The position numbers were made by a program, and so were the translations under genes. Under the pieces are notes generated by a model that was not told the origin of the DNA, did no database searches, and saw nothing but the letters and a program-made list of their open reading frames with translations. Shown here piece after piece: positions 1 through 64,000 of a stretch of DNA of 64,000 nucleotides; the first letter of the stretch is position 1; every line of letters begins with the position of its first letter. The DNA is from Methanoculleus receptaculi (GTDB lineage: Archaea; Halobacteriota; Methanomicrobia; Methanomicrobiales; Methanoculleaceae): contig NZ_CP137642.1 of the NCBI RefSeq assembly GCF_033472595.1, positions 1,240,001 through 1,304,000 on the forward strand, read 5' to 3'.

Positions 1-658
1 GCCGCTGTGTGCTGGTGGAAGCCGCGATAATGCCGTTCTTCTTCCAGACATACTTGATCACGTAGCGGCTCGGTGCCCCGATATAGGCCAGGAGGCTGTA
101 GGACTCCTCCGGCGTACTGAACCTGATCCTCCTCTTCTCCATGACATCATGGACCTCGAATATGAATCCCTCGTGGAGCGAGGGGTCGATGACGAGACCG
201 GACGTGTTGAAGGGGTCGGCAAAGATCTTGTAAAGGAAGTAGTTCCAGGCTCCAGGCTCTGTCTTGTCGGCCATGAAGATCAGGACGGGATCAGATCCAC
301 GCTCCTCAAACTCCATCTCGGCAACACCGGGCCCCATACCCTTGACGTTGCCGCTGAACGAATCGCCGAGCAGGTCCTGGCCGGCGCCGTAGAGTTTCAT
401 CTCCCTGGCAATCCCGGCACACTCCATAAATATGTCCCAGGCCAGCCTGTGGATCTCTTCATCGTCCTCACCCCTGGTATGAGTCATGATAAGCTCCAGG
501 TCGTCACCGCAGTGGGTGACATAGGAGTCGATGATGAGGTTGCCTTCTGCCTCTTTAAGCCGCCGGGCGGCTGCCTCGAGGATCTTCGGGTGAGTTCGGG
601 AATGTCCCGGAAAACTGCCTACGTCTGCTTTAATCACGGATACAGTAGTCTTAACCAT
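1..658 (-). CDS. fbp: Fructose-1,6-bisphosphate aldolase/phosphatase, 3' part missing
   Basis: Only the first 219 codons of this minus-strand gene lie in the window; it runs off the left edge. Reading from the ATG at 658, the protein begins MVKTTVSVIKADVGSFPGHS and later contains YGAGQDLLGDSFSGNVKGMG and FMADKTEPGAWNYFLYKIF. These are hallmark segments of the archaeal bifunctional FBP aldolase/phosphatase, about 365 residues when complete. The family condenses dihydroxyacetone phosphate with glyceraldehyde 3-phosphate and dephosphorylates the product to fructose 6-phosphate, driving gluconeogenesis in the cytoplasm. The Asp and His of IKADVGSFPGH are metal and phosphate ligands in the family. 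A TATA-like element lies about 65 bases upstream. There is no stop codon because of the window edge, not because of decay. Confidence 0.93.
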   Translation of the reverse strand, partial: MVKTTVSVIKADVGSFPGHSRTHPKILEAAARRLKEAEGNLIIDSYVTHCGDDLELIMTHTRGEDDEEIHRLAWDIFMECAGIAREMKLYGAGQDLLGDSFSGNVKGMGPGVAEMEFEERGSDPVLIFMADKTEPGAWNYFLYKIFADPFNTSGLVIDPSLHEGFIFEVHDVMEKRRIRFSTPEESYSLLAYIGAPSRYVIKYVWKKNGIIAASTSTQR

Positions 659-720
659 AATTCTTCACCACTGGTTGAACGGGCCGGATGCCCCTATGCC
701 CTATGAGTAGATGATAGGTA

Positions 721-736
721 CACTGTATATGTAAGT
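721..736 (-). promoter_or_regulatory. TATA element of the FBP aldolase/phosphatase gene
   Basis: Read on the minus strand this is acttacatatacagtg, an A/T-rich box in a GC-rich surround. Transcription would start about 25 bases downstream, leaving a leader of roughly 40-45 bases before the ATG at 658. Prediction from sequence only. Confidence 0.45.
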
Positions 737-809
737 GTTGTTGCCCTCAAAAATAGGTTGCTCGTGGGGCTCCCACCTCACCGGCTGTTCCAGCGGGGCA
801 GACAGACGA

Positions 810-1061
810 TCAATCGATCCTGATCGGTCTGCCCCTTGAAAACCTGACCTCTAGAACTCCGTGCCTGTATCTTGACTCCATCGAGTCCGGATCCACCGGC
901 GGCAAATCGATCGAGGCCACCTGGCTCTCACCTGCAATGATCGTCAGTGTGCCGTTGATGAACAGCAGCCGGATCTCATGCTCCTCAAATCCAGGAAGGT
1001 CTGCTGCAACCGTTACATCGTTATCGGTCGTGTAGATCTCGACTGTCGGCTCCATGTTCAT
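810..1061 (-). CDS. Short Hsp20/alpha-crystallin-like protein
   Basis: This 83-residue protein resembles the core of small heat-shock proteins. It has the hydrophobic strand TVAADLPGFEEHEIRLLFIN and a late YRHGVLEVRFSRGRP segment matching the family's GVLxVxxP-type ending. It is shorter than typical Hsp20 proteins (about 140 residues) because the N-terminal arm is nearly absent. The reading frame upstream of the ATG at 1061 stays open for about 40 codons back to a TAG but has no ATG, GTG or TTG, so this start is forced. It lies 260 bases downstream of cdc48 on the same strand; a chaperone role beside an AAA unfoldase is plausible. Hsp20 membership is likely, its activity is inferred. Confidence 0.7.
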   Translation of the reverse strand: MNMEPTVEIYTTDNDVTVAADLPGFEEHEIRLLFINGTLTIIAGESQVASIDLPPVDPDSMESRYRHGVLEVRFSRGRPIRID

Positions 1062-1319
1062 CCCGATGGTTTCAACCTCTTCATCCGGTGGATCGATCCC
1101 GTCTTCTCCTGCCTGGCTATTCCCGACGCCCTTAACACCGATCCTGAAACCGCATGCAATCGTCCTGCCCGGTTCCTAGTGCTCCATGAGGCGTCTTATC
1201 GGTGCGTTGATCAGTTCAAAGGTGTCTCCCGGTGTCGCGCTCACCCCAATCGCATCTGAGGGTGGGGGCCCTGCTGGACCCCCGGATAGAGGGCCTCACG
1301 GGCTGCTGGGGATACCTCC

Positions 1320-3752
1320 TCAGAAGGCCGTGCCCATCTGAGCCATCGGACGTTCCAGTTTCTTCTTCAAGTCCTCTGTGAGGCGCTTGATCTCGCCAAA
1401 GTCCTTCTTCCTTGCGTATACCGCATTTTTGAGGGCGCTTGTGAGATCTTTGACTTCCTGTTCGGTCTTGTCGGTCTCCTGCAGCCTGGCACGTTTGATC
1501 ATCGAGCTGGCCTCCTCGAGCAGCGACCGCTGCTCCTGGTTGTAGAGGAACTTCCAGGCCTGGCGCTCGTAATCTTCCAGGTGTTCGAGATCGAGCGTGC
1601 CCTTCACGCGGCCGAGGGCCTCCTCGAAGTGCTTCTTCGTGATCCTGACGTTGCCGATCGCCTGGCGCCGCTCCTCCTCACTCTTTTCGCCCATTGCAGT
1701 GATGAACTCGCGCATTGCGGCCAGTTTCGCCTCGCGGACGAGCGCCTCTATGTCAGCACCGACATACCCCTCCGTCCTATCGACCAGTTCGTCGATGTTG
1801 ACGTCTTTTGCCAGTATATCCTTGTTCCGGAGGTAGACCTCAAAGATCTTCTTCCTGCTCTCCCTGTCTGGCGGCGGGACGTATATGACCCTGTCAAGCC
1901 TGCCGGGGCGAAGCAGCGCCTCATCCAGCATGTCCGGGCGGTTGGTAGCGCCAAGAACCATGACGTTCTTGAGCTCCACAAGACCGTCGAGCTCCGTCAG
2001 GATCTGGCTTACAACGCTCTCGGTCACATGGGATGAGCCCATATACGTTCCGCGTTTCGGAACCAGAGCATCAATCTCGTCGAAGAATATGATCGACGGT
2101 GCCGCTTGCCGTGCTTTCCGGAATATCTGACGCACACCGCGCTCCGATTCCCCGACCCACTTCGAGAGGAGTTCCGGGCCTTTGACAGAGATAAAGTTGC
2201 ACTCACTCTCGTTTGCAACCGCTTTTGCAAGCAGGGTCTTACCCGTGCCCGGCGGGCCGTAGAGGAGGATGCCACGTGGCGGTTTGGTGTCCAGGGCTGA
2301 GAAGGCCTCGGGGTACTTGAGCGGCCACTCAATGGCTTCAGAAAGCTCCTGCTTGACATCTTCGAGGCCTCCAACATCCTCCCACTTGACGTCCGGGACC
2401 TCAACGAGCACCTCACGCATAGCGCTTGGCTCAACGTGCTTGTGCGCCTCGATGAAATCCTCGTTTGTCACGCGGAGCTGCTCGATGATCTCGGCCGGGA
2501 TCTCCTCCTCGATCTTGATCTGGGGGATGACACGGCGGAGAGCGTGCATCGCTGCCTCCTTTGCGAGCAGAGCGATATCGGCACCGACGAAACCGTGTGT
2601 GGTTCGGGCATACTCCTCGAGATCCACGTCATCTGCAAGCGGCATGCCGCGTGTGTGGATCTGGAAGATCTCCAGCCTGCCCTTTGTGTCCGGGATCCCG
2701 ATCTCGATCTCACGGTCGAACCGGCCGCCGCGCCTGAGTGCGGGGTCGATCAGGTCAGGCAGGTTAGTTGCGGCGATCACCACCACCTGCCCGCGGGACT
2801 TCAACCCGTCCATCAGTGCGAGGAGCTGGGCAACGATCCGCCGCTCCACTTCTCCTTTTACCTCTTCACGCTTGGGTGCGATCGCATCGATCTCATCAAT
2901 GAAGATGATCGAAGGCGCGTTCTCCTGTGCCTCTTCAAAGACCTCACGCAGGCGCTCCTCGGACTCGCCGTAGTACTTGCTCATGATCTCGGGACCCGAG
3001 AGGGTGATGAAGTGCGCATCCACCTCGTTTGCTACCGCTTTTGCGATCAGTGTCTTACCCGTGCCCGGCGGGCCGTAGAGGAGGACACCCTTTGGAGGCT
3101 CGATCCCGAGACGCTCGAAGAGTTCGGGGTGACGCAGCGGGAGCTCGATCATCTCACGGACGAGCTGCAGCTCGCGGTCCAGACCACCGATGTCCTCGTA
3201 GTGGATGTCGCCCGCAATCTCACGACCGCGTTTTGGTGCCTTCGCCGGTTCGTAGGGTGTCTCCTTCAGTTCGATCTCGGTGCTATCGGTGACGATGGCC
3301 ACGCCCTTCGGTAACACCTTGGCGACCGCGAACGTGAGCGGGTTGCCCAGGATGTTGATCCGGATGAGCTGCCCCTCGGTGACCGGACGGCCGCGGAGGA
3401 GCCGCCCGAGGTACTGCTCGCCGCCAACCAGGCGTATGGGCTGGGTGGGCTGGATGACGACCTTCTTTGCGTATCCTGCCTCAATCTTTCTGATCCGGAC
3501 CTTGTCGTCGATGCCGGCCCCGACGTTGCCGCGGGTGTTTCCATCGATACGAAGGACCGCCTTTCCCGTATCCTGGGGGAAACCCGGCCAGACCAGTGTC
3601 GCCGCTTTCTGGCGCCCCTCGATCTCGATAACATCGCCGCTGACGAGATTGAGCGCCTTCATGGCGTCAAGACTCAGCCTGGCAATTCCCCGGCCTACGT
3701 CTTCATGAGCCGCCTCTTTGACTGTAACTTCAATGGAATTATTATTGGTCAT
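1320..3752 (-). CDS. Cdc48/VAT-family AAA ATPase
   Basis: An 810-residue double-AAA protein of full family length. Residues 1 to about 185 form the N-domain that binds substrates and adaptors. Two AAA modules follow, with Walker A GPPGTGKT near residues 226 and 498, Walker B IIFIDEID and IIFFDEID, and arginine-finger regions. Archaeal Cdc48 (VAT) is a cytosolic hexamer that unfolds proteins and feeds them to the proteasome. The C-terminus reads MAQMGTAF and lacks an obvious HbYX proteasome-docking motif. Upstream are a strong TATA region (3793-3808) and a perfect inverted repeat (3775-3791) in the expected promoter, so repression in the manner of archaeal heat-shock regulators is plausible. 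The Hsp20-like gene follows on the same strand. Confidence 0.97.
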
Positions 3753-3774
3753 TGTAATTGACTCCTGTCTCCTT

Positions 3775-3791
3775 GCTTACCATAGGTAAGC
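3775..3791 (-). promoter_or_regulatory. Perfect inverted repeat in the cdc48 promoter, likely operator
   Basis: The sequence gcttacc-ata-ggtaagc is a perfect 7-base inverted repeat with a 3-base centre. It sits between the TATA region (ttaattaatatatata, 3793-3808) and the cdc48 ATG at 3752, covering the expected transcription start. Its inner form CTTAC-N5-GTAAG has the same geometry as the CTAAC-N5-GTTAG site I recall for the Archaeoglobus HSR1 heat-shock regulator of an hsp20-cdc48 operon. Function is inferred. Confidence 0.55.
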
Positions 3792-3792
3792 G

Positions 3793-3808
3793 TTAATTAA
3801 TATATATA
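3793..3808 (-). promoter_or_regulatory. TATA box of cdc48
   Basis: A 16-base run made only of A and T (ttaattaatatatata) about 45 bases upstream of the cdc48 ATG, with the predicted start near 3775. It is the strongest TATA-like element in the first 10 kb. Confidence 0.6.
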
Positions 3809-3813
3809 GTTTT

Positions 3814-4392
3814 CTATAGGGCGTCGCTGCCAGTGGTTTCTATGATCACTTTTTCCGTGATAATGAAGTCCATCATTATATCGTTTTCGTCAGCAGGGAT
3901 GCTCTCCACCTGCTGACAGGAAAAGGCTATCCCAATCTTTTTGGGGTGCGGATATCGCTGGAGGAAACGATCGTAGTAACCCGCACCGTATCCAAGGCGG
4001 TTCCCCTTAGAATCGAAGCCAAGCATCGGGACAACGACCGCCTGGATGTTTTCCGGCCTTACCGGGATCTCGTGGCCGATCGGTTCCGGGACGTTGAACG
4101 TGCTCTGGACAAGGACAGCGGGGTCAGGGAGGGCGGAGAGACGGAGGCTGCGGGTCTCCCTCTCTATGATAGGAACGACGACGCGGACACTCCGGCTGTT
4201 TAAGGCCGCTATCAGGCCGTGGGTCTCGACCTCCGGCGGTTTTGAGACGTAGACCATGACAGTCGTAAACCCGTCAAGAACCTCGATAAGCCTGCGCTCG
4301 ATGCTGGCACTGTATCTGGCGATCTCTTCAGGGGAGAGGCGGGAGCGGGCCTCCTTTGCCTTCATACGGAGTTCAGCCTTTGTCAACCGCAT
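3814..4392 (-). CDS. 5-formyltetrahydrofolate cyclo-ligase family protein
   Basis: Starting at MRLTKAELRMKAKEARSRLS the protein has 192 residues, the usual family length. It carries the late motif PMLGFDSKGNRLGYGAGYYD, which matches the conserved G-x-R-x-G-x-G-x-G-Y-Y-D loop binding ATP and formyl-folate. Bacterial members convert 5-formyl-THF to methenyl-THF. In a methanogen, where tetrahydrosarcinapterin is the main C1 carrier, the substrate may be a pterin derivative or the small residual folate pool. An in-frame ATG at 4458 would add 22 residues, but these do not look like the family N-terminus. Family assignment is firm, substrate is not. Confidence 0.88.
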   Translation of the reverse strand: MRLTKAELRMKAKEARSRLSPEEIARYSASIERRLIEVLDGFTTVMVYVSKPPEVETHGLIAALNSRSVRVVVPIIERETRSLRLSALPDPAVLVQSTFNVPEPIGHEIPVRPENIQAVVVPMLGFDSKGNRLGYGAGYYDRFLQRYPHPKKIGIAFSCQQVESIPADENDIMMDFIITEKVIIETTGSDAL

Positions 4393-4490
4393 TAAATGAA
4401 TGATTGGCTGAATCAGACCATAAAATATGCCTTGTTGAGCGGAAGAACTGGCAGACAACTCTCATACACCGGGTTTTAGGCCTCCTGCGG

Positions 4491-4750
4491 CCGGGAGGTG
4501 GGGGGTGGTCTATGAACACCGTTCAATCGGAGACGCATGAGACAGGGGAGGGGGATGTCCCATCCCCCTCCCCGTCAGCCCCTCCCCCACGGGGCGATAT
4601 CCCATCGATGCACTGCCGGGGAAGAGCATCTCCACGGCTTGATGTGAAGACCCTGCCGAAATCCTGTCTCTATCCCCTGGCACGGCCATCGGTGCTATCG
4701 CCCCATACTGCCCGCCCCCTCGGAAGGGGGCGGGAGGAGGCGCGGAACGC
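4491..4750 (+). repeat. Dispersed GC-rich repeat, tandem copy 1
   Basis: This is the first of two adjacent copies of a unit of about 250 bases. It begins with gggaggtggggggtggtcta, continues with gaacaccgttcaatcggaga, and later contains gtgaagaccctgccgaaatc. The block ggggcgatatcccatcgat (4591-4609) recurs in reverse complement at 45586-45604. It has no credible gene; stop-free stretches here come from GC content. Related copies occur near 35.1-35.7, 45.4-45.9 and 63.8-64.0 kb. Confidence 0.8.
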
Positions 4751-4985
4751 GCCGGGAGGTGGGGGTGGTCTATGAACACCGTTCAATCAGAGATGCATGA
4801 GACAGGGGAGGGGGATGTTTCCATCCCCCTCCACCGGCGAGCCCCTCCCCCACGGGTGATTCCCCCTCTATACAGTTCCAGGGGAGAGAGCCTCTCTCTG
4901 CCGTCAACGTGAAGACCCTGCCAAAATCCTGTCTCCGCTCCCGGACAGATGTTGTCGAAGGCACGGGTGGCGGTCCGTCCGTCTA
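4751..4985 (+). repeat. Dispersed GC-rich repeat, tandem copy 2
   Basis: The second tandem copy repeats gtctatgaacaccgttcaat and gagacaggggagggggatgt from copy 1, then gtgaagaccctgccaaaatc. It diverges in the middle, where ccccctctatacagttccag resembles the copy at 63.9 kb more than its own neighbour. The stretch 4393-4982 between the two flanking genes is filled by these two units and holds no gene. Confidence 0.8.
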
Positions 4986-5399
4986 CTCCCGCCCGCCTCC
5001 CCCCTCACCACAGACATCCCTGAACTGGCGTAGGGTGGTGGCAAGGATGCGTGTCTTGCCTATCATTCCGGCGATCAGGAGGACATCCAGGATCTGTTCC
5101 GGCGAGGCACCCTCCTTCAGCGCGGCCCCCATGTGAACCTTCAGGCAACTCTCCGCTCCTGCGCCTGCCGCGGCCGCAACGGCAACCAGCTCAGCAACCT
5201 TCGGGTCGAGAGAATCAGGCCGGGAGATCCGATAATCGGCAAGAGCGGAGAGAGCAAAGACCTCAGGGCGTTTGCGCAGCACCCCGAAGATGAAAGGCAC
5301 AACCCCGAGCATCTCCCGGACATCCTCTGTGATCTCATCGCTGAGGTCGTCGGTCTGAGCAAGGAAATCTTCTACAAGTTTTTCGGTATCGGGTTTCAT
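4983..5399 (-). CDS. Carboxymuconolactone decarboxylase-like (AhpD-fold) protein
   Basis: A 138-residue protein from the ATG at 5399, preceded by ggggaaagga. It shows the CMD-family helical core, with DSLDPKVAELVAVAAAAGAG followed by ESCLKVHMGAALKEGASPEQ, and a single Cys in the position where active AhpD members have a CxxC pair. Without the second Cys, classic peroxidase-reductase chemistry is unlikely. Longer starts would run into thiC. It lies 60 bases downstream of thiC on the same strand and may be co-transcribed. Specific function unknown. Confidence 0.75.
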   Translation of the reverse strand: MKPDTEKLVEDFLAQTDDLSDEITEDVREMLGVVPFIFGVLRKRPEVFALSALADYRISRPDSLDPKVAELVAVAAAAGAGAESCLKVHMGAALKEGASPEQILDVLLIAGMIGKTRILATTLRQFRDVCGEGGGGRE

Positions 5400-5458
5400 G
5401 ATGTATCCTTTCCCCTGGCTGAAAATAATTGGCACGGATGGCATCCAGCGCCCGTCTA

Positions 5459-6733
5459 TCAGAAGTTGAAGTGCCGCCCGACAATCTTTAACGCACAGTA
5501 GTCCCCGCACATCGTACATGCATCGGCATCGGCGGGCATCCTCTCCTGTCGGATCGCCCTGGCACGTTCGGGGTTGATCGCGACCGCAAACTGCCGCTCC
5601 CAGTCGAGATCGCGGCGTGCATGGCCCATCTCCAGGTCAGCGTCACGCTTCTTGAGTTTGACCATATCCCCAACGTGGGCGGCGATACGTGCACTGATGA
5701 CGCCCTCGTAGACCTCCTCGGGTGTGGGTAGCGCCAGGTGCTCTGCGGGCGTCACATAGCAGATAAAGTCAGCACCATATGACGAGGAGAGAGCGGCACC
5801 TATGGCTGCCACACGGTCGTCATATCCTGGCGCGACATCGGTGACCAGAGGACCTAGCATATAGAACGGTTTTCGGTTCGTAACCCGCTTCTGGATTATG
5901 ACGTTTGCCTCGATCTCGTCGATCGGGATATGCCCCGGCCCCTCAATGATCGACTGCACACCCTCCGCGTGCGCCTTATCGGCAAGTTCCGCGTTTATGA
6001 GCAGTTCCTGGATCTGGGCGCGATCGGTTGCGTCGTGAATCGCACCTGCCCGCATACCGTTGCCGAAAGATAGCGTGACCTCGTGTTCCTTGAGGATCTC
6101 AAGAAGGTAGTCAAACTCCGCATAGAGCGGGTTCTCCTTCTCGTTGTGGAGCATCCAGGCGGTCATGAACGCCCCGCCCCGTGAGACAAGCCCGCCGTGC
6201 CGCCCCTGGTTCTGCAGGCGTTTCATCGTCTCGTAGTTTATCCCCGTATGGATCGCCATGAAGTTGGTCCCGGCCTTCGCTTGCTCCGCCGTGATCCGGA
6301 AGAGGTCATCCTCCTCCATGTTAACGACCGCCCCATACTTCCTGGCGGCCTCGATGAAAGCCTGGTAGAGCGGCACCGAGCCCACCGAGAGGCTGGTCGC
6401 CTCGATGACACGGCGCCGGATCTCCGTAAAATCCCCGCCGGTCGAGAGTTCCATCAGTGTATCGGCACCGGCGCGTTCGGCCTGCCGTGCCTTTTCCACC
6501 TCCATATCGATATCGACGATGTCCGATGACGTGCCTATACTCGCGTTGACCTTTGTGCGAAGCCCCTCGCCGATACCGCAGATCTTCACCTTCCGGTAGG
6601 GGGATACCGGGATGACTATGTGCCCCTCGGCCACACCGCGCCTGACAAAATCTTCGGTTACACCCTCCACTCTCGCAACGGTGCGCATCTCTTCAGTGAT
6701 GACGCCGCGCCGGGCATCTTCTATGAGACCCAT
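5459..6733 (-). CDS. thiC: Phosphomethylpyrimidine synthase ThiC
   Basis: A 424-residue protein covering the whole archaeal ThiC family. It makes hydroxymethylpyrimidine phosphate from 5-aminoimidazole ribotide by radical SAM chemistry, the pyrimidine branch of thiamine synthesis. The C-terminal tail [20 protein letters not shown] holds the C-x2-C-x4-C ligands of the unusual 4Fe-4S cluster. Core segments include [20 protein letters not shown] and [23 protein letters not shown]-like box lies about 30 bases before the ATG, suggesting a very short leader; no TPP riboswitch (THI box) fits in that space. Confidence 0.97.
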
Positions 6734-6754
6734 GAACCTATATTGGATGAAATA

Positions 6755-6770
6755 AGGTGATAAAGCCTTG
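6755..6770 (-). promoter_or_regulatory. Putative thiC promoter
   Basis: On the minus strand the sequence reads caaggctttatcacct, about 30 bases before the thiC ATG, implying an almost leaderless message. Between it and the divergent gene, acttg and caagt form an inverted pair at 6796-6814, with a further acttgat just beyond; a shared operator is possible but weak. Confidence 0.35.
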
Positions 6771-6909
6771 TTTTTTTGAAATCGGGCTAAAATGGACTTG
6801 ATCGCTTGACAAGTAAACTTGATTTAAGATTATTCAGGTGTTATTTCGTAGCCGGAAACCCAATGATTACAAGAAATAAGCACCCACCCCTCTCTTACAA
6901 CGTGATCAG

Positions 6910-7608
6910 ATGTATGTAAACTTCGGAGGATTTGTCCCCCTAAGCACCGTTGACTGGCACGGAAGGGCGGCATGCACCGTCTTCCTGAGAGGATGCCCCG
7001 CGCGCTGCTTCTACTGCCACAACATCGCCATCCAGGGCGGCGAGGATATCCGCGATGCCGACGAGATCGTCGATATGATCCGGGGTTCACGCATGGTTGC
7101 AGGTGCCGTGGTCTTCTCAGGCGGCGAACCCACCATGCAGGGACAGGCGCTCGCCTACCTTGCTGCCGCCGCCCGCAAAATGGGGTTCTCCGTGGGGCTG
7201 CACACAAACGGCGTCTTCCCCAGCGTGATCGAGAAACTCATAGAAGAACGGCTGGTGGACATGATCGCGCTTGACATCAAGACGACCTGGGACCGCTACG
7301 ATGACCTGCTGAAACTCCAAGCCGCAGATGCGGTGAAACAGTCCCTCGCCGCATGCAAACGGGCAAAGGCCACTGGCAGCCTTGAGACCTGCGAGATCGT
7401 GGTAACCCTATTCCGGGGTCACGAGGCCGAACTCCCCGAGATCGCAAAAGCGGCCGGCGACCTCGACCTTGTCCTCCAGCAGGGTGTGACCGCTGGGTTT
7501 GTCCCATTCAGCCACCAGGAACTCAAGACTTTGGCTGCGCCGCTTGCCCGGCGGCTACGTATCCGCACGCGGGAGGACGGAGAGGTCGTCTACGATCCGT
7601 CGCGGTAA
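6910..7608 (+). CDS. Anaerobic ribonucleotide reductase activase-like radical SAM protein
   Basis: A 232-residue radical SAM protein with the cluster motif C29-x3-C33-x2-C36 in GCPARCFYCHN, followed by the SAM-binding VVFSGGEPTMQ loop. Size and layout match the NrdG/pyruvate formate-lyase-activase group, which makes a glycyl radical on a partner enzyme, and annotators usually call such methanogen proteins anaerobic NTP reductase activases. No ribonucleotide reductase gene is next to it here, so the partner is unproven. It is divergent from thiC, with 176 bases between. Confidence 0.8.
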   Translation: MYVNFGGFVPLSTVDWHGRAACTVFLRGCPARCFYCHNIAIQGGEDIRDADEIVDMIRGSRMVAGAVVFSGGEPTMQGQALAYLAAAARKMGFSVGLHTNGVFPSVIEKLIEERLVDMIALDIKTTWDRYDDLLKLQAADAVKQSLAACKRAKATGSLETCEIVVTLFRGHEAELPEIAKAAGDLDLVLQQGVTAGFVPFSHQELKTLAAPLARRLRIRTREDGEVVYDPSR

Positions 7609-7722
7609 CTGACGTTAAGCATAATATCGTCTGGAACGCAACCGTTAAGGAGACGTTTGTGGCGGTCGCCGCAACCCGCGCCGCCGGCAAGGCCCGCTGT
7701 TCTGGATGTATGGAGGAACCGG

Positions 7723-8274
7723 ATGAAGGTCATTGGAATCGTTGGTATGCCCGGAAGCGGGAAAGGAGAGGTCTCAAGGATCGCCCGCGAGCTCGGGATA
7801 CCTGTCGTGGTCATGGGGGACGTGATACGTGAACGGGCAAGAGAAGCCGGGCTCCCCCCCACAGACGAAAACCTTGGTGCGATCTCGGCGCAGGTGCGCA
7901 CCGACCTCGGCATGGGTGCAATCGCCCGTCTCACAATCCCCATCATCGAGTCACAGGACGCTCCGGTGGTGCTGGTGGACGGTATCCGGGGTGACCGGGA
8001 GGTTGCGGTCTTCCGGGAGCATTTTCCGGATTTCACGCTCATCGCGATCGACTCGAGTTTTGAGACGCGTTACCGGCGCCTCGCGAAACGCGGCAGGCCG
8101 GATGATACCCTCACGCCGGATGAACTGCGCGCCCGTGACGAGCGGGAACTTGGCTGGGGGCTTGGTCGGGCATTTGAACTCGCGGACTATCGGATAGAAA
8201 ATGAGGGTTCGCTTGAAGAGTTTACCGCAGAGGTCCGCGGCCTGCTATCCCGGCTGGCAGGGGTGGATGGATGA
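7723..8274 (+). CDS. UPF0200 P-loop nucleotide kinase-like protein
   Basis: The start at 7723 has a good ribosome-binding site (ggagg, 7 bases upstream) and gives 183 residues. An upstream in-frame start is less likely because the P-loop GIVGMPGSGKGE normally begins a few residues after Met. The protein resembles adenylate kinase and dephospho-CoA kinase folds, with a LID-like SFETRYRRLAKRGRPDD segment. It belongs to the archaeal UPF0200 family, whose substrate is not established. Its TGA overlaps the ATG of the next gene, indicating an operon. Confidence 0.85.
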   Translation: MKVIGIVGMPGSGKGEVSRIARELGIPVVVMGDVIRERAREAGLPPTDENLGAISAQVRTDLGMGAIARLTIPIIESQDAPVVLVDGIRGDREVAVFREHFPDFTLIAIDSSFETRYRRLAKRGRPDDTLTPDELRARDERELGWGLGRAFELADYRIENEGSLEEFTAEVRGLLSRLAGVDG

Positions 8275-9044
8275 GTCTCATCCCGTATTTCTCCGCCTCC
8301 TCAAAAGTCTGGGAGTCATTTGACTGGATCTATGGGGTCGAGGAGATCGGGTACGCCGGCTGGGAGATAGTCGCCGACGGGAACTACCGCCTGGATAACC
8401 CTTCGAATTTCACTGCTATAAAGGAATGTCTCGCGAGCACCGGGCTTCTTGTGAGTGTTCACGCTCCTTACAGTGATTTGAACCTCGCCTCGCTCAACCA
8501 CCCCATCTGGCGCGAGTCCATCCGCCAGATCCGCTGCTGCATCCGCTATGCGGCTGAACTGACCGACCGGGTGACGATTCACCCCGGATATCTTTCACCG
8601 CTGGGAAAACTTGCCCCCGATATGGTCTGGAGACAGCAGAAAGCCGCGCTTGATGAGATCGGAAAAGAGGCAGAGGATTGCGGCGTCCTGGCATGCGTTG
8701 AGAACATGATCAGCATCAGAGACTTCCTCTGCCGGTACCCCGAGGAGATCCTCGGTCTTACGGAGGGTATTCCCGGGATCGGGATCACCTTCGATCTCGG
8801 GCACGCCAACACCAACGGTCTTGTGGACGCGTTCCTTGCGCATATCGGAGAGGCTGACCACCTCCACATCCACGACAACCACGGGCAGTCGGACGAACAC
8901 CTGGCGCTCGGTGACGGCACCATCCCCTGGCAGAAGGCCGGCCGGACCATCGCCCGTTATTATACCGGCCCGGTCGTCATCGAGGGCCGGAATCTCGATG
9001 AGGCGAGACGAAGCCTTGCGGCATTCAGGAGATGGTTCGTATAG
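8271..9044 (+). CDS. Sugar-phosphate isomerase/epimerase-like TIM-barrel protein
   Basis: A 257-residue xylose-isomerase-like TIM barrel of the AP endonuclease 2 superfamily. Metal-ligand segments are visible: VSVHAPYSDLNLASL, VTIHPGYLSPLG, CVENM, ITFDLGHAN and DHLHIHDNHGQSDEHLALGD. The series of His, Glu and Asp is typical of divalent-metal sugar isomerases and endonuclease IV relatives. The substrate cannot be told from sequence. It overlaps the UPF0200 gene by 4 bases and RNase Z by 13 bases, so the three are probably translated from one message. Confidence 0.8.
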   Translation: MSLIPYFSASSKVWESFDWIYGVEEIGYAGWEIVADGNYRLDNPSNFTAIKECLASTGLLVSVHAPYSDLNLASLNHPIWRESIRQIRCCIRYAAELTDRVTIHPGYLSPLGKLAPDMVWRQQKAALDEIGKEAEDCGVLACVENMISIRDFLCRYPEEILGLTEGIPGIGITFDLGHANTNGLVDAFLAHIGEADHLHIHDNHGQSDEHLALGDGTIPWQKAGRTIARYYTGPVVIEGRNLDEARRSLAAFRRWFV

Positions 9045-9985
9045 CCGGAGAGACGCTTCACGTCTACTTCCTGGGCACATCTGGCGCCCTCCCTTCGCCG
9101 CAGAGGAACCCTTCCTGTATACTCATACGGCGCGGCTCCGACACACTGCTCTTTGACTGCGGCGAGGGCGCCCAGCAGCAGATGATGCGCGCCAGGACAG
9201 GGTTTACCGTTGATGCCATCTTCATCACCCACTGGCACGCCGATCACTTCCTTGGCGTATTTGGGTTGGTCGAGACGCTTGCGTTCACAGGAAGGACAGA
9301 ACCTCTCCCGGTGTATGGCCCGCCAGGGGTTGGTGAGTTTGTTGACGTGGTGCAGAGGATCGGCCGCCACACCCGGAGTTTCCCGATCACCGCCCACACC
9401 CTTGAACACGGTTCGATTGTCCCATTCAACGGCTACACCGTTCGGGCGTTTGCAACACTCCATGGAATCCCGGGGCTCGGCTATCTCCTTGAGGAGGACG
9501 AACGGCCCGGGAGGTTCAACCGCGACCGGGCGATCGAGCTCGGCGTCCCGCCCGGCCCGCTCTTCGGGCGGTTGCAGCGCGGTGAGACCGTTCGCATCGT
9601 CCGCGGCGGTGTGGAGACGGAGGTCTCGCCTGTAGAGGTTCTGGGCGAACCGCGGCCGGGGAGGAAAGTTGTCTATACCGGTGATACGCGGCCTCTCCAT
9701 GAGAGTCTCGATACCGCAACGATGATCCGGGATGCGGATCTCCTGATCCACGACGCCACATTTGACGACCAGGAGCGCGAGCGCGCCCGTGAGGTTCTGC
9801 ACTCGACCGCCGGTGAGGCGGGAGAAGCGGCCGATGCCCTGGGCGCCCATATGCTCGCGCTTGTGCATATAAGTTCCAGGTATACGACAACAACAAACCA
9901 TATACGCGATGCCCGGCGACAGTATAAAGGCAATGTGATCCTCCCGGCCGATCTGACGGTGCTGGAGATACCCTACAGGAGTTGA
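9032..9985 (+). CDS. rnz: Ribonuclease Z
   Basis: A 317-residue metallo-beta-lactamase-fold tRNA 3'-processing endonuclease. It has the HxHxDH metal motif in FITHWHADHFLG, an N-terminal YFLGTSGALPSPQRNPSCI signature, VVYTGDTRP, and a late LVHISSRY segment with the conserved His. It trims the 3' trailer of pre-tRNAs. The ATG at 9032 lies inside the preceding gene, and aggag directly abuts it, so the exact start is uncertain by a few codons. Confidence 0.93.
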   Translation: MVRIAGETLHVYFLGTSGALPSPQRNPSCILIRRGSDTLLFDCGEGAQQQMMRARTGFTVDAIFITHWHADHFLGVFGLVETLAFTGRTEPLPVYGPPGVGEFVDVVQRIGRHTRSFPITAHTLEHGSIVPFNGYTVRAFATLHGIPGLGYLLEEDERPGRFNRDRAIELGVPPGPLFGRLQRGETVRIVRGGVETEVSPVEVLGEPRPGRKVVYTGDTRPLHESLDTATMIRDADLLIHDATFDDQERERAREVLHSTAGEAGEAADALGAHMLALVHISSRYTTTTNHIRDARRQYKGNVILPADLTVLEIPYRS

Positions 9986-9994
9986 TCGAGATGG

Positions 9995-11203
9995 ATGGTG
10001 ATACTGATGGAGCAGGGGCTGTTTGCCGGGAGCCGCCTGATACTTACAGGTCTCTGCGCCCTGCTGGTCAGTGCCGCTGCATCCAGCGTAGCAGGCATAT
10101 ATCTTGGTTCAGTACGTGAAAACCTCCTGTTGATACCGGGACTGATGGTGCTCTTGCCCTCGATCATCCATATCCGCGGGAGCATCGCCGGCGTTCTTGC
10201 CTCCCGCCTCTCCTCTGCGATGCACCTCGGGGAGTTCTCCGTCGATTTTGGGGAGGGGAGCGTTCTCGGGGACAACATCCGTGTCTCCTTTGTGGTGACA
10301 ATCCTGATAGCATTCGTCCTCGGCATCTTTGCCTATGCGGCGAGCCGGATCTTTGGGTATCCGGTGATCGGCGTCACAGACCTTGTACTGATCTCGGTTG
10401 TTACCGGCATACTTGCCGGGACGGTGGTGACCGGGATCACCCTGCTCATCGCCCTTGCAAGTTACCGCTACGGCCTTGACCTGGACATGATCGCCGCACC
10501 GACCGTCACCACCTTCGGGGATATCATAACCCTTCCCATCCTGATGATCTCGGCGGCCTTTGTCATGCTCCTTGACCCCCTAGCACGCCTGATTCTCGGT
10601 GGTGTAGCGGTTGGTCTCACGGTCGCTACCATAATCTACACCCTGCACCGGCCGGAAGGGATCGGGCCGATTGTCCGGGAAAATATCGGGCTGCTCATAC
10701 CGCTGAGCGTCATCGGCACAATGGCGGGGCTGACCTACTCCTCCAGCCTCGATATACTGGTGACAACCGCAGCCTTCCTAATCCTGATCCCGCCATTCAC
10801 GGGCATTCTCGGGTCGATCGGTGGCATCCTTGGATCACGCCTCTCGACCGGGATGCACACCGGTGAGATCAACCCAACGTTTATACCCGAAGGCAACGTT
10901 GCCCATCATTTTATTATTTCCTATCTCTATACTTTGATACTGCTTCCACTGCTGGCGCTCATTGCGCATGGCGCAGCGGTGCTTATGGGGTCAAATAGCC
11001 CCGGTCCAGGAATGCTGGTAATCATCAGCCTTGCGGCGGGTCTGATCGTCATGACACTGGTGATCGGCGTGGCGTACATCACCGCGAGTCTTTCATTCCG
11101 CTACGGTCTCGATCCCGACAACTTCGGGATTCCTGTCATCACGAGTCTGATTGACCTGATAGGTGCAGCAGCACTGGTAGCAATGATTGACCTGCTGCTG
11201 TAG
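9995..11203 (+). CDS. MgtE/SLC41-like divalent cation transporter
   Basis: A 402-residue polytopic membrane protein with about ten hydrophobic segments arranged as two homologous halves. Each half has a glycine-rich signature, IRGSIAGVLASRLSSAMHLG near residue 50 and GSIGGILGSRLSTGMHTGEI near residue 285, as in the MgtE integral membrane domain. The cytosolic N and CBS domains of bacterial MgtE are missing, as usual for the archaeal form. The role is probably Mg2+ or related cation transport. The next gene, with PhoU and RCK_C domains, is a likely regulatory partner. ATGs at 9995 and 10007 are both possible. Confidence 0.85.
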   Translation: MVILMEQGLFAGSRLILTGLCALLVSAAASSVAGIYLGSVRENLLLIPGLMVLLPSIIHIRGSIAGVLASRLSSAMHLGEFSVDFGEGSVLGDNIRVSFVVTILIAFVLGIFAYAASRIFGYPVIGVTDLVLISVVTGILAGTVVTGITLLIALASYRYGLDLDMIAAPTVTTFGDIITLPILMISAAFVMLLDPLARLILGGVAVGLTVATIIYTLHRPEGIGPIVRENIGLLIPLSVIGTMAGLTYSSSLDILVTTAAFLILIPPFTGILGSIGGILGSRLSTGMHTGEINPTFIPEGNVAHHFIISYLYTLILLPLLALIAHGAAVLMGSNSPGPGMLVIISLAAGLIVMTLVIGVAYITASLSFRYGLDPDNFGIPVITSLIDLIGAAALVAMIDLLL

Positions 11204-11229
11204 AAAAAATGAATCCAATTTAACAGACC

Positions 11230-12432
11230 ATGACTGACGTTGAATATCAGCCGGTTAGTTTCAAAGAAGTCCTGATCGAGATGAAGGACATCTCTGAGTT
11301 GATGATCGACCTGGCTTACTCCGCGATCCTATTCGAGAGTAAAGAGATTGCGCTCGAGGTGATCAATCTTGAGGAGAGGATGAATGGCCTTGTCTATCAG
11401 GCCAGGATCCAGAGTGTCCTCGGCACAAGAAGGCTTGAAGAGGCCGAGGCTATGAGTGGTATGCTCCAGGTGGTCGAAGCCGCAGAGAGGATCGCTAACT
11501 CGGCCTCGGATATGGCAAAACTCATCTTAAAGGATATCAAGTTCCCTGCAGAACTCAGGCGTGCCATGCCGGCGGCGGAGGAGATCGTCACCAGGCTCAT
11601 TGTCAGCCAGGGGAGCGACCTTGCCGGCCGGACGCTCGGTGACCTCAAGGTCCAGAGCACGACCGGGATGCAGGTGATCGCCATCCGGCGTGGAAAAGGC
11701 TGGATCTACGATCCAGACAAGAACACACGGGTTGAGGCAGGCGATATCCTGATAGCACGCGGCCCTGAGGCCGGGAAGGAGATTCTTGCCCGGATGGCTG
11801 GGATGATGGAATATCCCGGAAAAGAGCCGTCGAGCACTGGTGAGGTCGACGACCTCGATCGCGCGGTTCAACTGATCATCGAGATGAAGAACCTCTCGGA
11901 ACTCTCTGTCGGACTGGCCTACACCTCCCTTCTATTCAACAACAAGGAGGTGGCGCACGAGGTGGTCTCCCTGGACTCAAGGCTCGATGATATGCGCTAC
12001 GACCTGGACCTCTGGATTCTCGAGGCCGCACGAAAGATTGATGATGTTCGCCACCTGCGCGGCCTTCTCTACATGTCAGCGTTTACGCAGGCGATCAGCG
12101 ATGCAGCCCATTCGATAGTGGATGTGCTGCTTCGCGATATCGAGATCCCGCCGCTCTTCAAGAGGATCGTCCGGGAATCCGATGAGATCATCACGCGGAT
12201 GCGCGTGGAGCCGTCGTCGCCGCTTGTGGGCAGGACCCTAAAGGAGGCTTCGCTCGGGACGGTGACCGGGATGGTTGTGCTCGCCATCAAGCGCGGTGAT
12301 CACTGGGTATACCGCCCGGGAAAGAGTGTTCGACTGGAGAGCGGGGATATTATCATTGCGAAGGGCAGGCGGGATGGTGAGTGCCGGTTGTATGAACTTA
12401 CCGGCCACACCGCTGATGTGCCCGAGGATTGA
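11230..12432 (+). CDS. PhoU/RCK_C (TrkA-C) tandem regulatory protein
   Basis: A 400-residue soluble protein built as two repeats. Each repeat pairs a PhoU-like helical part (MKDISELMIDLAYSAILFES; MKNLSELSVGLAYTSLLFNN) with an RCK_C ligand-binding part (LGDLKVQSTTGMQVIAIRRG; LKEASLGTVTGMVVLAIKRG). There are no membrane segments. Such proteins accompany archaeal MgtE-like and channel proteins and probably gate them in response to ions or nucleotides; this is inference from family and adjacency. It lies 26 bases downstream of the transporter gene. Confidence 0.85.
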   Translation: MTDVEYQPVSFKEVLIEMKDISELMIDLAYSAILFESKEIALEVINLEERMNGLVYQARIQSVLGTRRLEEAEAMSGMLQVVEAAERIANSASDMAKLILKDIKFPAELRRAMPAAEEIVTRLIVSQGSDLAGRTLGDLKVQSTTGMQVIAIRRGKGWIYDPDKNTRVEAGDILIARGPEAGKEILARMAGMMEYPGKEPSSTGEVDDLDRAVQLIIEMKNLSELSVGLAYTSLLFNNKEVAHEVVSLDSRLDDMRYDLDLWILEAARKIDDVRHLRGLLYMSAFTQAISDAAHSIVDVLLRDIEIPPLFKRIVRESDEIITRMRVEPSSPLVGRTLKEASLGTVTGMVVLAIKRGDHWVYRPGKSVRLESGDIIIAKGRRDGECRLYELTGHTADVPED

Positions 12433-12446
12433 TGTGGAGAATTGAC

Positions 12447-14282
12447 ATGCAAAATACCGATGATACAATTGTTTATCGCCTTGGAGCAACCTGTGGCCTG
12501 GATGAGGTGGAGGAGGGAAAGACCTACCTCGGGTGGGTACAGGGGTTTGCCCCCTTCGGCGTCTTTGTCCAGTTAAATGAGAGGGTCAAAGGTCTTGTTC
12601 ATAAGACCAACGTGAAGATGAAGCATACCGAGCGCGACCCCATCATAGTTCATGTCCTTCAGGTCAGGAGCAATGGCAACATCGACCTTGAGGAGGTCAC
12701 GCCGATCGTCTACCAGACGGAGAATGTGATCAAGAAGATGCCCTCTGTGCTCCTTGGCGATATCGGGAAGAGGGTCGGAAAAACGGTGATGATCAGGGGG
12801 GAGGTTGCCCAGATCAAGCAGACCTCAGGCCCGACTATCTTCACGATTGTGGACGAGTCCGGCACGGCGAACGCAGCGGCTTTCATCGAGGCTGGAGTCC
12901 GTGCATATCCTGAGATCGAACTCGGGGACATTGTTGCAGTCACCGGCGAGGTGATGCAGCGCAACAACCAGCTCCAGATCGAGGTCGGGTCCATGATCGT
13001 CCTGATGCCCGAGGAGGCGGCAGTGGTCAGGGAGCGGATCGAGGCAGCACTTGATAAACGTGCGGAGCCCCGGGAGATCCCGTTCCTGGTTGAGAGCGAG
13101 GTTCTTGAGGCCCTGAGGCCGCAGATGCGCAAAGTGGCAAAGGAGATCCGCAAAGCGGTCTTCTCGTCGCGTCCGATCGTCCTGCGGCACCACGCAGATG
13201 CGGACGGTATATGCGCCGCCGTCGCCATTGAGCAGGCGGTGACCGCACTCCTCCGGGAGAGCGGCGCTGATTTTGATGCTGAGTATTTCCTCTTCAAACG
13301 TGCACCCTCGAAAGCTCCGTTCTATGAGATCGAGGACATCACGCGGGATCTTGATTTTGCCCTCAAAGACAGCGTCCGCTACGGTCAGAAGATGCCGCTG
13401 ATCCTTCTGATGGACAACGGTTCAACCGAGGAGGATATGCCGTCGCTGAAGATGACAAGGATCTACGATCTCCCGGTGATGGTCGTGGATCACCACCATC
13501 CCGATGAGGTCGTGGACGACTACCTGATAGCGCACGTCAACCCCTACCATGTTGGCGGTGATTACGGGATCACGGCAGGGATGCTGGGGACGGAGATCGC
13601 ACGTATGGTCAACCCGGCGATTGAGAGCCAGATCCGGCACCTGCCGGCGGTTGCGGGAGTCGGCGACCGGAGCGAGGCTCCGGAACGCGCGCGATACCTT
13701 GCGGTTGCTGCGCCGGAATATTCGGAGGACGATTGTCGTGATATTGCGCTCGCTCTCGACTACGAGCAGTTCTGGCTCAGGTTTGGTGATGGCAGGGAGA
13801 TCGTCAAAGATATCCTGAACCTCTCGGGCAACCCTGAGCGCCACGAACGACTCGTTGATCTCCTGGTCGAGGAGGCGAACCGCGCGATTGAGGAGCAGGT
13901 TGAGGCCATCATGCCGCACGCCGAGAGGCGGGTGCTCGAAAACGGTGCCCGCCTCTTCATGCTCGATGTGGAACTTTTCGCTCACCGGTTCACCTTCCCG
14001 CCGCCGGGAAAGACCTCCGGTGAGGTGCACGACCGGCTGGTCAGGGCGCACCCCGGCGAACCGATCGTCACGATAGGCTACGGCCCGGACTTTGCTGTCC
14101 TGCGTTCACGTGGTGTTATGATGAACATCCCGCAGATGGTGCGTGAACTCAGGAACGAGATCACCGGTGCCGGTGTGAGCGGAGGGGGTCACCTTGTTGT
14201 CGGGAGCATCAAGTTTGTTGAGGGAATGCGTGATGTTGTGCTTGAGAATCTGATCAAAAAGATCGGTAAAGCACCAATCTGA
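12447..14282 (+). CDS. RecJ-like DHH phosphoesterase with S1 and OB domains
   Basis: A 611-residue protein. An N-terminal S1 RNA-binding domain (GWVQGFAPFGVFVQLNERVK) is followed by an OB-fold and then a DHH domain with HHADADGICAA and the DHH motif VVDHHHPDE near residue 347. A DHHA1-type end carries GAGVSGGGHLVVGS. This layout is that of archaeal RecJ-like/GAN-type exonucleases linked to replication or RNA decay. The ATG at 12447 has ggag at the right distance; an ATG at 12432 overlapping the previous stop is the alternative. Confidence 0.88.
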   Translation: MQNTDDTIVYRLGATCGLDEVEEGKTYLGWVQGFAPFGVFVQLNERVKGLVHKTNVKMKHTERDPIIVHVLQVRSNGNIDLEEVTPIVYQTENVIKKMPSVLLGDIGKRVGKTVMIRGEVAQIKQTSGPTIFTIVDESGTANAAAFIEAGVRAYPEIELGDIVAVTGEVMQRNNQLQIEVGSMIVLMPEEAAVVRERIEAALDKRAEPREIPFLVESEVLEALRPQMRKVAKEIRKAVFSSRPIVLRHHADADGICAAVAIEQAVTALLRESGADFDAEYFLFKRAPSKAPFYEIEDITRDLDFALKDSVRYGQKMPLILLMDNGSTEEDMPSLKMTRIYDLPVMVVDHHHPDEVVDDYLIAHVNPYHVGGDYGITAGMLGTEIARMVNPAIESQIRHLPAVAGVGDRSEAPERARYLAVAAPEYSEDDCRDIALALDYEQFWLRFGDGREIVKDILNLSGNPERHERLVDLLVEEANRAIEEQVEAIMPHAERRVLENGARLFMLDVELFAHRFTFPPPGKTSGEVHDRLVRAHPGEPIVTIGYGPDFAVLRSRGVMMNIPQMVRELRNEITGAGVSGGGHLVVGSIKFVEGMRDVVLENLIKKIGKAPI

Positions 14283-14464
14283 TCGCTCTTTTCTTTCTGA
14301 ACTCTCGTTGTTTGCGCTCTTTTGGGGGGTTACGCCCACTTAACAAAAGAAGTTTATTTTTAGGGTGTTTTCTTCTGGCGTTTATGTGCAACTGCCTCAT
14401 CTCTGAATTCTGACCCGGTCTGAACTACGGGGTTGATGCCCTCCATACGCGGCCGATGCTCAAC

Positions 14465-14473
14465 CATATATGG
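14465..14473 (+). promoter_or_regulatory. TATA box for the leaderless GTG gene at 14497
   Basis: The box catatatgg lies about 28 bases before the GTG start, so transcription should begin almost at the codon. No ribosome-binding site is visible upstream of the GTG, which supports leaderless translation. Confidence 0.5.
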
Positions 14474-14496
14474 CACTGGCGTGAAACAGTATAGGC

Positions 14497-15810
14497 GTGA
14501 AATCGGCGGTACTGGGCGGCGGCCTTACCGGTATGACCCTGGCCCGTCTGCTCCACGATCGGGACGGCGAGGTCATCGTTCTCGAGGGGAGCGATAGGAT
14601 TGGGGGGCTCTGCCGTTCGAGGATAGAGGCGGGTTTCACGTTCGATATCGGGGGATCGCACATAATCTTCTCCCGTGACAGCGAGGTTCTCTCCTTCATG
14701 CTCTCCGTCCTCAGAGATAACGCTGACCGCCGGAACCGGAACACAAAGATCCTCTACAAGGGCCGGTGCGTCAAGTACCCCTTTGAAAACGGGCTGTATC
14801 AACTGCCTGAGGAGGATCGCTTCTTCTGCATCTATGAGTTCATCAAGAACCTCATTGCCGTGGAGAAAGGCGAGGTCCCGCCGCCGACAAACTTTGCCGA
14901 GTGGATAAACTTCACTTTCGGACGTGGTATCGCCGAGTGTTACATGATCCCCTACAACGAGAAGGTCTGGAACTATCCCGTCGACCGGATGTCGCACCAC
15001 TGGGTGGAGGGGCGGATCCCACGCCCTCCGATCGAGGACATCATTAAATCGGCCATCGGCATCGAGACCGAGGGCTACGTTCACCAGGCGGTGTTCTCCT
15101 ACCCGGTGAGAGGAGGGATCGAGGCCCTGATCAGGGCAATCGCAGAACCCATCCTCCCTGCTGTCAGGACAGGTTTTTCCGTCACCTCTATCCGCGAGGA
15201 GAACGGGGGGTTTGCGGTGAGCGACGGTCGCGAGACCGTTTACGCCGATCGCCTGATCTCGACGATCCCGCTCCAGCACCTGCTCCCCTGCCTTATGGAT
15301 GTCCCGGCGGATGTGCAGGCGGCGTGCGGTGCCCTCCGCTACAACTCGCTCTGTTCGGTCTTCATCGGTCTTGCCGGGGAGGTGCCTGATATATCCTGGC
15401 TCTACGTCCCCGACGAGAAGACGGGGCTCTTCAACCGGGTATCGTTCCCGTCAAATTACAGCGTTGCGGTCGCTCCGCCGGGCCACTCCTCGATCCTCGC
15501 CGAGATCACCTATAACGAGGGTGATGCCGTCTCCCGGATGACCGATGATGAGGTCATCGAGCACACCGTCGAGTCGCTCATCGCCGCAGGATTTATACCA
15601 TCCCATGACACGGTCGTCTACACCGGGCTCGAACGGCAGAAGTTTGCCTACGTCGTCTACGACATCGATTACCTCAAAAACATCGCGATCGTCCGTGATT
15701 TCTGTCGGGAACGGAGGATCGACCTTGTCGGGAGGTTCTCACAGTTTGAGTACCTCAATATGGACGGCTGTATCAGGAGCGCCATCGACTTTGTGGAGGG
15801 ATATCCATGA
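14497..15810 (+). CDS. FAD-dependent amine oxidase/protoporphyrinogen oxidase-like protein
   Basis: A 437-residue flavoprotein beginning with the dinucleotide-binding motif AVLGGGLTGMTLARLLHDRD and the second FAD signature EGSDRIGGLCRSR. The GGSHII and YNEKVWNYPVDRMSHHWVEG segments resemble UDP-galactopyranose mutase-like and NAD(P)-binding Rossmann proteins found in polysaccharide clusters. The reaction is unknown. The ATGA overlap with the glycosyltransferase downstream suggests a joint role in surface glycan or glycolipid synthesis. Confidence 0.8.
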   Translation: MKSAVLGGGLTGMTLARLLHDRDGEVIVLEGSDRIGGLCRSRIEAGFTFDIGGSHIIFSRDSEVLSFMLSVLRDNADRRNRNTKILYKGRCVKYPFENGLYQLPEEDRFFCIYEFIKNLIAVEKGEVPPPTNFAEWINFTFGRGIAECYMIPYNEKVWNYPVDRMSHHWVEGRIPRPPIEDIIKSAIGIETEGYVHQAVFSYPVRGGIEALIRAIAEPILPAVRTGFSVTSIREENGGFAVSDGRETVYADRLISTIPLQHLLPCLMDVPADVQAACGALRYNSLCSVFIGLAGEVPDISWLYVPDEKTGLFNRVSFPSNYSVAVAPPGHSSILAEITYNEGDAVSRMTDDEVIEHTVESLIAAGFIPSHDTVVYTGLERQKFAYVVYDIDYLKNIAIVRDFCRERRIDLVGRFSQFEYLNMDGCIRSAIDFVEGYP

Positions 15811-16790
15811 AGGTCAACTTTTTTGTCGAGGATATGCTCTTATTCAAGTACATCGGCTGCGCAACGCTGGCAAAGACGCTGTATAGCGCCCTCATCGAGG
15901 ACGATGAACCCTGTCTGCAGGTTGCCTGGAACTCTCGCGGCCGTGACTTTGACCTTGTCCACTACCACACATTTGGTCCCCTCGCACTGGCGAACAGGGC
16001 CTACAGTCCCGGTGTCAAGGTGCTTACAGCTCACTCGACCCCCCGTCTCAATATAGGTAACCTGGCCTTCTTCGAGAGATTAAACCGCCTTTACCCGGAA
16101 ATTTACCAGGGTTTTGACCATATCATCACCATCTCACCCCTCTGCGATGAAGAGGTTCGCGAGATCGCACCGGATGTTCCTACAACCCTGATTCCAAACG
16201 GTGTTGACCGGGATAAGTTCCGGCCTGATCCCGAGAAAAGGGCAGCGTTCAGGAGGAACTACGGGATCGGGGAGGATGAGTGGGTGGTGCTCACGGTCGC
16301 CCAGCAGACACCGCGAAAGGGGATATACGATTTTCTTGCGCTTTCACACGAACACACGGATACCAGGTTCGTCTGGGTTGGCGGTTTCCCTTATGGCAGG
16401 TTCTCGCAGGACTACAGTATCATCGAGGAGAAGAAGAGTCGCTGCGGGAAGAACGTTATATTCACGGGTTTTGTCGACGATATCACCGCTGCATACTGCA
16501 GCGCCGATGTATTCTTCATGCCCTCCTACGCAGAGGGTCTCCCGATGGTCGCCCTGGAGGCATTTGCAACCGGTCTGCCGGTCGTCGCCCGGAAGATCCC
16601 CGAATTTACCGGGAATTTCAAGGAGACCGCTGTCTACTTTGAGAACCTCGAGGAGGCAGGCACACTGCTTGAGGACCGGAGTCTGCTCGAACAGCACGCG
16701 GCACTCTCCCGCCCGTTTACAGAAGACTACGATATCCGAAAGATTGCAAAACTTCATATAAACCTCTACCGGGAGCTGACCGGGCAGTGA
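15807..16790 (+). CDS. Glycosyltransferase, GT4/GT-B family
   Basis: A 327-residue GT-B enzyme. The C-terminal donor-binding part has PNGVDRDKFRPD, VAQQTPRKGIYDF and the EGLPMVALEAFATGLPVV segment that holds the E-x7-E motif. The N-terminal acceptor domain is short. Enzymes of this type move a sugar from a nucleotide donor to a glycan or lipid at the cytoplasmic face of the membrane. Its ATG overlaps the stop of the flavoprotein gene by 4 bases. Confidence 0.88.
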   Translation: MKVNFFVEDMLLFKYIGCATLAKTLYSALIEDDEPCLQVAWNSRGRDFDLVHYHTFGPLALANRAYSPGVKVLTAHSTPRLNIGNLAFFERLNRLYPEIYQGFDHIITISPLCDEEVREIAPDVPTTLIPNGVDRDKFRPDPEKRAAFRRNYGIGEDEWVVLTVAQQTPRKGIYDFLALSHEHTDTRFVWVGGFPYGRFSQDYSIIEEKKSRCGKNVIFTGFVDDITAAYCSADVFFMPSYAEGLPMVALEAFATGLPVVARKIPEFTGNFKETAVYFENLEEAGTLLEDRSLLEQHAALSRPFTEDYDIRKIAKLHINLYRELTGQ

Positions 16791-16885
16791 GGCCCGCCCC
16801 CGGACGGCCGGACGGTCTTTGCAGGACGGGCATCAGGCTTATGCCACGATGCCGGCAATAACTGTACCGCAAGGTGGATCGAGTG

Positions 16886-17584
16886 ATGATCTCCGTAGTT
16901 GTTCCAACCTATAACGAAGAGCAGAACATCGAGCGCTGCCTGCGGTCGCTCGCCGACCAGACGGTGCCGAGGAAGAACTATGAGATCATAGTCGTTGACG
17001 GAAACTCTAAGGACAGGACGCGCGACCTGGCAGAACCCCTGGCAGATCAGGTCTTCATCCAGACGAGCAAACGGGTGGGCGGGGCACGGAACGACGGCGC
17101 GATGGCCGCATCGGGGGATATAATAGCCACGACGGATGCAGACTGCATCATCCCGCGGGACTGGGTGGAGCGGATCGAGCGTAACTTCTCAGCGCATGAT
17201 ATAGTCCAGTTATACGGCACGGTCTACCCGATCGAGGACGGTCTCCGGAACCGGTTATCGCTCCTCGGTGCAAACGCCTTCTCCCGCCTGGGATACTATA
17301 CCAGGACGATCTATTTCACCCTCGGATGCAACACGGCGTTTGACCGGGAGGCTTTCATCCGGGCCGGGATGTACCGCTGCATCGACGCCGGGGACGACCT
17401 GGAGATCGCGCAGCGGATGCGCAAACTCGGGAAGGTCCACCTGGATCCGGGTCTGAAGGTGGGATTCTCGATGCGGCGCTACCAGCAGTTCGGGACTATC
17501 AGGTCGCTGTGGGAGTGGTTCTACATCGTTCGTTCCGGCGGCGAGGCAGGCGATGCCACATACACGAAGCGGGAATACAGGTGA
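16886..17584 (+). CDS. Glycosyltransferase, GT2 family
   Basis: A 232-residue GT-A enzyme with the opening VVVPTYNEEQNIERCLRSL, VDGNSKDRT, and the metal-binding ATTDADCIIPRDW motif. No clear transmembrane anchor follows the catalytic part. The ATG at 16886 is chosen because aggtgg sits 8 bases upstream; GTG codons at 16874 and 16883 are in-frame alternatives. It is probably part of the same glycan cluster as the two genes before it, though 95 GC-rich bases separate them. Confidence 0.87.
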   Translation: MISVVVPTYNEEQNIERCLRSLADQTVPRKNYEIIVVDGNSKDRTRDLAEPLADQVFIQTSKRVGGARNDGAMAASGDIIATTDADCIIPRDWVERIERNFSAHDIVQLYGTVYPIEDGLRNRLSLLGANAFSRLGYYTRTIYFTLGCNTAFDREAFIRAGMYRCIDAGDDLEIAQRMRKLGKVHLDPGLKVGFSMRRYQQFGTIRSLWEWFYIVRSGGEAGDATYTKREYR

Positions 17585-17596
17585 GGCGGCCTGATC

Positions 17597-18037
17597 ATGA
17601 ATGGTTCTGCATCCATCCCGGAGGATTACATCGAGGCGGTGCGGCGGTCAGATTCCTGTGAGTTTGCCCGCATGCTGGGTATGGTGGTCACCGGGATCGA
17701 GGATGGGCGTGTCCGGGTGACGATGCCAATCAGGGGCACCAGGAACGCTCACGGCACAACCCACGGCGGCGCGATCTTTGCCATCGCCGACCATGCCTTT
17801 GGCATAGCGGCAAACATGGAGGGAATCGATCAGATCGCGATCTCCGCTCATATCCGCTACTTCTCTGTTCCAGCGGGGGATTCCCTGGAGGCGGTAGCCC
17901 GCAGGGTCTCGGAAGGGGAGATGACCTCGGTATATGCCGTCGATGTCTACTCCGGGGATCGCCTGGTTGCCGCGTTTGAGGGTGTCGGGTTCAGGACCGG
18001 GTTTCCAGGGAAGGCCGTCAAACCAGCAACCCGGTAA
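17597..18037 (+). CDS. PaaI-type hotdog thioesterase
   Basis: A 146-residue hotdog-fold protein with the family signature GTRNAHGTTHGGAIFAIADH, containing the conserved G-x3-HGG-x2-F-x-L-AD-like loop. Members hydrolyse acyl- or phenylacetyl-CoA thioesters in the cytoplasm. The substrate here is open. It starts 12 bases after the glycosyltransferase stop and may be carried on the same message. Confidence 0.85.
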   Translation: MNGSASIPEDYIEAVRRSDSCEFARMLGMVVTGIEDGRVRVTMPIRGTRNAHGTTHGGAIFAIADHAFGIAANMEGIDQIAISAHIRYFSVPAGDSLEAVARRVSEGEMTSVYAVDVYSGDRLVAAFEGVGFRTGFPGKAVKPATR

Positions 18038-18166
18038 TGCGTGTGCGTCTGGATCATGGAGCCGGGCGCCCCTCCAGACGGCCGGTCCGGGTTTGCCTGC
18101 CCCTGATCTTATGTATTGCGGTTAACTTGTGCATACACTTATCTTGAGGTGGTGCCACGTACTCTC

Positions 18167-18718
18167 ATGAATTATGAATCAGACGCTGTAGAGATGGTTG
18201 CCCATCTTATGGCGCTCTCCGCTCGCACCGCCCCGAAAGCGACCGGCACCGACGTCATCAAGACGATGATCGTTGCCAGTGAGGAGAAGATGCGGCTTGC
18301 CGCAGCGATGCAGGACTACGGGGAGAAGCACAAGACCGGGTTCTTCATAAGGGATGCGGCGAACGTCGCAGCAAGCGATGCCTGTCTTCTCATCGGCTCA
18401 CTGCTGCAGGAGAGTGTGGGTCTGAACTGCGGTGCGTGCGGGTATGCCACCTGCGCGGAGATGCTCGATGCGCAGCGCGAGAGATCTCATACGGCAACTC
18501 CATTTCAGGGCCCGAACTGTGCCGTCAGGATGGCTGACCTCGGGATCGCGGTCGGTTCTGCGGTAAAGACCGCGAGCATACACAACGTCGATAACCGGGT
18601 CATGTACTCAGTTGGTGTGGGGGCGCTCGCGCTCGGCTGGCTGGAGGGGTGCGGGGTGGCCTACGGCATCCCGCTCAGGGCATCTGGAAAGAATATCTTC
18701 TTTGACCGCGCACGCTAA
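18167..18718 (+). CDS. DUF2148 ferredoxin-domain protein
   Basis: From the ATG at 18167 the protein has 183 residues. It carries the Cys-rich segment NCGACGYATCAEM and a further Cys in FQGPNCAVRMADLG, matching the DUF2148 family, which is thought to bind an iron-sulfur cluster. No catalytic role is established for the family. The gene is 12 bases ahead of a GHMP kinase-type gene, so the two are probably co-expressed. A longer TTG start at 18116 is possible but lacks a ribosome-binding site. Confidence 0.82.
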   Translation: MNYESDAVEMVAHLMALSARTAPKATGTDVIKTMIVASEEKMRLAAAMQDYGEKHKTGFFIRDAANVAASDACLLIGSLLQESVGLNCGACGYATCAEMLDAQRERSHTATPFQGPNCAVRMADLGIAVGSAVKTASIHNVDNRVMYSVGVGALALGWLEGCGVAYGIPLRASGKNIFFDRAR

Positions 18719-18730
18719 CCCGGTAGCAGA

Positions 18731-19813
18731 ATGTCTGTTATGAAGATCCGGGGTGGGGACCTCGACCTCATCGAGTATGAGTTTACCTCCTTCTCCCCGG
18801 GTGAAAACATCCGGACGTGCGGCCTCCAGAATGATTACCGGCTCACCCCGGTCTCCGGTACGGTCACCGTACGCGCCCCGGCGAGGATTCACCTCGCCGT
18901 GCTCGACATGAACCGGTTCGCCCCCGACCGTCCTGGTGGAGGCGGGATCGGGTTTGCCATCAGCGTCTACTGTACAGCCGAGGTCGAGTGCACCGATTCT
19001 GGGACCGAGATTGACTACTCACGCGAACCGATCCTGCGGCACTTCACCGAGGTGTTCCGTCAGGTCGTAGGTTATAAGGGCGGATTTAAGATCCGTGCAC
19101 GCGACCACAGCTACGAGCACGTCGGGCTTGGATCCACGAGCACCATCCTGATCGCGGTTGCAAACGCCCTCAACACAGCGGTGGGATCGCCGCTGACAGC
19201 CGACAACCTCCGCCTCCTCCTCGGCAGCAACTTCGTCGAGGAGACGGTGGACGGGAACGTGGCGTTCGGGTTCGAGACGGGGGTCGGACCCGCCGCGAGC
19301 ACATACGGTGGGATGGCGGTTATGGGCGATGACCTGACGCTCGTCTACCGCCACACCTTTGCAGAGGGGAAACGGCTCTATATCGTCATCCCGCCGTCCA
19401 GGATATCCTCGGCCGGCGAGAAGGAGTTTGACCTCCTGATGAACAGGGCGCGGACGCTTGACTACCGTGACCGCGAGTTGAAGGCATACATGGTTATGAT
19501 GGACCTCATCCCGGCGCTGGAAGGTGGCAACCTGGAGAAGATCGGCGAGGTCATCTGGGAGATTGAGTTCCGCGGCTCCAAGCGCGCCGAGGTGGAGCAT
19601 CACGGGTTTGAGATCTACCGTTACATGGCCGCGCTCCGCGGCGCGGGGCTCGAGTTCGTCGGCATGAGTTCGGTGGGCCCTGCAATCGCCATCATCACCG
19701 GTCGCCCTGAGGTGGAGGTGGCGGAGATCCTGGCAGATCTCGGTCTCCGGATCGCCATCTCGACCACGGTTGATAACGAAGGGCTGAAGGTCAGCGTGGA
19801 GAGGAGAGAGTGA
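18731..19813 (+). CDS. GHMP kinase-superfamily protein, beta-RFAP synthase-like
   Basis: A 360-residue protein with the GHMP ATP/PRPP-binding loop HVGLGSTSTILIAVANALN, an early VRAPARIHLAVLDMN segment and GGGGIGFAIS. The R-I-H-x5-D start and overall size resemble beta-ribofuranosylaminobenzene 5'-phosphate synthase, the first committed enzyme of methanopterin synthesis. That specific assignment is inference; other GHMP relatives cannot be excluded. About 55 residues precede the kinase fold and are not recognised. Confidence 0.7.
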   Translation: MSVMKIRGGDLDLIEYEFTSFSPGENIRTCGLQNDYRLTPVSGTVTVRAPARIHLAVLDMNRFAPDRPGGGGIGFAISVYCTAEVECTDSGTEIDYSREPILRHFTEVFRQVVGYKGGFKIRARDHSYEHVGLGSTSTILIAVANALNTAVGSPLTADNLRLLLGSNFVEETVDGNVAFGFETGVGPAASTYGGMAVMGDDLTLVYRHTFAEGKRLYIVIPPSRISSAGEKEFDLLMNRARTLDYRDRELKAYMVMMDLIPALEGGNLEKIGEVIWEIEFRGSKRAEVEHHGFEIYRYMAALRGAGLEFVGMSSVGPAIAIITGRPEVEVAEILADLGLRIAISTTVDNEGLKVSVERRE

Positions 19814-19837
19814 GGAGGCTGCCCTCACAGTCCCCCC

Positions 19838-21427
19838 TCAGAGACTGTTCTTACGGTAATCGTAGTCACCGCTTGCAATCCGCTCCATCACGATCTCGCC
19901 TATGGCGTTGAGGTCACTCTCGTGGAAATAACCGGAGGTTATGCTTGAACCCCCTATGGAAGAGAGCAGATAGATGTTGCTCCTGGCAACGTCGAATAGC
20001 CTGGCGATCGGGCCTTTAGCAGTAACCACCATCTGAACCCTGTCGTAGTTCATCGTGACGGTCTCGCGATCGACTGCACCGTTCACAAATGAGAAGAGGT
20101 TATCTCCGAGATCCAGGTCTGTGATCCTGTATGAGACGTAAACGGCATAGAATATCGCCAGGATGAGAGAGATCGTGATCACGGGCAGTATATAGGGCAT
20201 GGTAAGCCCGGCGATCCCGGTCGCGGTCATAGCCCTGCGGTATAGGTAGATGGAGGGGTAGATCATCACCAGAGCGAGGGCGAGAGAAGCCGCACCAGCT
20301 TCGATCAGGAGCACTCTCGCTGCGCCTTCGGGCTGTTTCTTTGGTTTGCGGTCGTAGACAAACTCTGGCACCAGTTCCCGGAGAAGCGTCTGCTGCGTTG
20401 CATCGTCCTTCAGGAGACAGAGAACGGGGCGCAGGCTCTGCCCTTTCCCGGACGCAAGTCCCACCACCTCAGCCTCGATGCATGACCTGTGCATCAGCCT
20501 GGCCGCGAGGGTGCTCTTGACGCGGACGGCGTTGATCCTGGAGACGTCAAACGAAGTCCTGTAACTACGGATCAGTCCGTGCTGCAGGTATATCGTATCA
20601 CCCCTGCGGTAGACCCGGTAGTTGTAGTAGTAAAAGATCTGAGATACGATGGGGGCCACCAGCATAGCAGCAAAGATCAGGAACGAGACCACTGCCCCGG
20701 TGCTACCGCCATCGGTTCCCGCGGAGACGTAGAACTGAAAGACGGAGTAGACCAGGAAGAAGAGACCGAAGAGGGTCTGGTAGGTCGATACGTTGAAGAG
20801 ACCGTGAAGGATCACATCAAGCGGGGAGAACAATGCCGGCATTTCGACCGGTTCATCCCCGTCATCCTGATCCTCACTATGGGTGTAGAGGCGGTGCAGT
20901 ATCGCCGAACGTATGCTCTCCGCCAGGTCCTGCTCAAACGTCAGGACGGCCTCCGGCACCGTGGCACCGCTCCCAGAGTTGATGTTGATCAACAGACTCG
21001 ATGTTCCAAGCAGTCTGTTTGTAATGCCACGGTTTATGTTGACCGATGCTACCTTCGAGTAAGGGATCGTCTTCTTCCTCTTAAAGATGGTATCCCGCTC
21101 CACCACCACGCCGGTATCGTCAAACTGGATGGTTGTCCGGCTCCAGATCCTGTAGTTGATGAACACCACCGCGATGAATACAACCGCAAGTGCGGCTGCT
21201 GCCGCCGGTCTGCCGACCAGCGTGATGATGAGAATAAACAGAATCGAAGCGAATGGAAGTGTTTTTTCAACGATGATCCCTGGATGACACCGAACCCGTT
21301 TCCCCCAGATCTCCATCTCACCCGTGCGGGTGGCGGTGCCGGGATGGTCTGCAGCAGCTCGATCATCGGTCGACTGCTCTCTCGCGGCGCTGCTGCGAGC
21401 CGGGGTCTCGCGATCTCTTCCGGTCAT
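19838..21427 (-). CDS. PH-domain (YdbT-like) membrane protein
   Basis: A 529-residue protein with several bacterial PH (bPH2) modules separated by paired hydrophobic helices near residues 60-90, 215-275 and 375-425. PH signatures include TTIQFDDTGVVVERDTIFKR with IPYSKVASVNI, and VYRRGDTIYLQHGLIRSYRT with FDVSRINAVRV. It matches YdbT-type membrane proteins of unknown function. It overlaps by 4 bases with the smaller PH-domain gene upstream, the same YdbS-YdbT pairing seen in bacteria. The first 40 residues are polar and low in complexity. Confidence 0.8.
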   Translation of the reverse strand: MTGRDRETPARSSAAREQSTDDRAAADHPGTATRTGEMEIWGKRVRCHPGIIVEKTLPFASILFILIITLVGRPAAAAALAVVFIAVVFINYRIWSRTTIQFDDTGVVVERDTIFKRKKTIPYSKVASVNINRGITNRLLGTSSLLININSGSGATVPEAVLTFEQDLAESIRSAILHRLYTHSEDQDDGDEPVEMPALFSPLDVILHGLFNVSTYQTLFGLFFLVYSVFQFYVSAGTDGGSTGAVVSFLIFAAMLVAPIVSQIFYYYNYRVYRRGDTIYLQHGLIRSYRTSFDVSRINAVRVKSTLAARLMHRSCIEAEVVGLASGKGQSLRPVLCLLKDDATQQTLLRELVPEFVYDRKPKKQPEGAARVLLIEAGAASLALALVMIYPSIYLYRRAMTATGIAGLTMPYILPVITISLILAIFYAVYVSYRITDLDLGDNLFSFVNGAVDRETVTMNYDRVQMVVTAKGPIARLFDVARSNIYLLSSIGGSSITSGYFHESDLNAIGEIVMERIASGDYDYRKNSL

Positions 21428-22011
21428 TCGTCTGCTGACCCCGTCACCGATGATGCGGGTGCCTGCAGCCTCTCCCGCAGCATCTCCCCGATCAGTTTGT
21501 TGAGAAGTTCGGCAACCCTCTCCGCCTCCTCGAGTTCCAGGTAATTGATGGTGGCTACGCCTCCTGCGGTGGTGATGGCAACGTCTGCAAGACCGAGCAG
21601 GTTTTTGATCGGGCCCCTGGTGATCTCCACCTGGTGCACCCTCTCGATCGGCACCAGGGTGTGGCGTATCACCAGGACGCCGCGACGCACTTCGACCCGG
21701 TCGTCGGTGATCCTGTAGCGGTATCGTGTGTAAAAGACCGGCGGGGCCACCACCACATACACCAGGACGGCCGCCGGAACCCCCAGCAGGGCAAGTCGGG
21801 CGATCTCGTAATAGGGGTCAGAGAGGTTCTGCGAAAAGGTCGCAAGAAAAGTGCAGATCGCGAGGAGGATCGCATACCATATGCCGTAATTGATGTAGAT
21901 CGAGATCATGCACCGCCGGTTCAGTCTCCTGTAACCGCCTGTGCCAGGTGCACCTGAGGATGGATCGGGTGCCGCATCCCCTGTCCCGCGCTGTCCGGTA
22001 AATAAAACCAT
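21424..22011 (-). CDS. PH-domain (YdbS-like) membrane protein
   Basis: A 195-residue protein with a polar N-terminal stretch, two transmembrane helices near residues 44-60 and 74-92, then one PH domain (RYRITDDRVEVRRGVLVIRH and TLVPIERVHQVEITRGPIKN). It is the first gene of the pair and ends inside the start of the YdbT-like gene. The leader has a TATA-like element and a perfect inverted repeat. Function unknown; the pair may act together at the membrane. Confidence 0.8.
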   Translation of the reverse strand: MVLFTGQRGTGDAAPDPSSGAPGTGGYRRLNRRCMISIYINYGIWYAILLAICTFLATFSQNLSDPYYEIARLALLGVPAAVLVYVVVAPPVFYTRYRYRITDDRVEVRRGVLVIRHTLVPIERVHQVEITRGPIKNLLGLADVAITTAGGVATINYLELEEAERVAELLNKLIGEMLRERLQAPASSVTGSADE

Positions 22012-22411
22012 TTAATTTCCCCTGATAAAAAGTCAGTTATGACTTTAAGATGCATCTGGCATGAAAGTTTCCCCCTCCAATGCCCATCGGATGGTCGTGA
22101 AGACCTCCGCTGAACGTTCAATAGGAAAGCAACCGGTAGATGAAGAAGTAAAACCATTCAACACACGGATATTGCTGCCGCAGCGGCGGTATGCCAGAAC
22201 CTCATCAGGGAATGACCGCATGTTGAGACGCTGTTTCAGGTTCAGCTGCGCGGCTGTGAGTTCTCCCTCGCCGGAATGGATTGGCACAGGCAGTGACCGG
22301 ATCTGGATAACCACCCTGATTGTCTGGTTTGGTAAACTGAGCACGCATAGGTTCGAATTTTCCCGTAGTTTACAATCCGCTTATCATCCACCCAAACCAA
22401 TATGGTGATGT
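22012..22411 (+). other. Intergenic region without a credible gene
   Basis: Apart from the promoter above, this 400-base stretch between divergent genes shows no recognisable protein, RNA or repeat. Open frames of about 100 codons exist on both strands, but they overlap each other and have no recognisable motif. The region is less GC-rich than the genes around it. Confidence 0.5.
22020..22046 (-). promoter_or_regulatory. Promoter of the PH-domain pair with overlapping inverted repeat
   Basis: On the minus strand a TATA-like ctttttatcag precedes ggggaaattaa and the ATG at 22011. Directly upstream, aaagtca-gtta-tgacttt (22029-22046) is a perfect 7-base inverted repeat with a 4-base spacer that overlaps the BRE/TATA edge. 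It could be an operator. Confidence 0.4.
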
Positions 22412-23275
22412 ATGGCACCAAACAGAAGAAGGAGCAGGGACACCATCGCTGTGGCGGCGTCTCTGTTTGTCATCGCCGCGGCGTGCATCATCACCGCGGG
22501 CTGCATCGATGATGGATCAACACCCTCTCCAGCACCCAGCCTCGCCGGGACTGCCTGGACTCTCGGCTCGTACGTTGCCGGAAACGGCACGCTCGTTCCC
22601 GCCCTGCCCGGGACAGAGATTACAGCCAGTTTCAATGACGATGGCAGCCTTGCCGGTTCCGCTGGTTGCAACTCATACGGGACAGTCTACCATCTCGAGG
22701 GTGCAAACCTCACCATCGAACCGCCAGGCAGCACAAAGATGTACTGCAGTGAACCTCCGGGCATCATGGAGCAGGAAAACCGGTATCTCACCCTCCTGAC
22801 AGAGGTCTCCACCTGGCGTGTGGAAGGCGATCGACTGATCCTTAGTGATGCAGAAGGCGCCGACCTGCTCATCTTTGCGCAGGCTCCGGAGGTGACGCCT
22901 GCACCCTTCACGGGGACCCTCTGGTTACTTCAGTCCTACAGCATACCCGGGAAGGAGGCGGTCTCCTCCGTGATCGCCGGCACTACAGTCACGGCCGTCT
23001 TCAGCGCTGATGGAAATGTCAGTGGTTCCGCTGGTTGCAACCACTACGGTGGCGGCTACACGCTTGACGGGTCGAACCTATCGGTCTCAACGCTCTTTAC
23101 CACCCTCATGTACTGTGAGGAGCCAGAAGGCGTCATGGAGCAGGAGTCGCGCTACCTCGGCCTCCTCGGAAACGTCTCCACCTGGCGTGTGGAAGGCGAT
23201 CGACTGATCCTTAGTGACGCAGAAGGCGCCGACCTGCTCATCTTTGCGCAGGCTCCGATCGACCAGGAGTCGTGA
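22412..23275 (+). CDS. Lipoprotein with two META (HslJ-like) domains
   Basis: A 287-residue secreted lipoprotein. It has a charged start, a hydrophobic segment and the lipobox ITAGC at residue 31, then a Pro/Ser linker and two META domains. Each domain carries AGTAWTLGSYV- or TGTLWLLQSYS-type starts and GSAGCNSYG or GSAGCNHYG, with MYC near the centre. HslJ-like domains are linked to stress and antibiotic tolerance in bacteria; the archaeal role is unknown. The last 84 bases of each domain are almost identical, pointing to recent internal duplication or gene conversion. Confidence 0.88.
   Translation: MAPNRRRSRDTIAVAASLFVIAAACIITAGCIDDGSTPSPAPSLAGTAWTLGSYVAGNGTLVPALPGTEITASFNDDGSLAGSAGCNSYGTVYHLEGANLTIEPPGSTKMYCSEPPGIMEQENRYLTLLTEVSTWRVEGDRLILSDAEGADLLIFAQAPEVTPAPFTGTLWLLQSYSIPGKEAVSSVIAGTTVTAVFSADGNVSGSAGCNHYGGGYTLDGSNLSVSTLFTTLMYCEEPEGVMEQESRYLGLLGNVSTWRVEGDRLILSDAEGADLLIFAQAPIDQES
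22805..22888 (+). repeat. Intragenic direct repeat, copy 1
   Basis: Starting gtctccacctggcgtgtgga, this 84-base segment codes for the end of the first META domain. It is repeated 369 bases later (123 codons) with a single base change, while the flanking domain sequence is clearly diverged. Confidence 0.9.
23174..23257 (+). repeat. Intragenic direct repeat, copy 2
   Basis: The second copy of the 84-base META segment, differing from the first only by gac for gat in one codon. Both encode VSTWRVEGDRLILSDAEGAD followed by LLIFAQAP. Confidence 0.9.
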
Positions 23276-23309
23276 GACTCTGCATCTGAGCCTGGGCCGG
23301 TTTGCCATC

Positions 23310-23714
23310 CTACCTGCCCCGGATCGCCGGAAATGAGCAGTGTATCTGAGCAAAGATCCAGGCGTGCCCCGTCCCCCGAAGGACCGCGGTCACCAGCCCA
23401 TCCATGGTCTGCCCGGCTCCACCCCTGACCAGGTTGCAGGTCACATCGGCCATGACCCAGGCGACCGTCCCCTCGGCGCCGATATGGACGCTGGAGAACT
23501 CAAGCGTGACCGTATCCACCTGCGTAAAAACACGTTCAAGGTGCCGGCGTAACGCCTCCTTACCGATCACCTTTTCGCCGGGAACACCCCAGAAACCACG
23601 GAAATCGGCGTCGGTGAGCGCCAGGATCCCGCCGGCGTCTTTCCTGCCGGCAGCCTCCAGCAGTCGCCGGAGAACCGCCATGACCTGGTCACGTGTCTGT
23701 TCGCTTACTCGCAT
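23310..23714 (-). CDS. NTF2/SnoaL-like protein
   Basis: A 134-residue alpha+beta barrel protein. It has the typical helix DQVMAVLRRLLEAAGRKD, the FWGVPGEKVIGKEALRRHLE segment and a strand-rich C-terminal half (VAWVMADVTCNLV, GHAWIFAQIHCSF). Such proteins have varied roles from ligand binding to isomerisation and this one cannot be placed further. It lies 26 bases downstream of the moeA-like gene and could be the last gene of that run. Confidence 0.75.
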   Translation of the reverse strand: MRVSEQTRDQVMAVLRRLLEAAGRKDAGGILALTDADFRGFWGVPGEKVIGKEALRRHLERVFTQVDTVTLEFSSVHIGAEGTVAWVMADVTCNLVRGGAGQTMDGLVTAVLRGTGHAWIFAQIHCSFPAIRGR

Positions 23715-23740
23715 GAGGTAGGGTCATGTCAAAAAAACAG

Positions 23741-25579
23741 TTATTGGTTTCGAGCAGGTGCAGCGTCCCGGGCAGGGAGCGGTTCATCGCCGGGGCCCCC
23801 TGCTGGTTCCCGCCCGATTGTCCGAAGATACGCGCGGAATTCCTGTGACCTTGCTGTGCAGATGAGGGCCGCAATGCCCTCCTCTGAGGCAACCTCCCCC
23901 CTGATCACCAGATTGCAGGACTCATAACCGATCGGGATAAAACTGAGCCCCGCCTCCCGCGCCTCCGCGCCCGCGCAGACCCACACCTTTGCACCGGCTG
24001 CCAGGTCCTGGTCCTGATGGGGATAACCAATCCCCTCCTTCTCAAGCCAGGCATCAAGGAGAACCTGTGCCGCCTGGCTCTTCGGGCGGTTGGCAACCCT
24101 CAGCAAAGCAAGCCTCTCTGGATCTAATTCACCGGTTGAGGCGATCCCGAGTTCCGTCCTGGCGAGCGGCAGCCGCAGGAGGTTCACGCCGGGTAGATAG
24201 CGGAACACCTGGTCGTTCCAGGCGGATTCCGTATCCGGGAGAACAATCGATGCCGCATGACAGGTGTTTGCCCGCAGGGCCAGCACCGCTCCCATCGTCG
24301 AGGCGTTGCAGCAGTGGAGCAGGTAGCCAGAATCCTGCAGCCGGTTTCCAAGTTCAGCGATGGCCGGGTCACGCTTCCCGACACAGACAACAGTCCGCGC
24401 GACCGTGGCTGATGGAGCGGTGAGACTGACACGCACCACCTCCCCTGCCTCGATCCCCTCGCGCCAGGCAGGGACATGGAGATAACCGTTTGCCCTGACC
24501 ACCGCCATCTGGATGCCGCCACCCCTTGGGTGTGGTGTTGCCCAGCATGTGCCGTTCACCCGGCCGACCGAGACCGGTACGAACTCATCGAACCCGAGAT
24601 CTGATGCCAGCCTGCTGGCCAGCCGGGCATCCGTCTCCGCAACGGGCGGGGGTGCAAGCCCCCACCACACAAGCAGGTTCGCGACAACCTCCCGGAGAAC
24701 GGTCTGCGCCGAAACAGGATACCCTGGCATCCCGAACACCGGTTTCCCGTCGAGATCCGCGAGCAGCACCGGTTTTCCTGGCCTCATGGCGATGCCGTGG
24801 AAGAGTATCTCACCGAGTTCGGCGACGGCTTCACGGGAGAAGTCGCGACTGCCCGTCGAAGTCCCTGCTGAGAGGAGGACGAGATCGTTCTCGGCGACCG
24901 CTTCAGCCACCGCCTCCCGGATCCGGTGCGGCTCGTCCGGCACAACCCCGTAGCGGCGGCAGGTGGCACCCATACCGCTGAGATAGGCATCTGCCATCAG
25001 GCTGTTTGTCTCGACCGTCTGCCCCGGACGTGGCAGCGTGCCGGGCGGAACAAGGTCGCTCCCCGTCGGGATGATACCGACCCTGACCGCCCGCACCATA
25101 ACACTGTTTATACCGTAGGTCGCGACTGCACCTATGTCGAAAGGCCGGATCTGGTGGCCCTTCGGGAGTACGAGTTCGCCCGCCCGGATATCCTCACCCG
25201 CCCGACGGATGTTCTGTCCCCTGGCGGCAGATTTCCGGATCCATACCCGGCCGTTTTCTTCCCAGGTATCCTCGACCATGATCACGGCGTCAAACGCCGG
25301 GGGGAGCACCTCGCCGGTGTTTATACGGGAATAATTGGTAAGTGTCAGGGGCCGCTGGTCCTGCGCTCCGAGCGTCTCGCCACTCCTCACCGCGTAGCCA
25401 TCAAACTTCGCGATGTCGACCATTGGGACGGAATAGACGGCGTAGATCGGTTCGGCGGTCACCCTTCCTACGGCGAGTTGCAGCGGCACGCTCTCCGCGC
25501 CCCCGGGCGGTGGGAACTTCTGCCGCATGACCGCAAGCGCCCTGGAAAGCGGTGTAAGGTTCAGGTACCTGTGGGTCAT
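23741..25579 (-). CDS. MoeA molybdopterin molybdenumtransferase with C-terminal PBP-like domain
   Basis: A 612-residue protein. Residues 1 to about 400 are MoeA, which inserts molybdate or tungstate into adenylated molybdopterin: MVDIAKFDGYAVRSGE, GAVATYGINSVMVRAVRVGI, LLSAGTSTGSRDF and GKPVFGMPGYPVSAQTVL. Residues from about 410 form a periplasmic-binding-protein-like domain often fused to archaeal MoeA. The ATG at 25579 is chosen because a longer start would run into the upstream gene. The position near fdhAB, fdhD and FmdE-like genes suggests service to formate dehydrogenase. Confidence 0.92.
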   Translation of the reverse strand: MTHRYLNLTPLSRALAVMRQKFPPPGGAESVPLQLAVGRVTAEPIYAVYSVPMVDIAKFDGYAVRSGETLGAQDQRPLTLTNYSRINTGEVLPPAFDAVIMVEDTWEENGRVWIRKSAARGQNIRRAGEDIRAGELVLPKGHQIRPFDIGAVATYGINSVMVRAVRVGIIPTGSDLVPPGTLPRPGQTVETNSLMADAYLSGMGATCRRYGVVPDEPHRIREAVAEAVAENDLVLLSAGTSTGSRDFSREAVAELGEILFHGIAMRPGKPVLLADLDGKPVFGMPGYPVSAQTVLREVVANLLVWWGLAPPPVAETDARLASRLASDLGFDEFVPVSVGRVNGTCWATPHPRGGGIQMAVVRANGYLHVPAWREGIEAGEVVRVSLTAPSATVARTVVCVGKRDPAIAELGNRLQDSGYLLHCCNASTMGAVLALRANTCHAASIVLPDTESAWNDQVFRYLPGVNLLRLPLARTELGIASTGELDPERLALLRVANRPKSQAAQVLLDAWLEKEGIGYPHQDQDLAAGAKVWVCAGAEAREAGLSFIPIGYESCNLVIRGEVASEEGIAALICTARSQEFRAYLRTIGREPAGGPGDEPLPARDAAPARNQ

Positions 25580-25602
25580 CTCTGGACACCGTTGGTTACT
25601 GG

Positions 25603-26418
25603 TTATTTCGGTTGCGGCCGGTTGTGAACCGCGCACTCAAAGAGCGACGTTTCCCCGGCTGCAAATATATCATCGACACTCTGAGGAGCGGCCAGGAGAC
25701 GGAAGACAACCTCCTTTTCGGAAGAGGAAACAGCGTAACGTCTACCTTCCGAGCACCTCAGCCGCTGGTTTCCCGGCGTCGCGCCGGTGATACCGATGAG
25801 CGCGTCGAGGATGCAGGGGTCGGCTCCTGGCGCGACGACGACACCGGGGTGTCGCAGGTCGCAGTCAAGTATGCGCGTCGCCGCTTCTGTGATCCGCACC
25901 CCGATAGCCACACCACGGCAGACATCTCCGTGGTAGTTCACGGCCTCACGGATGAGGCTGGAGCGATAGTCGCGTGGTTCCATCCTCCGGATCTTTTCCG
26001 TTCGGTCATGCCCGGCTGCGGAAAAGACACAGTCCCACCCCGGCTGGTAAGGTTTGATATCGATAACAGGTGTCCCATCGATAAGGTCGAGGTGTTCAAG
26101 CAGAAGGTATCGGCCTTCGCGCACACCGAACAGTCGCACCACGGAGATCGAGAGGGGGTTTGGCCGTGCCGGCGAACGGAGAGAGAAAACGCCCTTCTCC
26201 GGTAAGTCGTCTGAGATCTTCCGTGCGACCGCCTTCAGGACGCTCCTGTCCGCCCGGTGCAGCCAGCAGATCAGTATCAGGTGCGAGTTATCCTCGATAC
26301 CCTCGAGCCCGGCTACGTACCCTGGAAAGATCTCAACCTCCGCACTGACGCCCTGGAGGGGCATATCGCTCCTGGATCGGATGCTTGAATGCACGAGCCC
26401 TATAGGTGAGAGTTCCAT
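25603..26418 (-). CDS. TrmO (TsaA)-FmdE domain fusion
   Basis: A 271-residue protein with two recognisable parts. Residues 1 to about 135 are a TrmO/TsaA domain (SPIGLVHSSIRS, LILICWLHRAD, FSLRSPARPNPLSISVVRL, IDIKPYQPGWD), the fold of tRNA t6A37 N6-methyltransferases. From about residue 155 the pattern YHGDVCRGVAIGVRITEAAT and DALIGITGATPGNQRL matches the FmdE family, associated with formylmethanofuran dehydrogenase. The RSPARPNPL loop for SAM binding is intact. Being beside moeA and a second FmdE-like gene, it may act in molybdenum-enzyme maturation rather than tRNA modification; this is inference. Confidence 0.8.
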   Translation of the reverse strand: MELSPIGLVHSSIRSRSDMPLQGVSAEVEIFPGYVAGLEGIEDNSHLILICWLHRADRSVLKAVARKISDDLPEKGVFSLRSPARPNPLSISVVRLFGVREGRYLLLEHLDLIDGTPVIDIKPYQPGWDCVFSAAGHDRTEKIRRMEPRDYRSSLIREAVNYHGDVCRGVAIGVRITEAATRILDCDLRHPGVVVAPGADPCILDALIGITGATPGNQRLRCSEGRRYAVSSSEKEVVFRLLAAPQSVDDIFAAGETSLFECAVHNRPQPK

Positions 26419-26474
26419 CTGATGCCTTCTGTGCCGACGGGATTCAGGTCTTCCATCGTTTGGGATGCCAAATC

Positions 26475-27149
26475 TCAGCAGGTGACCTTCTCATAGTAGG
26501 ATTGTGACCGGCAGTCGCTGCAGACACCGTTGACAAGCATGTTGTCGGGAACTATCTCGCCGCAGATGGAGCAGACCGCAGATTTCCATGGCAATTTCTG
26601 GGGAACCTTCACGCGCACCTGCTCATGTGAAAGGAGATCCCGCCCCGCATCGATGATCTCGTCTATCAGCGCGGTACCCCGTGTTCTGGGGTCAAAGAGC
26701 GGGTCCTTCGTGTACCAGAGAGCAAACGTAGGATACCGCTGTATCTTATCGCCGTCGACGAAGACCCGGACACCGTTCACGTAGGGGGCGTCGGCCGGGC
26801 CGTTTAAGGTTATAGCAAATTTCCCGATAGGGATCACGCGGAGGCGATGGTTGCCGGTCGTGCAGTGAGCCATCACCTGCAGAGCGTCAGGCAGGCACTT
26901 TGTAGTCTCGCAGACGGCGTAGATCTTCCTACCCTCAGGCGGCTTCAGGAGTTCCAGGGCGTAGTCCACCATGTAGACACCGACCAGGAGACCCGGAGCA
27001 GGGTATGTGTGAAACTCTATGCATCGCCTGAAGTTTTCAATCAACTCCGGAGATGTACCCTTCTCCCTGAGACGCGCCTCGATGTCTTCCCATGTATGAT
27101 TCAGTCTCGGTTGCACGTAGAGTGTTTGATCACCACTAGTTGTAAACAT
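26475..27149 (-). CDS. FmdE-family protein with C-terminal zinc ribbon
   Basis: A 224-residue protein of the FmdE family, with CETTKCLPDALQVMAHCTTG and NHRLRVIPIGKFAITLNGPA. The usual FHGHxCPG active-site-like segment appears as FHTYPAPGLLVGV, so the family Cys is missing here. A C-terminal zinc ribbon (CSICGEIVP then CSDC) is present. FmdE was found with molybdenum formylmethanofuran dehydrogenase, but its role is not settled. The gene is divergent from fdhA and shares its regulatory region. Confidence 0.82.
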   Translation of the reverse strand: MFTTSGDQTLYVQPRLNHTWEDIEARLREKGTSPELIENFRRCIEFHTYPAPGLLVGVYMVDYALELLKPPEGRKIYAVCETTKCLPDALQVMAHCTTGNHRLRVIPIGKFAITLNGPADAPYVNGVRVFVDGDKIQRYPTFALWYTKDPLFDPRTRGTALIDEIIDAGRDLLSHEQVRVKVPQKLPWKSAVCSICGEIVPDNMLVNGVCSDCRSQSYYEKVTC

Positions 27150-27334
27150 TTTGTATGAGTAAACTGGATTAAGTATATCCTCTCAGAAATGTTATCATAT
27201 CGTACCAGTCAGATGTTATTTTGTAGCGCAATCCGGTGGTTCCTGCTGTGAATGTCAGATATAGTGAGTGGATTCAGACCGCATAGGATTAACTATACAA
27301 CATAAATAAACGGGTATGTTAAAATAATATGTTT

Positions 27335-27388
27335 AAACTTATATACTATCGAGTCGAGTAAACCTATTGTGAGCATGTCTGGCATGCT
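27335..27388 (+). promoter_or_regulatory. fdhA promoter with palindrome at the predicted start site
   Basis: The TATA-like aaacttatatac (27335-27346) predicts a start near 27370. Just there lies agcatg-tctgg-catgct (27372-27388), a perfect 6-base inverted repeat with a 5-base spacer. The leader then runs about 55 bases to ccgggag and the ATG at 27428. The palindrome is a candidate operator or leader hairpin controlling formate dehydrogenase. The region 27150-27334 is unusually A/T-rich and holds no gene. Confidence 0.5.
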
Positions 27389-27427
27389 TGGTAACCCACG
27401 TTGAATGCAACAACCGGGAGAATGTGA

Positions 27428-29497
27428 ATGACTGATACCAGTGAAAAATTGCGCTACGTTCACACAACCTGCCCCTACTGTGGTGTTGGGTGCGGGCTGA
27501 ACCTTGTGGTGAGCGATGGCAAGCTTGTTGGGGTCGAACCCTACAAGAGAACCCCCATCAACGAGGGGAAACTATGTCCCAAGGGAATGACCTGCTGGGA
27601 GTTCGTCCAGAGCCCTGATAGGCTGACAAAGCCGCTCATCAAGAAGAATGGTGAATTTGTCGAAGCGACCTGGGATGAGGCGCTCGACCTCGTGGCCTCG
27701 AAGTTCAAGGAGACCTACGAGAACTACGGGCCGAAATCCCTCGGTTTCCAGGTCTCGTGCCGCACACCAAACGAGGAATGCTACATCATGCAGAAACTCG
27801 CCAGGGTGGCCTTCAAGACGAACAACATTGACAACTGCGCGCGCATCTGCCACGGGCCGTCCGTTGCCGGACTTTCCCTCTCGTTTGGCTCCGGTGCCGC
27901 GACAAACCCCTTCGAAGACATCCTGAACGCCGATGTCATCTTCATGATCGGGTCGAACCCCATTGAAGCACACCCGCTGGTCGGGCGCCGGATTGTTCAG
28001 GCCAAGAAGGCAGGGAAGACCATCATCGTCTGCGACCCGCGCTACACCCCAACAGCGCGTCTGGCCGACCATTACGTACGCTATAACCCCTCGACAAACA
28101 TTGCCCTGATCAACTCGATCATGTACTGGATCATCCAGCAGAACCTCCATGACAAGGAGTTCATCGAGAAGAGGACGACTGGATTTGAGGAACTTAAAAA
28201 GACCGTCGAGAACTACGCGGATGTCGAGTCGATCACCGGTGTTCCCACCGAGAGGATCAAGGAGATCGCACAGATCTATGGCAGCGCAAATAACGCCGTG
28301 ATCATCTATTGCCTCGGCATCACGGAACTTACAACCGGGACTGACAACGTCAGGTCGCTCGGGAACCTCGCTATGCTCACCGGCAACGTCGGCAGGCCTG
28401 GAACCGGTGTCAACCCGCTCCGTGGTCAGAACAATGTCCAGGGCGCCTGTGACATGGGTGCTTACCCGAACGTCTACTCCGGCTACCAGAAGTGCGAGGA
28501 CGACACCATCCGCAAGCGTATGGAAGAACTCTGGGGTGTCACCGGGCTTCCAGGCGAATACGGTGCAACCCTGGTGGAGCAGATCAACCAGTGCGGCGAC
28601 CCGATCCGCGCGATGTACATCTTTGCGCTTAACCCCGTCGTCTCCTACCCGGACTCGAACCATGTGATGCGCTCGCTTGAGAAACTCGACTTCCTTGTTG
28701 TGCAGGACATCTTCATGACCGAGACTGCGAAGTATGCCGACGTGATTCTGCCCGGCGCCTCCTTCGCCGAGAAGGACGGGACGTTTACCAGCGGCGAGCG
28801 GCGTCTCAACCGTGTCCGCAAGGCCGTGGAACCCCCGGGCGAGGCAAGGCCCGACTGGGAGATCTTTGTCGACCTCGCCCACAGGCTCGGGCTCAAGGGA
28901 TTCGATTTCAACTCGCCGGAGGATATCTGGAATGACGTGCGCCGGGTCACCCCCTCGATGGCCGGCATCTCCTACGAGAGGATAGAAAAGCCCGAGTCAC
29001 TGCACTGGCCCTGCCCGACCGTGGAGCACCCGGGAACACCGATCCTGCACCGCGAGAAGTTCTCGTCGCCAGACGGCCTTGGACACTTCTTCGGTATCGA
29101 TTATCGGCCTCCTGCGGAGGTTGCTGACGAGGAGTATCCGTTCACCCTGATGACGGGGCGGCTGCTCTTCCACTATCACACCCGGACGCAGACCGGACGG
29201 GCGAAGATCCTCAACCACGAGGTGCCCGAAGCCTATGTGCAGATCAACACGGAGGATGCAGTGCGGCTTAACATCAAGAACGGAGAAAAGATCCGGCTCC
29301 GCGGCAGGCGCGGAGAGGCGGAGGCCATTGCCAGGGTGACCGACGAGGTCGGACCCGGCGTGCTGATGATGACGATGCACTTCAGCGGGAAGGGGTCTGT
29401 AAACCAGCTGACGAACACCGCGCTCGATCCGATGTCGAAGATGCCGGAGTTAAAGCACAGTGCGGTTGCCGTCGAGAAGATAACGGAGGTGCAGTGA
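27428..29497 (+). CDS. fdhA: Formate dehydrogenase alpha (catalytic) subunit, Cys-type
   Basis: A 689-residue molybdopterin oxidoreductase that oxidises formate to CO2. The N-terminal 4Fe-4S ligands are in TTCPYCGVGCGLN and KLCPKGMTCW. The metal-ligand residue sits in NNIDNCARICHGPSVAGLSL, aligned with the Sec position of E. coli FdhF, so this is a cysteine form. Further motifs are GSNPIEAHPLVGRRI, GLQ-type cofactor loops and a C-terminal MopB domain (LMTGRLLFHYHTRTQTGR). Electrons pass to FdhB, which reduces F420 for methanogenesis. The stop is 2 bases before the fdhB ATG. Confidence 0.97.
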   Translation: MTDTSEKLRYVHTTCPYCGVGCGLNLVVSDGKLVGVEPYKRTPINEGKLCPKGMTCWEFVQSPDRLTKPLIKKNGEFVEATWDEALDLVASKFKETYENYGPKSLGFQVSCRTPNEECYIMQKLARVAFKTNNIDNCARICHGPSVAGLSLSFGSGAATNPFEDILNADVIFMIGSNPIEAHPLVGRRIVQAKKAGKTIIVCDPRYTPTARLADHYVRYNPSTNIALINSIMYWIIQQNLHDKEFIEKRTTGFEELKKTVENYADVESITGVPTERIKEIAQIYGSANNAVIIYCLGITELTTGTDNVRSLGNLAMLTGNVGRPGTGVNPLRGQNNVQGACDMGAYPNVYSGYQKCEDDTIRKRMEELWGVTGLPGEYGATLVEQINQCGDPIRAMYIFALNPVVSYPDSNHVMRSLEKLDFLVVQDIFMTETAKYADVILPGASFAEKDGTFTSGERRLNRVRKAVEPPGEARPDWEIFVDLAHRLGLKGFDFNSPEDIWNDVRRVTPSMAGISYERIEKPESLHWPCPTVEHPGTPILHREKFSSPDGLGHFFGIDYRPPAEVADEEYPFTLMTGRLLFHYHTRTQTGRAKILNHEVPEAYVQINTEDAVRLNIKNGEKIRLRGRRGEAEAIARVTDEVGPGVLMMTMHFSGKGSVNQLTNTALDPMSKMPELKHSAVAVEKITEVQ

Positions 29498-29498
29498 G

Positions 29499-30737
29499 AT
29501 GGCAGCCAAGGGAGATATGCTATACGCCTGGACGACGAGCCCCGATATTGCCGGCGTCGCTGAGTGCGGCGGTGCGGTGACCGGTCTGCTCAAGTATGCC
29601 CTGGAGAACGATATCGTCGATGCCGTGCTGGCGGTGAAGAAAGGTGTGGACATCTACGACGCCGTCCCGACACTGATCACTGACCCTGCAGATATGGCTG
29701 AGACGGCAGGCTCGCTCCACTGCGGGACGCTCCTCCTCTCAAAACTTCTCAAGAGGTACCTTGACGGCGCCGAGAATATGCGCATCGGGATCACGGTGAA
29801 GGGCTGCGACGCGATGGGGCTCTACGAACTGGCAAAGCGCAACCAGGTCAACCTGGACAACGTCCTGATGATCGGTGTCAACTGCGGCGGTTCTGTCAGT
29901 CCAGTGACCGCCCGTAAGATGATTCGCGAGAAGTTCGGGGTCGACCCGAACGATGTTGTCAAGGAAGAGATCGACAAGGGTCAGTTCATCATCCAGACTA
30001 AAGACGGCCAGCACAAGGGCATCTCGATGGACGAACTCGAGGACGAGGGATACGGCCGTCGTCCCAACTGCCGCCGCTGCAAGATGAAGATCCCGCGCCA
30101 GGCGGACCTTGCCTGCGGCAACTGGGGTGTCATAGGCGATAAGGCCGGAAAGGCGACCTTCGTTGAGGTCTGCTCCGATAAGGGCGCCGACCTCCTGAAC
30201 ATGGCCGTGAAAGCCGGAGCCATTGCAACCGAGCCTGCAAACCCTAAGGGCGTTGAGATCCGCGGGAAGGTCGAGAACTCGATGCTGAAACTCGGCGACA
30301 AGTGGCGGAAGCGTTACTTTGAGGGTCTGGGCGAGGGCAAGGAGCGCCTCCAGAAGATCATGGAAGAGTCGTCACGGTGCACCAAGTGCTACGCCTGCAT
30401 CGAGCACTGTCCGATCTGCTACTGCGTCGAATGCAGCACGAAAAAGTCCTACCTGGTCCCGCCGGGAGTCCTCCCCGTGCCGTTTATGTTCCACCTGATC
30501 CGCTACGCACACGTGGCGGACTCGTGCATCAACTGCGGCCAGTGCGAGGAAGACTGCCCGATGGAGATCCCGAACTCGCTCTACATGCACGCTCTGCAGG
30601 TCGAGATGGAGAAGATGTTTGGTCACACCCCTGGCGTGAACCTCGAACTCCCGGTACTTGCGCTTGTTGAAGAGCATGCCGAGCGTGAACGGCTTGCCTC
30701 AACCGGAAGCGACCAGATCTTCGATATCTTCAAGTAA
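29499..30737 (+). CDS. fdhB: Formate dehydrogenase beta subunit, F420-reducing
   Basis: A 412-residue flavo-iron-sulfur protein of the FrhB/FdhB family. It starts with the AWTTSPDIAGVAECGGAVTG segment that contacts F420 and FAD. Two C-terminal ferredoxin-type cluster sites follow: CTKCYACIEHCPICYC and CINCGQCEEDCPMEIPN. Extra cysteines near residue 187 (PNCRRCKMKIP) may bind another cluster. It transfers formate electrons to coenzyme F420 in the cytoplasm. Length and motifs are typical and the reading frame is intact. Confidence 0.96.
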   Translation: MAAKGDMLYAWTTSPDIAGVAECGGAVTGLLKYALENDIVDAVLAVKKGVDIYDAVPTLITDPADMAETAGSLHCGTLLLSKLLKRYLDGAENMRIGITVKGCDAMGLYELAKRNQVNLDNVLMIGVNCGGSVSPVTARKMIREKFGVDPNDVVKEEIDKGQFIIQTKDGQHKGISMDELEDEGYGRRPNCRRCKMKIPRQADLACGNWGVIGDKAGKATFVEVCSDKGADLLNMAVKAGAIATEPANPKGVEIRGKVENSMLKLGDKWRKRYFEGLGEGKERLQKIMEESSRCTKCYACIEHCPICYCVECSTKKSYLVPPGVLPVPFMFHLIRYAHVADSCINCGQCEEDCPMEIPNSLYMHALQVEMEKMFGHTPGVNLELPVLALVEEHAERERLASTGSDQIFDIFK

Positions 30738-30741
30738 CTAC

Positions 30742-30870
30742 GGGTGGGTCGTCCGGCGGTTTCGAATGGGCGGCTGGCTTAAGGATCGGTCGCCCCCATC
30801 CCACCCAGGCTTCCCGAGAACCAAAGATCGTTTCTGCCTCCGGCCCGTTGTGGTGTTGTAAAGGTTTTTT
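30742..30870 (+). terminator. Possible fdhAB terminator
   Basis: Four bases after the fdhB stop, gggtggg (30742-30748) pairs with cccaccc (30800-30806), and the inner tgggcg pairs with cgcccc. A T-run (ggtttttt) follows at 30863-30870. The T-run is distant from the hairpin, so the T-run alone may be the archaeal stop signal. Confidence 0.4.
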
Positions 30871-30967
30871 CCTCTGCTGTGTATACCGGCATGATATTGG
30901 TCTTTCCGGGCGCATGATCTTCCGAAAGGATCGATCAGGCGCACGGCGTACACAGAGTGGGCAAATC

Positions 30968-31702
30968 ATGTTCAGGGAGATCAACTGTATAACGATCGGT
31001 GGCGAAGAGGCTGTCCGGAAGGTTATAGAGGAGACGCCGGTAGCGGTCTTTGTCAATGGCCGCCACCTGACGACTGTGATCCTGAGCCCTGGCGGGTTTC
31101 AGGAGTTCATCACCGGCTACCTCTACACCGAGGAGATCGCCAGGACAGTCGATGATATAGAGTCGATCAGGGTCGAGGATAACCGGATCAGCGTCCTCAC
31201 GAAGAACCCCTTCCGGCGTGGCAGCGTTAAAAAGACCATTCTATCAGGGTGCGGGGGCTCGGTCTCCTACATCGACGCGCAGAAACTGCCCGCAATCAGA
31301 TCAGATCTTGCAGCCACCGTTCCGGAGATCGAGGCTGCCATCGCCGCTCTCCCTCGTTCCGGAAGACTTGAGACGGTGGCGCTCGCGGGCGGCGGCCGAA
31401 TCATCGTCTGCTCAAACGACCTCGACCGGCATAACGCCCTCGACCGTGTGATCGGTCACGGGCTGAAGAGTAACCTGGAATTCTCCCGGCTGACAGTCCT
31501 CAGCACCGGCCAGGTCACCTCCGAGATGGTCCGGAAATGCCTGGTAGCAAACATCCCGGTGCTGGTCTCCACCGATCTTCCAACGGCGCTTGCGGTGGAT
31601 GTTGCAAAAGAGGCCGGTCTCTGCCTGGTCGGGTCTGCGGGGACGCCGGATATGGCGGTCTTTACACACCCCGAGAGGATCTCAGGGATTGAGGGCGGGT
31701 GA
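30968..31702 (+). CDS. fdhD: Formate dehydrogenase accessory sulfurtransferase FdhD
   Basis: A 244-residue protein from the ATG at 30968, whose beginning MFREINCITIGGEEAVRKVI fits the family; longer starts add 40 unrelated residues. It carries VNGRHLTTVILSPGGFQEFI, the catalytic TILSGCGGSVSY loop and DLDRHNALDRVIGHGL, and ends near VGSAGTPDMAVFTHPERISG. FdhD takes sulfur from a cysteine desulfurase and places it on the molybdopterin cofactor of FdhA. Only the first Cys of the usual CGxC loop is present. A cysteine desulfurase fusion is encoded 120 bases away, convergently. Confidence 0.94.
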   Translation: MFREINCITIGGEEAVRKVIEETPVAVFVNGRHLTTVILSPGGFQEFITGYLYTEEIARTVDDIESIRVEDNRISVLTKNPFRRGSVKKTILSGCGGSVSYIDAQKLPAIRSDLAATVPEIEAAIAALPRSGRLETVALAGGGRIIVCSNDLDRHNALDRVIGHGLKSNLEFSRLTVLSTGQVTSEMVRKCLVANIPVLVSTDLPTALAVDVAKEAGLCLVGSAGTPDMAVFTHPERISGIEGG

Positions 31703-31823
31703 CCTCCCGGAAAGGGTCGGGGAGTTCCCCCTCTCATGGATCCACATGCCGCGCTGGAGAGGATCTCTTGACCGCTACCACTGCCCGCTGCCTGCCTCCA
31801 GCAGGGGGGCGCAACATCCGGCT

Positions 31824-34475
31824 CTACCGTCCCCGGCTGATCTCATCGACGGCCGCGATCAGGAGATCGATCTCCTGCTCCGTCGTGAATGCCGCCAGGC
31901 TTGCCCTGACCGTCCCCTCCGGGAGACCCAGGTAATCCATCAGCGGCTGGCAGCAGTGGTGCCCCGAACGCACCATGATATCCGCCTCCTCATCGAGCAT
32001 CTGCGCGGCCTCCTGCGGGTGAACACCATCGATGATGAACGAGACCACCCCTATCCGGGCATCTGGCCTCTTTCCGGCATATACCCTGACGCCCTCAGTT
32101 GCGGAGAGACCCTCGATCAGCCGCGCTGTCAGGCGCTCCTCGTGGCGGTGGATTCGATCCATCCCGATCGCCGAGAGGTAGTCCACGGCGGCGCCGAGCG
32201 CAATACCACCGCCGATGTTTGGCGTTCCCGCTTCGTAGCGGAGGTAACCCTCCGCCGGGACGTAGCCATCCGATGTCACGCTCGCGACCATCCCGCCGCC
32301 GAGAACCGGCGGCTCGATGAGAGCCTCCCTCATCCAGAGGACACCGGTCCCCGTCGGCCCGAAGATCTTGTGCCCAGAGAAACATAGGAAATCACAATCG
32401 AGGCTTGAGACGTCGACCGGCATATGCGGGAGCGACTGCGCCGCATCCACCAGGAGCAGCGCCCCGTGCTCCCGGCAGAGCCGCGCGATCTCCGGTACAG
32501 GCGTAGTCACCCCGAGGACGTTTGAGGCGTGTGTCACGGCAACGAGCCTGACACTGCCGCCGGAGAGGACCTCCTCCAGCGCGTTAAGGTCGAGCGCGTA
32601 GTCTGCATCGATCCCGATCAGATCGATCTCAACCCCATGCTTCGCAAGCGCCCTCCAGGGTAGAAGGTTTGAGTGGTGCTCAAGGATGGTGGTTACCACA
32701 CGGTCGCCAGGCCTCCAGGAGAGACCCTGCGCGACCATGTTGATTGCTTCCGTTGTGTTCTTCGTAAATACTGTTATCCCCTCCCCGCCGCCGATAAACC
32801 GGGCCACCTTCTCGTGGGCATGCCAGTAGCGCTGTGTCGCTATCTGTGTCAGCCTGTGGACGCCCCGGCCGACGTTTGCCCTGTAATGGTGCTCAAACTC
32901 GACGAGTGCCTCTACCACCGTCTCCGGTGAGAACGTAGTCGCCGCGTTATCGAGGTAGATGATGTCGTCATCCAGGATCGGGAAGTCTCTGCGGATCTCA
33001 TCCGGGTTAAACTCAATTTCACGAGTTGTTGGACTCTTCGTTTCTGTCATCTCTGCTCCATCCTCTGGCGTCGCCGCCTTCAGGGTAAAATCGTCGTTGA
33101 GGGGGATGCCGTGATCCCTGCAGACCTCGCGCATCTTCGGGGGCAGAGCCCGCCACCGCCACAGCCCCCACCGGTGGTAGGTCTCCGGAAATCCGTTCTT
33201 CTCCGCCCAGCGAGCCAGGAACTCATCCCATGGCCCCGTAAGTTCCGGATGCAACCCCCGCAGCATCTCGTACTCGCTCTCCAGCACCGCCGGACAGAGG
33301 TAACATCCAATCCGCTCAAGTCCCTTCTCGTATAGAGGGTTTATGGGGACACCCTGCCACCAGAGGTAGAGGAAGACCTCAAGCGCCCGCCAGTTCCGGA
33401 TCGGCGAGACGTTCACCTGCAGCGGGTTAGCCGGGTTCTGGCTGGTCTCGTCGAGATCGGCGCGGTTCCATGACTCATACCAGCGGTTCCCCTGGATGGT
33501 GACGCACGGCCCAGTCCCGGTCAGGTAGATCTTCAAGGGCCGGAGTTTCAGGAGTTTGCAGCACCAGCGGCGGTCCTTCGCCGGCGGCCCGGCTTTCTTG
33601 ACCGCCTCGAAGAAGTCACCTCCTTTGCGGATGATCTCGATACCCTGAGACTCCGCGAACTCCACCGTCTCGGGAAGCTCAAGCCCTGTATCTATGAAGA
33701 ACGCCTTCTCCACCCCGGCCTTCCGGGCTAGGTGGAGGACGGCGGTGCTGTCCTTGCCTCCGGAGAACGAGACGTTCACGCACGGCCGGTCGTTCATGTG
33801 TTTTTTGATGGTCCGAACTGCGTTGCGCTCCAGGTTCTTCAAGTGGTAGCGGTTTCTCTCTATCACTGTCTCCCAGCCCGGATCAGGCTGAATGCTGGGC
33901 TCAACGGGGAGGAGTTCTTTTACCCGGATCTGGCCGTCCCTGACGACCCCCGTGCCAAACCGATTTTTATAGGTGATTATTACCGTCCCATCTGTTACGG
34001 GGGTAGAAAGAGGAAACCGTTTCCCGCCGATACGACCCCTGTGAGCGCGCACCGCGGGCTCGGTCTCAAGGTCGACGACGCCGCTGGTTGCGTGCGGGAG
34101 GATCCAGGAGATCGCTTCTGGCGTGATATCCAGGCTGTATTGTCGCGCGATTGGGTCAAACGTGAGCCAACCGAACCGTTCGCCGTTCACGATCACAAGA
34201 TCGGCCCTGTCGATTCCACCGGTCTTGTTGAGCAGCACAACGCGCGGGAGGGGTATATCCCCAAATCGATCGGCAAGAAGACGTTTGATGAGATCTGTAT
34301 CTCCCGCAAGCGCGGGCCGGACGTCATGCGGCGGCAGCAGCGCTATCTCTCTTGAACTTGCCCTGCAGCCGCATGTGCGCCCGATGAGAGGAACATTGCA
34401 GCGGTCGCACCAGTAGAGGACCTTTTTTACCGCCGGTTCGTGCTCCACGCTAAATATATTGGCATCTTCAGGCAT
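31824..34475 (-). CDS. PP-loop (PAPS reductase-like) and cysteine desulfurase fusion
   Basis: An 883-residue fusion in one open frame. Residues 1-475 hold an N-terminal zinc ribbon (WCDRCNVPLIGRTCGC), a middle domain of unclear type, and a PAPS reductase/ThiI-like PP-loop domain (NVSFSGGKDSTAVLHLARKA, RRWCCKLLKLRPL, RIGCYLCPA). Residue 476 is a Met, possibly the old start of the second part. Residues 476-883 are a SufS-type PLP cysteine desulfurase, with FSGHKIFGPTGTG (PLP lysine) and SGHHCCQPLMDY (catalytic Cys). The fusion could pass persulfide sulfur to an activated substrate or to FdhD. A TATA-like caatatattta inside the first codons hints that the true start may be the GTG at 34448. Confidence 0.88.
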   Translation of the reverse strand: MPEDANIFSVEHEPAVKKVLYWCDRCNVPLIGRTCGCRASSREIALLPPHDVRPALAGDTDLIKRLLADRFGDIPLPRVVLLNKTGGIDRADLVIVNGERFGWLTFDPIARQYSLDITPEAISWILPHATSGVVDLETEPAVRAHRGRIGGKRFPLSTPVTDGTVIITYKNRFGTGVVRDGQIRVKELLPVEPSIQPDPGWETVIERNRYHLKNLERNAVRTIKKHMNDRPCVNVSFSGGKDSTAVLHLARKAGVEKAFFIDTGLELPETVEFAESQGIEIIRKGGDFFEAVKKAGPPAKDRRWCCKLLKLRPLKIYLTGTGPCVTIQGNRWYESWNRADLDETSQNPANPLQVNVSPIRNWRALEVFLYLWWQGVPINPLYEKGLERIGCYLCPAVLESEYEMLRGLHPELTGPWDEFLARWAEKNGFPETYHRWGLWRWRALPPKMREVCRDHGIPLNDDFTLKAATPEDGAEMTETKSPTTREIEFNPDEIRRDFPILDDDIIYLDNAATTFSPETVVEALVEFEHHYRANVGRGVHRLTQIATQRYWHAHEKVARFIGGGEGITVFTKNTTEAINMVAQGLSWRPGDRVVTTILEHHSNLLPWRALAKHGVEIDLIGIDADYALDLNALEEVLSGGSVRLVAVTHASNVLGVTTPVPEIARLCREHGALLLVDAAQSLPHMPVDVSSLDCDFLCFSGHKIFGPTGTGVLWMREALIEPPVLGGGMVASVTSDGYVPAEGYLRYEAGTPNIGGGIALGAAVDYLSAIGMDRIHRHEERLTARLIEGLSATEGVRVYAGKRPDARIGVVSFIIDGVHPQEAAQMLDEEADIMVRSGHHCCQPLMDYLGLPEGTVRASLAAFTTEQEIDLLIAAVDEISRGR

Positions 34476-34630
34476 TAAGTCAACCGGCAGGCCATTTGCG
34501 AAACTGTCTGAAAACGCCTATCTCGCGCGGTGAGGGTAACTGAAGACGGTAAGGTATTTATTCGTACAAAGACGAACAAGGTATAATGCCATCCTGTTGC
34601 GTAAACAGCCTCGCTGGAAAGGTGCTCCTC

Positions 34631-34933
34631 ATGGACGCGACACCGAAGGAGGTAAACGACTACATCAAGCGACACTGCAGAGAGTACTACGGGATATCTC
34701 CAGGTTTTATCTTCAAGGATATTCGGGTACTCCTTAAGGAGCCGATGCTTGTAGGGCTGCAGGTTAAAAGAGGCAAGATACTGCTGCCTTTTACAAAGCG
34801 TTGTCCAAATCTTGGAACCATACTTTATGAGATCGCGGCAGATGAAGACGACCTCAACTACATCCGCAGCACCCTCAAGAGTGCCCGGGATGAAGAAGGT
34901 CTTCCGGGATCGACGTCAACCCTCCACGACTGA
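34631..34933 (+). CDS. Small hypothetical protein
   Basis: A 100-residue soluble protein with no family I recognise. The ATG at 34631 follows aaaggtg and two TATA-like elements (ggtatttattc at 34553, gtataatg at 34580). The composition is ordinary, with a basic first half (KRHCREYYGISPGFIFKDI) and an acidic helix near the end (EIAADEDDLNYIRSTLKSAR). A single Cys pair (C12, C51) is not in a known motif. Continuous codon bias like its neighbours suggests it is real. It is divergent from the PP-loop/desulfurase fusion. Confidence 0.65.
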   Translation: MDATPKEVNDYIKRHCREYYGISPGFIFKDIRVLLKEPMLVGLQVKRGKILLPFTKRCPNLGTILYEIAADEDDLNYIRSTLKSARDEEGLPGSTSTLHD

Positions 34934-35144
34934 AGTGGGGGAAAGGATCTGATGAGCAGGATCATGCTTGCCAGGTTTGCCGGTTAACAACCACCACTCC
35001 TTGATAGGAAACCCTGCATGATCTTGCAGCCGTAATCCAGAGAAACTATACTCTCCTGCGTTTTGCCTGATATAATGAGCCCATCAAACCAGTTTGCTCC
35101 TGGCTTGATCCCCTCGAACCACCACCGCGGTGAGACGCCTTTTG

Positions 35145-35703
35145 CGGTTGAGCGCCCCCACCTCCCGGCCGAGGGGGTGATCGCCCTACGAAAGCCGTGC
35201 CACGGGGGAAACAGGATCTTTCAGGAGTTTATCACGGGGAACCGGGTGAGTTGGTGCACCCCCCTAGCCACTGTATCGATGGGGAATCGCCAATCTGGGA
35301 GGGGCTCGCCGGGGCGGGGGGTGGCACGTTCCCCTCCCCCTGTCGCTCGCGTGTCATTGAAACCTCGCTCGCTGGAAACACCCCCACCCTCCTGCGGCCG
35401 CACCACGGCCTCCGCCCGCCCCTTTCACAGGGGGCGGGCAATCTCTGGCGATACCCTCGGATACAGTGCCAGGGGACAGGAACTACCAGGAAGTCTTCTC
35501 GCCTGAAACCGCGTGGGGAGATCCTTCCACCTCTCTCACCCATCCCACCCGGATACCCCCTTTGGCGGTCTCCCGTCTCCGCATCTCTCAGGAATGGCGT
35601 CTTGCAAAAACCGCGGCCACCCCCTGATCCAAATTGGAGAGGGTGCGCGGCGATGCTGTCACTCCCCCAATCCGTTTCATGGAGAGGTTTTTCAAACGGG
35701 GGA
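35145..35703 (-). repeat. Dispersed GC-rich repeat, copy 3 (opposite orientation to 4.5 kb)
   Basis: The block gccactgtatcgatggggaa is followed by gggaggggctcgccggggcg, and gcccctttcacagggggcgg comes before tgccaggggacagg. This is the reverse complement of the order seen at 4.5-4.75 kb. It ends at 35682-35703 with gagaggtttttcaaacgggg, a terminal motif shared with the copies at 45.9 and 63.8 kb. No gene inside. Confidence 0.75.
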
Positions 35704-35870
35704 AGTAGTACTCTGATGGCCTCATAATTGTAAACACAGCAAAATTCATTGCTGCATATACCCCCGCGTTGTCATGGTGCATCATGGATATTGAGAATCG
35801 ATCACCTGGAATCGGGATGTTTTACACTTTTGAGGGTCTCCTCCATCGGTCAAACCCGATCTGATCGATC

Positions 35871-35880
35871 GCTATATAGG
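35871..35880 (+). promoter_or_regulatory. TATA box of the phosphate transporter operon
   Basis: The box gctatatagg lies about 35 bases before the GTG at 35911, so the message should be leaderless or nearly so. Confidence 0.5.
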
Positions 35881-35910
35881 CCCTGAAGAAAGAACGATAT
35901 ATTGATCATT

Positions 35911-36549
35911 GTGGGCATCAAGGAGTGGGTGGTTCCGCAGGATAAGGTGTTTTTTGATCTTTTCGACAGGATGGCCCGGACGGTTGTCTCTGCAGCCGAT
36001 ATGCTTGTCGAGTTTATCGAGAATTTTGAGAGGATCGAGAACATAAAAGAGCAGTGTCGCACGATGAAAGAGATCGAGCATGAGGGGGATGAGATCGCAC
36101 ATCAGATCTACGAGCAACTGAACCTGACTTTCATCACCCCGCTCGAACCCGAAGAGATCTCCCGCCTTGCATCAGCGCTCGATGACATCCTGGACTACAT
36201 CGACGGCACCATGCAGCAGATGTACAGTTATGGCATCACCGAGACCGACAACTCAATGATCGAACTCGCAAAACTGATCCAGCTCAGTGTCATTGAGATC
36301 GAGAGGGCTGTAAATGGCATTCGCAACATAAAGAACCCCCACCAGATCGAGGAACGGTGCATAGAGGTGAACCGCCTGGAGAATGTCGCGGATAACGTTC
36401 TCGGCCACGCTATCATGGACCTCTTCAAGACGAAAGATGCGATAACAATAATCAAGCTCAAAGATGTTTACGAAAACCTCGAGATAGCTACCGATAAATG
36501 TGAGGACGCCGCCAATGTCTTGAGCGACATAGCCATAAGACACTCCTGA
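35911..36549 (+). CDS. DUF47/PhoU-like accessory protein of the phosphate transporter
   Basis: A 212-residue helical protein of the DUF47 (TIGR00153) family, starting MGIKEWVVPQDKVFFDLFDR if the GTG at 35911 is used. TTG at 35902 is the alternative. It carries the PhoU-like metal-binding pattern MKEIEHEGDEIAHQIYEQLN and ASALDDILDYIDGT. Such proteins are encoded directly upstream of Pit-type phosphate transporters and are thought to regulate them at the membrane. It ends 5 bases before pit. Confidence 0.88.
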   Translation: MGIKEWVVPQDKVFFDLFDRMARTVVSAADMLVEFIENFERIENIKEQCRTMKEIEHEGDEIAHQIYEQLNLTFITPLEPEEISRLASALDDILDYIDGTMQQMYSYGITETDNSMIELAKLIQLSVIEIERAVNGIRNIKNPHQIEERCIEVNRLENVADNVLGHAIMDLFKTKDAITIIKLKDVYENLEIATDKCEDAANVLSDIAIRHS

Positions 36550-36554
36550 CCGCT

Positions 36555-37739
36555 ATGGACCCGATCATCGTTCTCGGCATTCTTCTTGCACTGCTCTTTA
36601 ACTTTGCAAATGGCCTGAACGATGCCGCAAACTCGATCGCCACCATTGTCGCGACGAAAGCCCTGACACCTCTGCAGGCGGTCCTCCTGGCCGGTGTTTT
36701 CAACCTCCTGGGACCCCTGCTCTTCACCACTGCGATTGCGGCGACCATAGGCAAGGGAATAGTCGATCCGGTCTTCCTCACGCCGCTGCTGATCCTGATG
36801 GCGATGCTCGGCGCCGTGCTCTGGGTTTTTCTGACATCGTTCTTCGGGATCCCTGTGTCGAGCAGTCATGCGCTTATTGGTGGATTGCTTGGCGCGGGGA
36901 TGGCTGCTGCCGGGACTGGAGCGGTCCTCTGGCCATCGATTGCGGTGATCAGGCAGACTGCTCTTTACGCCATTGCAGGCGCCTTTATCGGGGCGATAAT
37001 CACTGCCGCAGTCGCTTACAGGAGGGATGACTTTAAACCATGGAACTTTATTGTTGGCGGGCTCATCGGTGTGACGGTGATAATCCCGTTCGCCATTGCA
37101 GCCGGTTTTTTGAAAATTGGCGGCATCCTTGCGGTTGTAATCTTTATCGTTATCTCTCCAATGCTCGGTTTCCTCTCCGCGTTTGTCCTCGCCGGCCTTA
37201 TCGCCTGCATATTCCATAACTACCACCCGAGGCGTCTCTCCAGACATTTTAAGATCCTCCAGATCTTTTCCGGATCATTTCAGGCCATCGGCCACGGCAG
37301 CAACGATGCCCAGAACGCAATGGGCATCATAACCGCCATGCTCCTTGCGGGAGGGCTGATCGCCGAGTTTCACGTCCCGCTCTGGGTCATTTTTGCATCA
37401 TCCCTTGCCATATCACTGGGAACGCTATTTGGTGGGTGGCGGGTCATCGACAGGATGGCCAACAAGATCACGCGGATCCGGCCATACCAGGGTTTCTCCG
37501 CATCGACCGCTGCCGGAGGCGTCCTCTCTCTGATGACCGCCTTCGGCATCCCGGTCTCGACGACTCACGCTGCAACCGGTGCGATCATGGGTGTTGGCAC
37601 AACCCGCGGCTACTCGGCGGTCAAGTGGGGTGTTGTCCGCGAGATCCTGATCGCGTGGATCCTGACCATCCCGGCATCGGCGGTGGTCTCAGGGGGCTGT
37701 TACCTGATCGCACTTGCTCTGATCGGTGAGGTGTTTTGA
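36555..37739 (+). CDS. Low-affinity inorganic phosphate transporter, Pit family
   Basis: A 394-residue membrane protein with about ten transmembrane helices. The two inverted Pit signatures are visible: NFANGLNDAANSIATIVATK near residue 16 and QAIGHGSNDAQNAMGIITAM near residue 245, each followed by a GIPVSSSHA or GIPVSTTHA loop. Pit proteins carry metal-phosphate with cation symport across the cytoplasmic membrane. Length is standard and the accessory protein is directly upstream. Confidence 0.95.
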   Translation: MDPIIVLGILLALLFNFANGLNDAANSIATIVATKALTPLQAVLLAGVFNLLGPLLFTTAIAATIGKGIVDPVFLTPLLILMAMLGAVLWVFLTSFFGIPVSSSHALIGGLLGAGMAAAGTGAVLWPSIAVIRQTALYAIAGAFIGAIITAAVAYRRDDFKPWNFIVGGLIGVTVIIPFAIAAGFLKIGGILAVVIFIVISPMLGFLSAFVLAGLIACIFHNYHPRRLSRHFKILQIFSGSFQAIGHGSNDAQNAMGIITAMLLAGGLIAEFHVPLWVIFASSLAISLGTLFGGWRVIDRMANKITRIRPYQGFSASTAAGGVLSLMTAFGIPVSTTHAATGAIMGVGTTRGYSAVKWGVVREILIAWILTIPASAVVSGGCYLIALALIGEVF

Positions 37740-37768
37740 GGCCAGCATAGCGGTTCATGCAGACAACC

Positions 37769-38440
37769 TCACCTCATACCGCCCTCTTCCTCAGAGGCCT
37801 GCATCTCCCGGCAATAATGGCAGAGGTCTGCCACCACACACTCGTCGTGCTTCGGGTTCTGCGCCTTGCAGACGGCGCGCCCATGACGAATCAGGAGGAA
37901 GTTGATATCTTCCCAGACCTCCTGTGGAAAGAGTGCCATGAGATCGCGTTCGATGACCGCGGGGTTCGTGCTCGAGGTGAGCCCAAGCCGCTTTGAGACC
38001 CGGCGGACGTGTGTATCGACGGCTATACCAACGTTGATACCGAACGCATGTGAAAGGACGATGTTTGCGGTCTTCCTGCCAACGCCGGGCAGCGACAGCA
38101 GCCCCTCCATTGTTTGGGGGACCTCGCCGCCGAACTCGGAGACAATCTTTCTTGCCGCGCCAACTATATAGCGGGTTTTCATATGATGGAACCCGATGCT
38201 CCTTATGAGTGGTTCGACCTCCTCCGGTTCGGCGCTGGCGAGTGCCGCGGGTGTCGGGTAGCGGGAGAAGAGTTCGTCGCGAATGGCGTTGACTGCGCGG
38301 TCGGTTGTCTGCGCGGATAGGATGGTCAGGATCAAAGCCTCGAAAGGGTTATGGAACTCGATAAAATGACGCCTGCCGTCGACGATGGGGTAGCGCGCAA
38401 GGAGGCGGCGGTAGACCTCACATGCGGTCTTGCGGTTCAT
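37769..38440 (-). CDS. nth: Endonuclease III with altered cluster motif
   Basis: A 223-residue HhH-GPD DNA glycosylase/AP lyase that removes oxidised pyrimidines. The catalytic Lys (about 123, in LPGVGRKTANIVLSHAFG) and Asp (about 142, in GIAVDTHVRR) are present. The 4Fe-4S loop is CKAQNPKHDECVVADLC followed by HYC: the second ligand of the usual C-x6-C-x2-C-x5-C pattern is a His, while an extra Cys lies 3 residues further on. The ATG at 38440 is used because longer starts overlap the adjacent tRNA-Pro gene. Confidence 0.92.
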   Translation of the reverse strand: MNRKTACEVYRRLLARYPIVDGRRHFIEFHNPFEALILTILSAQTTDRAVNAIRDELFSRYPTPAALASAEPEEVEPLIRSIGFHHMKTRYIVGAARKIVSEFGGEVPQTMEGLLSLPGVGRKTANIVLSHAFGINVGIAVDTHVRRVSKRLGLTSSTNPAVIERDLMALFPQEVWEDINFLLIRHGRAVCKAQNPKHDECVVADLCHYCREMQASEEEGGMR

Positions 38441-38446
38441 GACTGA

Positions 38447-38521
38447 TGGGGCAGGGCAGATTTGAACTGCCGTCAAAGCGTCCCAAACGCTCTAGGATGG
38501 ACCAGGCTACCCTACTGCCCC
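38447..38521 (-). tRNA. tRNA-Pro (TGG)
   Basis: A 75-base tRNA on the minus strand. The acceptor stem GGGGCAG pairs with CTGCCCC, the T arm is GGCAG-TTCAAAT-CTGCC, and the anticodon loop TTTGGGA gives anticodon TGG. No CCA is encoded. A TATA-like ctatttttg lies about 30 bases upstream (38551-38559). The 3' end is 6 bases from the nth start codon. Confidence 0.95.
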
Positions 38522-38691
38522 TGTTTACCTGCATACATTGGGGACCAAGACAAAAATAGTTGCCGCTCCGTCTCTCCCGGCACCTGCAGCCGTATCGACC
38601 ATTCCAACATCGATCCTCGAGGAGATACACATTCTCTGATGTTAACCTTCCAGGAACCGTTGCCGGAGGGAAAAATGGTTATAACCTGACC

Positions 38692-39873
38692 TTAGAAATC
38701 GGTCATGATCCTGAACTGGTCAACCTCTTCGGTGTTAAGTTCTTCCAGGAACTCTTCAGCTGCATGTTTGATATCCTTGCTTGCGGTGATGGCCCGGCCA
38801 ACAACCAGGATATCAGCGCCCGCCCTGAGTGCCTCTTTCACAACATGCTGCCGGATGCCGCCCGCGGTCGCGATCAGCATCCTCTCACCGCCTGCCTTCC
38901 GGATTGCCGGAATATCGCCCCAGGCGTAATCGGTATCCTCGATGTCGATAGCCCGGTGGAGTTCAACAACATCCGGCTTCACCTTCAGTTGCCCGATGAC
39001 GGCGACCGGGTCACTGACGTTGAGCATGTCAAGCACGCTGTAGATACCGGTCTTCCGGGCTTCCTGGATGGCCTTCTCAATCGTCGATAGCGGGGCGAGA
39101 CCGGAGATCACAACGGCGTCAGCACCGGCGTCAGCAGCCATGCGGGTCTCCAGGTTCCCCGTATCCAGCGTCTTGAGGTCGGCGACTATGAAGGAGCCTG
39201 GCCTGATCTCATGGATCTCGGAGATGATCGAGAGTCCAAACTTCTTGATAAGAGGTGTTCCGGCCTCGAGGATCAGGTGGTCGCTCTCCGGCAGCTCCTC
39301 GAGGACCTTCCGCATATGGTTCCTGTCAACAAGGTCCATCGCAACCTGCAGGTATGGGGGGTTCCAGAGACGCTGAACCTTGAATCCCATTACGGCATGG
39401 GTTGCCCGATCTTTCTCGTGAAGGAGCGTATCGACGTCAGGGAAACGATCGAGCGCCCGGCGGATCGCGAGTTTCGTCGCGCCGTAGTTGAACCTGTATA
39501 ACTTGTTGTAGTCCTCTGCAGTTGGGTGGACAAAGACGCTTGCCATGATGACGATATCCTCGATATCGATCCCCTCAAAGGCACCCTCCTCCACCAGGTC
39601 GGCGACGGCCTTTGCCACAGCTGACTGCACAGGCCCGAAGATCTGGTTCACCTGATACTCTTTCTTCAGGGTGACCTTCGGGATGATGATGGTCGAGGGT
39701 TTTGCAGGCAGGTTTGGCCTTACTACCGCAAGAAGCGGGGTATGGCCTTTGGAGAGGTGGGAGAGGGCGTTTGCAAACGCCTGCCCCACAGGTCCTTCTT
39801 TGTTTCCCATGATCAGATCTACGTGCGCAAGTTCTGCGCCGTCTCCAACCAGTGCTTCGCCGATGAGATACAT
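38692..39873 (-). CDS. Fae-Hps fusion: formaldehyde-activating enzyme/hexulose-6-phosphate synthase
   Basis: A 393-residue bifunctional protein. Residues 1 to about 165 are Fae, joining formaldehyde to tetrahydromethanopterin, with the catalytic His17 in DGAELAHVDLIMGNK. Residues from about 168 are a hexulose-6-phosphate synthase TIM barrel (LQVAMDLVDRNHMRKVLEEL, FIVADLKTLDTGNLE, ATAGGIRQHVVKEALRAGAD). In methanogens the Hps half runs toward ribulose 5-phosphate and formaldehyde, feeding pentose synthesis and the reductive hexulose-phosphate cycle. The length is standard for the fusion. Confidence 0.96.
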   Translation of the reverse strand: MYLIGEALVGDGAELAHVDLIMGNKEGPVGQAFANALSHLSKGHTPLLAVVRPNLPAKPSTIIIPKVTLKKEYQVNQIFGPVQSAVAKAVADLVEEGAFEGIDIEDIVIMASVFVHPTAEDYNKLYRFNYGATKLAIRRALDRFPDVDTLLHEKDRATHAVMGFKVQRLWNPPYLQVAMDLVDRNHMRKVLEELPESDHLILEAGTPLIKKFGLSIISEIHEIRPGSFIVADLKTLDTGNLETRMAADAGADAVVISGLAPLSTIEKAIQEARKTGIYSVLDMLNVSDPVAVIGQLKVKPDVVELHRAIDIEDTDYAWGDIPAIRKAGGERMLIATAGGIRQHVVKEALRAGADILVVGRAITASKDIKHAAEEFLEELNTEEVDQFRIMTDF

Positions 39874-40020
39874 ATGGATGCCCTCAGATAAGTGCTGAAA
39901 TGTTGGTGGACCTGGTTTAAAGACCTCCCGGTCGGATCGTCTCTATCCTGGACAGAAAACCACTGCTGCGAGGGGGATTGATTGCCGCCCGGGGTAAGTT
40001 TTTATGCGCGCCTGCATCAC

Positions 40021-40150
40021 GGGGGATGGATCCTGGCGAGCGCGCGGGTTAGACAAGGTGGGCCTAGAGGAGATTCCCATCTATCTGATGATTGCGCCCG
40101 GGATAACTACCACCATTCTGGGGCGTTATGGCCCAAATGAGAAGAGTGCA
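40021..40150 (+). ncRNA. Possible small noncoding RNA
   Basis: A TATA-like gtaagtttttatg (39994-40006) predicts a transcript starting near 40025 with no open reading frame. Within it aggtggg (40057-40063) pairs with cccatct (40076-40082) around a 13-base loop, and ctatctgatgattg resembles the GA-rich side of a kink-turn. The rest of the 39874-40182 gap is featureless apart from the fae-hps leader. Class and strand are uncertain. Confidence 0.25.
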
Positions 40151-40182
40151 GGCTGGCCTGCCCGTTAAAAGTTGTAAGAATG

Positions 40183-40336
40183 TGGGGTCGGTGAGATTTG
40201 AACTCACGATCGACGGGTCTCTCCGAACATGCATCAGTGCTCCAACGGGTCATCATCCGTCAATCAGGAGACCCATTGTTCATCATGTGCAAAGACCGCT
40301 GGAGCCCGTCGCCATTCCGGACTAGGCCACGACCCC
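40183..40336 (-). tRNA. tRNA-Trp (CCA) with 80-base intron
   Basis: Exons are 40336-40299 and 40218-40183 and join to a 74-base tRNA. The acceptor stem is GGGGTCG/CGACCCC and the anticodon arm is ACGGG-CTCCAGA-CCCGT. The intron falls at the canonical 37/38 site. A perfect bulge-helix-bulge is visible: CTCC of the anticodon loop pairs with GGAG of the intron, flanked by 3-base bulges AGC and AGA, where the splicing endonuclease would cut. No CCA is encoded. A TATA-like cattatgc lies about 30 bases upstream. Confidence 0.95.
40219..40298 (-). ncRNA. Box C/D guide RNA inside the tRNA-Trp intron
   Basis: The intron holds box C ATGATGA (40280-40286), box D' CTGA (40264-40267), box C' ATGATGA (40250-40256) and box D CTGA (40234-40237), all read on the minus strand. 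The D guide pairs with GCTCCA of the anticodon loop, and the base opposite its fifth position is C34. The D' guide GGGTCT pairs with AGACCC, placing C39 at the fifth position. This parallels the tRNA-Trp intron of Haloferax, which directs 2'-O-methylation at positions 34 and 39 of its own tRNA. Confidence 0.9.
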
Positions 40337-40430
40337 ATTGCCCTCTAATACATTGATGGCAATGCAGCATAATGATTGCGCATGAAAAAACCAGTAATCA
40401 TATAACGCCGCCGACACCCATTTATATAGA

Positions 40431-42131
40431 ATGGTTGAGGGCAGTTACGCGTGCGGAACCTCGCAGATACCTCTGCTCGGCATCACCATCGGTGAAATGC
40501 TGAACCGTATAGCCGCGGCGCACCCGGACAACGAGGCACTCGTAGCCGTCCACCAGGGTATCCGGTGGAAGTATGCGGAGTTTCTCGATCGTGTCAACAC
40601 CCTGGCACGCGCCCTGATGGCGCTTGACGTGGAGCGCGGTGATCGGGTTGCCATATGGGCGCTGAACTACGCTGAGTGGGTGCTTGTCCAGTTTGCCACA
40701 GCAAAGATCGGCGCCATAATGGTGAACATCAACCCTGCATACCGGACATACGAGTTCGAGTATGCCATGAAGCAGTCTGAGGTGCAGACACTCTTCATCC
40801 AGGGCAGGTTCAAGACCTCCGACTATGTCGGGATGTTCTATGAGTCGTGCCCCGAGGCTTTTGAGGCTAAGCCAGGCCGGATAGATAGCGACAGGTTCCC
40901 GTTCTTGAAGAACGTCATATTCCTTGGGGATATCCCATACAACGGGATGTACACCTGGGACGATCTCATGGAGATGGCCGATCTCATCGCTCCTGAAGAA
41001 CTCCGGGAGCGTGAAGAGTCGCTCGACTTCGACGATCCGGTCAACATCCAGTACACCAGCGGGACCACCGGCTTTCCTAAAGGCGTGGTTCTGACACATC
41101 ACAACGTCCTGAACAACGGTTTCTTCGTAGGGGAAGGTATGAAGTTCGCCCATCACGACCGACTCTGCATCCCGGTGCCGTTCTACCACTGTTTCGGTAT
41201 GGTTCTCTCCAACATGGCCAGCGTCACACATGGTGCCACAATGGTGCTGCCATCGCCAGTCTTTGAGGCGGAGGCCGTCCTCAAAGCCGTGCAGGACGAG
41301 CGGTGCACCGCCCTCCACGGCGTGCCGACGATGTTCATCGCCGAACTTGCGCACCCGAACTTCGAGAACTATAGGCTTGACTCGCTCAGGACGGGGATCA
41401 TGGCGGGCTCGCCATGTCCGACAGAGGTGATGCGGGAGGTCAGCAAGAGAATGCACATCTCCGAGATCGTGATCGTCTACGGCCAGACCGAGACCTCACC
41501 AGGGATCACGATGACCACGACAGATGACCCGCTGGAACGGCGTGTCTCGACGGTTGGAAGACCTTTTCCTCACACGGAGGTCAAGATCATCGACCCGAAC
41601 ACAAAGAGGATCGTCCCCCGCGGCGAGACCGGTGAGATCTGTGCCCGCGGCTACTGCGTGATGCGGTGCTACTACAACAACCCGAACGCCACCCGGGCAA
41701 CTATCGACGAGAACGGCTGGAACCATACGGGAGATCTCGGGGTGATGGACGAGGAGAACTATGTCAAGATCGTCGGCCGCCTGAAGGAAATGGTGATCCG
41801 CGGCGGTGAGAACATCTACCCGCGCGAGATCGAGGAGTTTCTCCACACCCACCCGAAGATCGCTGACGCCTATGTGATCGGGGTGCCGGACAGGAAGTAC
41901 GGCGAGGAACTTATGGCATGGATCAGGGTCGATAACGGTGCGAGACTGACGGAGGAGGATGTGCGGGAGTTCTGCCGCGGCAGGATCGCGCACTTCAAGA
42001 TCCCGCGCTACATCAAGTTCGTCGACGACTTCCCGATGACGGTCTCGGGCAAGATCATGAAGTTCAAGATGCGTGAAATCGCGATAAAGGAACTCGGCCT
42101 TGAGGACGAGTCAAAGGTCGAGACGGCGTGA
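40431..42131 (+). CDS. AMP-binding acyl-CoA synthetase
   Basis: A 566-residue adenylate-forming enzyme activating a carboxylic acid to its CoA thioester via an acyl-AMP. It has the P-loop NIQYTSGTTGFPKGVVLTHH near residue 205, IVIVYGQTETSPG, WNHTGDLGVMDEENY, GRLKEMVIRGGENIYPREIE and the lysine-bearing TVSGKIMKFKMRE end. It resembles medium- or long-chain fatty acyl-CoA synthetases; the substrate in a methanogen is unknown. TATA-like elements occur at 40398 and 40421, and the first fits a leaderless message. Confidence 0.92.
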   Translation: MVEGSYACGTSQIPLLGITIGEMLNRIAAAHPDNEALVAVHQGIRWKYAEFLDRVNTLARALMALDVERGDRVAIWALNYAEWVLVQFATAKIGAIMVNINPAYRTYEFEYAMKQSEVQTLFIQGRFKTSDYVGMFYESCPEAFEAKPGRIDSDRFPFLKNVIFLGDIPYNGMYTWDDLMEMADLIAPEELREREESLDFDDPVNIQYTSGTTGFPKGVVLTHHNVLNNGFFVGEGMKFAHHDRLCIPVPFYHCFGMVLSNMASVTHGATMVLPSPVFEAEAVLKAVQDERCTALHGVPTMFIAELAHPNFENYRLDSLRTGIMAGSPCPTEVMREVSKRMHISEIVIVYGQTETSPGITMTTTDDPLERRVSTVGRPFPHTEVKIIDPNTKRIVPRGETGEICARGYCVMRCYYNNPNATRATIDENGWNHTGDLGVMDEENYVKIVGRLKEMVIRGGENIYPREIEEFLHTHPKIADAYVIGVPDRKYGEELMAWIRVDNGARLTEEDVREFCRGRIAHFKIPRYIKFVDDFPMTVSGKIMKFKMREIAIKELGLEDESKVETA

Positions 42132-42451
42132 AACCGGGGTCTGCCATGGACGGGACATCTGGTACTGAGTGGATCTTACAGGAGATCGAGTCGCTTCTGG
42201 CCGATCCTGATTTGAACAGGCTGGGCCCGGATCTTGCGGAACCTGCCTGGGATAGCCCGCTCATAGGCGTCTCGCGGGGAGACGATCCGCTGTATGCCGA
42301 GTTTAACTTGCGGGGGTGAAGGGGGCGGAGCGGGAAGTCCCCACCGTTCACGATGGGGATGAAAGCGGAGCCGCCCTTCCTTCCTGCGATAGATATATTC
42401 CTCTTGAGTATTCTATTATCATTCACCCAACATGAGGTATAAACTTGATAG

Positions 42452-42535
42452 GTCTGCACATTCGGTACAGGTACGTCAGGACAGGTAAGCCTCGATGCGC
42501 TGAAGGAGTATGTTGACTCGCAGATAGAGAAGTAA
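42452..42535 (+). pseudogene. C-terminal remnant of a Y1 transposase (tnpA)
   Basis: Upstream of tnpB a frame reads VCTFGTGTSGQVSLDALKEY, then VDSQIEK and a stop, and the stop TAA directly abuts the tnpB ATG. This resembles the last residues of IS200/IS605 TnpA proteins (GxVSLDxLKRYIExQ). A stop codon precedes it at once, so the catalytic domain has been lost. Confidence 0.7.
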
Positions 42536-43726
42536 ATGATCGTTTCCTACAAGTACCGGGCGTATCCCGATGCAACCGTGGAAACACGGCTGAACACTGC
42601 ACTTGATACCTGTAGGTGGCTCTACAACAAACTTCTCGAAGAATGCAACACGGCAGCACGAGAGGGTGGGATCTCTCCGACGATGCGGGGAACGCAGGCG
42701 CGGATCGTCACGCTGAAAGAGGAGAATCCTGCACTCAAGGACGTATACTCTAAAGTGCTCCAGATGGTCAACTATACCCTCTGGAGCAACATCGCTGCAC
42801 TCTCGCAGACAAAGAAGAGAGGACGGAAGATCGGCAAACTCCGATTCAAGAGTGCAGCCCGATACCGGACGCTCAATTATAATCAGTCGGGTTTCAAGAT
42901 CGATCGCGAGCGTAGTTCGATTACGTTCTCGAAGATCGGAACGATTCCGTTCAACATGCACCGACCCTACACCGGGAAGGTGAAGGGTGTCCTGATCACC
43001 CGTTCCGGCGATAGATGGTATGTGATCATTCAGACAGAGCAGGAGGTCTACAAGTCAAAGCGTGAAGGGCAGTCTGTCGGTATCGATGTCGGGTTGGATT
43101 CGTTTGCGGTCGATAGTGACGGTGCAGTGATCGAGAACCCCAGGTTCTATGAACATTCTCTTGGCAGGATCAAGAAGATCCAGCGGAGTCTTGCCCGGAA
43201 ACAACGGTTCTCGAAAAACTGGAAGAAGGCAAAAAGGAAACTGGAGAAGGTCTATGATCATGTCGCCAACCAGAAGAACGATTTCCTGCACAAACTCTCC
43301 CGTCAGTACGTTGACACCTATGCGACGATCTGTGTTGAAGACCTGAATATCAAGTATTTGAAAGAGAACGGCAAATCTCGCGGGCTCCGGAGAAGTATCC
43401 ACAGTGCGTCGTGGGGACGATTTTATTCTTACCTCTCGTACAAGGCTGAAAGTGCTGGTACGGAACTCGTCAAAGTCGATCCCCGCGACACGACACAGAT
43501 GTGTTCGAACTGCGGAAGCATCGTGAAAAAGACGCTCTCCGAGAGAGTCCACGAATGCCCATACTGTGGGTTTGTTGCCGATAGAGATTACAATGCTGCG
43601 GTGAATATCCACCGCGTGGGGATGGAACAGCCCTTTGAGCCTGTGGAGCCAAGACCTCTACATCACATCTCTGTGGTGCAAGTGTTGGCCATGAAGCAGG
43701 AAGCCCCGCCCGAGAGGCGCGGGTAG
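42536..43726 (+). CDS. tnpB: TnpB, RNA-guided nuclease-type IS605 OrfB
   Basis: A 396-residue TnpB of normal size. It has an N-terminal helical region, the RuvC residues in SVGIDVGLDSFAVDSDG (Asp), ICVEDLNIKYL (Glu) and DRDYNAAVNIHRVG (Asp), and the zinc ribbon CSNCGSIVKK with CPYCGF. All three catalytic acidic residues are present, so it could be active. TnpB proteins use an RNA copied from the element's right end to cut DNA beside a short motif. The omega-RNA would overlap the end of this gene and continue into the flank. Confidence 0.95.
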   Translation: MIVSYKYRAYPDATVETRLNTALDTCRWLYNKLLEECNTAAREGGISPTMRGTQARIVTLKEENPALKDVYSKVLQMVNYTLWSNIAALSQTKKRGRKIGKLRFKSAARYRTLNYNQSGFKIDRERSSITFSKIGTIPFNMHRPYTGKVKGVLITRSGDRWYVIIQTEQEVYKSKREGQSVGIDVGLDSFAVDSDGAVIENPRFYEHSLGRIKKIQRSLARKQRFSKNWKKAKRKLEKVYDHVANQKNDFLHKLSRQYVDTYATICVEDLNIKYLKENGKSRGLRRSIHSASWGRFYSYLSYKAESAGTELVKVDPRDTTQMCSNCGSIVKKTLSERVHECPYCGFVADRDYNAAVNIHRVGMEQPFEPVEPRPLHHISVVQVLAMKQEAPPERRG

Positions 43727-44555
43727 TTCACAGAGAAGATCGGACCGTTTTACTGGACGCCTCTTGATGCGTTCCGGACCAGATTTCCAGAGGCCGATCT
43801 TGCGGACTCACATCTTGCTGTCATAGTCTGGGTGTTGCCGCAGACCGAAGCGACCCGGCGCGAGCATAGGGTGTGCACCTCGTTTCCCTCACGCCGCTGG
43901 AGCCTTGCCCGGCACTACGGCGAGGCTGTGAACGACCGCATCCGCGACCACATTGCCCGTCTTCTTACCGATGCCGGATACCCGGCCGCCGCTCCGGTCA
44001 GGCTGCCGGAGTTCCGGCGCGAGGTATCGGAGCGGTCTGGAATCGCTTCATGCTGGTCGGAGCGGCACGCTGCTTATGCATCGGGTCTCGGGACGTTCGG
44101 TCTCTGCGATGGGCTGATCACGGAGCGGGGCAAAGCGGTGCGCCTGGGCTCGGTCGTGGCCGCGGTAGACATCCCCGCAACGCCGAGACCGTATCACAGC
44201 AGGACTGAATACTGTCTCCGTCTGGCGGGTGGAGAATGCGATGCCTGTATCCGACGCTGTCCGGCAGGTGCGATCTCGGAGGCTGGTCACGACAAGGAGC
44301 GCTGTTTTGCCTATATCCGGGAGACGGCAATGCCCCATGTCGAGGGCGAACTAGGGTTTCCGGTCTCAAGTTGTGGTCTCTGCCAGACGGGTGTCCCCTG
44401 CGAGTCCAGGCGACCGCGGTGAGAGAGCAGGTCTTGCCCGATCCCAGGGAATCTTTACGGCCGGTATTATCCCTGATTTGCGGTTCCTCATCGATACAGC
44501 GTTCGGGAGTGTCTGAAGGGGTGCGCGATCCGGAGAAGGAAAGCGTTCCGGAAGG

Positions 44556-44935
44556 TCACCATCGAATCGCCCGCATAAACCGTCCCCGGATCTCCCCGGG
44601 GACGAGGACGACGTGGATGAAGGTCGGGCCCCGGCCCCGGTTCTCCTGTCCTCGTCCTGAACCCTGCACTTCCTCTGGATCCCGGCGGCTCGGGCGAGAA
44701 GTTCCATGTCCACCGCCCGTCGACTGGTTCCCGGTGCCCCCGAACGCCTTGTTGTCCAGGCAGACGAACGTGAGGTTCTCCGTGGCTTCCGCGGTCCCGA
44801 GCAGGCAGGGAAGGATGATGATCCGAAAGCACCTTCTTCCCGGGAGCAGTCACCCGTTTTCAAGCATCGCGTCGTGAGGGTCGTTGATGAGCGATACAGG
44901 TTTCCGGTGCCGAGCATCAACCTCACCGAGACCGG
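44556..44935 (-). pseudogene. Decayed comE-like (sulfopyruvate decarboxylase beta) gene
   Basis: Three minus-strand segments in three frames match the TPP-binding subunit of sulfopyruvate decarboxylase. They are ATENLTFVCLDNKAFGGTGN (like NLxxVxLDNxAYGSTGNQ), then DMELLARAAGI, then GPTFIHVVLVPG with EIRGRFMRAIRW and a stop at 44556. The N-terminal half is missing and there are at least two frameshifts and a deletion. The intact enzyme makes sulfoacetaldehyde for coenzyme M. A functional copy may exist elsewhere. Plus-strand open frames here are by-products of composition. Confidence 0.68.
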
Positions 44936-44968
44936 GTATTCCCGGCGGATAAAAGAGGTCTTCTTGAG

Positions 44969-45041
44969 AGCCCCAGCCGAGATTTGAACTCGGGACCTGC
45001 TGATTACAAGTCAGCCGCTCTGCCACCTAAGCCACTGGGGC
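44969..45041 (-). tRNA. tRNA-Thr (TGT)
   Basis: A 73-base tRNA on the minus strand with acceptor stem GCCCCAG/CTGGGGC, anticodon loop CTTGTAA (anticodon TGT) and T arm CCGAG-TTCAAAT-CTCGG. No CCA is encoded. It lies between the decayed comE-like gene and the DUF504 gene. Confidence 0.95.
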
Positions 45042-45093
45042 ATACCCTAATGGTAAGAGGTCTGCGGTAAAAAAGGTGGCGCCGCGGTGCCGC

Positions 45094-45369
45094 TCACCCA
45101 TCGCCGGCGTCACCCGGTCGGTGGCCGTGCTCCCAGACGACCTCACCGTCGTAGAGGATCTGCCGGATCCGATGATAGGGGATGCAGGCGGTGTGGGTTC
45201 CGGCGTCCACCTCCATGTAGGGCGCCTCGAGCGCAACGACCCTCTCGCCCCGAACCGTCGAGCGGTCGCCGGGCGCACCGCGGTCTACGTAATCGATCTC
45301 AACACGGGAGAAGTCATACCCGGGGTCGTGGTAGAGCCGTAGAAGCAGCCGGTGACTTGTCCGCATCAT
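45094..45369 (-). CDS. DUF504 (UPF0248) protein
   Basis: A 91-residue protein matching the DUF504 family. It has MRTSHRLLLRLYHDPGYDFS at the start, RVEIDYVDRGAPGD with the conserved RG turn, and a C-terminal IPYHRIRQILYDGEVVW. The family corresponds to the MJ1316 RNA cyclic group end recognition domain, suggesting a role in RNA end handling; this is not proven. Two Met codons in a row (45369, 45366) begin the frame. Confidence 0.85.
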   Translation of the reverse strand: MMRTSHRLLLRLYHDPGYDFSRVEIDYVDRGAPGDRSTVRGERVVALEAPYMEVDAGTHTACIPYHRIRQILYDGEVVWEHGHRPGDAGDG

Positions 45370-45424
45370 TCACCATGACCAGATAGCACCGGCGGGGCAT
45401 AAATGTGTAAGGTCATCAAGCCTC

Positions 45425-45908
45425 TTTTCTGACGCACAAAAACCACCATCCCTGCCCCCTCGATACGAGGGCTTGGCAGGCAGCGTGTGGCGATAACCCC
45501 CCCGGATACCGTGCACGGGGTGCAGGAAACAGCGTCCTGGTGGGGGATCCACCGGCACGCTGGTTGGTGCTCTCCATGACACTGTATCGATGGGATATCG
45601 CCCCCCAGGGAGGGGCTGACGGGGAGGGGGAGGCGAATCCCCCCTGTCTCCGCAGTCTCTGGTTGAACGGCATTCGCTGAAACACCCCTGCCGCCCGGCG
45701 CTGCGTGGCGATTGCACCTGTAAGGCCGTGTCCGGGACGGTCTCATAAACGTTTTCAGAAGCGATTCGTCTGGGTATGGATACACGAACTCTCCCTGGCG
45801 CTTCATCGATGAAGAATCACAGATCAGATGAAGGCTGATGGAAAGATAGTCTGCAGCGAGGCACGTCCCCTTGAAATCTCTTCGGGAGAGGTTTATCAAA
45901 CAGGGGGA
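45425..45908 (-). repeat. Dispersed GC-rich repeat, copy 4 (same orientation as 35 kb)
   Basis: It contains atcgatgggatatcgcccc (45586-45604), identical in reverse complement to 4591-4609, then gggaggggctgacggggagg. Near its right end, gagaggtttatcaaacaggg (45886-45905) is shared with the 35.7 and 63.8 kb copies. It fills most of the 45370-45988 gap. No gene inside. Confidence 0.8.
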
Positions 45909-45988
45909 ACATTGGATTGATAACCCGCGGGCAGCGCGGCCGGTTCTGTGCAACGTTCAATATAGAGTAACACAGAAGTAACAGCAGG

Positions 45989-47215
45989 ATGTCGCACCTC
46001 ACCGTGGATCTCGGGGGCCGGCCCGGCCTTGACTGCCGGGGGTTCTGCTCGTACTGTTACTTCAAACACGTCAGGGAGACAACCGCCTTCGGCTGCAGGC
46101 ACTGCCTCCCCTTCAAGAAAGGCTGTGACTACTGCACCCGCGGCGTGCGTGAGGGCTACGAGGGTTTCAAAGATCTCAGGACGGTCGCCGAGGAGACGCT
46201 TGCAAACCTCCAGATGATGAGCGGAGACCTCGACCGTGTCACAATCAGCGGCGGCGGCGACCCTAGCTGCTACCCTGAGTTCTATGACCTCATCGAACTG
46301 CTCGGGAGCATGGAGGTGCCGCTCCACATAGGCTACACAAGCGGCAAGGGGTTCGATGACCCCGGGGTCGCCGATCACCTCATCGATAACGGCCTCTCCG
46401 AGGTCTCATACACCATATTTGCAGCCGACCCCGGGCTCCGGAGAGACTGGATGCACGACCCCACGCCGGAAGCCTCGCTCGCCGTCCTCGATCGGTTCTG
46501 TGAGGAGATCGATGTCTATGCCGCCGCTGTTATCATCCCCGGTGTGAACGACGGCGATGTTCTGGAGCAGACCTGCGCCTGGCTGGATGAGCGTGGCGCA
46601 AAAGGGCTGATCCTTATGCGGTTTGCAAACCGCACCGAACAGGGGCTCATCCTCGGCAACGCCCCCATCCTCGAGGGGCAGCGCATCCACACGGTCGACG
46701 AGTTCCAGAACCTCGTCACCGACCTGAACGAGCGGTTCTCTATGAAGATCAGCGGAACCCCGCTTGGCGACCCGAGCATCGGTTCGCCGTTTGCCATCCT
46801 CCACGAACCCGACCTCCTCAGAAAACTCCCCCGCGTCCAGAGGCGTGCAACCGTTATCACCGGGAGCGTCGCCGCCCCATACATCCAGCGGATACTCTCG
46901 ATACGCGGTTCGACCTCCAGGGTTGTTGCGGTCAGAAAGGAGATCGCGTGCCTCATCACCGCCGACGACCTGGCGGGCGTGGACCTCTCAAAACTCGAAG
47001 ATGTCGTGATCATCCCCGGTCGGGCGTTCGTCCACGACGCCGAGGCAAAGGAGATCCTCTCCGCCGACGGCGTCGACCGCGACGTTCTGCGCGGCCCCGA
47101 TATGCTGACAGCCGACGCGGAGACGAGCATGGGGATGACCCGCAATGAGGTGCTCGATAAGGAGATGGAAGGGATCGCGGCCCTGATCAACACAATCAAC
47201 CGCTACGGCCGTTGA
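45989..47215 (+). CDS. mmp10: Mmp10, McrA arginine methyltransferase (methanogenesis marker 10)
   Basis: A 408-residue radical SAM enzyme with C16-x3-C20-x2-C23 in LDCRGFCSYCYFKHV, more cysteines in CRHCLPFKKGCDYC, and TISGGGDPSCYPEF. This is the methanogenesis marker 10 family, a cobalamin-dependent enzyme that C-methylates an arginine of the McrA subunit of methyl-coenzyme M reductase. A TATA-like caatatagag about 28 bases upstream makes a leaderless message likely. The last 13 bases overlap the convergent GATase-like gene. Confidence 0.95.
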   Translation: MSHLTVDLGGRPGLDCRGFCSYCYFKHVRETTAFGCRHCLPFKKGCDYCTRGVREGYEGFKDLRTVAEETLANLQMMSGDLDRVTISGGGDPSCYPEFYDLIELLGSMEVPLHIGYTSGKGFDDPGVADHLIDNGLSEVSYTIFAADPGLRRDWMHDPTPEASLAVLDRFCEEIDVYAAAVIIPGVNDGDVLEQTCAWLDERGAKGLILMRFANRTEQGLILGNAPILEGQRIHTVDEFQNLVTDLNERFSMKISGTPLGDPSIGSPFAILHEPDLLRKLPRVQRRATVITGSVAAPYIQRILSIRGSTSRVVAVRKEIACLITADDLAGVDLSKLEDVVIIPGRAFVHDAEAKEILSADGVDRDVLRGPDMLTADAETSMGMTRNEVLDKEMEGIAALINTINRYGR

Positions 47216-47769
47216 TCCACCAGCCCGAGGAACCGCTCGATCAGCCACTCGTTCCTGACCTCCGGGTGGAATAGGAGGCCGTAGAGGGGGAGGGAGTGGT
47301 GCCGGATCGCCTGAACGCAGTCTTCTGAGGCCGCGAGCACCGTGAACCCATCAGGCACACCGACGGCGCACCCACGCACCTCGTAAGCGGAGAACCTCTC
47401 TTTCCCGGCAAAGAGTGGATCAGAGGCGAGAACCTCCACCTCCGTCATCCCGATCCCGCAGCCGGGTTCAGCCCCGGCGCCAAACGCCGCGGCGAGCGCC
47501 CGCATCCCGGAGGATATCCCGAGCACCGGGCGGTCGAACTCAAGGAGCCAGCAAAAGAGGTCGAGCCGCTCCGCAAACCCGGTGTCCATCAGCACCGTGC
47601 CGCAGAGGATTGCCCCATCCGCGGCTGCGATATCGGTTGCGCTGAGCGCTTTGTAATGGCGGACGTCAAACTCTCTGCCCGACTTCCTGAGGAACCGCTC
47701 GATAGGTGCAACAAACTCCTCCCGCGAGAGCGAGTCCTCACGGTAACAGAGGTCGATGACCAGGATCAT
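47203..47769 (-). CDS. Class I glutamine amidotransferase-like protein with Ser at the nucleophile
   Basis: A 188-residue protein with the class I GATase fold. The nucleophile elbow is RPVLGISSGMRALAAAFGAG, so Ser86 stands where active enzymes have Cys. The later LLFHPEVRNEW keeps the His and Glu partners. It is therefore unlikely to hydrolyse glutamine and may be a binding or regulatory relative. It overlaps the Dph6-like gene upstream by 4 bases (ATGA), suggesting a joint role, and overlaps mmp10 tail to tail. Confidence 0.85.
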   Translation of the reverse strand: MILVIDLCYREDSLSREEFVAPIERFLRKSGREFDVRHYKALSATDIAAADGAILCGTVLMDTGFAERLDLFCWLLEFDRPVLGISSGMRALAAAFGAGAEPGCGIGMTEVEVLASDPLFAGKERFSAYEVRGCAVGVPDGFTVLAASEDCVQAIRHHSLPLYGLLFHPEVRNEWLIERFLGLVDQRP

Positions 47770-48446
47770 CGTCCCACCAGCCGCGCCCGCTCTATCCTGA
47801 GGACGCCGTTGTGGTTCCGGTAGACCCTCGACCCCTCCTCGATCACGATCCGTCGGGAGAAGAATGGGGCGTCGATGACGAACGTCTCGAACTCCCCGCC
47901 CTCGCCTGTAAGGGTGATCCGGTCTTTGCGGGCGATCATACGGAGCTCATCGAGAGTGCGGCGGTCGATCTCCCTGCCGAGCCACGACTCATCGAAGGGC
48001 GATGCAAAGACGCCCGTTATGACGACCCGGAACCCGGCATCCAGGAGTTCCTCCATGTAGCCCTCCTGGTCTGCAAGCCAGAGCGGGTTGAAGCACCATA
48101 GCCCCAGTTCATAGCAGATCCGCTGGAGACGCGTTGCCTGGTAGACCGAGAGGATCGCCCCGGTCACAACGCCATCGATCCCGAAACGTTCCCGTGCGGA
48201 AAGGAGTGCATGCCGAAGGTCCAGCAGTTCGGTCTCTTCCTCGCCCTCCGTCTCCATCTCCAGGAGCGGCAGTCCGGCGGACCTGGCTTGCAGCGCGGCA
48301 AACCGGATGTTGGGGGTGTGGAACATGTAACTCTCCGGGTTCCGGGAGACGATCGTGATCAGGCAGACCACCTCCTCCTTCTGCATCGCCTTCCAGCAGG
48401 CGAAGGCCGAGTCTTTCCCGCCGGAGAAGAGAACACCGAGTCTCAT
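47766..48446 (-). CDS. Diphthine-ammonia ligase (Dph6)-like PP-loop ATPase
   Basis: A 226-residue protein of the DUF71/Dph6 family. It has the PP-loop LGVLFSGGKDSAFACWKAMQ at the N-terminus, GIDGVVTGAILSVYQATRLQ, CFNPLW, FDESWLGREID and the late GEGGEFETFVIDAPFF. Dph6 uses ATP and ammonia to amidate diphthine on elongation factor 2 in the last step of diphthamide synthesis. The GATase-like gene co-transcribed with it is discussed separately. Confidence 0.92.
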   Translation of the reverse strand: MRLGVLFSGGKDSAFACWKAMQKEEVVCLITIVSRNPESYMFHTPNIRFAALQARSAGLPLLEMETEGEEETELLDLRHALLSARERFGIDGVVTGAILSVYQATRLQRICYELGLWCFNPLWLADQEGYMEELLDAGFRVVITGVFASPFDESWLGREIDRRTLDELRMIARKDRITLTGEGGEFETFVIDAPFFSRRIVIEEGSRVYRNHNGVLRIERARLVGR

Positions 48447-48510
48447 ATCTGGTTCCCGTAATCTTCTGCGCAGGGCACGATAAGCCCTCCCGTCGGCAGC
48501 GGAAGGATCA

Positions 48511-48522
48511 TTTTTATATACT
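48511..48522 (+). promoter_or_regulatory. TATA box for the small gene at 48548
   Basis: The box tttttatatact is centred about 31 bases before the GTG at 48548, so initiation would fall close to the codon and the message would be leaderless. Confidence 0.5.
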
Positions 48523-48547
48523 ATTCTGACGTTTAGGCGATTTGGGA

Positions 48548-48751
48548 GTGACTGTCACGAAGGTTGAAGGCGACCACCACACTGAGATGGAGATTCAGAT
48601 GGTAGTGGACTGTATCTTGGTTGACTACCGGGTGGACGCCGCGTTTCGAGACCGGGTGGTCGATGCGCTGATCGAGTGGGCGGAGGAGCACCCGGCTGAG
48701 TGGGAGGGACTCCTTGAACGCTGCCGGCAGCGCCAGTCGGTGCCGGTGTAA
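48548..48751 (+). CDS. Small hypothetical acidic protein
   Basis: A 67-residue protein from the GTG at 48548, or 69 residues from the TTG at 48542. It is acidic and helical toward the end (DRVVDALIEWAEEHPAEWEG), with no Cys pairs beyond C22 and a late Cys, and no motif I recognise. The strong TATA box and normal codon use support it as a gene. It lies between the Dph6-like gene (divergent) and tRNA-Leu (convergent). Confidence 0.6.
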   Translation: MTVTKVEGDHHTEMEIQMVVDCILVDYRVDAAFRDRVVDALIEWAEEHPAEWEGLLERCRQRQSVPV

Positions 48752-48793
48752 AGATCGCGGGATCTTCCCCCTGCGTTGCTTGAAAAACCGGAG

Positions 48794-48878
48794 TGCGAGG
48801 GGTGAGATTTGAACTCACGAACTCCTGCGAGACCAGGCCCTCAACCTGGCGCCTTTGACCTGGCTTGGCAACCCTCGC
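48794..48878 (-). tRNA. tRNA-Leu (GAG)
   Basis: An 85-base class II tRNA on the minus strand. The acceptor stem is GCGAGGG/CCCTCGC, the anticodon arm CCAGG-TTGAGGG-CCTGG gives anticodon GAG, and it has a long variable arm and T arm GTGAG-TTCAAAT-CTCAC. No CCA is encoded. A TATA-like attttatgc lies about 70 bases upstream, so a leader must be removed. Confidence 0.94.
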
Positions 48879-49504
48879 ACCTATACGGTGACGGCTGACG
48901 CATCGGTTGCGTTGCCGCACCCTTATTCGCCTCACTCAATCAGTTTTCCTGCATAAAATACATTTGTGCGGGGCGGGGTGGCATCATATCAACGATCTGG
49001 ACTGTAAACTCGCCACTCTTTCTCGGCGGTATCTGCGGGGAGCCGTCAAGACCGCCACCGTGTACGCCTTTCGCGATATACTCTATCACCCCAAGGCGGG
49101 CAGTAGATTGGCGAAGATCAGGGGAAAATTGTGCCAGGGCAGAAACAGTATTCCTCAGAGATGTTTCACTGTGACGGTGTGTGCCAGGGCAGGACACACC
49201 CTCGCTGGTGTCCGGCTAAAAAATTGGTTACAGATATGGTAGGGTGGACGTGCAGAGGGGAGGTTTTCCATCAGTGGTGGCCCGACCCATTGTTAGTATG
49301 AAATACATGTTATATATGTTTACCTAATATGACAAAATTAAAGACATGTAATACCATCATCCTCACACGCGTTTCCCCCAGCCAACGCCCTCTTTTCCGT
49401 CCGTCCCAGCGCCGGATGAAAAACACGGTTTCTCACCTGGTTTTTTGCCCTCATCGGATGAAAGGTTTTTCGCCCCTGAAAGCCTTCACTTCAAAGGTGA
49501 TGTT
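48879..49504 (+). other. Intergenic region and long RuBisCO leader
   Basis: The first 400 bases hold no gene I can support. A minus-strand frame at 48940-49197 gives 85 residues without a recognisable motif and is left out. The part 49285-49350 is A/T-rich and forms the RuBisCO promoter; the rest up to 49504 is its predicted leader. Confidence 0.5.
49306..49320 (+). promoter_or_regulatory. TATA region of the RuBisCO gene
   Basis: The run catgttatatatgtt is a strong TATA element in an A/T-rich patch. It predicts a start near 49338, leaving a leader of about 165 bases before the ATG at 49505. That is long for this genome, where many genes look leaderless. Confidence 0.5.
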
Positions 49505-50797
49505 ATGGCGATTGATTGGTACAATGAGTTCGTTGATCTCGACCATACCCCCGGCCCGGACGAACTTGTAGCACTCTACTACTTCGAACCCGCTGAAGGG
49601 GTCAGCAAGGAGGAGGCGGTTGGCCGGATCGCCTCAGAGAGTTCGACCGGGACCTGGACAACGCTCTTTACCATGCCACCACGGATGCGCGACCTCCAGG
49701 CGAAGGCCTTCGAGATCGAGGGGAACTACGTGAAGATAGCATACCCCCTTGCTCTCTGGGAAGAGGGGAACGCCACCCAGCTCCTGAGTGGCATCGCCGG
49801 GAACATATTCGGCATGAAGGCGTTAAACCGCCTCCGGTTGATCGACGCCACGCTCCCGGCCGGCTACATCCAGCACTTCAAGGGCCCGCACTTCGGTATC
49901 GAGGGCATCCGCGATATGATGCGGGTTCACGGCCGGCCGCTCACAGGCGCCGTCCCAAAACCGAAGGTCGGTTTCACCGCAAAGGAGCACGCTGAGGTGG
50001 GCTACGAGACCTGGATGGGTGGGTTTGACTTCGTCAAGGACGACGAGAACCTGACCTCTCACTCGTTTAACCGTTTTGAGGATCGCGTCAGCGCAATGAC
50101 AGATATGCGCGATCGCGCCGAGCAGGAGACCGGTGAGGCAAAGTCCGCGTTTATCAACATCACGGCCGATACGGAAACCATGAAAGCGCGGGCGGAGATG
50201 CTTGCAGACTACGGCTGGAACTACGCGATGATCGATGTCGTTGTGGCGGGAACGGCCGCGGTCGCGGCACTGCGTGACCACTGCTCCGACCTCGGACTTG
50301 CAATTCACGCTCACCGCGCGATGCACGCAGCCTTCGATCGTGACGAGCGCCACGGGATCACCATGCAGTTCCTGGCGAAATTGATGCGGTTGATCGGCGT
50401 TACTCAGATCCACACCGGGACTGCCGTAGGTAAACTGGTCGGCACCAGGGCCGAGGCCACGCTGCTTGCGGACATTCTCCGGGAGCGGCGCGTGAACGCT
50501 CTCCCCCACATGGCCCTGGAGCAGGACTGGGGCGACATAAAAAGCGCCTTCCCTGTCTCCTCCGGCGGACTCCACCCAGGACTCGTCCCGGACGTCCTCG
50601 ATATATACGGAACCGACCTTGTCCTCCTTGTGAGCGGCGGGATCCACGGCCACCCTGAGGGGACCAGGGCGGGTGCGATGGCCGTCATGCAGGCGATCGA
50701 GGCCTGGCAAGAGGGGGAGAGCCTCGACGAGAAGGCAAACCATGCACCGGAACTCAAGAAAGCCATGGAGAAGTGGGGCTACTACAAGCCGAAGTGA
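49505..50797 (+). CDS. rbcL: Form III ribulose-bisphosphate carboxylase
   Basis: A 430-residue RuBisCO large subunit, started at MAIDWYNEFVDLDHTPGPDE after aaaggtgat. Catalytic residues are present: the carbamylated Lys178 in GFDFVKDDEN, TGAVPKPKVGFT, AIHAHRAMHAAF, TGTAVGKLVGT, SSGGLHPG and VSGGIHGHPEGTRAGA. It carboxylates ribulose 1,5-bisphosphate to two 3-phosphoglycerate. In Methanomicrobiales it is thought to work in the reductive hexulose-phosphate pathway with Hps and phosphoribulokinase. No small subunit is encoded, as expected for form III. Confidence 0.96.
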   Translation: MAIDWYNEFVDLDHTPGPDELVALYYFEPAEGVSKEEAVGRIASESSTGTWTTLFTMPPRMRDLQAKAFEIEGNYVKIAYPLALWEEGNATQLLSGIAGNIFGMKALNRLRLIDATLPAGYIQHFKGPHFGIEGIRDMMRVHGRPLTGAVPKPKVGFTAKEHAEVGYETWMGGFDFVKDDENLTSHSFNRFEDRVSAMTDMRDRAEQETGEAKSAFINITADTETMKARAEMLADYGWNYAMIDVVVAGTAAVAALRDHCSDLGLAIHAHRAMHAAFDRDERHGITMQFLAKLMRLIGVTQIHTGTAVGKLVGTRAEATLLADILRERRVNALPHMALEQDWGDIKSAFPVSSGGLHPGLVPDVLDIYGTDLVLLVSGGIHGHPEGTRAGAMAVMQAIEAWQEGESLDEKANHAPELKKAMEKWGYYKPK

Positions 50798-51206
50798 CTG
50801 CCGGCTCAAGAGCCTTTGAGGGCTTCTCAAAAGGCGGTTTTTCCGGGTGTGGCCTGCACGTTACAGGAAGTGCCCCTCAGGGTGATGCCTGAGTTCACCG
50901 GATACGCTGAAAAGAGGGAGGCCATTCCACCATTTCCCCTATTTTTGATTCCCCCACGGTCCAGTGCCCCAGAGAAGATGTTTCAGCGTTCAAGTCACGT
51001 TTAGACCAGATGAGATTCCTCTGCGTCCAGGATTTGGCTTCTCCTGGCGGTCGTCGCTCACTGCACGCCGTTGACAATCCGCAGGATCTGGTGAATGGAG
51101 GCGCTGGAAGAACCGGATGATCTGGTTTTTAGAAAGAACAGAGGCATAAGGCCCCCGACGAGAGATGGGGTAGCAGTCACGAATGTTTCGAGGCCATCTC
51201 AAGACC
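50798..51206 (+). other. Intergenic region with possible RuBisCO terminator
   Basis: Directly after the RuBisCO stop, agcctttgagggct can form a short hairpin and is followed by ggcggttttt (about 50810-50841), a plausible terminator. The remaining 360 bases show no gene, RNA or repeat that I can support. Confidence 0.4.
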
Positions 51207-51860
51207 TCACCGTTGCACCATCTTCGCGATCCTCACGAGTCCCTCCCGGAACTCATCGATGTAGCCCTGCATCGAGAGGCTCCCCTCCGGGAATGGACAG
51301 TCGATATCGTAGAGTCGCTCAATTATCGGATCCGAGGGGAGCAGGTCGACGGCGACCCCGCTCTCTTTTGAGGCTTCGACCACCGCCTTCCTGAACGGCC
51401 CGATGCAGTAAGCAAGTCGGTGCCGGTAGGTATCCCGGGTCTTCTCAAGGTAACCTTTCAACCGATAGACCTCTATCCGGTGAAAGTCGCGCCGGATCCG
51501 CTCGTCCGTTGTCCTGCCGAGCATGTAATGGTAGTTACAGAACGGGTACATGCACTCAAGTTCCGCAGGAACCGTCCCGCAGGTGCCAAAGATGACGATA
51601 TGATAGTCCGCAGGATCCAGGACCTCATCGATGATCCGGCGAAAAAGCCGATGGCTCGGGCTCTGGCTGTAGGGTTTGCGCACCGCACAGGGGAGAAAGA
51701 GGCCAATCTCTCTTGGTGCCACCGCATAATCATCGATGATAAACCGGTACGCGTCCTCAAACTCCTTCCGGTAGAACGGCGGGTCAAATATCTCAATCCG
51801 ATTCCCATGCCGGTCCTGCACAACCTCGACCACCCGCGGTCCGGTCTTACGCATGTGCAA
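51207..51860 (-). CDS. DUF5591 (archaeosine synthase-related) protein
   Basis: A 217-residue protein with the signature GLFLPCAVRKPYSQSPSHRL and FGTCGTVPAELECMYPFCNY. These segments match the DUF5591 domain found in the core of archaeosine synthase ArcS. Here the domain stands alone, without the PUA and TGT-like parts, so the role may be accessory to tRNA modification. The catalytic-type Cys residues are retained. The start is ATG at 51860 or 51854. Confidence 0.78.
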   Translation of the reverse strand: MHMRKTGPRVVEVVQDRHGNRIEIFDPPFYRKEFEDAYRFIIDDYAVAPREIGLFLPCAVRKPYSQSPSHRLFRRIIDEVLDPADYHIVIFGTCGTVPAELECMYPFCNYHYMLGRTTDERIRRDFHRIEVYRLKGYLEKTRDTYRHRLAYCIGPFRKAVVEASKESGVAVDLLPSDPIIERLYDIDCPFPEGSLSMQGYIDEFREGLVRIAKMVQR

Positions 51861-52184
51861 CCACCCTGTCGGCCTGCATGACTGGAGATTACCCCCTGAA
51901 CCGGGTAGAGATTTGATCCGTGAAGCGGAAAAAGCATTCTGGAAAGGCGTATTCCTGCCGCCCGGTGGGAGTTGCGTGCAGAGATCTGCAGCGCAGCCAG
52001 AGTGAGAGGGCGACCCCGAAGCCCATCAAACCACCGCTTCCAGGCTGTGGCACAATTCAGGATGAGGCAGTTTTCATACGAATGGATGCGGCTGGCGGGT
52101 TAACCCCCCGCCGCACCCGAAATTCGTGGCGTCCGGTCTGTTCTTTCCATTGTGGTGGTTCCGCAGCATAGTAAGCCTGCCCGC
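51861..52184 (+). other. Intergenic region, nothing recognised
   Basis: About 320 bases between two minus-strand genes. An 83-codon plus-strand frame at 51920-52171 is rich in Arg, Ser and Pro and shows no motif. No repeat or tRNA is seen. Confidence 0.4.
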
Positions 52185-53456
52185 TTATATCATCAGATAT
52201 GGCTCGGCTTTCATGTACTCCCGGCATACAGTCGTTGCGTAGTGACCGGGCGGGAGGCTGAACCGTAGCCGGACGTCGGTGCCAGAGACCTGTGCCTCCA
52301 CGTTGCTCGACAGGCTTATCGCGCGTAGAGCCCCCGAGAACGCCGTCTCCACAAACCTGGAGGCGCGTTCAAAGTCCGCGGCCTCGATACCGCGCCTCTG
52401 CACCAGGTCGCGCATGATATCGTCCATCGGCCCGTACACTCTCACCGGTTCAGCACCCGGGATGAAGAGGGCTATCCGGCAGCGTCCGCGCCGGATCTGG
52501 ATTCGGGCCGCCTGGTGGTTCCGCGCCGTGACAACATCCTCCCGCCCGTTTTCAAAGAGGAGTCGGTCGCCGATCTCGGGTTCGTTGAGCTGGAGACCGG
52601 CATCTATGCGGGCGGAGAGAGCGTGGTTGAAGAGGCAGGACTGGAACGCGCTCACAAAGAGTGAGAGGAGTTTCGGCGGGAGAACCCGGAGCGCGCCGGC
52701 GTAGTCGCCGGGGTTTGCTGCCAGATGGTTTGCCATCGCCCGCTCGTAGGTCAGCCTTACGGGAAGGTCGGCAAGCGCCGCTCGTGCGTCTCCCGTCTCG
52801 AGAAACCGCGTTCGCGCCTGCTGGACATCCAGGGGCTCCATCGGGTATGCCCGGCCGATGTATGCGGCAACAGCACCCTCATAATCTCCCTTGAGTATCT
52901 TCTCACCGACAATGTGGGTGACCGGCCGGATTACGCCGAACCTCTGCACCCCGTAGTAGTTAGGTACCCCTGCAGAGACCGCCTCCGTGACCGTCTGCAC
53001 CCGTGCCGGAAGATCCTCTATGAGACACTCCCTGATAACGATCTCAAACCGGTTGCCCGCAAGGCTCCCGAGACTGAGCGGGTGTTGTGACCGCCCCACG
53101 ACCTCGAGAGAGATATCCTTGAGGTGCACCCCCTCGACCGCCTCCGGGGGGACGTCGTAGATGGATATGAACTGGGTTGTCACCGCGTTCTTGTCCTTCG
53201 TTCCCGCCCAGGAGATCCGGCGGTGACTGAGACCAAGATGCCTTGCAATCTCCCTGACCGCCCGCTGGAGTTCCCAGCTGGTCTTGGTGAGCCGGCATAT
53301 GAGGTAGGGCCCTTCCTGGTCGGGGATTGGAAGAGGGAGTTCCTCGACGACGAAGTCTGCGGGGGTTGAACGGAGTCGGCCGCCGATCCCCGGGGTCTCC
53401 GAGGCGTAGTAGCGCATCCCGAGATCGCGTTCGAGGGGGTAGGTTGAGGGCATCAT
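52185..53456 (-). CDS. truD: tRNA pseudouridine(13) synthase TruD
   Basis: A 423-residue TruD. The catalytic Asp lies in RRISWAGTKDKNAVTTQFIS. It also has PNYYGVQRFGVIRPVTHIVG, and the C-terminal pseudouridine synthase core follows an inserted TRUD domain. It isomerises U13 in the D arm of tRNA-Glu and others. Its ATG overlaps the stop of the peptidyl-tRNA hydrolase gene by 4 bases, so the two are co-transcribed in a translation-related operon. Confidence 0.96.
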   Translation of the reverse strand: MMPSTYPLERDLGMRYYASETPGIGGRLRSTPADFVVEELPLPIPDQEGPYLICRLTKTSWELQRAVREIARHLGLSHRRISWAGTKDKNAVTTQFISIYDVPPEAVEGVHLKDISLEVVGRSQHPLSLGSLAGNRFEIVIRECLIEDLPARVQTVTEAVSAGVPNYYGVQRFGVIRPVTHIVGEKILKGDYEGAVAAYIGRAYPMEPLDVQQARTRFLETGDARAALADLPVRLTYERAMANHLAANPGDYAGALRVLPPKLLSLFVSAFQSCLFNHALSARIDAGLQLNEPEIGDRLLFENGREDVVTARNHQAARIQIRRGRCRIALFIPGAEPVRVYGPMDDIMRDLVQRRGIEAADFERASRFVETAFSGALRAISLSSNVEAQVSGTDVRLRFSLPPGHYATTVCREYMKAEPYLMI

Positions 53457-53815
53457 AGCAGCGGAAGGTCTCCGGTGATCCTGTCCAGGTCTTCGGAGCG
53501 GGCGGGTCCAAGACCGAGTGCCGTCACCGTTCCAGGGGGGATCTCGGTCATCCCGGCATCCTGGATGATCGCTGCCGGGATGCCCGCCCGCTCGGCAATG
53601 GTCTTGAGTTCAAAGAGGTCGCGCTCAGAGGGCACCTTCAGCACCACTTTCTTCTGCCCCTCATCGAGCCAGGCTTTCTTCGCCGTCTTATCGGCCTTTT
53701 CAAATGCAGTTACGGCGGCGTGGGCGATCTGGGCGCACTTCTTGCCGCAGGTCATCTTGATGTCGGCACGCACAATCAGGCACTGTTTCCACTTGAACTC
53801 CCGTTCCTCAGGCAT
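53453..53815 (-). CDS. pth2: Peptidyl-tRNA hydrolase Pth2
   Basis: A 120-residue archaeal/eukaryotic-type peptidyl-tRNA hydrolase. It has QCLIVRADIKMTCGKKCAQI with AHAA after it, KVVLKVPSERDLFELKTIAE, and the C-terminal AGMTEIPPGTVTALGLGPA. It releases tRNA from stalled peptidyl-tRNA. Length and motifs are standard. A TATA-like atgtatatttg about 30 bases upstream suggests a near leaderless message. Confidence 0.96.
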   Translation of the reverse strand: MPEEREFKWKQCLIVRADIKMTCGKKCAQIAHAAVTAFEKADKTAKKAWLDEGQKKVVLKVPSERDLFELKTIAERAGIPAAIIQDAGMTEIPPGTVTALGLGPARSEDLDRITGDLPLL

Positions 53816-54122
53816 TCCGTAATATCTGGGCTATCATCCGTCAAATATACATCTGTGGGGGCGATACCCGCTCCGGGCCCCAGAGCCGATCCCCTTCAGC
53901 GTGTGTTTTTCAGGATCATCATCCCCCTCATAATGCCAGTTGCGGCAGCATCGCGTTGTGCAGGCAAAGATCCAGTCCGCAATATCACGCTCTGGAGGGG
54001 GAGTATACAAAAATTATGAGAGGAACCGTATTTTACGCCGCCACTCCTTCTACAGGCTTCTGTTATGGCAAATTATAAATAAACTGAAGGCCATAGGGAC
54101 ATCTCGAAAGAGGTGAACAATC
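53816..54122 (+). other. Divergent promoter region
   Basis: About 300 bases between pth2 and the membrane protein gene. It carries a TATA-like element for each: atgtatatttg (minus, near 53845) and attataaataaac (plus, 54070-54083). A gaaagaggtga site precedes the plus-strand ATG. No gene or repeat is seen in the middle. Confidence 0.5.
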
Positions 54123-54704
54123 ATGGTAGACCGTGAAGAATTACTTACTGCATCCCGGCGGGAGATCTATGACAGTGTTCCGAAGATCGTCGTCGGGGTT
54201 GTTGTAGCGTTTCTCATCTGGCTCTTTGGTGTGCTGATCTTCCAGCCGCTTGCAAATATGCTCGGCGATCCGCTCATCTTTGGCCTGGTAGGGCTTGGAA
54301 GCCTGATCTCGGCGATAATCCTGATCGCACTCGTGCTGATCTTTATTGGCATCTTCAAGGAGGTCATTGACGTCACAAACGCACTGGCGGGGTATGCTGC
54401 CGCGGCTTATTCCCGAAAAGAGACATCCGACGAGAAACTGGAGCGTTACCAGCGGGCGTTCCGTGGCATCGCCTACGTGATCCTCGCCGTCATCGCGTTC
54501 CTCTTCCTCCTGCCGTTCATCGCGGGGATCATACCGGTTCTCGCGGGCATAGTGCTTGTCATCCTGGTTATCTGGGCAATCTTTATCCTCTTCCGGAGCG
54601 GAAGGCTTTTCTCCGGGGAGATCGAGCGCTGGGCTGCTGATGCCACCCGAAAGATCGAGTCGCATCGGGAAGAGATGGAGCGGGAAGAGGGCCGCGAAGA
54701 GTAG
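54123..54704 (+). CDS. Four-helix membrane protein of unknown function
   Basis: A 193-residue membrane protein with four hydrophobic segments (about residues 20-40, 50-76, 117-135 and 136-156) and a charged, helical C-terminus with many Glu and Arg. The first part (SVPKIVVGVVVAFLIWLFGV) resembles the hydrophobic repeats of small mechanosensitive-channel-like proteins common in methanogens, but no family is certain. A good ribosome-binding site (gaggtga) precedes the ATG. A two-helix membrane protein follows 4 bases later. Confidence 0.75.
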   Translation: MVDREELLTASRREIYDSVPKIVVGVVVAFLIWLFGVLIFQPLANMLGDPLIFGLVGLGSLISAIILIALVLIFIGIFKEVIDVTNALAGYAAAAYSRKETSDEKLERYQRAFRGIAYVILAVIAFLFLLPFIAGIIPVLAGIVLVILVIWAIFILFRSGRLFSGEIERWAADATRKIESHREEMEREEGREE

Positions 54705-54708
54705 GCCT

Positions 54709-54933
54709 ATGAACAGGATCTCAATCTACCTCATTTTTGTGGCTATATGGGTGGCTGCCTCCGCTGCAGTTGCCGCGTTTCCGGAAATCCTTGCGCCTGT
54801 TGCCGTGGCGCTCAATGCCCCCCTGCAGGAAACGATTGCAGTCTTCCTCTCCTTGATGCTCGTGCTGACCATCATCTTCCTTCTGCTCATAGGCCTGGAA
54901 GCCGGGCGGGCGGTGACAGAACATCTCCGGTAG
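54709..54933 (+). CDS. Small two-helix membrane protein
   Basis: A 74-residue protein from the ATG at 54709. Hydrophobic helices are ISIYLIFVAIWVAASAAVAA near the N-terminus and IAVFLSLMLVLTIIFLLLIG later, with a short charged end. No family recognised. The close spacing to the gene before it suggests the two act together. Longer frames extending upstream are shadows of that gene. Confidence 0.65.
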   Translation: MNRISIYLIFVAIWVAASAAVAAFPEILAPVAVALNAPLQETIAVFLSLMLVLTIIFLLLIGLEAGRAVTEHLR

Positions 54934-55116
54934 TCACCTCTTTTGGTGCATCCTTTCTGTTATCGTGACGAAGTCGCGAGGATGCCGCATACGGCTCGTG
55001 CTCTGGAGAGAGTGCATACATTTTCCTCGCCGCAACCCCCTGCTGCAATTTGCCTGAACGGAGGAACCGATGGTTCCGGTCTCGGGCGGCTTAAAGCCCT
55101 GGAACACCTTCAGGAC

Positions 55117-55148
55117 CAATAAATTTGAAAACTCTGCAGAGAGAGTTT
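55117..55148 (+). promoter_or_regulatory. Putative promoter and inverted repeat before the reductase gene
   Basis: The TATA-like ccaataaattt is followed by aaactct-gcagag-agagttt (55129-55148), a perfect 7-base inverted repeat with 6-base spacer placed near the expected start of transcription. The leader to the ATG at 55178 would be about 30 bases. Confidence 0.35.
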
Positions 55149-55177
55149 ATTGCTGTGAGATGTTACCTCTCTGAAGA

Positions 55178-56368
55178 ATGGCCATGGAGCAGAACACCCC
55201 TTTGAGGCGTGATAGACTGACGTGGGATGTTATCGTTGTGGGTGCAGGGCCCGCCGGGAGCGCTGCAGCACGGGCCTGTGCTGAGGAAGGGCTCTCGACG
55301 CTCTGCATCGAGGAGCACGGGACAATTGGCCATCCCGTTCAGTGCGCCGGGCTCCTTTCCACCTCTGCGTTTGCGGAGTGCGGTGTATCGAGACGCTCCA
55401 TCTTAAACGAGGTGAGCGGCGCCCGAATGTTCTCTGGCCTCGGCGGGGAACTCCTCTTTGATGCAGGTGTCACAAAGGCCTTTGTCGTTGATCGCGGTCT
55501 GCTCGACCGCGGGATGGCCGAAAAAGCGGCGGACGCCGGGGCGGAGTTCCGGTTGAAGACCAGCGCGGCCGGTATCCGGGGCACCGCTCTCCTGACCCGC
55601 GGCGTTCGCGGTCGCGAGGAGGTCTCGTACCGTCTCCTGATCGCCGCCGACGGCCCGCGGAGTTCCATCGCTCGAATGCTCGGGTTCCAGCGGCCGCAGG
55701 TCTACCTTGCCGGGATCCAGGCCGAAGTCCCCTGCTCCATCAACCCGCGTTGCGTTGAGTTGCACCCCAATGCCTCGCCAGAGTTCTTCGGATGGACGAT
55801 CCCGGTCTCACCGAACCGGGCCAGGGTCGGTCTATGTGCCAGGGAGCATGCAAAAGAATATTTTGACAGTTTCATCGCCAGGTACGGGGGGAGCGTGCTC
55901 CACCTTGTGACCGGGGTCATCCCCCTCGGCGTCATGCCGCAGACCTGCGGTCACCGGACACTCATCGTCGGCGACGCGGCCGGGTTTGCTAAACCCACCT
56001 CCGGCGGCGGGGTCTACACTGGCGTTCGTTCCGCAAAGCACGCGGCTGCCGTTGCGGCGGCATGCTGCTCGGCGGGGGCGTTTGATGACGAGCATCTCCG
56101 TGAGTATGAGCGCCGATGGAGGGAAGATTTCGGGAGGGAACTCGATATAGGGATGAAAGCGCTCAGGCTGCGCCAGCGTATGACGCCCGAAGAGATCGAT
56201 CGCCTATGCCGTGCTCTCGACAACCCGGACGTCATCAGGACGATCGTGGAGCACGGCGACATCGACCGGCCGGGCAGCCTGCTTCGCAAACTTGCCTTAA
56301 AACCGGCAGTGGTCAGGGCTATGGGTATACTTTTCGCATCGGAAGTACGCCGGATTATTACCGGTTGA
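55178..56368 (+). CDS. Geranylgeranyl reductase-family flavoprotein
   Basis: A 396-residue FAD enzyme with VIVVGAGPAGSAAARACAEE and the family signature HPVQCAGLLSTSAF. It also has LLIAADGPRSSIARMLGF and the second FAD loop LIVGDAAGFAKPTSGGGVYT. Members hydrogenate the geranylgeranyl chains of archaeal membrane lipids or of isoprenoid quinone-like molecules. Which double bonds it reduces cannot be told. The C-terminal third is helical and divergent, as usual in the family. Confidence 0.9.
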   Translation: MAMEQNTPLRRDRLTWDVIVVGAGPAGSAAARACAEEGLSTLCIEEHGTIGHPVQCAGLLSTSAFAECGVSRRSILNEVSGARMFSGLGGELLFDAGVTKAFVVDRGLLDRGMAEKAADAGAEFRLKTSAAGIRGTALLTRGVRGREEVSYRLLIAADGPRSSIARMLGFQRPQVYLAGIQAEVPCSINPRCVELHPNASPEFFGWTIPVSPNRARVGLCAREHAKEYFDSFIARYGGSVLHLVTGVIPLGVMPQTCGHRTLIVGDAAGFAKPTSGGGVYTGVRSAKHAAAVAAACCSAGAFDDEHLREYERRWREDFGRELDIGMKALRLRQRMTPEEIDRLCRALDNPDVIRTIVEHGDIDRPGSLLRKLALKPAVVRAMGILFASEVRRIITG

Positions 56369-56381
56369 GGTAACCATATTG

Positions 56382-56404
56382 TTTAGTAATACATTTATAC
56401 TAAA
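56382..56404 (+). promoter_or_regulatory. Inverted repeat over the TATA box of the ECF transporter operon
   Basis: The sequence tttagta-atacattta-tactaaa is a perfect 7-base inverted repeat with a 9-base centre. The centre itself is the TATA-like catttatac, so a protein bound here would block the promoter. The size and form resemble operators of metal-responsive repressors such as the DtxR family; the regulator is not in this window. Confidence 0.55.
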
Positions 56405-56416
56405 AAGTGCTACAAT

Positions 56417-56429
56417 CGCATCAGATGCG
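56417..56429 (+). promoter_or_regulatory. Second inverted repeat just before cbiM
   Basis: The sequence cgcatc-a-gatgcg is a perfect 6-base inverted repeat ending 2 bases before the ATG at 56432, near the predicted transcription start. It may be a second operator half or a hairpin over the start codon. Confidence 0.4.
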
Positions 56430-56431
56430 TT

Positions 56432-57070
56432 ATGCATATCCCTGATGCTTTCATACCTATTGGGCAGGCCCTGATCTACTGGGTAATAGCCCTGATCTTT
56501 GTTGCCCTCGCTCTCCGCTGGGCGCGGCGGTCGATGGGAGAGGAGAAGGTGCCACTCGTCGCCGTGCTCGCCGCCGGCATCTTTGCCATCCAGGCATTGA
56601 ACGTCCCCATCCCCGGCGGGACGAGCGGGCATATGGTCGGTGCGGCACTTGCGGCAATCGTCCTCGGGTCGCCGTATGCGGGTGTCTTCGTCCTGACACT
56701 GGTACTCCTGGTTCAGGGGGTCATCTTCGGCGACGGCGGTATCACCGTGATGGGTGCGAACATCATCAACATGGGCGTGATCGGCGGGTTCATCGGCTAC
56801 TACGGTTACACCGCGGTCAGGAGGCTGATCTCGAACGCCTACGCTGCAGCATTCATCGCAGGCTGGGCGTCGCTCTTTATCTCTGCAATCCTCTGTGTGG
56901 TTGAACTTGCAATCGCCGGCACGTTCCCTCTCACAGTCGGGCTTACCATGATGGGCGCCTACCACGCCATCATCGGTCTCGTCGAAGGGGGCATCACCGC
57001 GATAGCGCTCTACCTGATAGCGTCGGCGCGACCGGACATCCTTGAACACCCTCTGGGGGTGGGCACGTAA
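56432..57070 (+). CDS. cbiM: ECF metal transporter substrate-binding subunit CbiM
   Basis: A 212-residue membrane protein starting [20 protein letters not shown]. The N-terminal Met-His-Ile-Pro-Asp is the metal-binding start of CbiM/NikM proteins, and [18 protein letters not shown] is the conserved second signature. It binds Co2+ or Ni2+ and hands it to the energising ATPase complex. Which metal is used cannot be told here. The stop overlaps the ATG of the next gene. Confidence 0.93.
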
Positions 57071-57420
57071 TGGAGGCAAAACGGTTTGTCATAATCGGCA
57101 TCGCGGTCACTCTGGTGATCGCAATCGCTGCGCCCTTCCTCGCGTCGAGCAACCCCGATGGGCTTGAGAGCGCGTTCTTCAGCATATACGGTGCGAAGCC
57201 CTTCATGGGCAGCGACCTTGACGAAGAGGCTGCCGCCGCTGCAGAGGAAGAGGTGGTGGCGGTGACAGGAAACGACTTCTCGCATCAACCCCTGATGCCG
57301 GATTACAGCATACCCGGGATGGATAAGGCGGGGGAGGTGCTTGCGATCGTGATCGGGACGCTGCTCATGCTTGGGCTGGTGTTTGCGGTTGCGAAGGTCT
57401 CTGCCCGGCCAGACAATTAG
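57070..57420 (+). CDS. PDGLE-domain subunit of the metal transporter (CbiN-like)
   Basis: A 116-residue protein with an N-terminal hydrophobic segment (FVIIGIAVTLVIAIAAPFLA), the NPDGLESAFFSIYG signature of the PDGLE family, an extracytoplasmic loop and a second membrane helix (VLAIVIGTLLMLGLVFAVAK). PDGLE proteins are auxiliary components of CbiM/NikM transporters, like CbiN. The TAATG overlap with cbiM supports translational coupling. Confidence 0.88.
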   Translation: MEAKRFVIIGIAVTLVIAIAAPFLASSNPDGLESAFFSIYGAKPFMGSDLDEEAAAAAEEEVVAVTGNDFSHQPLMPDYSIPGMDKAGEVLAIVIGTLLMLGLVFAVAKVSARPDN

Positions 57421-57451
57421 ATACCTCAAAAACTCCCAACCTTTTGTTGCT

Positions 57452-58285
57452 ATGCACCTGATCGAGACACGTGAACTCACCCACGTCTACCGCGGCAGCA
57501 TCCGCGCCCTGGAGAGCGTGAACTTTATTGCAGAGCGAAAGGCGCGAATCGCTGTCATCGGGCCAAACGGTGCCGGGAAGAGCACGCTCTTCAAGCACTT
57601 TAACGGCATCCTCAAACCAACCTCCGGCGGGGTGCTGGTCCGGGGTGAGCCCATCACAAAGGAGAATCTCCGTGAGGTGCGCAAGTTTGTCGGGATCGTC
57701 TTCCAGAACCCGGACGACCAGATCATATCCCCCACCGTGGAGCAGGACATAGCCTTCGGCCCGATCAACCTTGGTCTCGATGAGGAGACGGTTGCTCACC
57801 GTGTCGAGGAGGCACTGCGTCTGCTCGGGATCGAGGACCTCCGCGAGCGCGCGCCGCACCACCTCTCCGGCGGCGAGAAGAAACGTGTCGCCATAGCCGG
57901 CATCCTGGCGATGGAGCCGCAGGTGCTGGTGCTCGACGAACCGACCGCGGGGCTTGACCCCCAGGGTGTCGAAGACCTTGTGACGTTTATCAACCGGCTG
58001 CCCGAGGATTACGGTATGACCGTGATCTTCTCGACCCACCATCTCGACCTGGTGGCGGAGATGGCGGACTTCATCTATGTGATGGATCGGGGAAAGGTCA
58101 TGGGTTCCGGGACGGTGGAGGAGGTCTTTGCCAGACCGGAACTCCTCACCCGGGCAAAACTCGATGTGCCGCCCATACCGAGGCTGATCCGGTCGCTCCA
58201 GGAGAACGGTGTGGAGATCGAGATGGCCTACACCTACAGGGATGCCGAGAAGGCGTTCCTTGATGCATACATGCGAGAGAGATGA
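57452..58285 (+). CDS. cbiO: ECF transporter ATPase CbiO
   Basis: A 277-residue ABC ATPase from the ATG at 57452. It has Walker A IGPNGAGKST, Q-loop IVFQNPDDQI, signature LSGGEKKRVAIAGILA, Walker B VLVLDEPTAGLDP and H-loop FSTHHLD. NPDDQI is typical of ECF ATPases. It powers uptake of metal by CbiM and CbiQ at the inner face of the membrane. The longer frame upstream of 57452 overlaps the previous gene and is not used. The stop overlaps the start of cbiQ by 4 bases. Confidence 0.95.
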   Translation: MHLIETRELTHVYRGSIRALESVNFIAERKARIAVIGPNGAGKSTLFKHFNGILKPTSGGVLVRGEPITKENLREVRKFVGIVFQNPDDQIISPTVEQDIAFGPINLGLDEETVAHRVEEALRLLGIEDLRERAPHHLSGGEKKRVAIAGILAMEPQVLVLDEPTAGLDPQGVEDLVTFINRLPEDYGMTVIFSTHHLDLVAEMADFIYVMDRGKVMGSGTVEEVFARPELLTRAKLDVPPIPRLIRSLQENGVEIEMAYTYRDAEKAFLDAYMRER

Positions 58286-59097
58286 TCGACGATCTGTACT
58301 CCATCGAGAGGTCCGCTTACGGAAAAAGCGTCATCCACCGACTGGATGCAAGGATAAAACTCCTATTGGCCCTTGCTGCCATCGTGGCCATCGTGGCGCT
58401 GCCGTACTCTACGAAGGTCTACACCCTGGGTGCCGCTTTCCTGGCTCTCTTTCTCCTTCTCTGGGCGGCATCACGCCTCTCTCCGCTGGTCTACCTCCGG
58501 AGGCTTGCTCTCCTCATGCCGTTCGGGATATTCCTGGTGGGGTTCCAGGCCTTTCTAAAGAACCCCTATTACGATGCGTTTCATACGGTTGCAACCCTGC
58601 CATTCGGGCTCGAGATCTACGCGGAGTCGCTGGAGTTTGCGTCGATCCTGTTCGTGAAGTTCATCGTCAGCATATCGTTCATCATCCTGCTCTCATCGAC
58701 AACCAGGATGCAGGATATGATCGAGGCGGCAGGGAGGCTCGGTCTGCCGCGAGAGTTCACCCTCACACTCGGGATGATGGTCCGCTACATCTTTGTCTTT
58801 GCCGAGATGTTCGGGAGGATACGGACGGCGATGTCGACCAGGTGTTTTGATCCCATGGACCGCCGCCTCCCGTACCGCTACAGGCTGCACCAGGTCGGCT
58901 ACACCGTGGGAACGATGTTTATACGTTCATACGAGCAGGGGGAGCGCACCTATACAAGTATGCTCTGCCGGGGCTACGGGGGAAAGGCCGGCCTCTATAT
59001 ACGCAAAAAAACCCTCAATACCGGGGAAATGGTCTTTGCAGCCGCCACACTTGGTTTTATCGTGCTATCAACAGTGATGATCTACCTGCACCCATAG
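58282..59097 (+). CDS. cbiQ: ECF transporter transmembrane subunit CbiQ
   Basis: A 271-residue membrane protein with about five helices. It starts MIDDLYSIERSAYGKSVIHR, then LDARIKLLLALAAIVAIVAL, and carries the coupling motif EAAGRLGLPREFTLTLGMMV with MLCRGYGGK near the C-terminus. CbiQ is the T component linking two ATPases to CbiM. It is the last gene of the cbiM-PDGLE-cbiO-cbiQ operon. Confidence 0.94.
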   Translation: MIDDLYSIERSAYGKSVIHRLDARIKLLLALAAIVAIVALPYSTKVYTLGAAFLALFLLLWAASRLSPLVYLRRLALLMPFGIFLVGFQAFLKNPYYDAFHTVATLPFGLEIYAESLEFASILFVKFIVSISFIILLSSTTRMQDMIEAAGRLGLPREFTLTLGMMVRYIFVFAEMFGRIRTAMSTRCFDPMDRRLPYRYRLHQVGYTVGTMFIRSYEQGERTYTSMLCRGYGGKAGLYIRKKTLNTGEMVFAAATLGFIVLSTVMIYLHP

Positions 59098-59266
59098 AGT
59101 GCCGCTGGTGGCGCCCATCTCTTCCAGCGGCGGATTGCGTGGAGGCTGCACCTAAATTCTGCCCTGGAACCGCCAATCCGGGGGTCTGGCTGGCGGGGGA
59201 GAAACAGTGGCCGGGGAGATGAACTGATGGCCATTCAGCGGCAGCCTGGAGCGTGATCCCTGGCGC

Positions 59267-63783
<4,517 letters not shown>

Positions 63784-64000
63784 ACCCCGGTTTGATAAAC
63801 CCCTCCATTGATAGATCCGGGGTGGCGGCATCGCCGTGCATCACCACGCTCATCCGGATCCAGGGCGGCGGGGGTGTTTCCCCCTCCATACAGTTCACAG
63901 CAGAGAACCACTCTGCCGTCAGCGTGAACACCCTCACCGGAAACCAGTTCCTGCTCCCCTGGCCCTCTATATGGGGCTATCGCCAGAGACTCCCCCGCCC
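63784..64000 (+). repeat. Dispersed GC-rich repeat, copy 5, cut by the window edge
   Basis: It opens with ccccggtttgataaacccct, the reverse complement of the terminal motif at 35.7 and 45.9 kb. Next come cccctccatacagttcacag and ctctgccgtcagcgtgaaca, closely matching 4869-4915. The orientation is that of the 4.5 kb copies. It continues beyond the window. Confidence 0.78.

Follow-up and report, generated by a model that had tools for sequence, protein, structure and literature searches.

A tRNA-Trp intron of Methanoculleus receptaculi carries a box C/D guide RNA of a known family, predicted to methylate its own tRNA

We analyzed a stretch of 64 000 nt of Methanoculleus receptaculi DNA (the window) and found that the 80-nt intron of its tRNA-Trp gene has the anatomy of a box C/D guide RNA. 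Very probably it is an ortholog of the tRNA-Trp intron of Haloferax and Pyrococcus, a dual box C/D sRNA that would guide methylation of C34 and C39 in the tRNA that it interrupts. The find is real but ordinary, since the arrangement is well described in archaea and is present in most relatives: the intron is almost certainly a known kind of element of minimal novelty, with predicted methylation of its own tRNA. Its value lies mainly in the clean comparative set that it opens, in which guide base and nucleotide 39 change together.

The tRNA-Trp gene and its intron

The tRNA-Trp(CCA) gene occupies positions 40183–40336 of the window on the minus strand, with the intron at 37/38. RF00005 matched 40336–40183 on this strand with 48.9 bits, its anticodon loop being interrupted by a long insertion. 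RF01133 (sR3) matched within the intron, also on the minus strand; the coordinates and strand of the gene given in an earlier note, made from the sequence alone, were right. From sequence and splicing, exon 1 (nt 1–37) is placed at 40299–40336 and exon 2 (nt 38–73) at 40183–40218, both minus, leaving a mature tRNA-Trp of 74 nt after splicing. ARAGORN, as applied here, did not call the tRNA-Trp gene, presumably because of the intron. A scan for sigma-70 promoters found nothing, the sigma-70 model being unsuited to archaea. The window also encodes, at 38692–39873 on the minus strand, a fusion of formaldehyde-activating enzyme with a HUMPS-family protein (PF08714, PF00215); an IS605 OrfB/TnpB-family protein (PF01385, PF07282, PF12323) is encoded near the tRNA-Trp gene at 42536–43726 on the plus strand.

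The exon–intron boundaries can be folded into a bulge-helix-bulge (BHB) motif, which the earlier note had called perfect. The outer helix (ACGGG/CCCGU), the 4-bp central helix (CUCC/GGAG) and the two 3-nt bulges (AG^C and AG^A) all follow the canonical pattern. The inner helix (GG/UC), by contrast, has only 2 bp and is followed by an internal loop. Constrained to the BHB, the bare RNA folds with −58.6 kcal/mol (ViennaRNA), against −61.8 kcal/mol for the unconstrained minimum, a difference of 3.2 kcal/mol. Given the short inner helix and a fold above the minimum, we describe the motif as canonical in its core but weak in its inner helix.

The intron itself (40219–40298, minus) matches RF01133 at 40290–40232 with 60.6 bits (E 5.4e-14), compared to a gathering score of 41, and in a search of the whole genome the match was still over the cut-off with 48.1 bits. 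All elements were read from the sequence of the minus strand. Box C (AUGAUGA, 40280–40286), which also aligns to sR3, is followed by the D' guide ACAAUGGGUCUC (40268–40279), box D' (CUGA, 40264–40267), box C' (AUGAUGA, 40250–40256), the D guide CCCGUUGGAGCA (40238–40249) and box D (CUGA, 40234–40237). The full C-D'-C'-D set claimed before for the 80-base intron is thus present. On the box C side the 5' arm UGCA (40288–40291) pairs with the 3' arm UGCA (40230–40233) on the box D side; such a UGCA/UGCA stem flanking boxes C and D is the expected k-turn layout. Boxes and family match place the intron in the known family of self-guiding tRNA-Trp introns.

Compared to the RF01133 sR3 family, the window intron has the same boxes and nearly identical guides (GGGUCU by D' and CCGUUGGAGC by D). 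Four additional bases lie between D' and C'; apart from these we see no difference of kind.

Pairing of the guides with C34 and C39

Under the box+5 rule, C34 (40302, minus), the wobble base of the anticodon, is the partner of the fifth base from box D, and C39 (40217, minus) that of the fifth base from box D', so that Cm34 and Cm39 are predicted. The pairing bears out the same assignment of the two guides in the earlier note. The D' guide forms an unbroken run of 9 pairs with the precursor (GAG^ACCCGU), of which the mature tRNA keeps 8, with one G.U; these are exactly the figures given before for its pairing with exon 2. That account had overlooked, however, that the D guide spans a splice junction as well: across the junction of exon 1 and intron it forms 10 pairs with the precursor (GCUCCAG^CGG), one of which is G.U, and in the mature tRNA 7 are left. 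Both guides therefore pair across splice junctions, and splicing costs the D guide 3 of its 10 pairs. As only 7 pairs, one of them G.U, are left to it in the mature tRNA, methylation of C34 may need the precursor.

With shuffled 12-nt guides, pairing to the exons as long as that observed arose in 1.9% (D') and 0.7% (D) of cases. Far stronger evidence than these statistics comes from the Rfam E-value and from how well the intron is conserved. Most archaeal C/D sRNAs target rRNA, and it could be argued that the main targets of this intron lie there too, the match to its own tRNA being a by-product; the D' guide indeed has an 8-bp match in the 16S rRNA at position 1042. The best matches of both guides in 16S and 23S rRNA (8–9 bp) are no longer than those of shuffled guides, while the matches to the tRNA lie precisely on 34 and 39 and covary with it. 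We therefore regard this explanation as extremely improbable and reject rRNA as an alternative target of either guide, having found nothing beyond what shuffled guides yield.

Conservation and covariation among relatives

Of 295 genomes sampled across the phylum, 168 had an RF01133 match, among them 53 of the 55 that are listed for the order. A search with exon 1 of the tRNA-Trp, which is independent of the intron and thus leaves intron loss and divergence visible, gave a match in 275 of the 295 genomes. We compared 173 distinct introns of at least 50 nt, taken from the phylum sample and from named loci (Methanomicrobiales, Methanothrix, Methanosarcinales, Archaeoglobus, ANME-2 and Methanohalarchaeum). 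The pattern used for fetching the named loci fixed the D guide and left the D' guide and nucleotide 39 free, so that the named set is uninformative on the conservation of the D guide. The nearest named DNA, from M. sediminis (L106), matches at ∼85% over ∼3.2 kb.

The reading of the earlier note implied that boxes and guides should be conserved across Methanomicrobiales, and both are kept in almost all relatives, with a guide base that covaries with nucleotide 39. A D' call was obtained for 171 distinct introns. Of the 139 with C39, 138 have a guide G; of the 32 with U39, which is found in haloarchaea, 26 have a guide A and 6 a guide G. These D' calls are not fully independent, as the downstream D' box was picked partly by pairing. 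A first automatic calling had misplaced the haloarchaeal D' boxes because of a CUGA inside the guide itself, and it was redone with the downstream CUGA/CCGA box. When guides were swapped between the C39 and U39 classes the pairing became worse, falling from 8.0 to 5.3 bp for C guides and from 6.6 to 0.6 bp for U guides. A second covariation links the first nucleotide of the intron to position 9 of the D guide (C-G in 138, A-U in 28, U.G in 1 and a mismatch in 1 of 168 introns), which supports the pairing across the junction of exon 1 and intron. Since there are few independent switches, chiefly between haloarchaea and the rest, the covariation backs the pairings but does not amount to many separate tests.

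These data bear on two further explanations. The boxes might resemble C/D motifs by chance in an ordinary spliced tRNA intron, and two relatives (L186 and L184) do keep a BHB-type or a short intron that has no working guides. With an Rfam E-value as low as that of the window intron and both guides conserved across the order, this explanation is refuted in practice, and we give it almost no weight. Alternatively, the C/D RNA could still guide C34 while its D' side is non-functional and C39 is left unmethylated. Degenerate D' boxes or shifted D' guides do occur in some relatives (L187, with the box CCGGA, L049 and L097), but the window has a canonical CUGA as box D', its D' guide forms 9 and 8 pairs, and across the phylum this guide is both conserved and covarying; loss of the D' side is thus very unlikely here. 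We retain the reading of a dual guide for C34 and C39.

Known systems, proposed mechanism and natural losses

The intron shares with that of Haloferax volcanii the host tRNA, the intron position, the box C/D dual guide and the targets 34 and 39. The H. volcanii intron is 103 nt long and guides Cm34 and Um39 (PMC7994747, PMC4090602, PMC7714728), in agreement with what the earlier note had stated for Haloferax, and its self-methylation was reported as demonstrated (PMC7994747, PMC4090602, PMC11408192). According to reviews, its guides act in trans and sequentially, deletion of the intron abolishes both methylations with normal growth in standard conditions, and circles of the tRNA-Trp intron were found in Thermococcus and Haloferax (PMC7994747, PMC4090602, PMC11408192, PMC9014305, PMC7714728). 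The haloarchaeal introns sampled here have U39, begin with AGG, carry CUGAUAUA or CUGGUAUA as the D' guide and often have CCGA as D boxes, whereas the window intron has C39, the D' guide GGGUCUC, CUGA boxes and the intron start CGG. In a control list, the RF01133 model did not detect H. volcanii. Pyrococcus sR50 is likewise a C/D sRNA formed by the intron of pre-tRNA-Trp and directed at that same tRNA (PMC7994747), a likeness by description to the window intron. The self-guiding tRNA-Trp intron extends across Methanomicrobiales, with C39 replacing U39 as the second target. The novelty suggested before for Cm39 is weak, as C39 with a guide G is usual in the sampled non-haloarchaeal introns and a 2018 review table already lists ‘Cm34 and Um39 (or Cm39)’ (PMC6313347).

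Fibrillarin and a Nop-domain protein are encoded side by side in the same genome, which also encodes two L7Ae-family proteins, a two-domain splicing endonuclease (tRNA_int_endo) and RtcB. From published relatives we infer RNP assembly, methylation, the order of events and circularisation as follows. The intron RNA would assemble with L7Ae, Nop5 and fibrillarin, either in the precursor or after excision, and the D guide would direct 2'-O-methylation of C34 and the D' guide that of C39 in the same tRNA species. The splicing endonuclease would then cut the BHB at 37/38, the exons would be joined by RtcB, and the excised intron would probably be circularised as well. Since the first nucleotide of the intron covaries with the D guide, it is conceivable, although we consider it rather unlikely, that methylation of C34 is limited by design to the unspliced precursor and that the intron serves as a timing device and not as a free guide acting in trans.

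Natural losses (introns without guides, shortened introns or none at all) could show whether both methyl groups matter, a point that the published Haloferax deletion does not settle. In one genome of the same order (L186, G238:C66:26539-26955) the tRNA-Trp intron has 96 nt and has kept its BHB ends, but no guides are recognisable and RF01133 gave no match; judged by these features, self-guiding was lost naturally here while the intron stayed in place. In another relative (L184) the tRNA-Trp intron is shortened to 23 nt. An intronless tRNA-Trp that keeps C39 was observed in more than one family of the phylum, at L200–L209, L211–L213, L216 and L217 (family codes f10, f11 and f19).

A Methanoregula MAG (L047) has a decayed second tRNA-Trp on the minus strand (match 5181–5202), ∼1.2 kb from the normal gene, in which exon 1 is gone and exon 2 has diverged while the C/D boxes and guides are intact; possibly it is a guide RNA freed from its tRNA. 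In a genome of the same order that is 99% complete (G164), neither the exon pattern nor a DNA search found a tRNA-Trp, which points to an assembly gap or a divergent gene. Another genome (G120) carries two differing tRNA-Trp genes, a Methanosarcina-type and a Methanomicrobiales-type one (L231 and L232), from contamination or transfer. Finally, the intron on a contig labelled Bathyarchaeota JdFR-04 (L066) has guides that resemble those of Archaeoglobus, and the label is possibly a binning or naming error.
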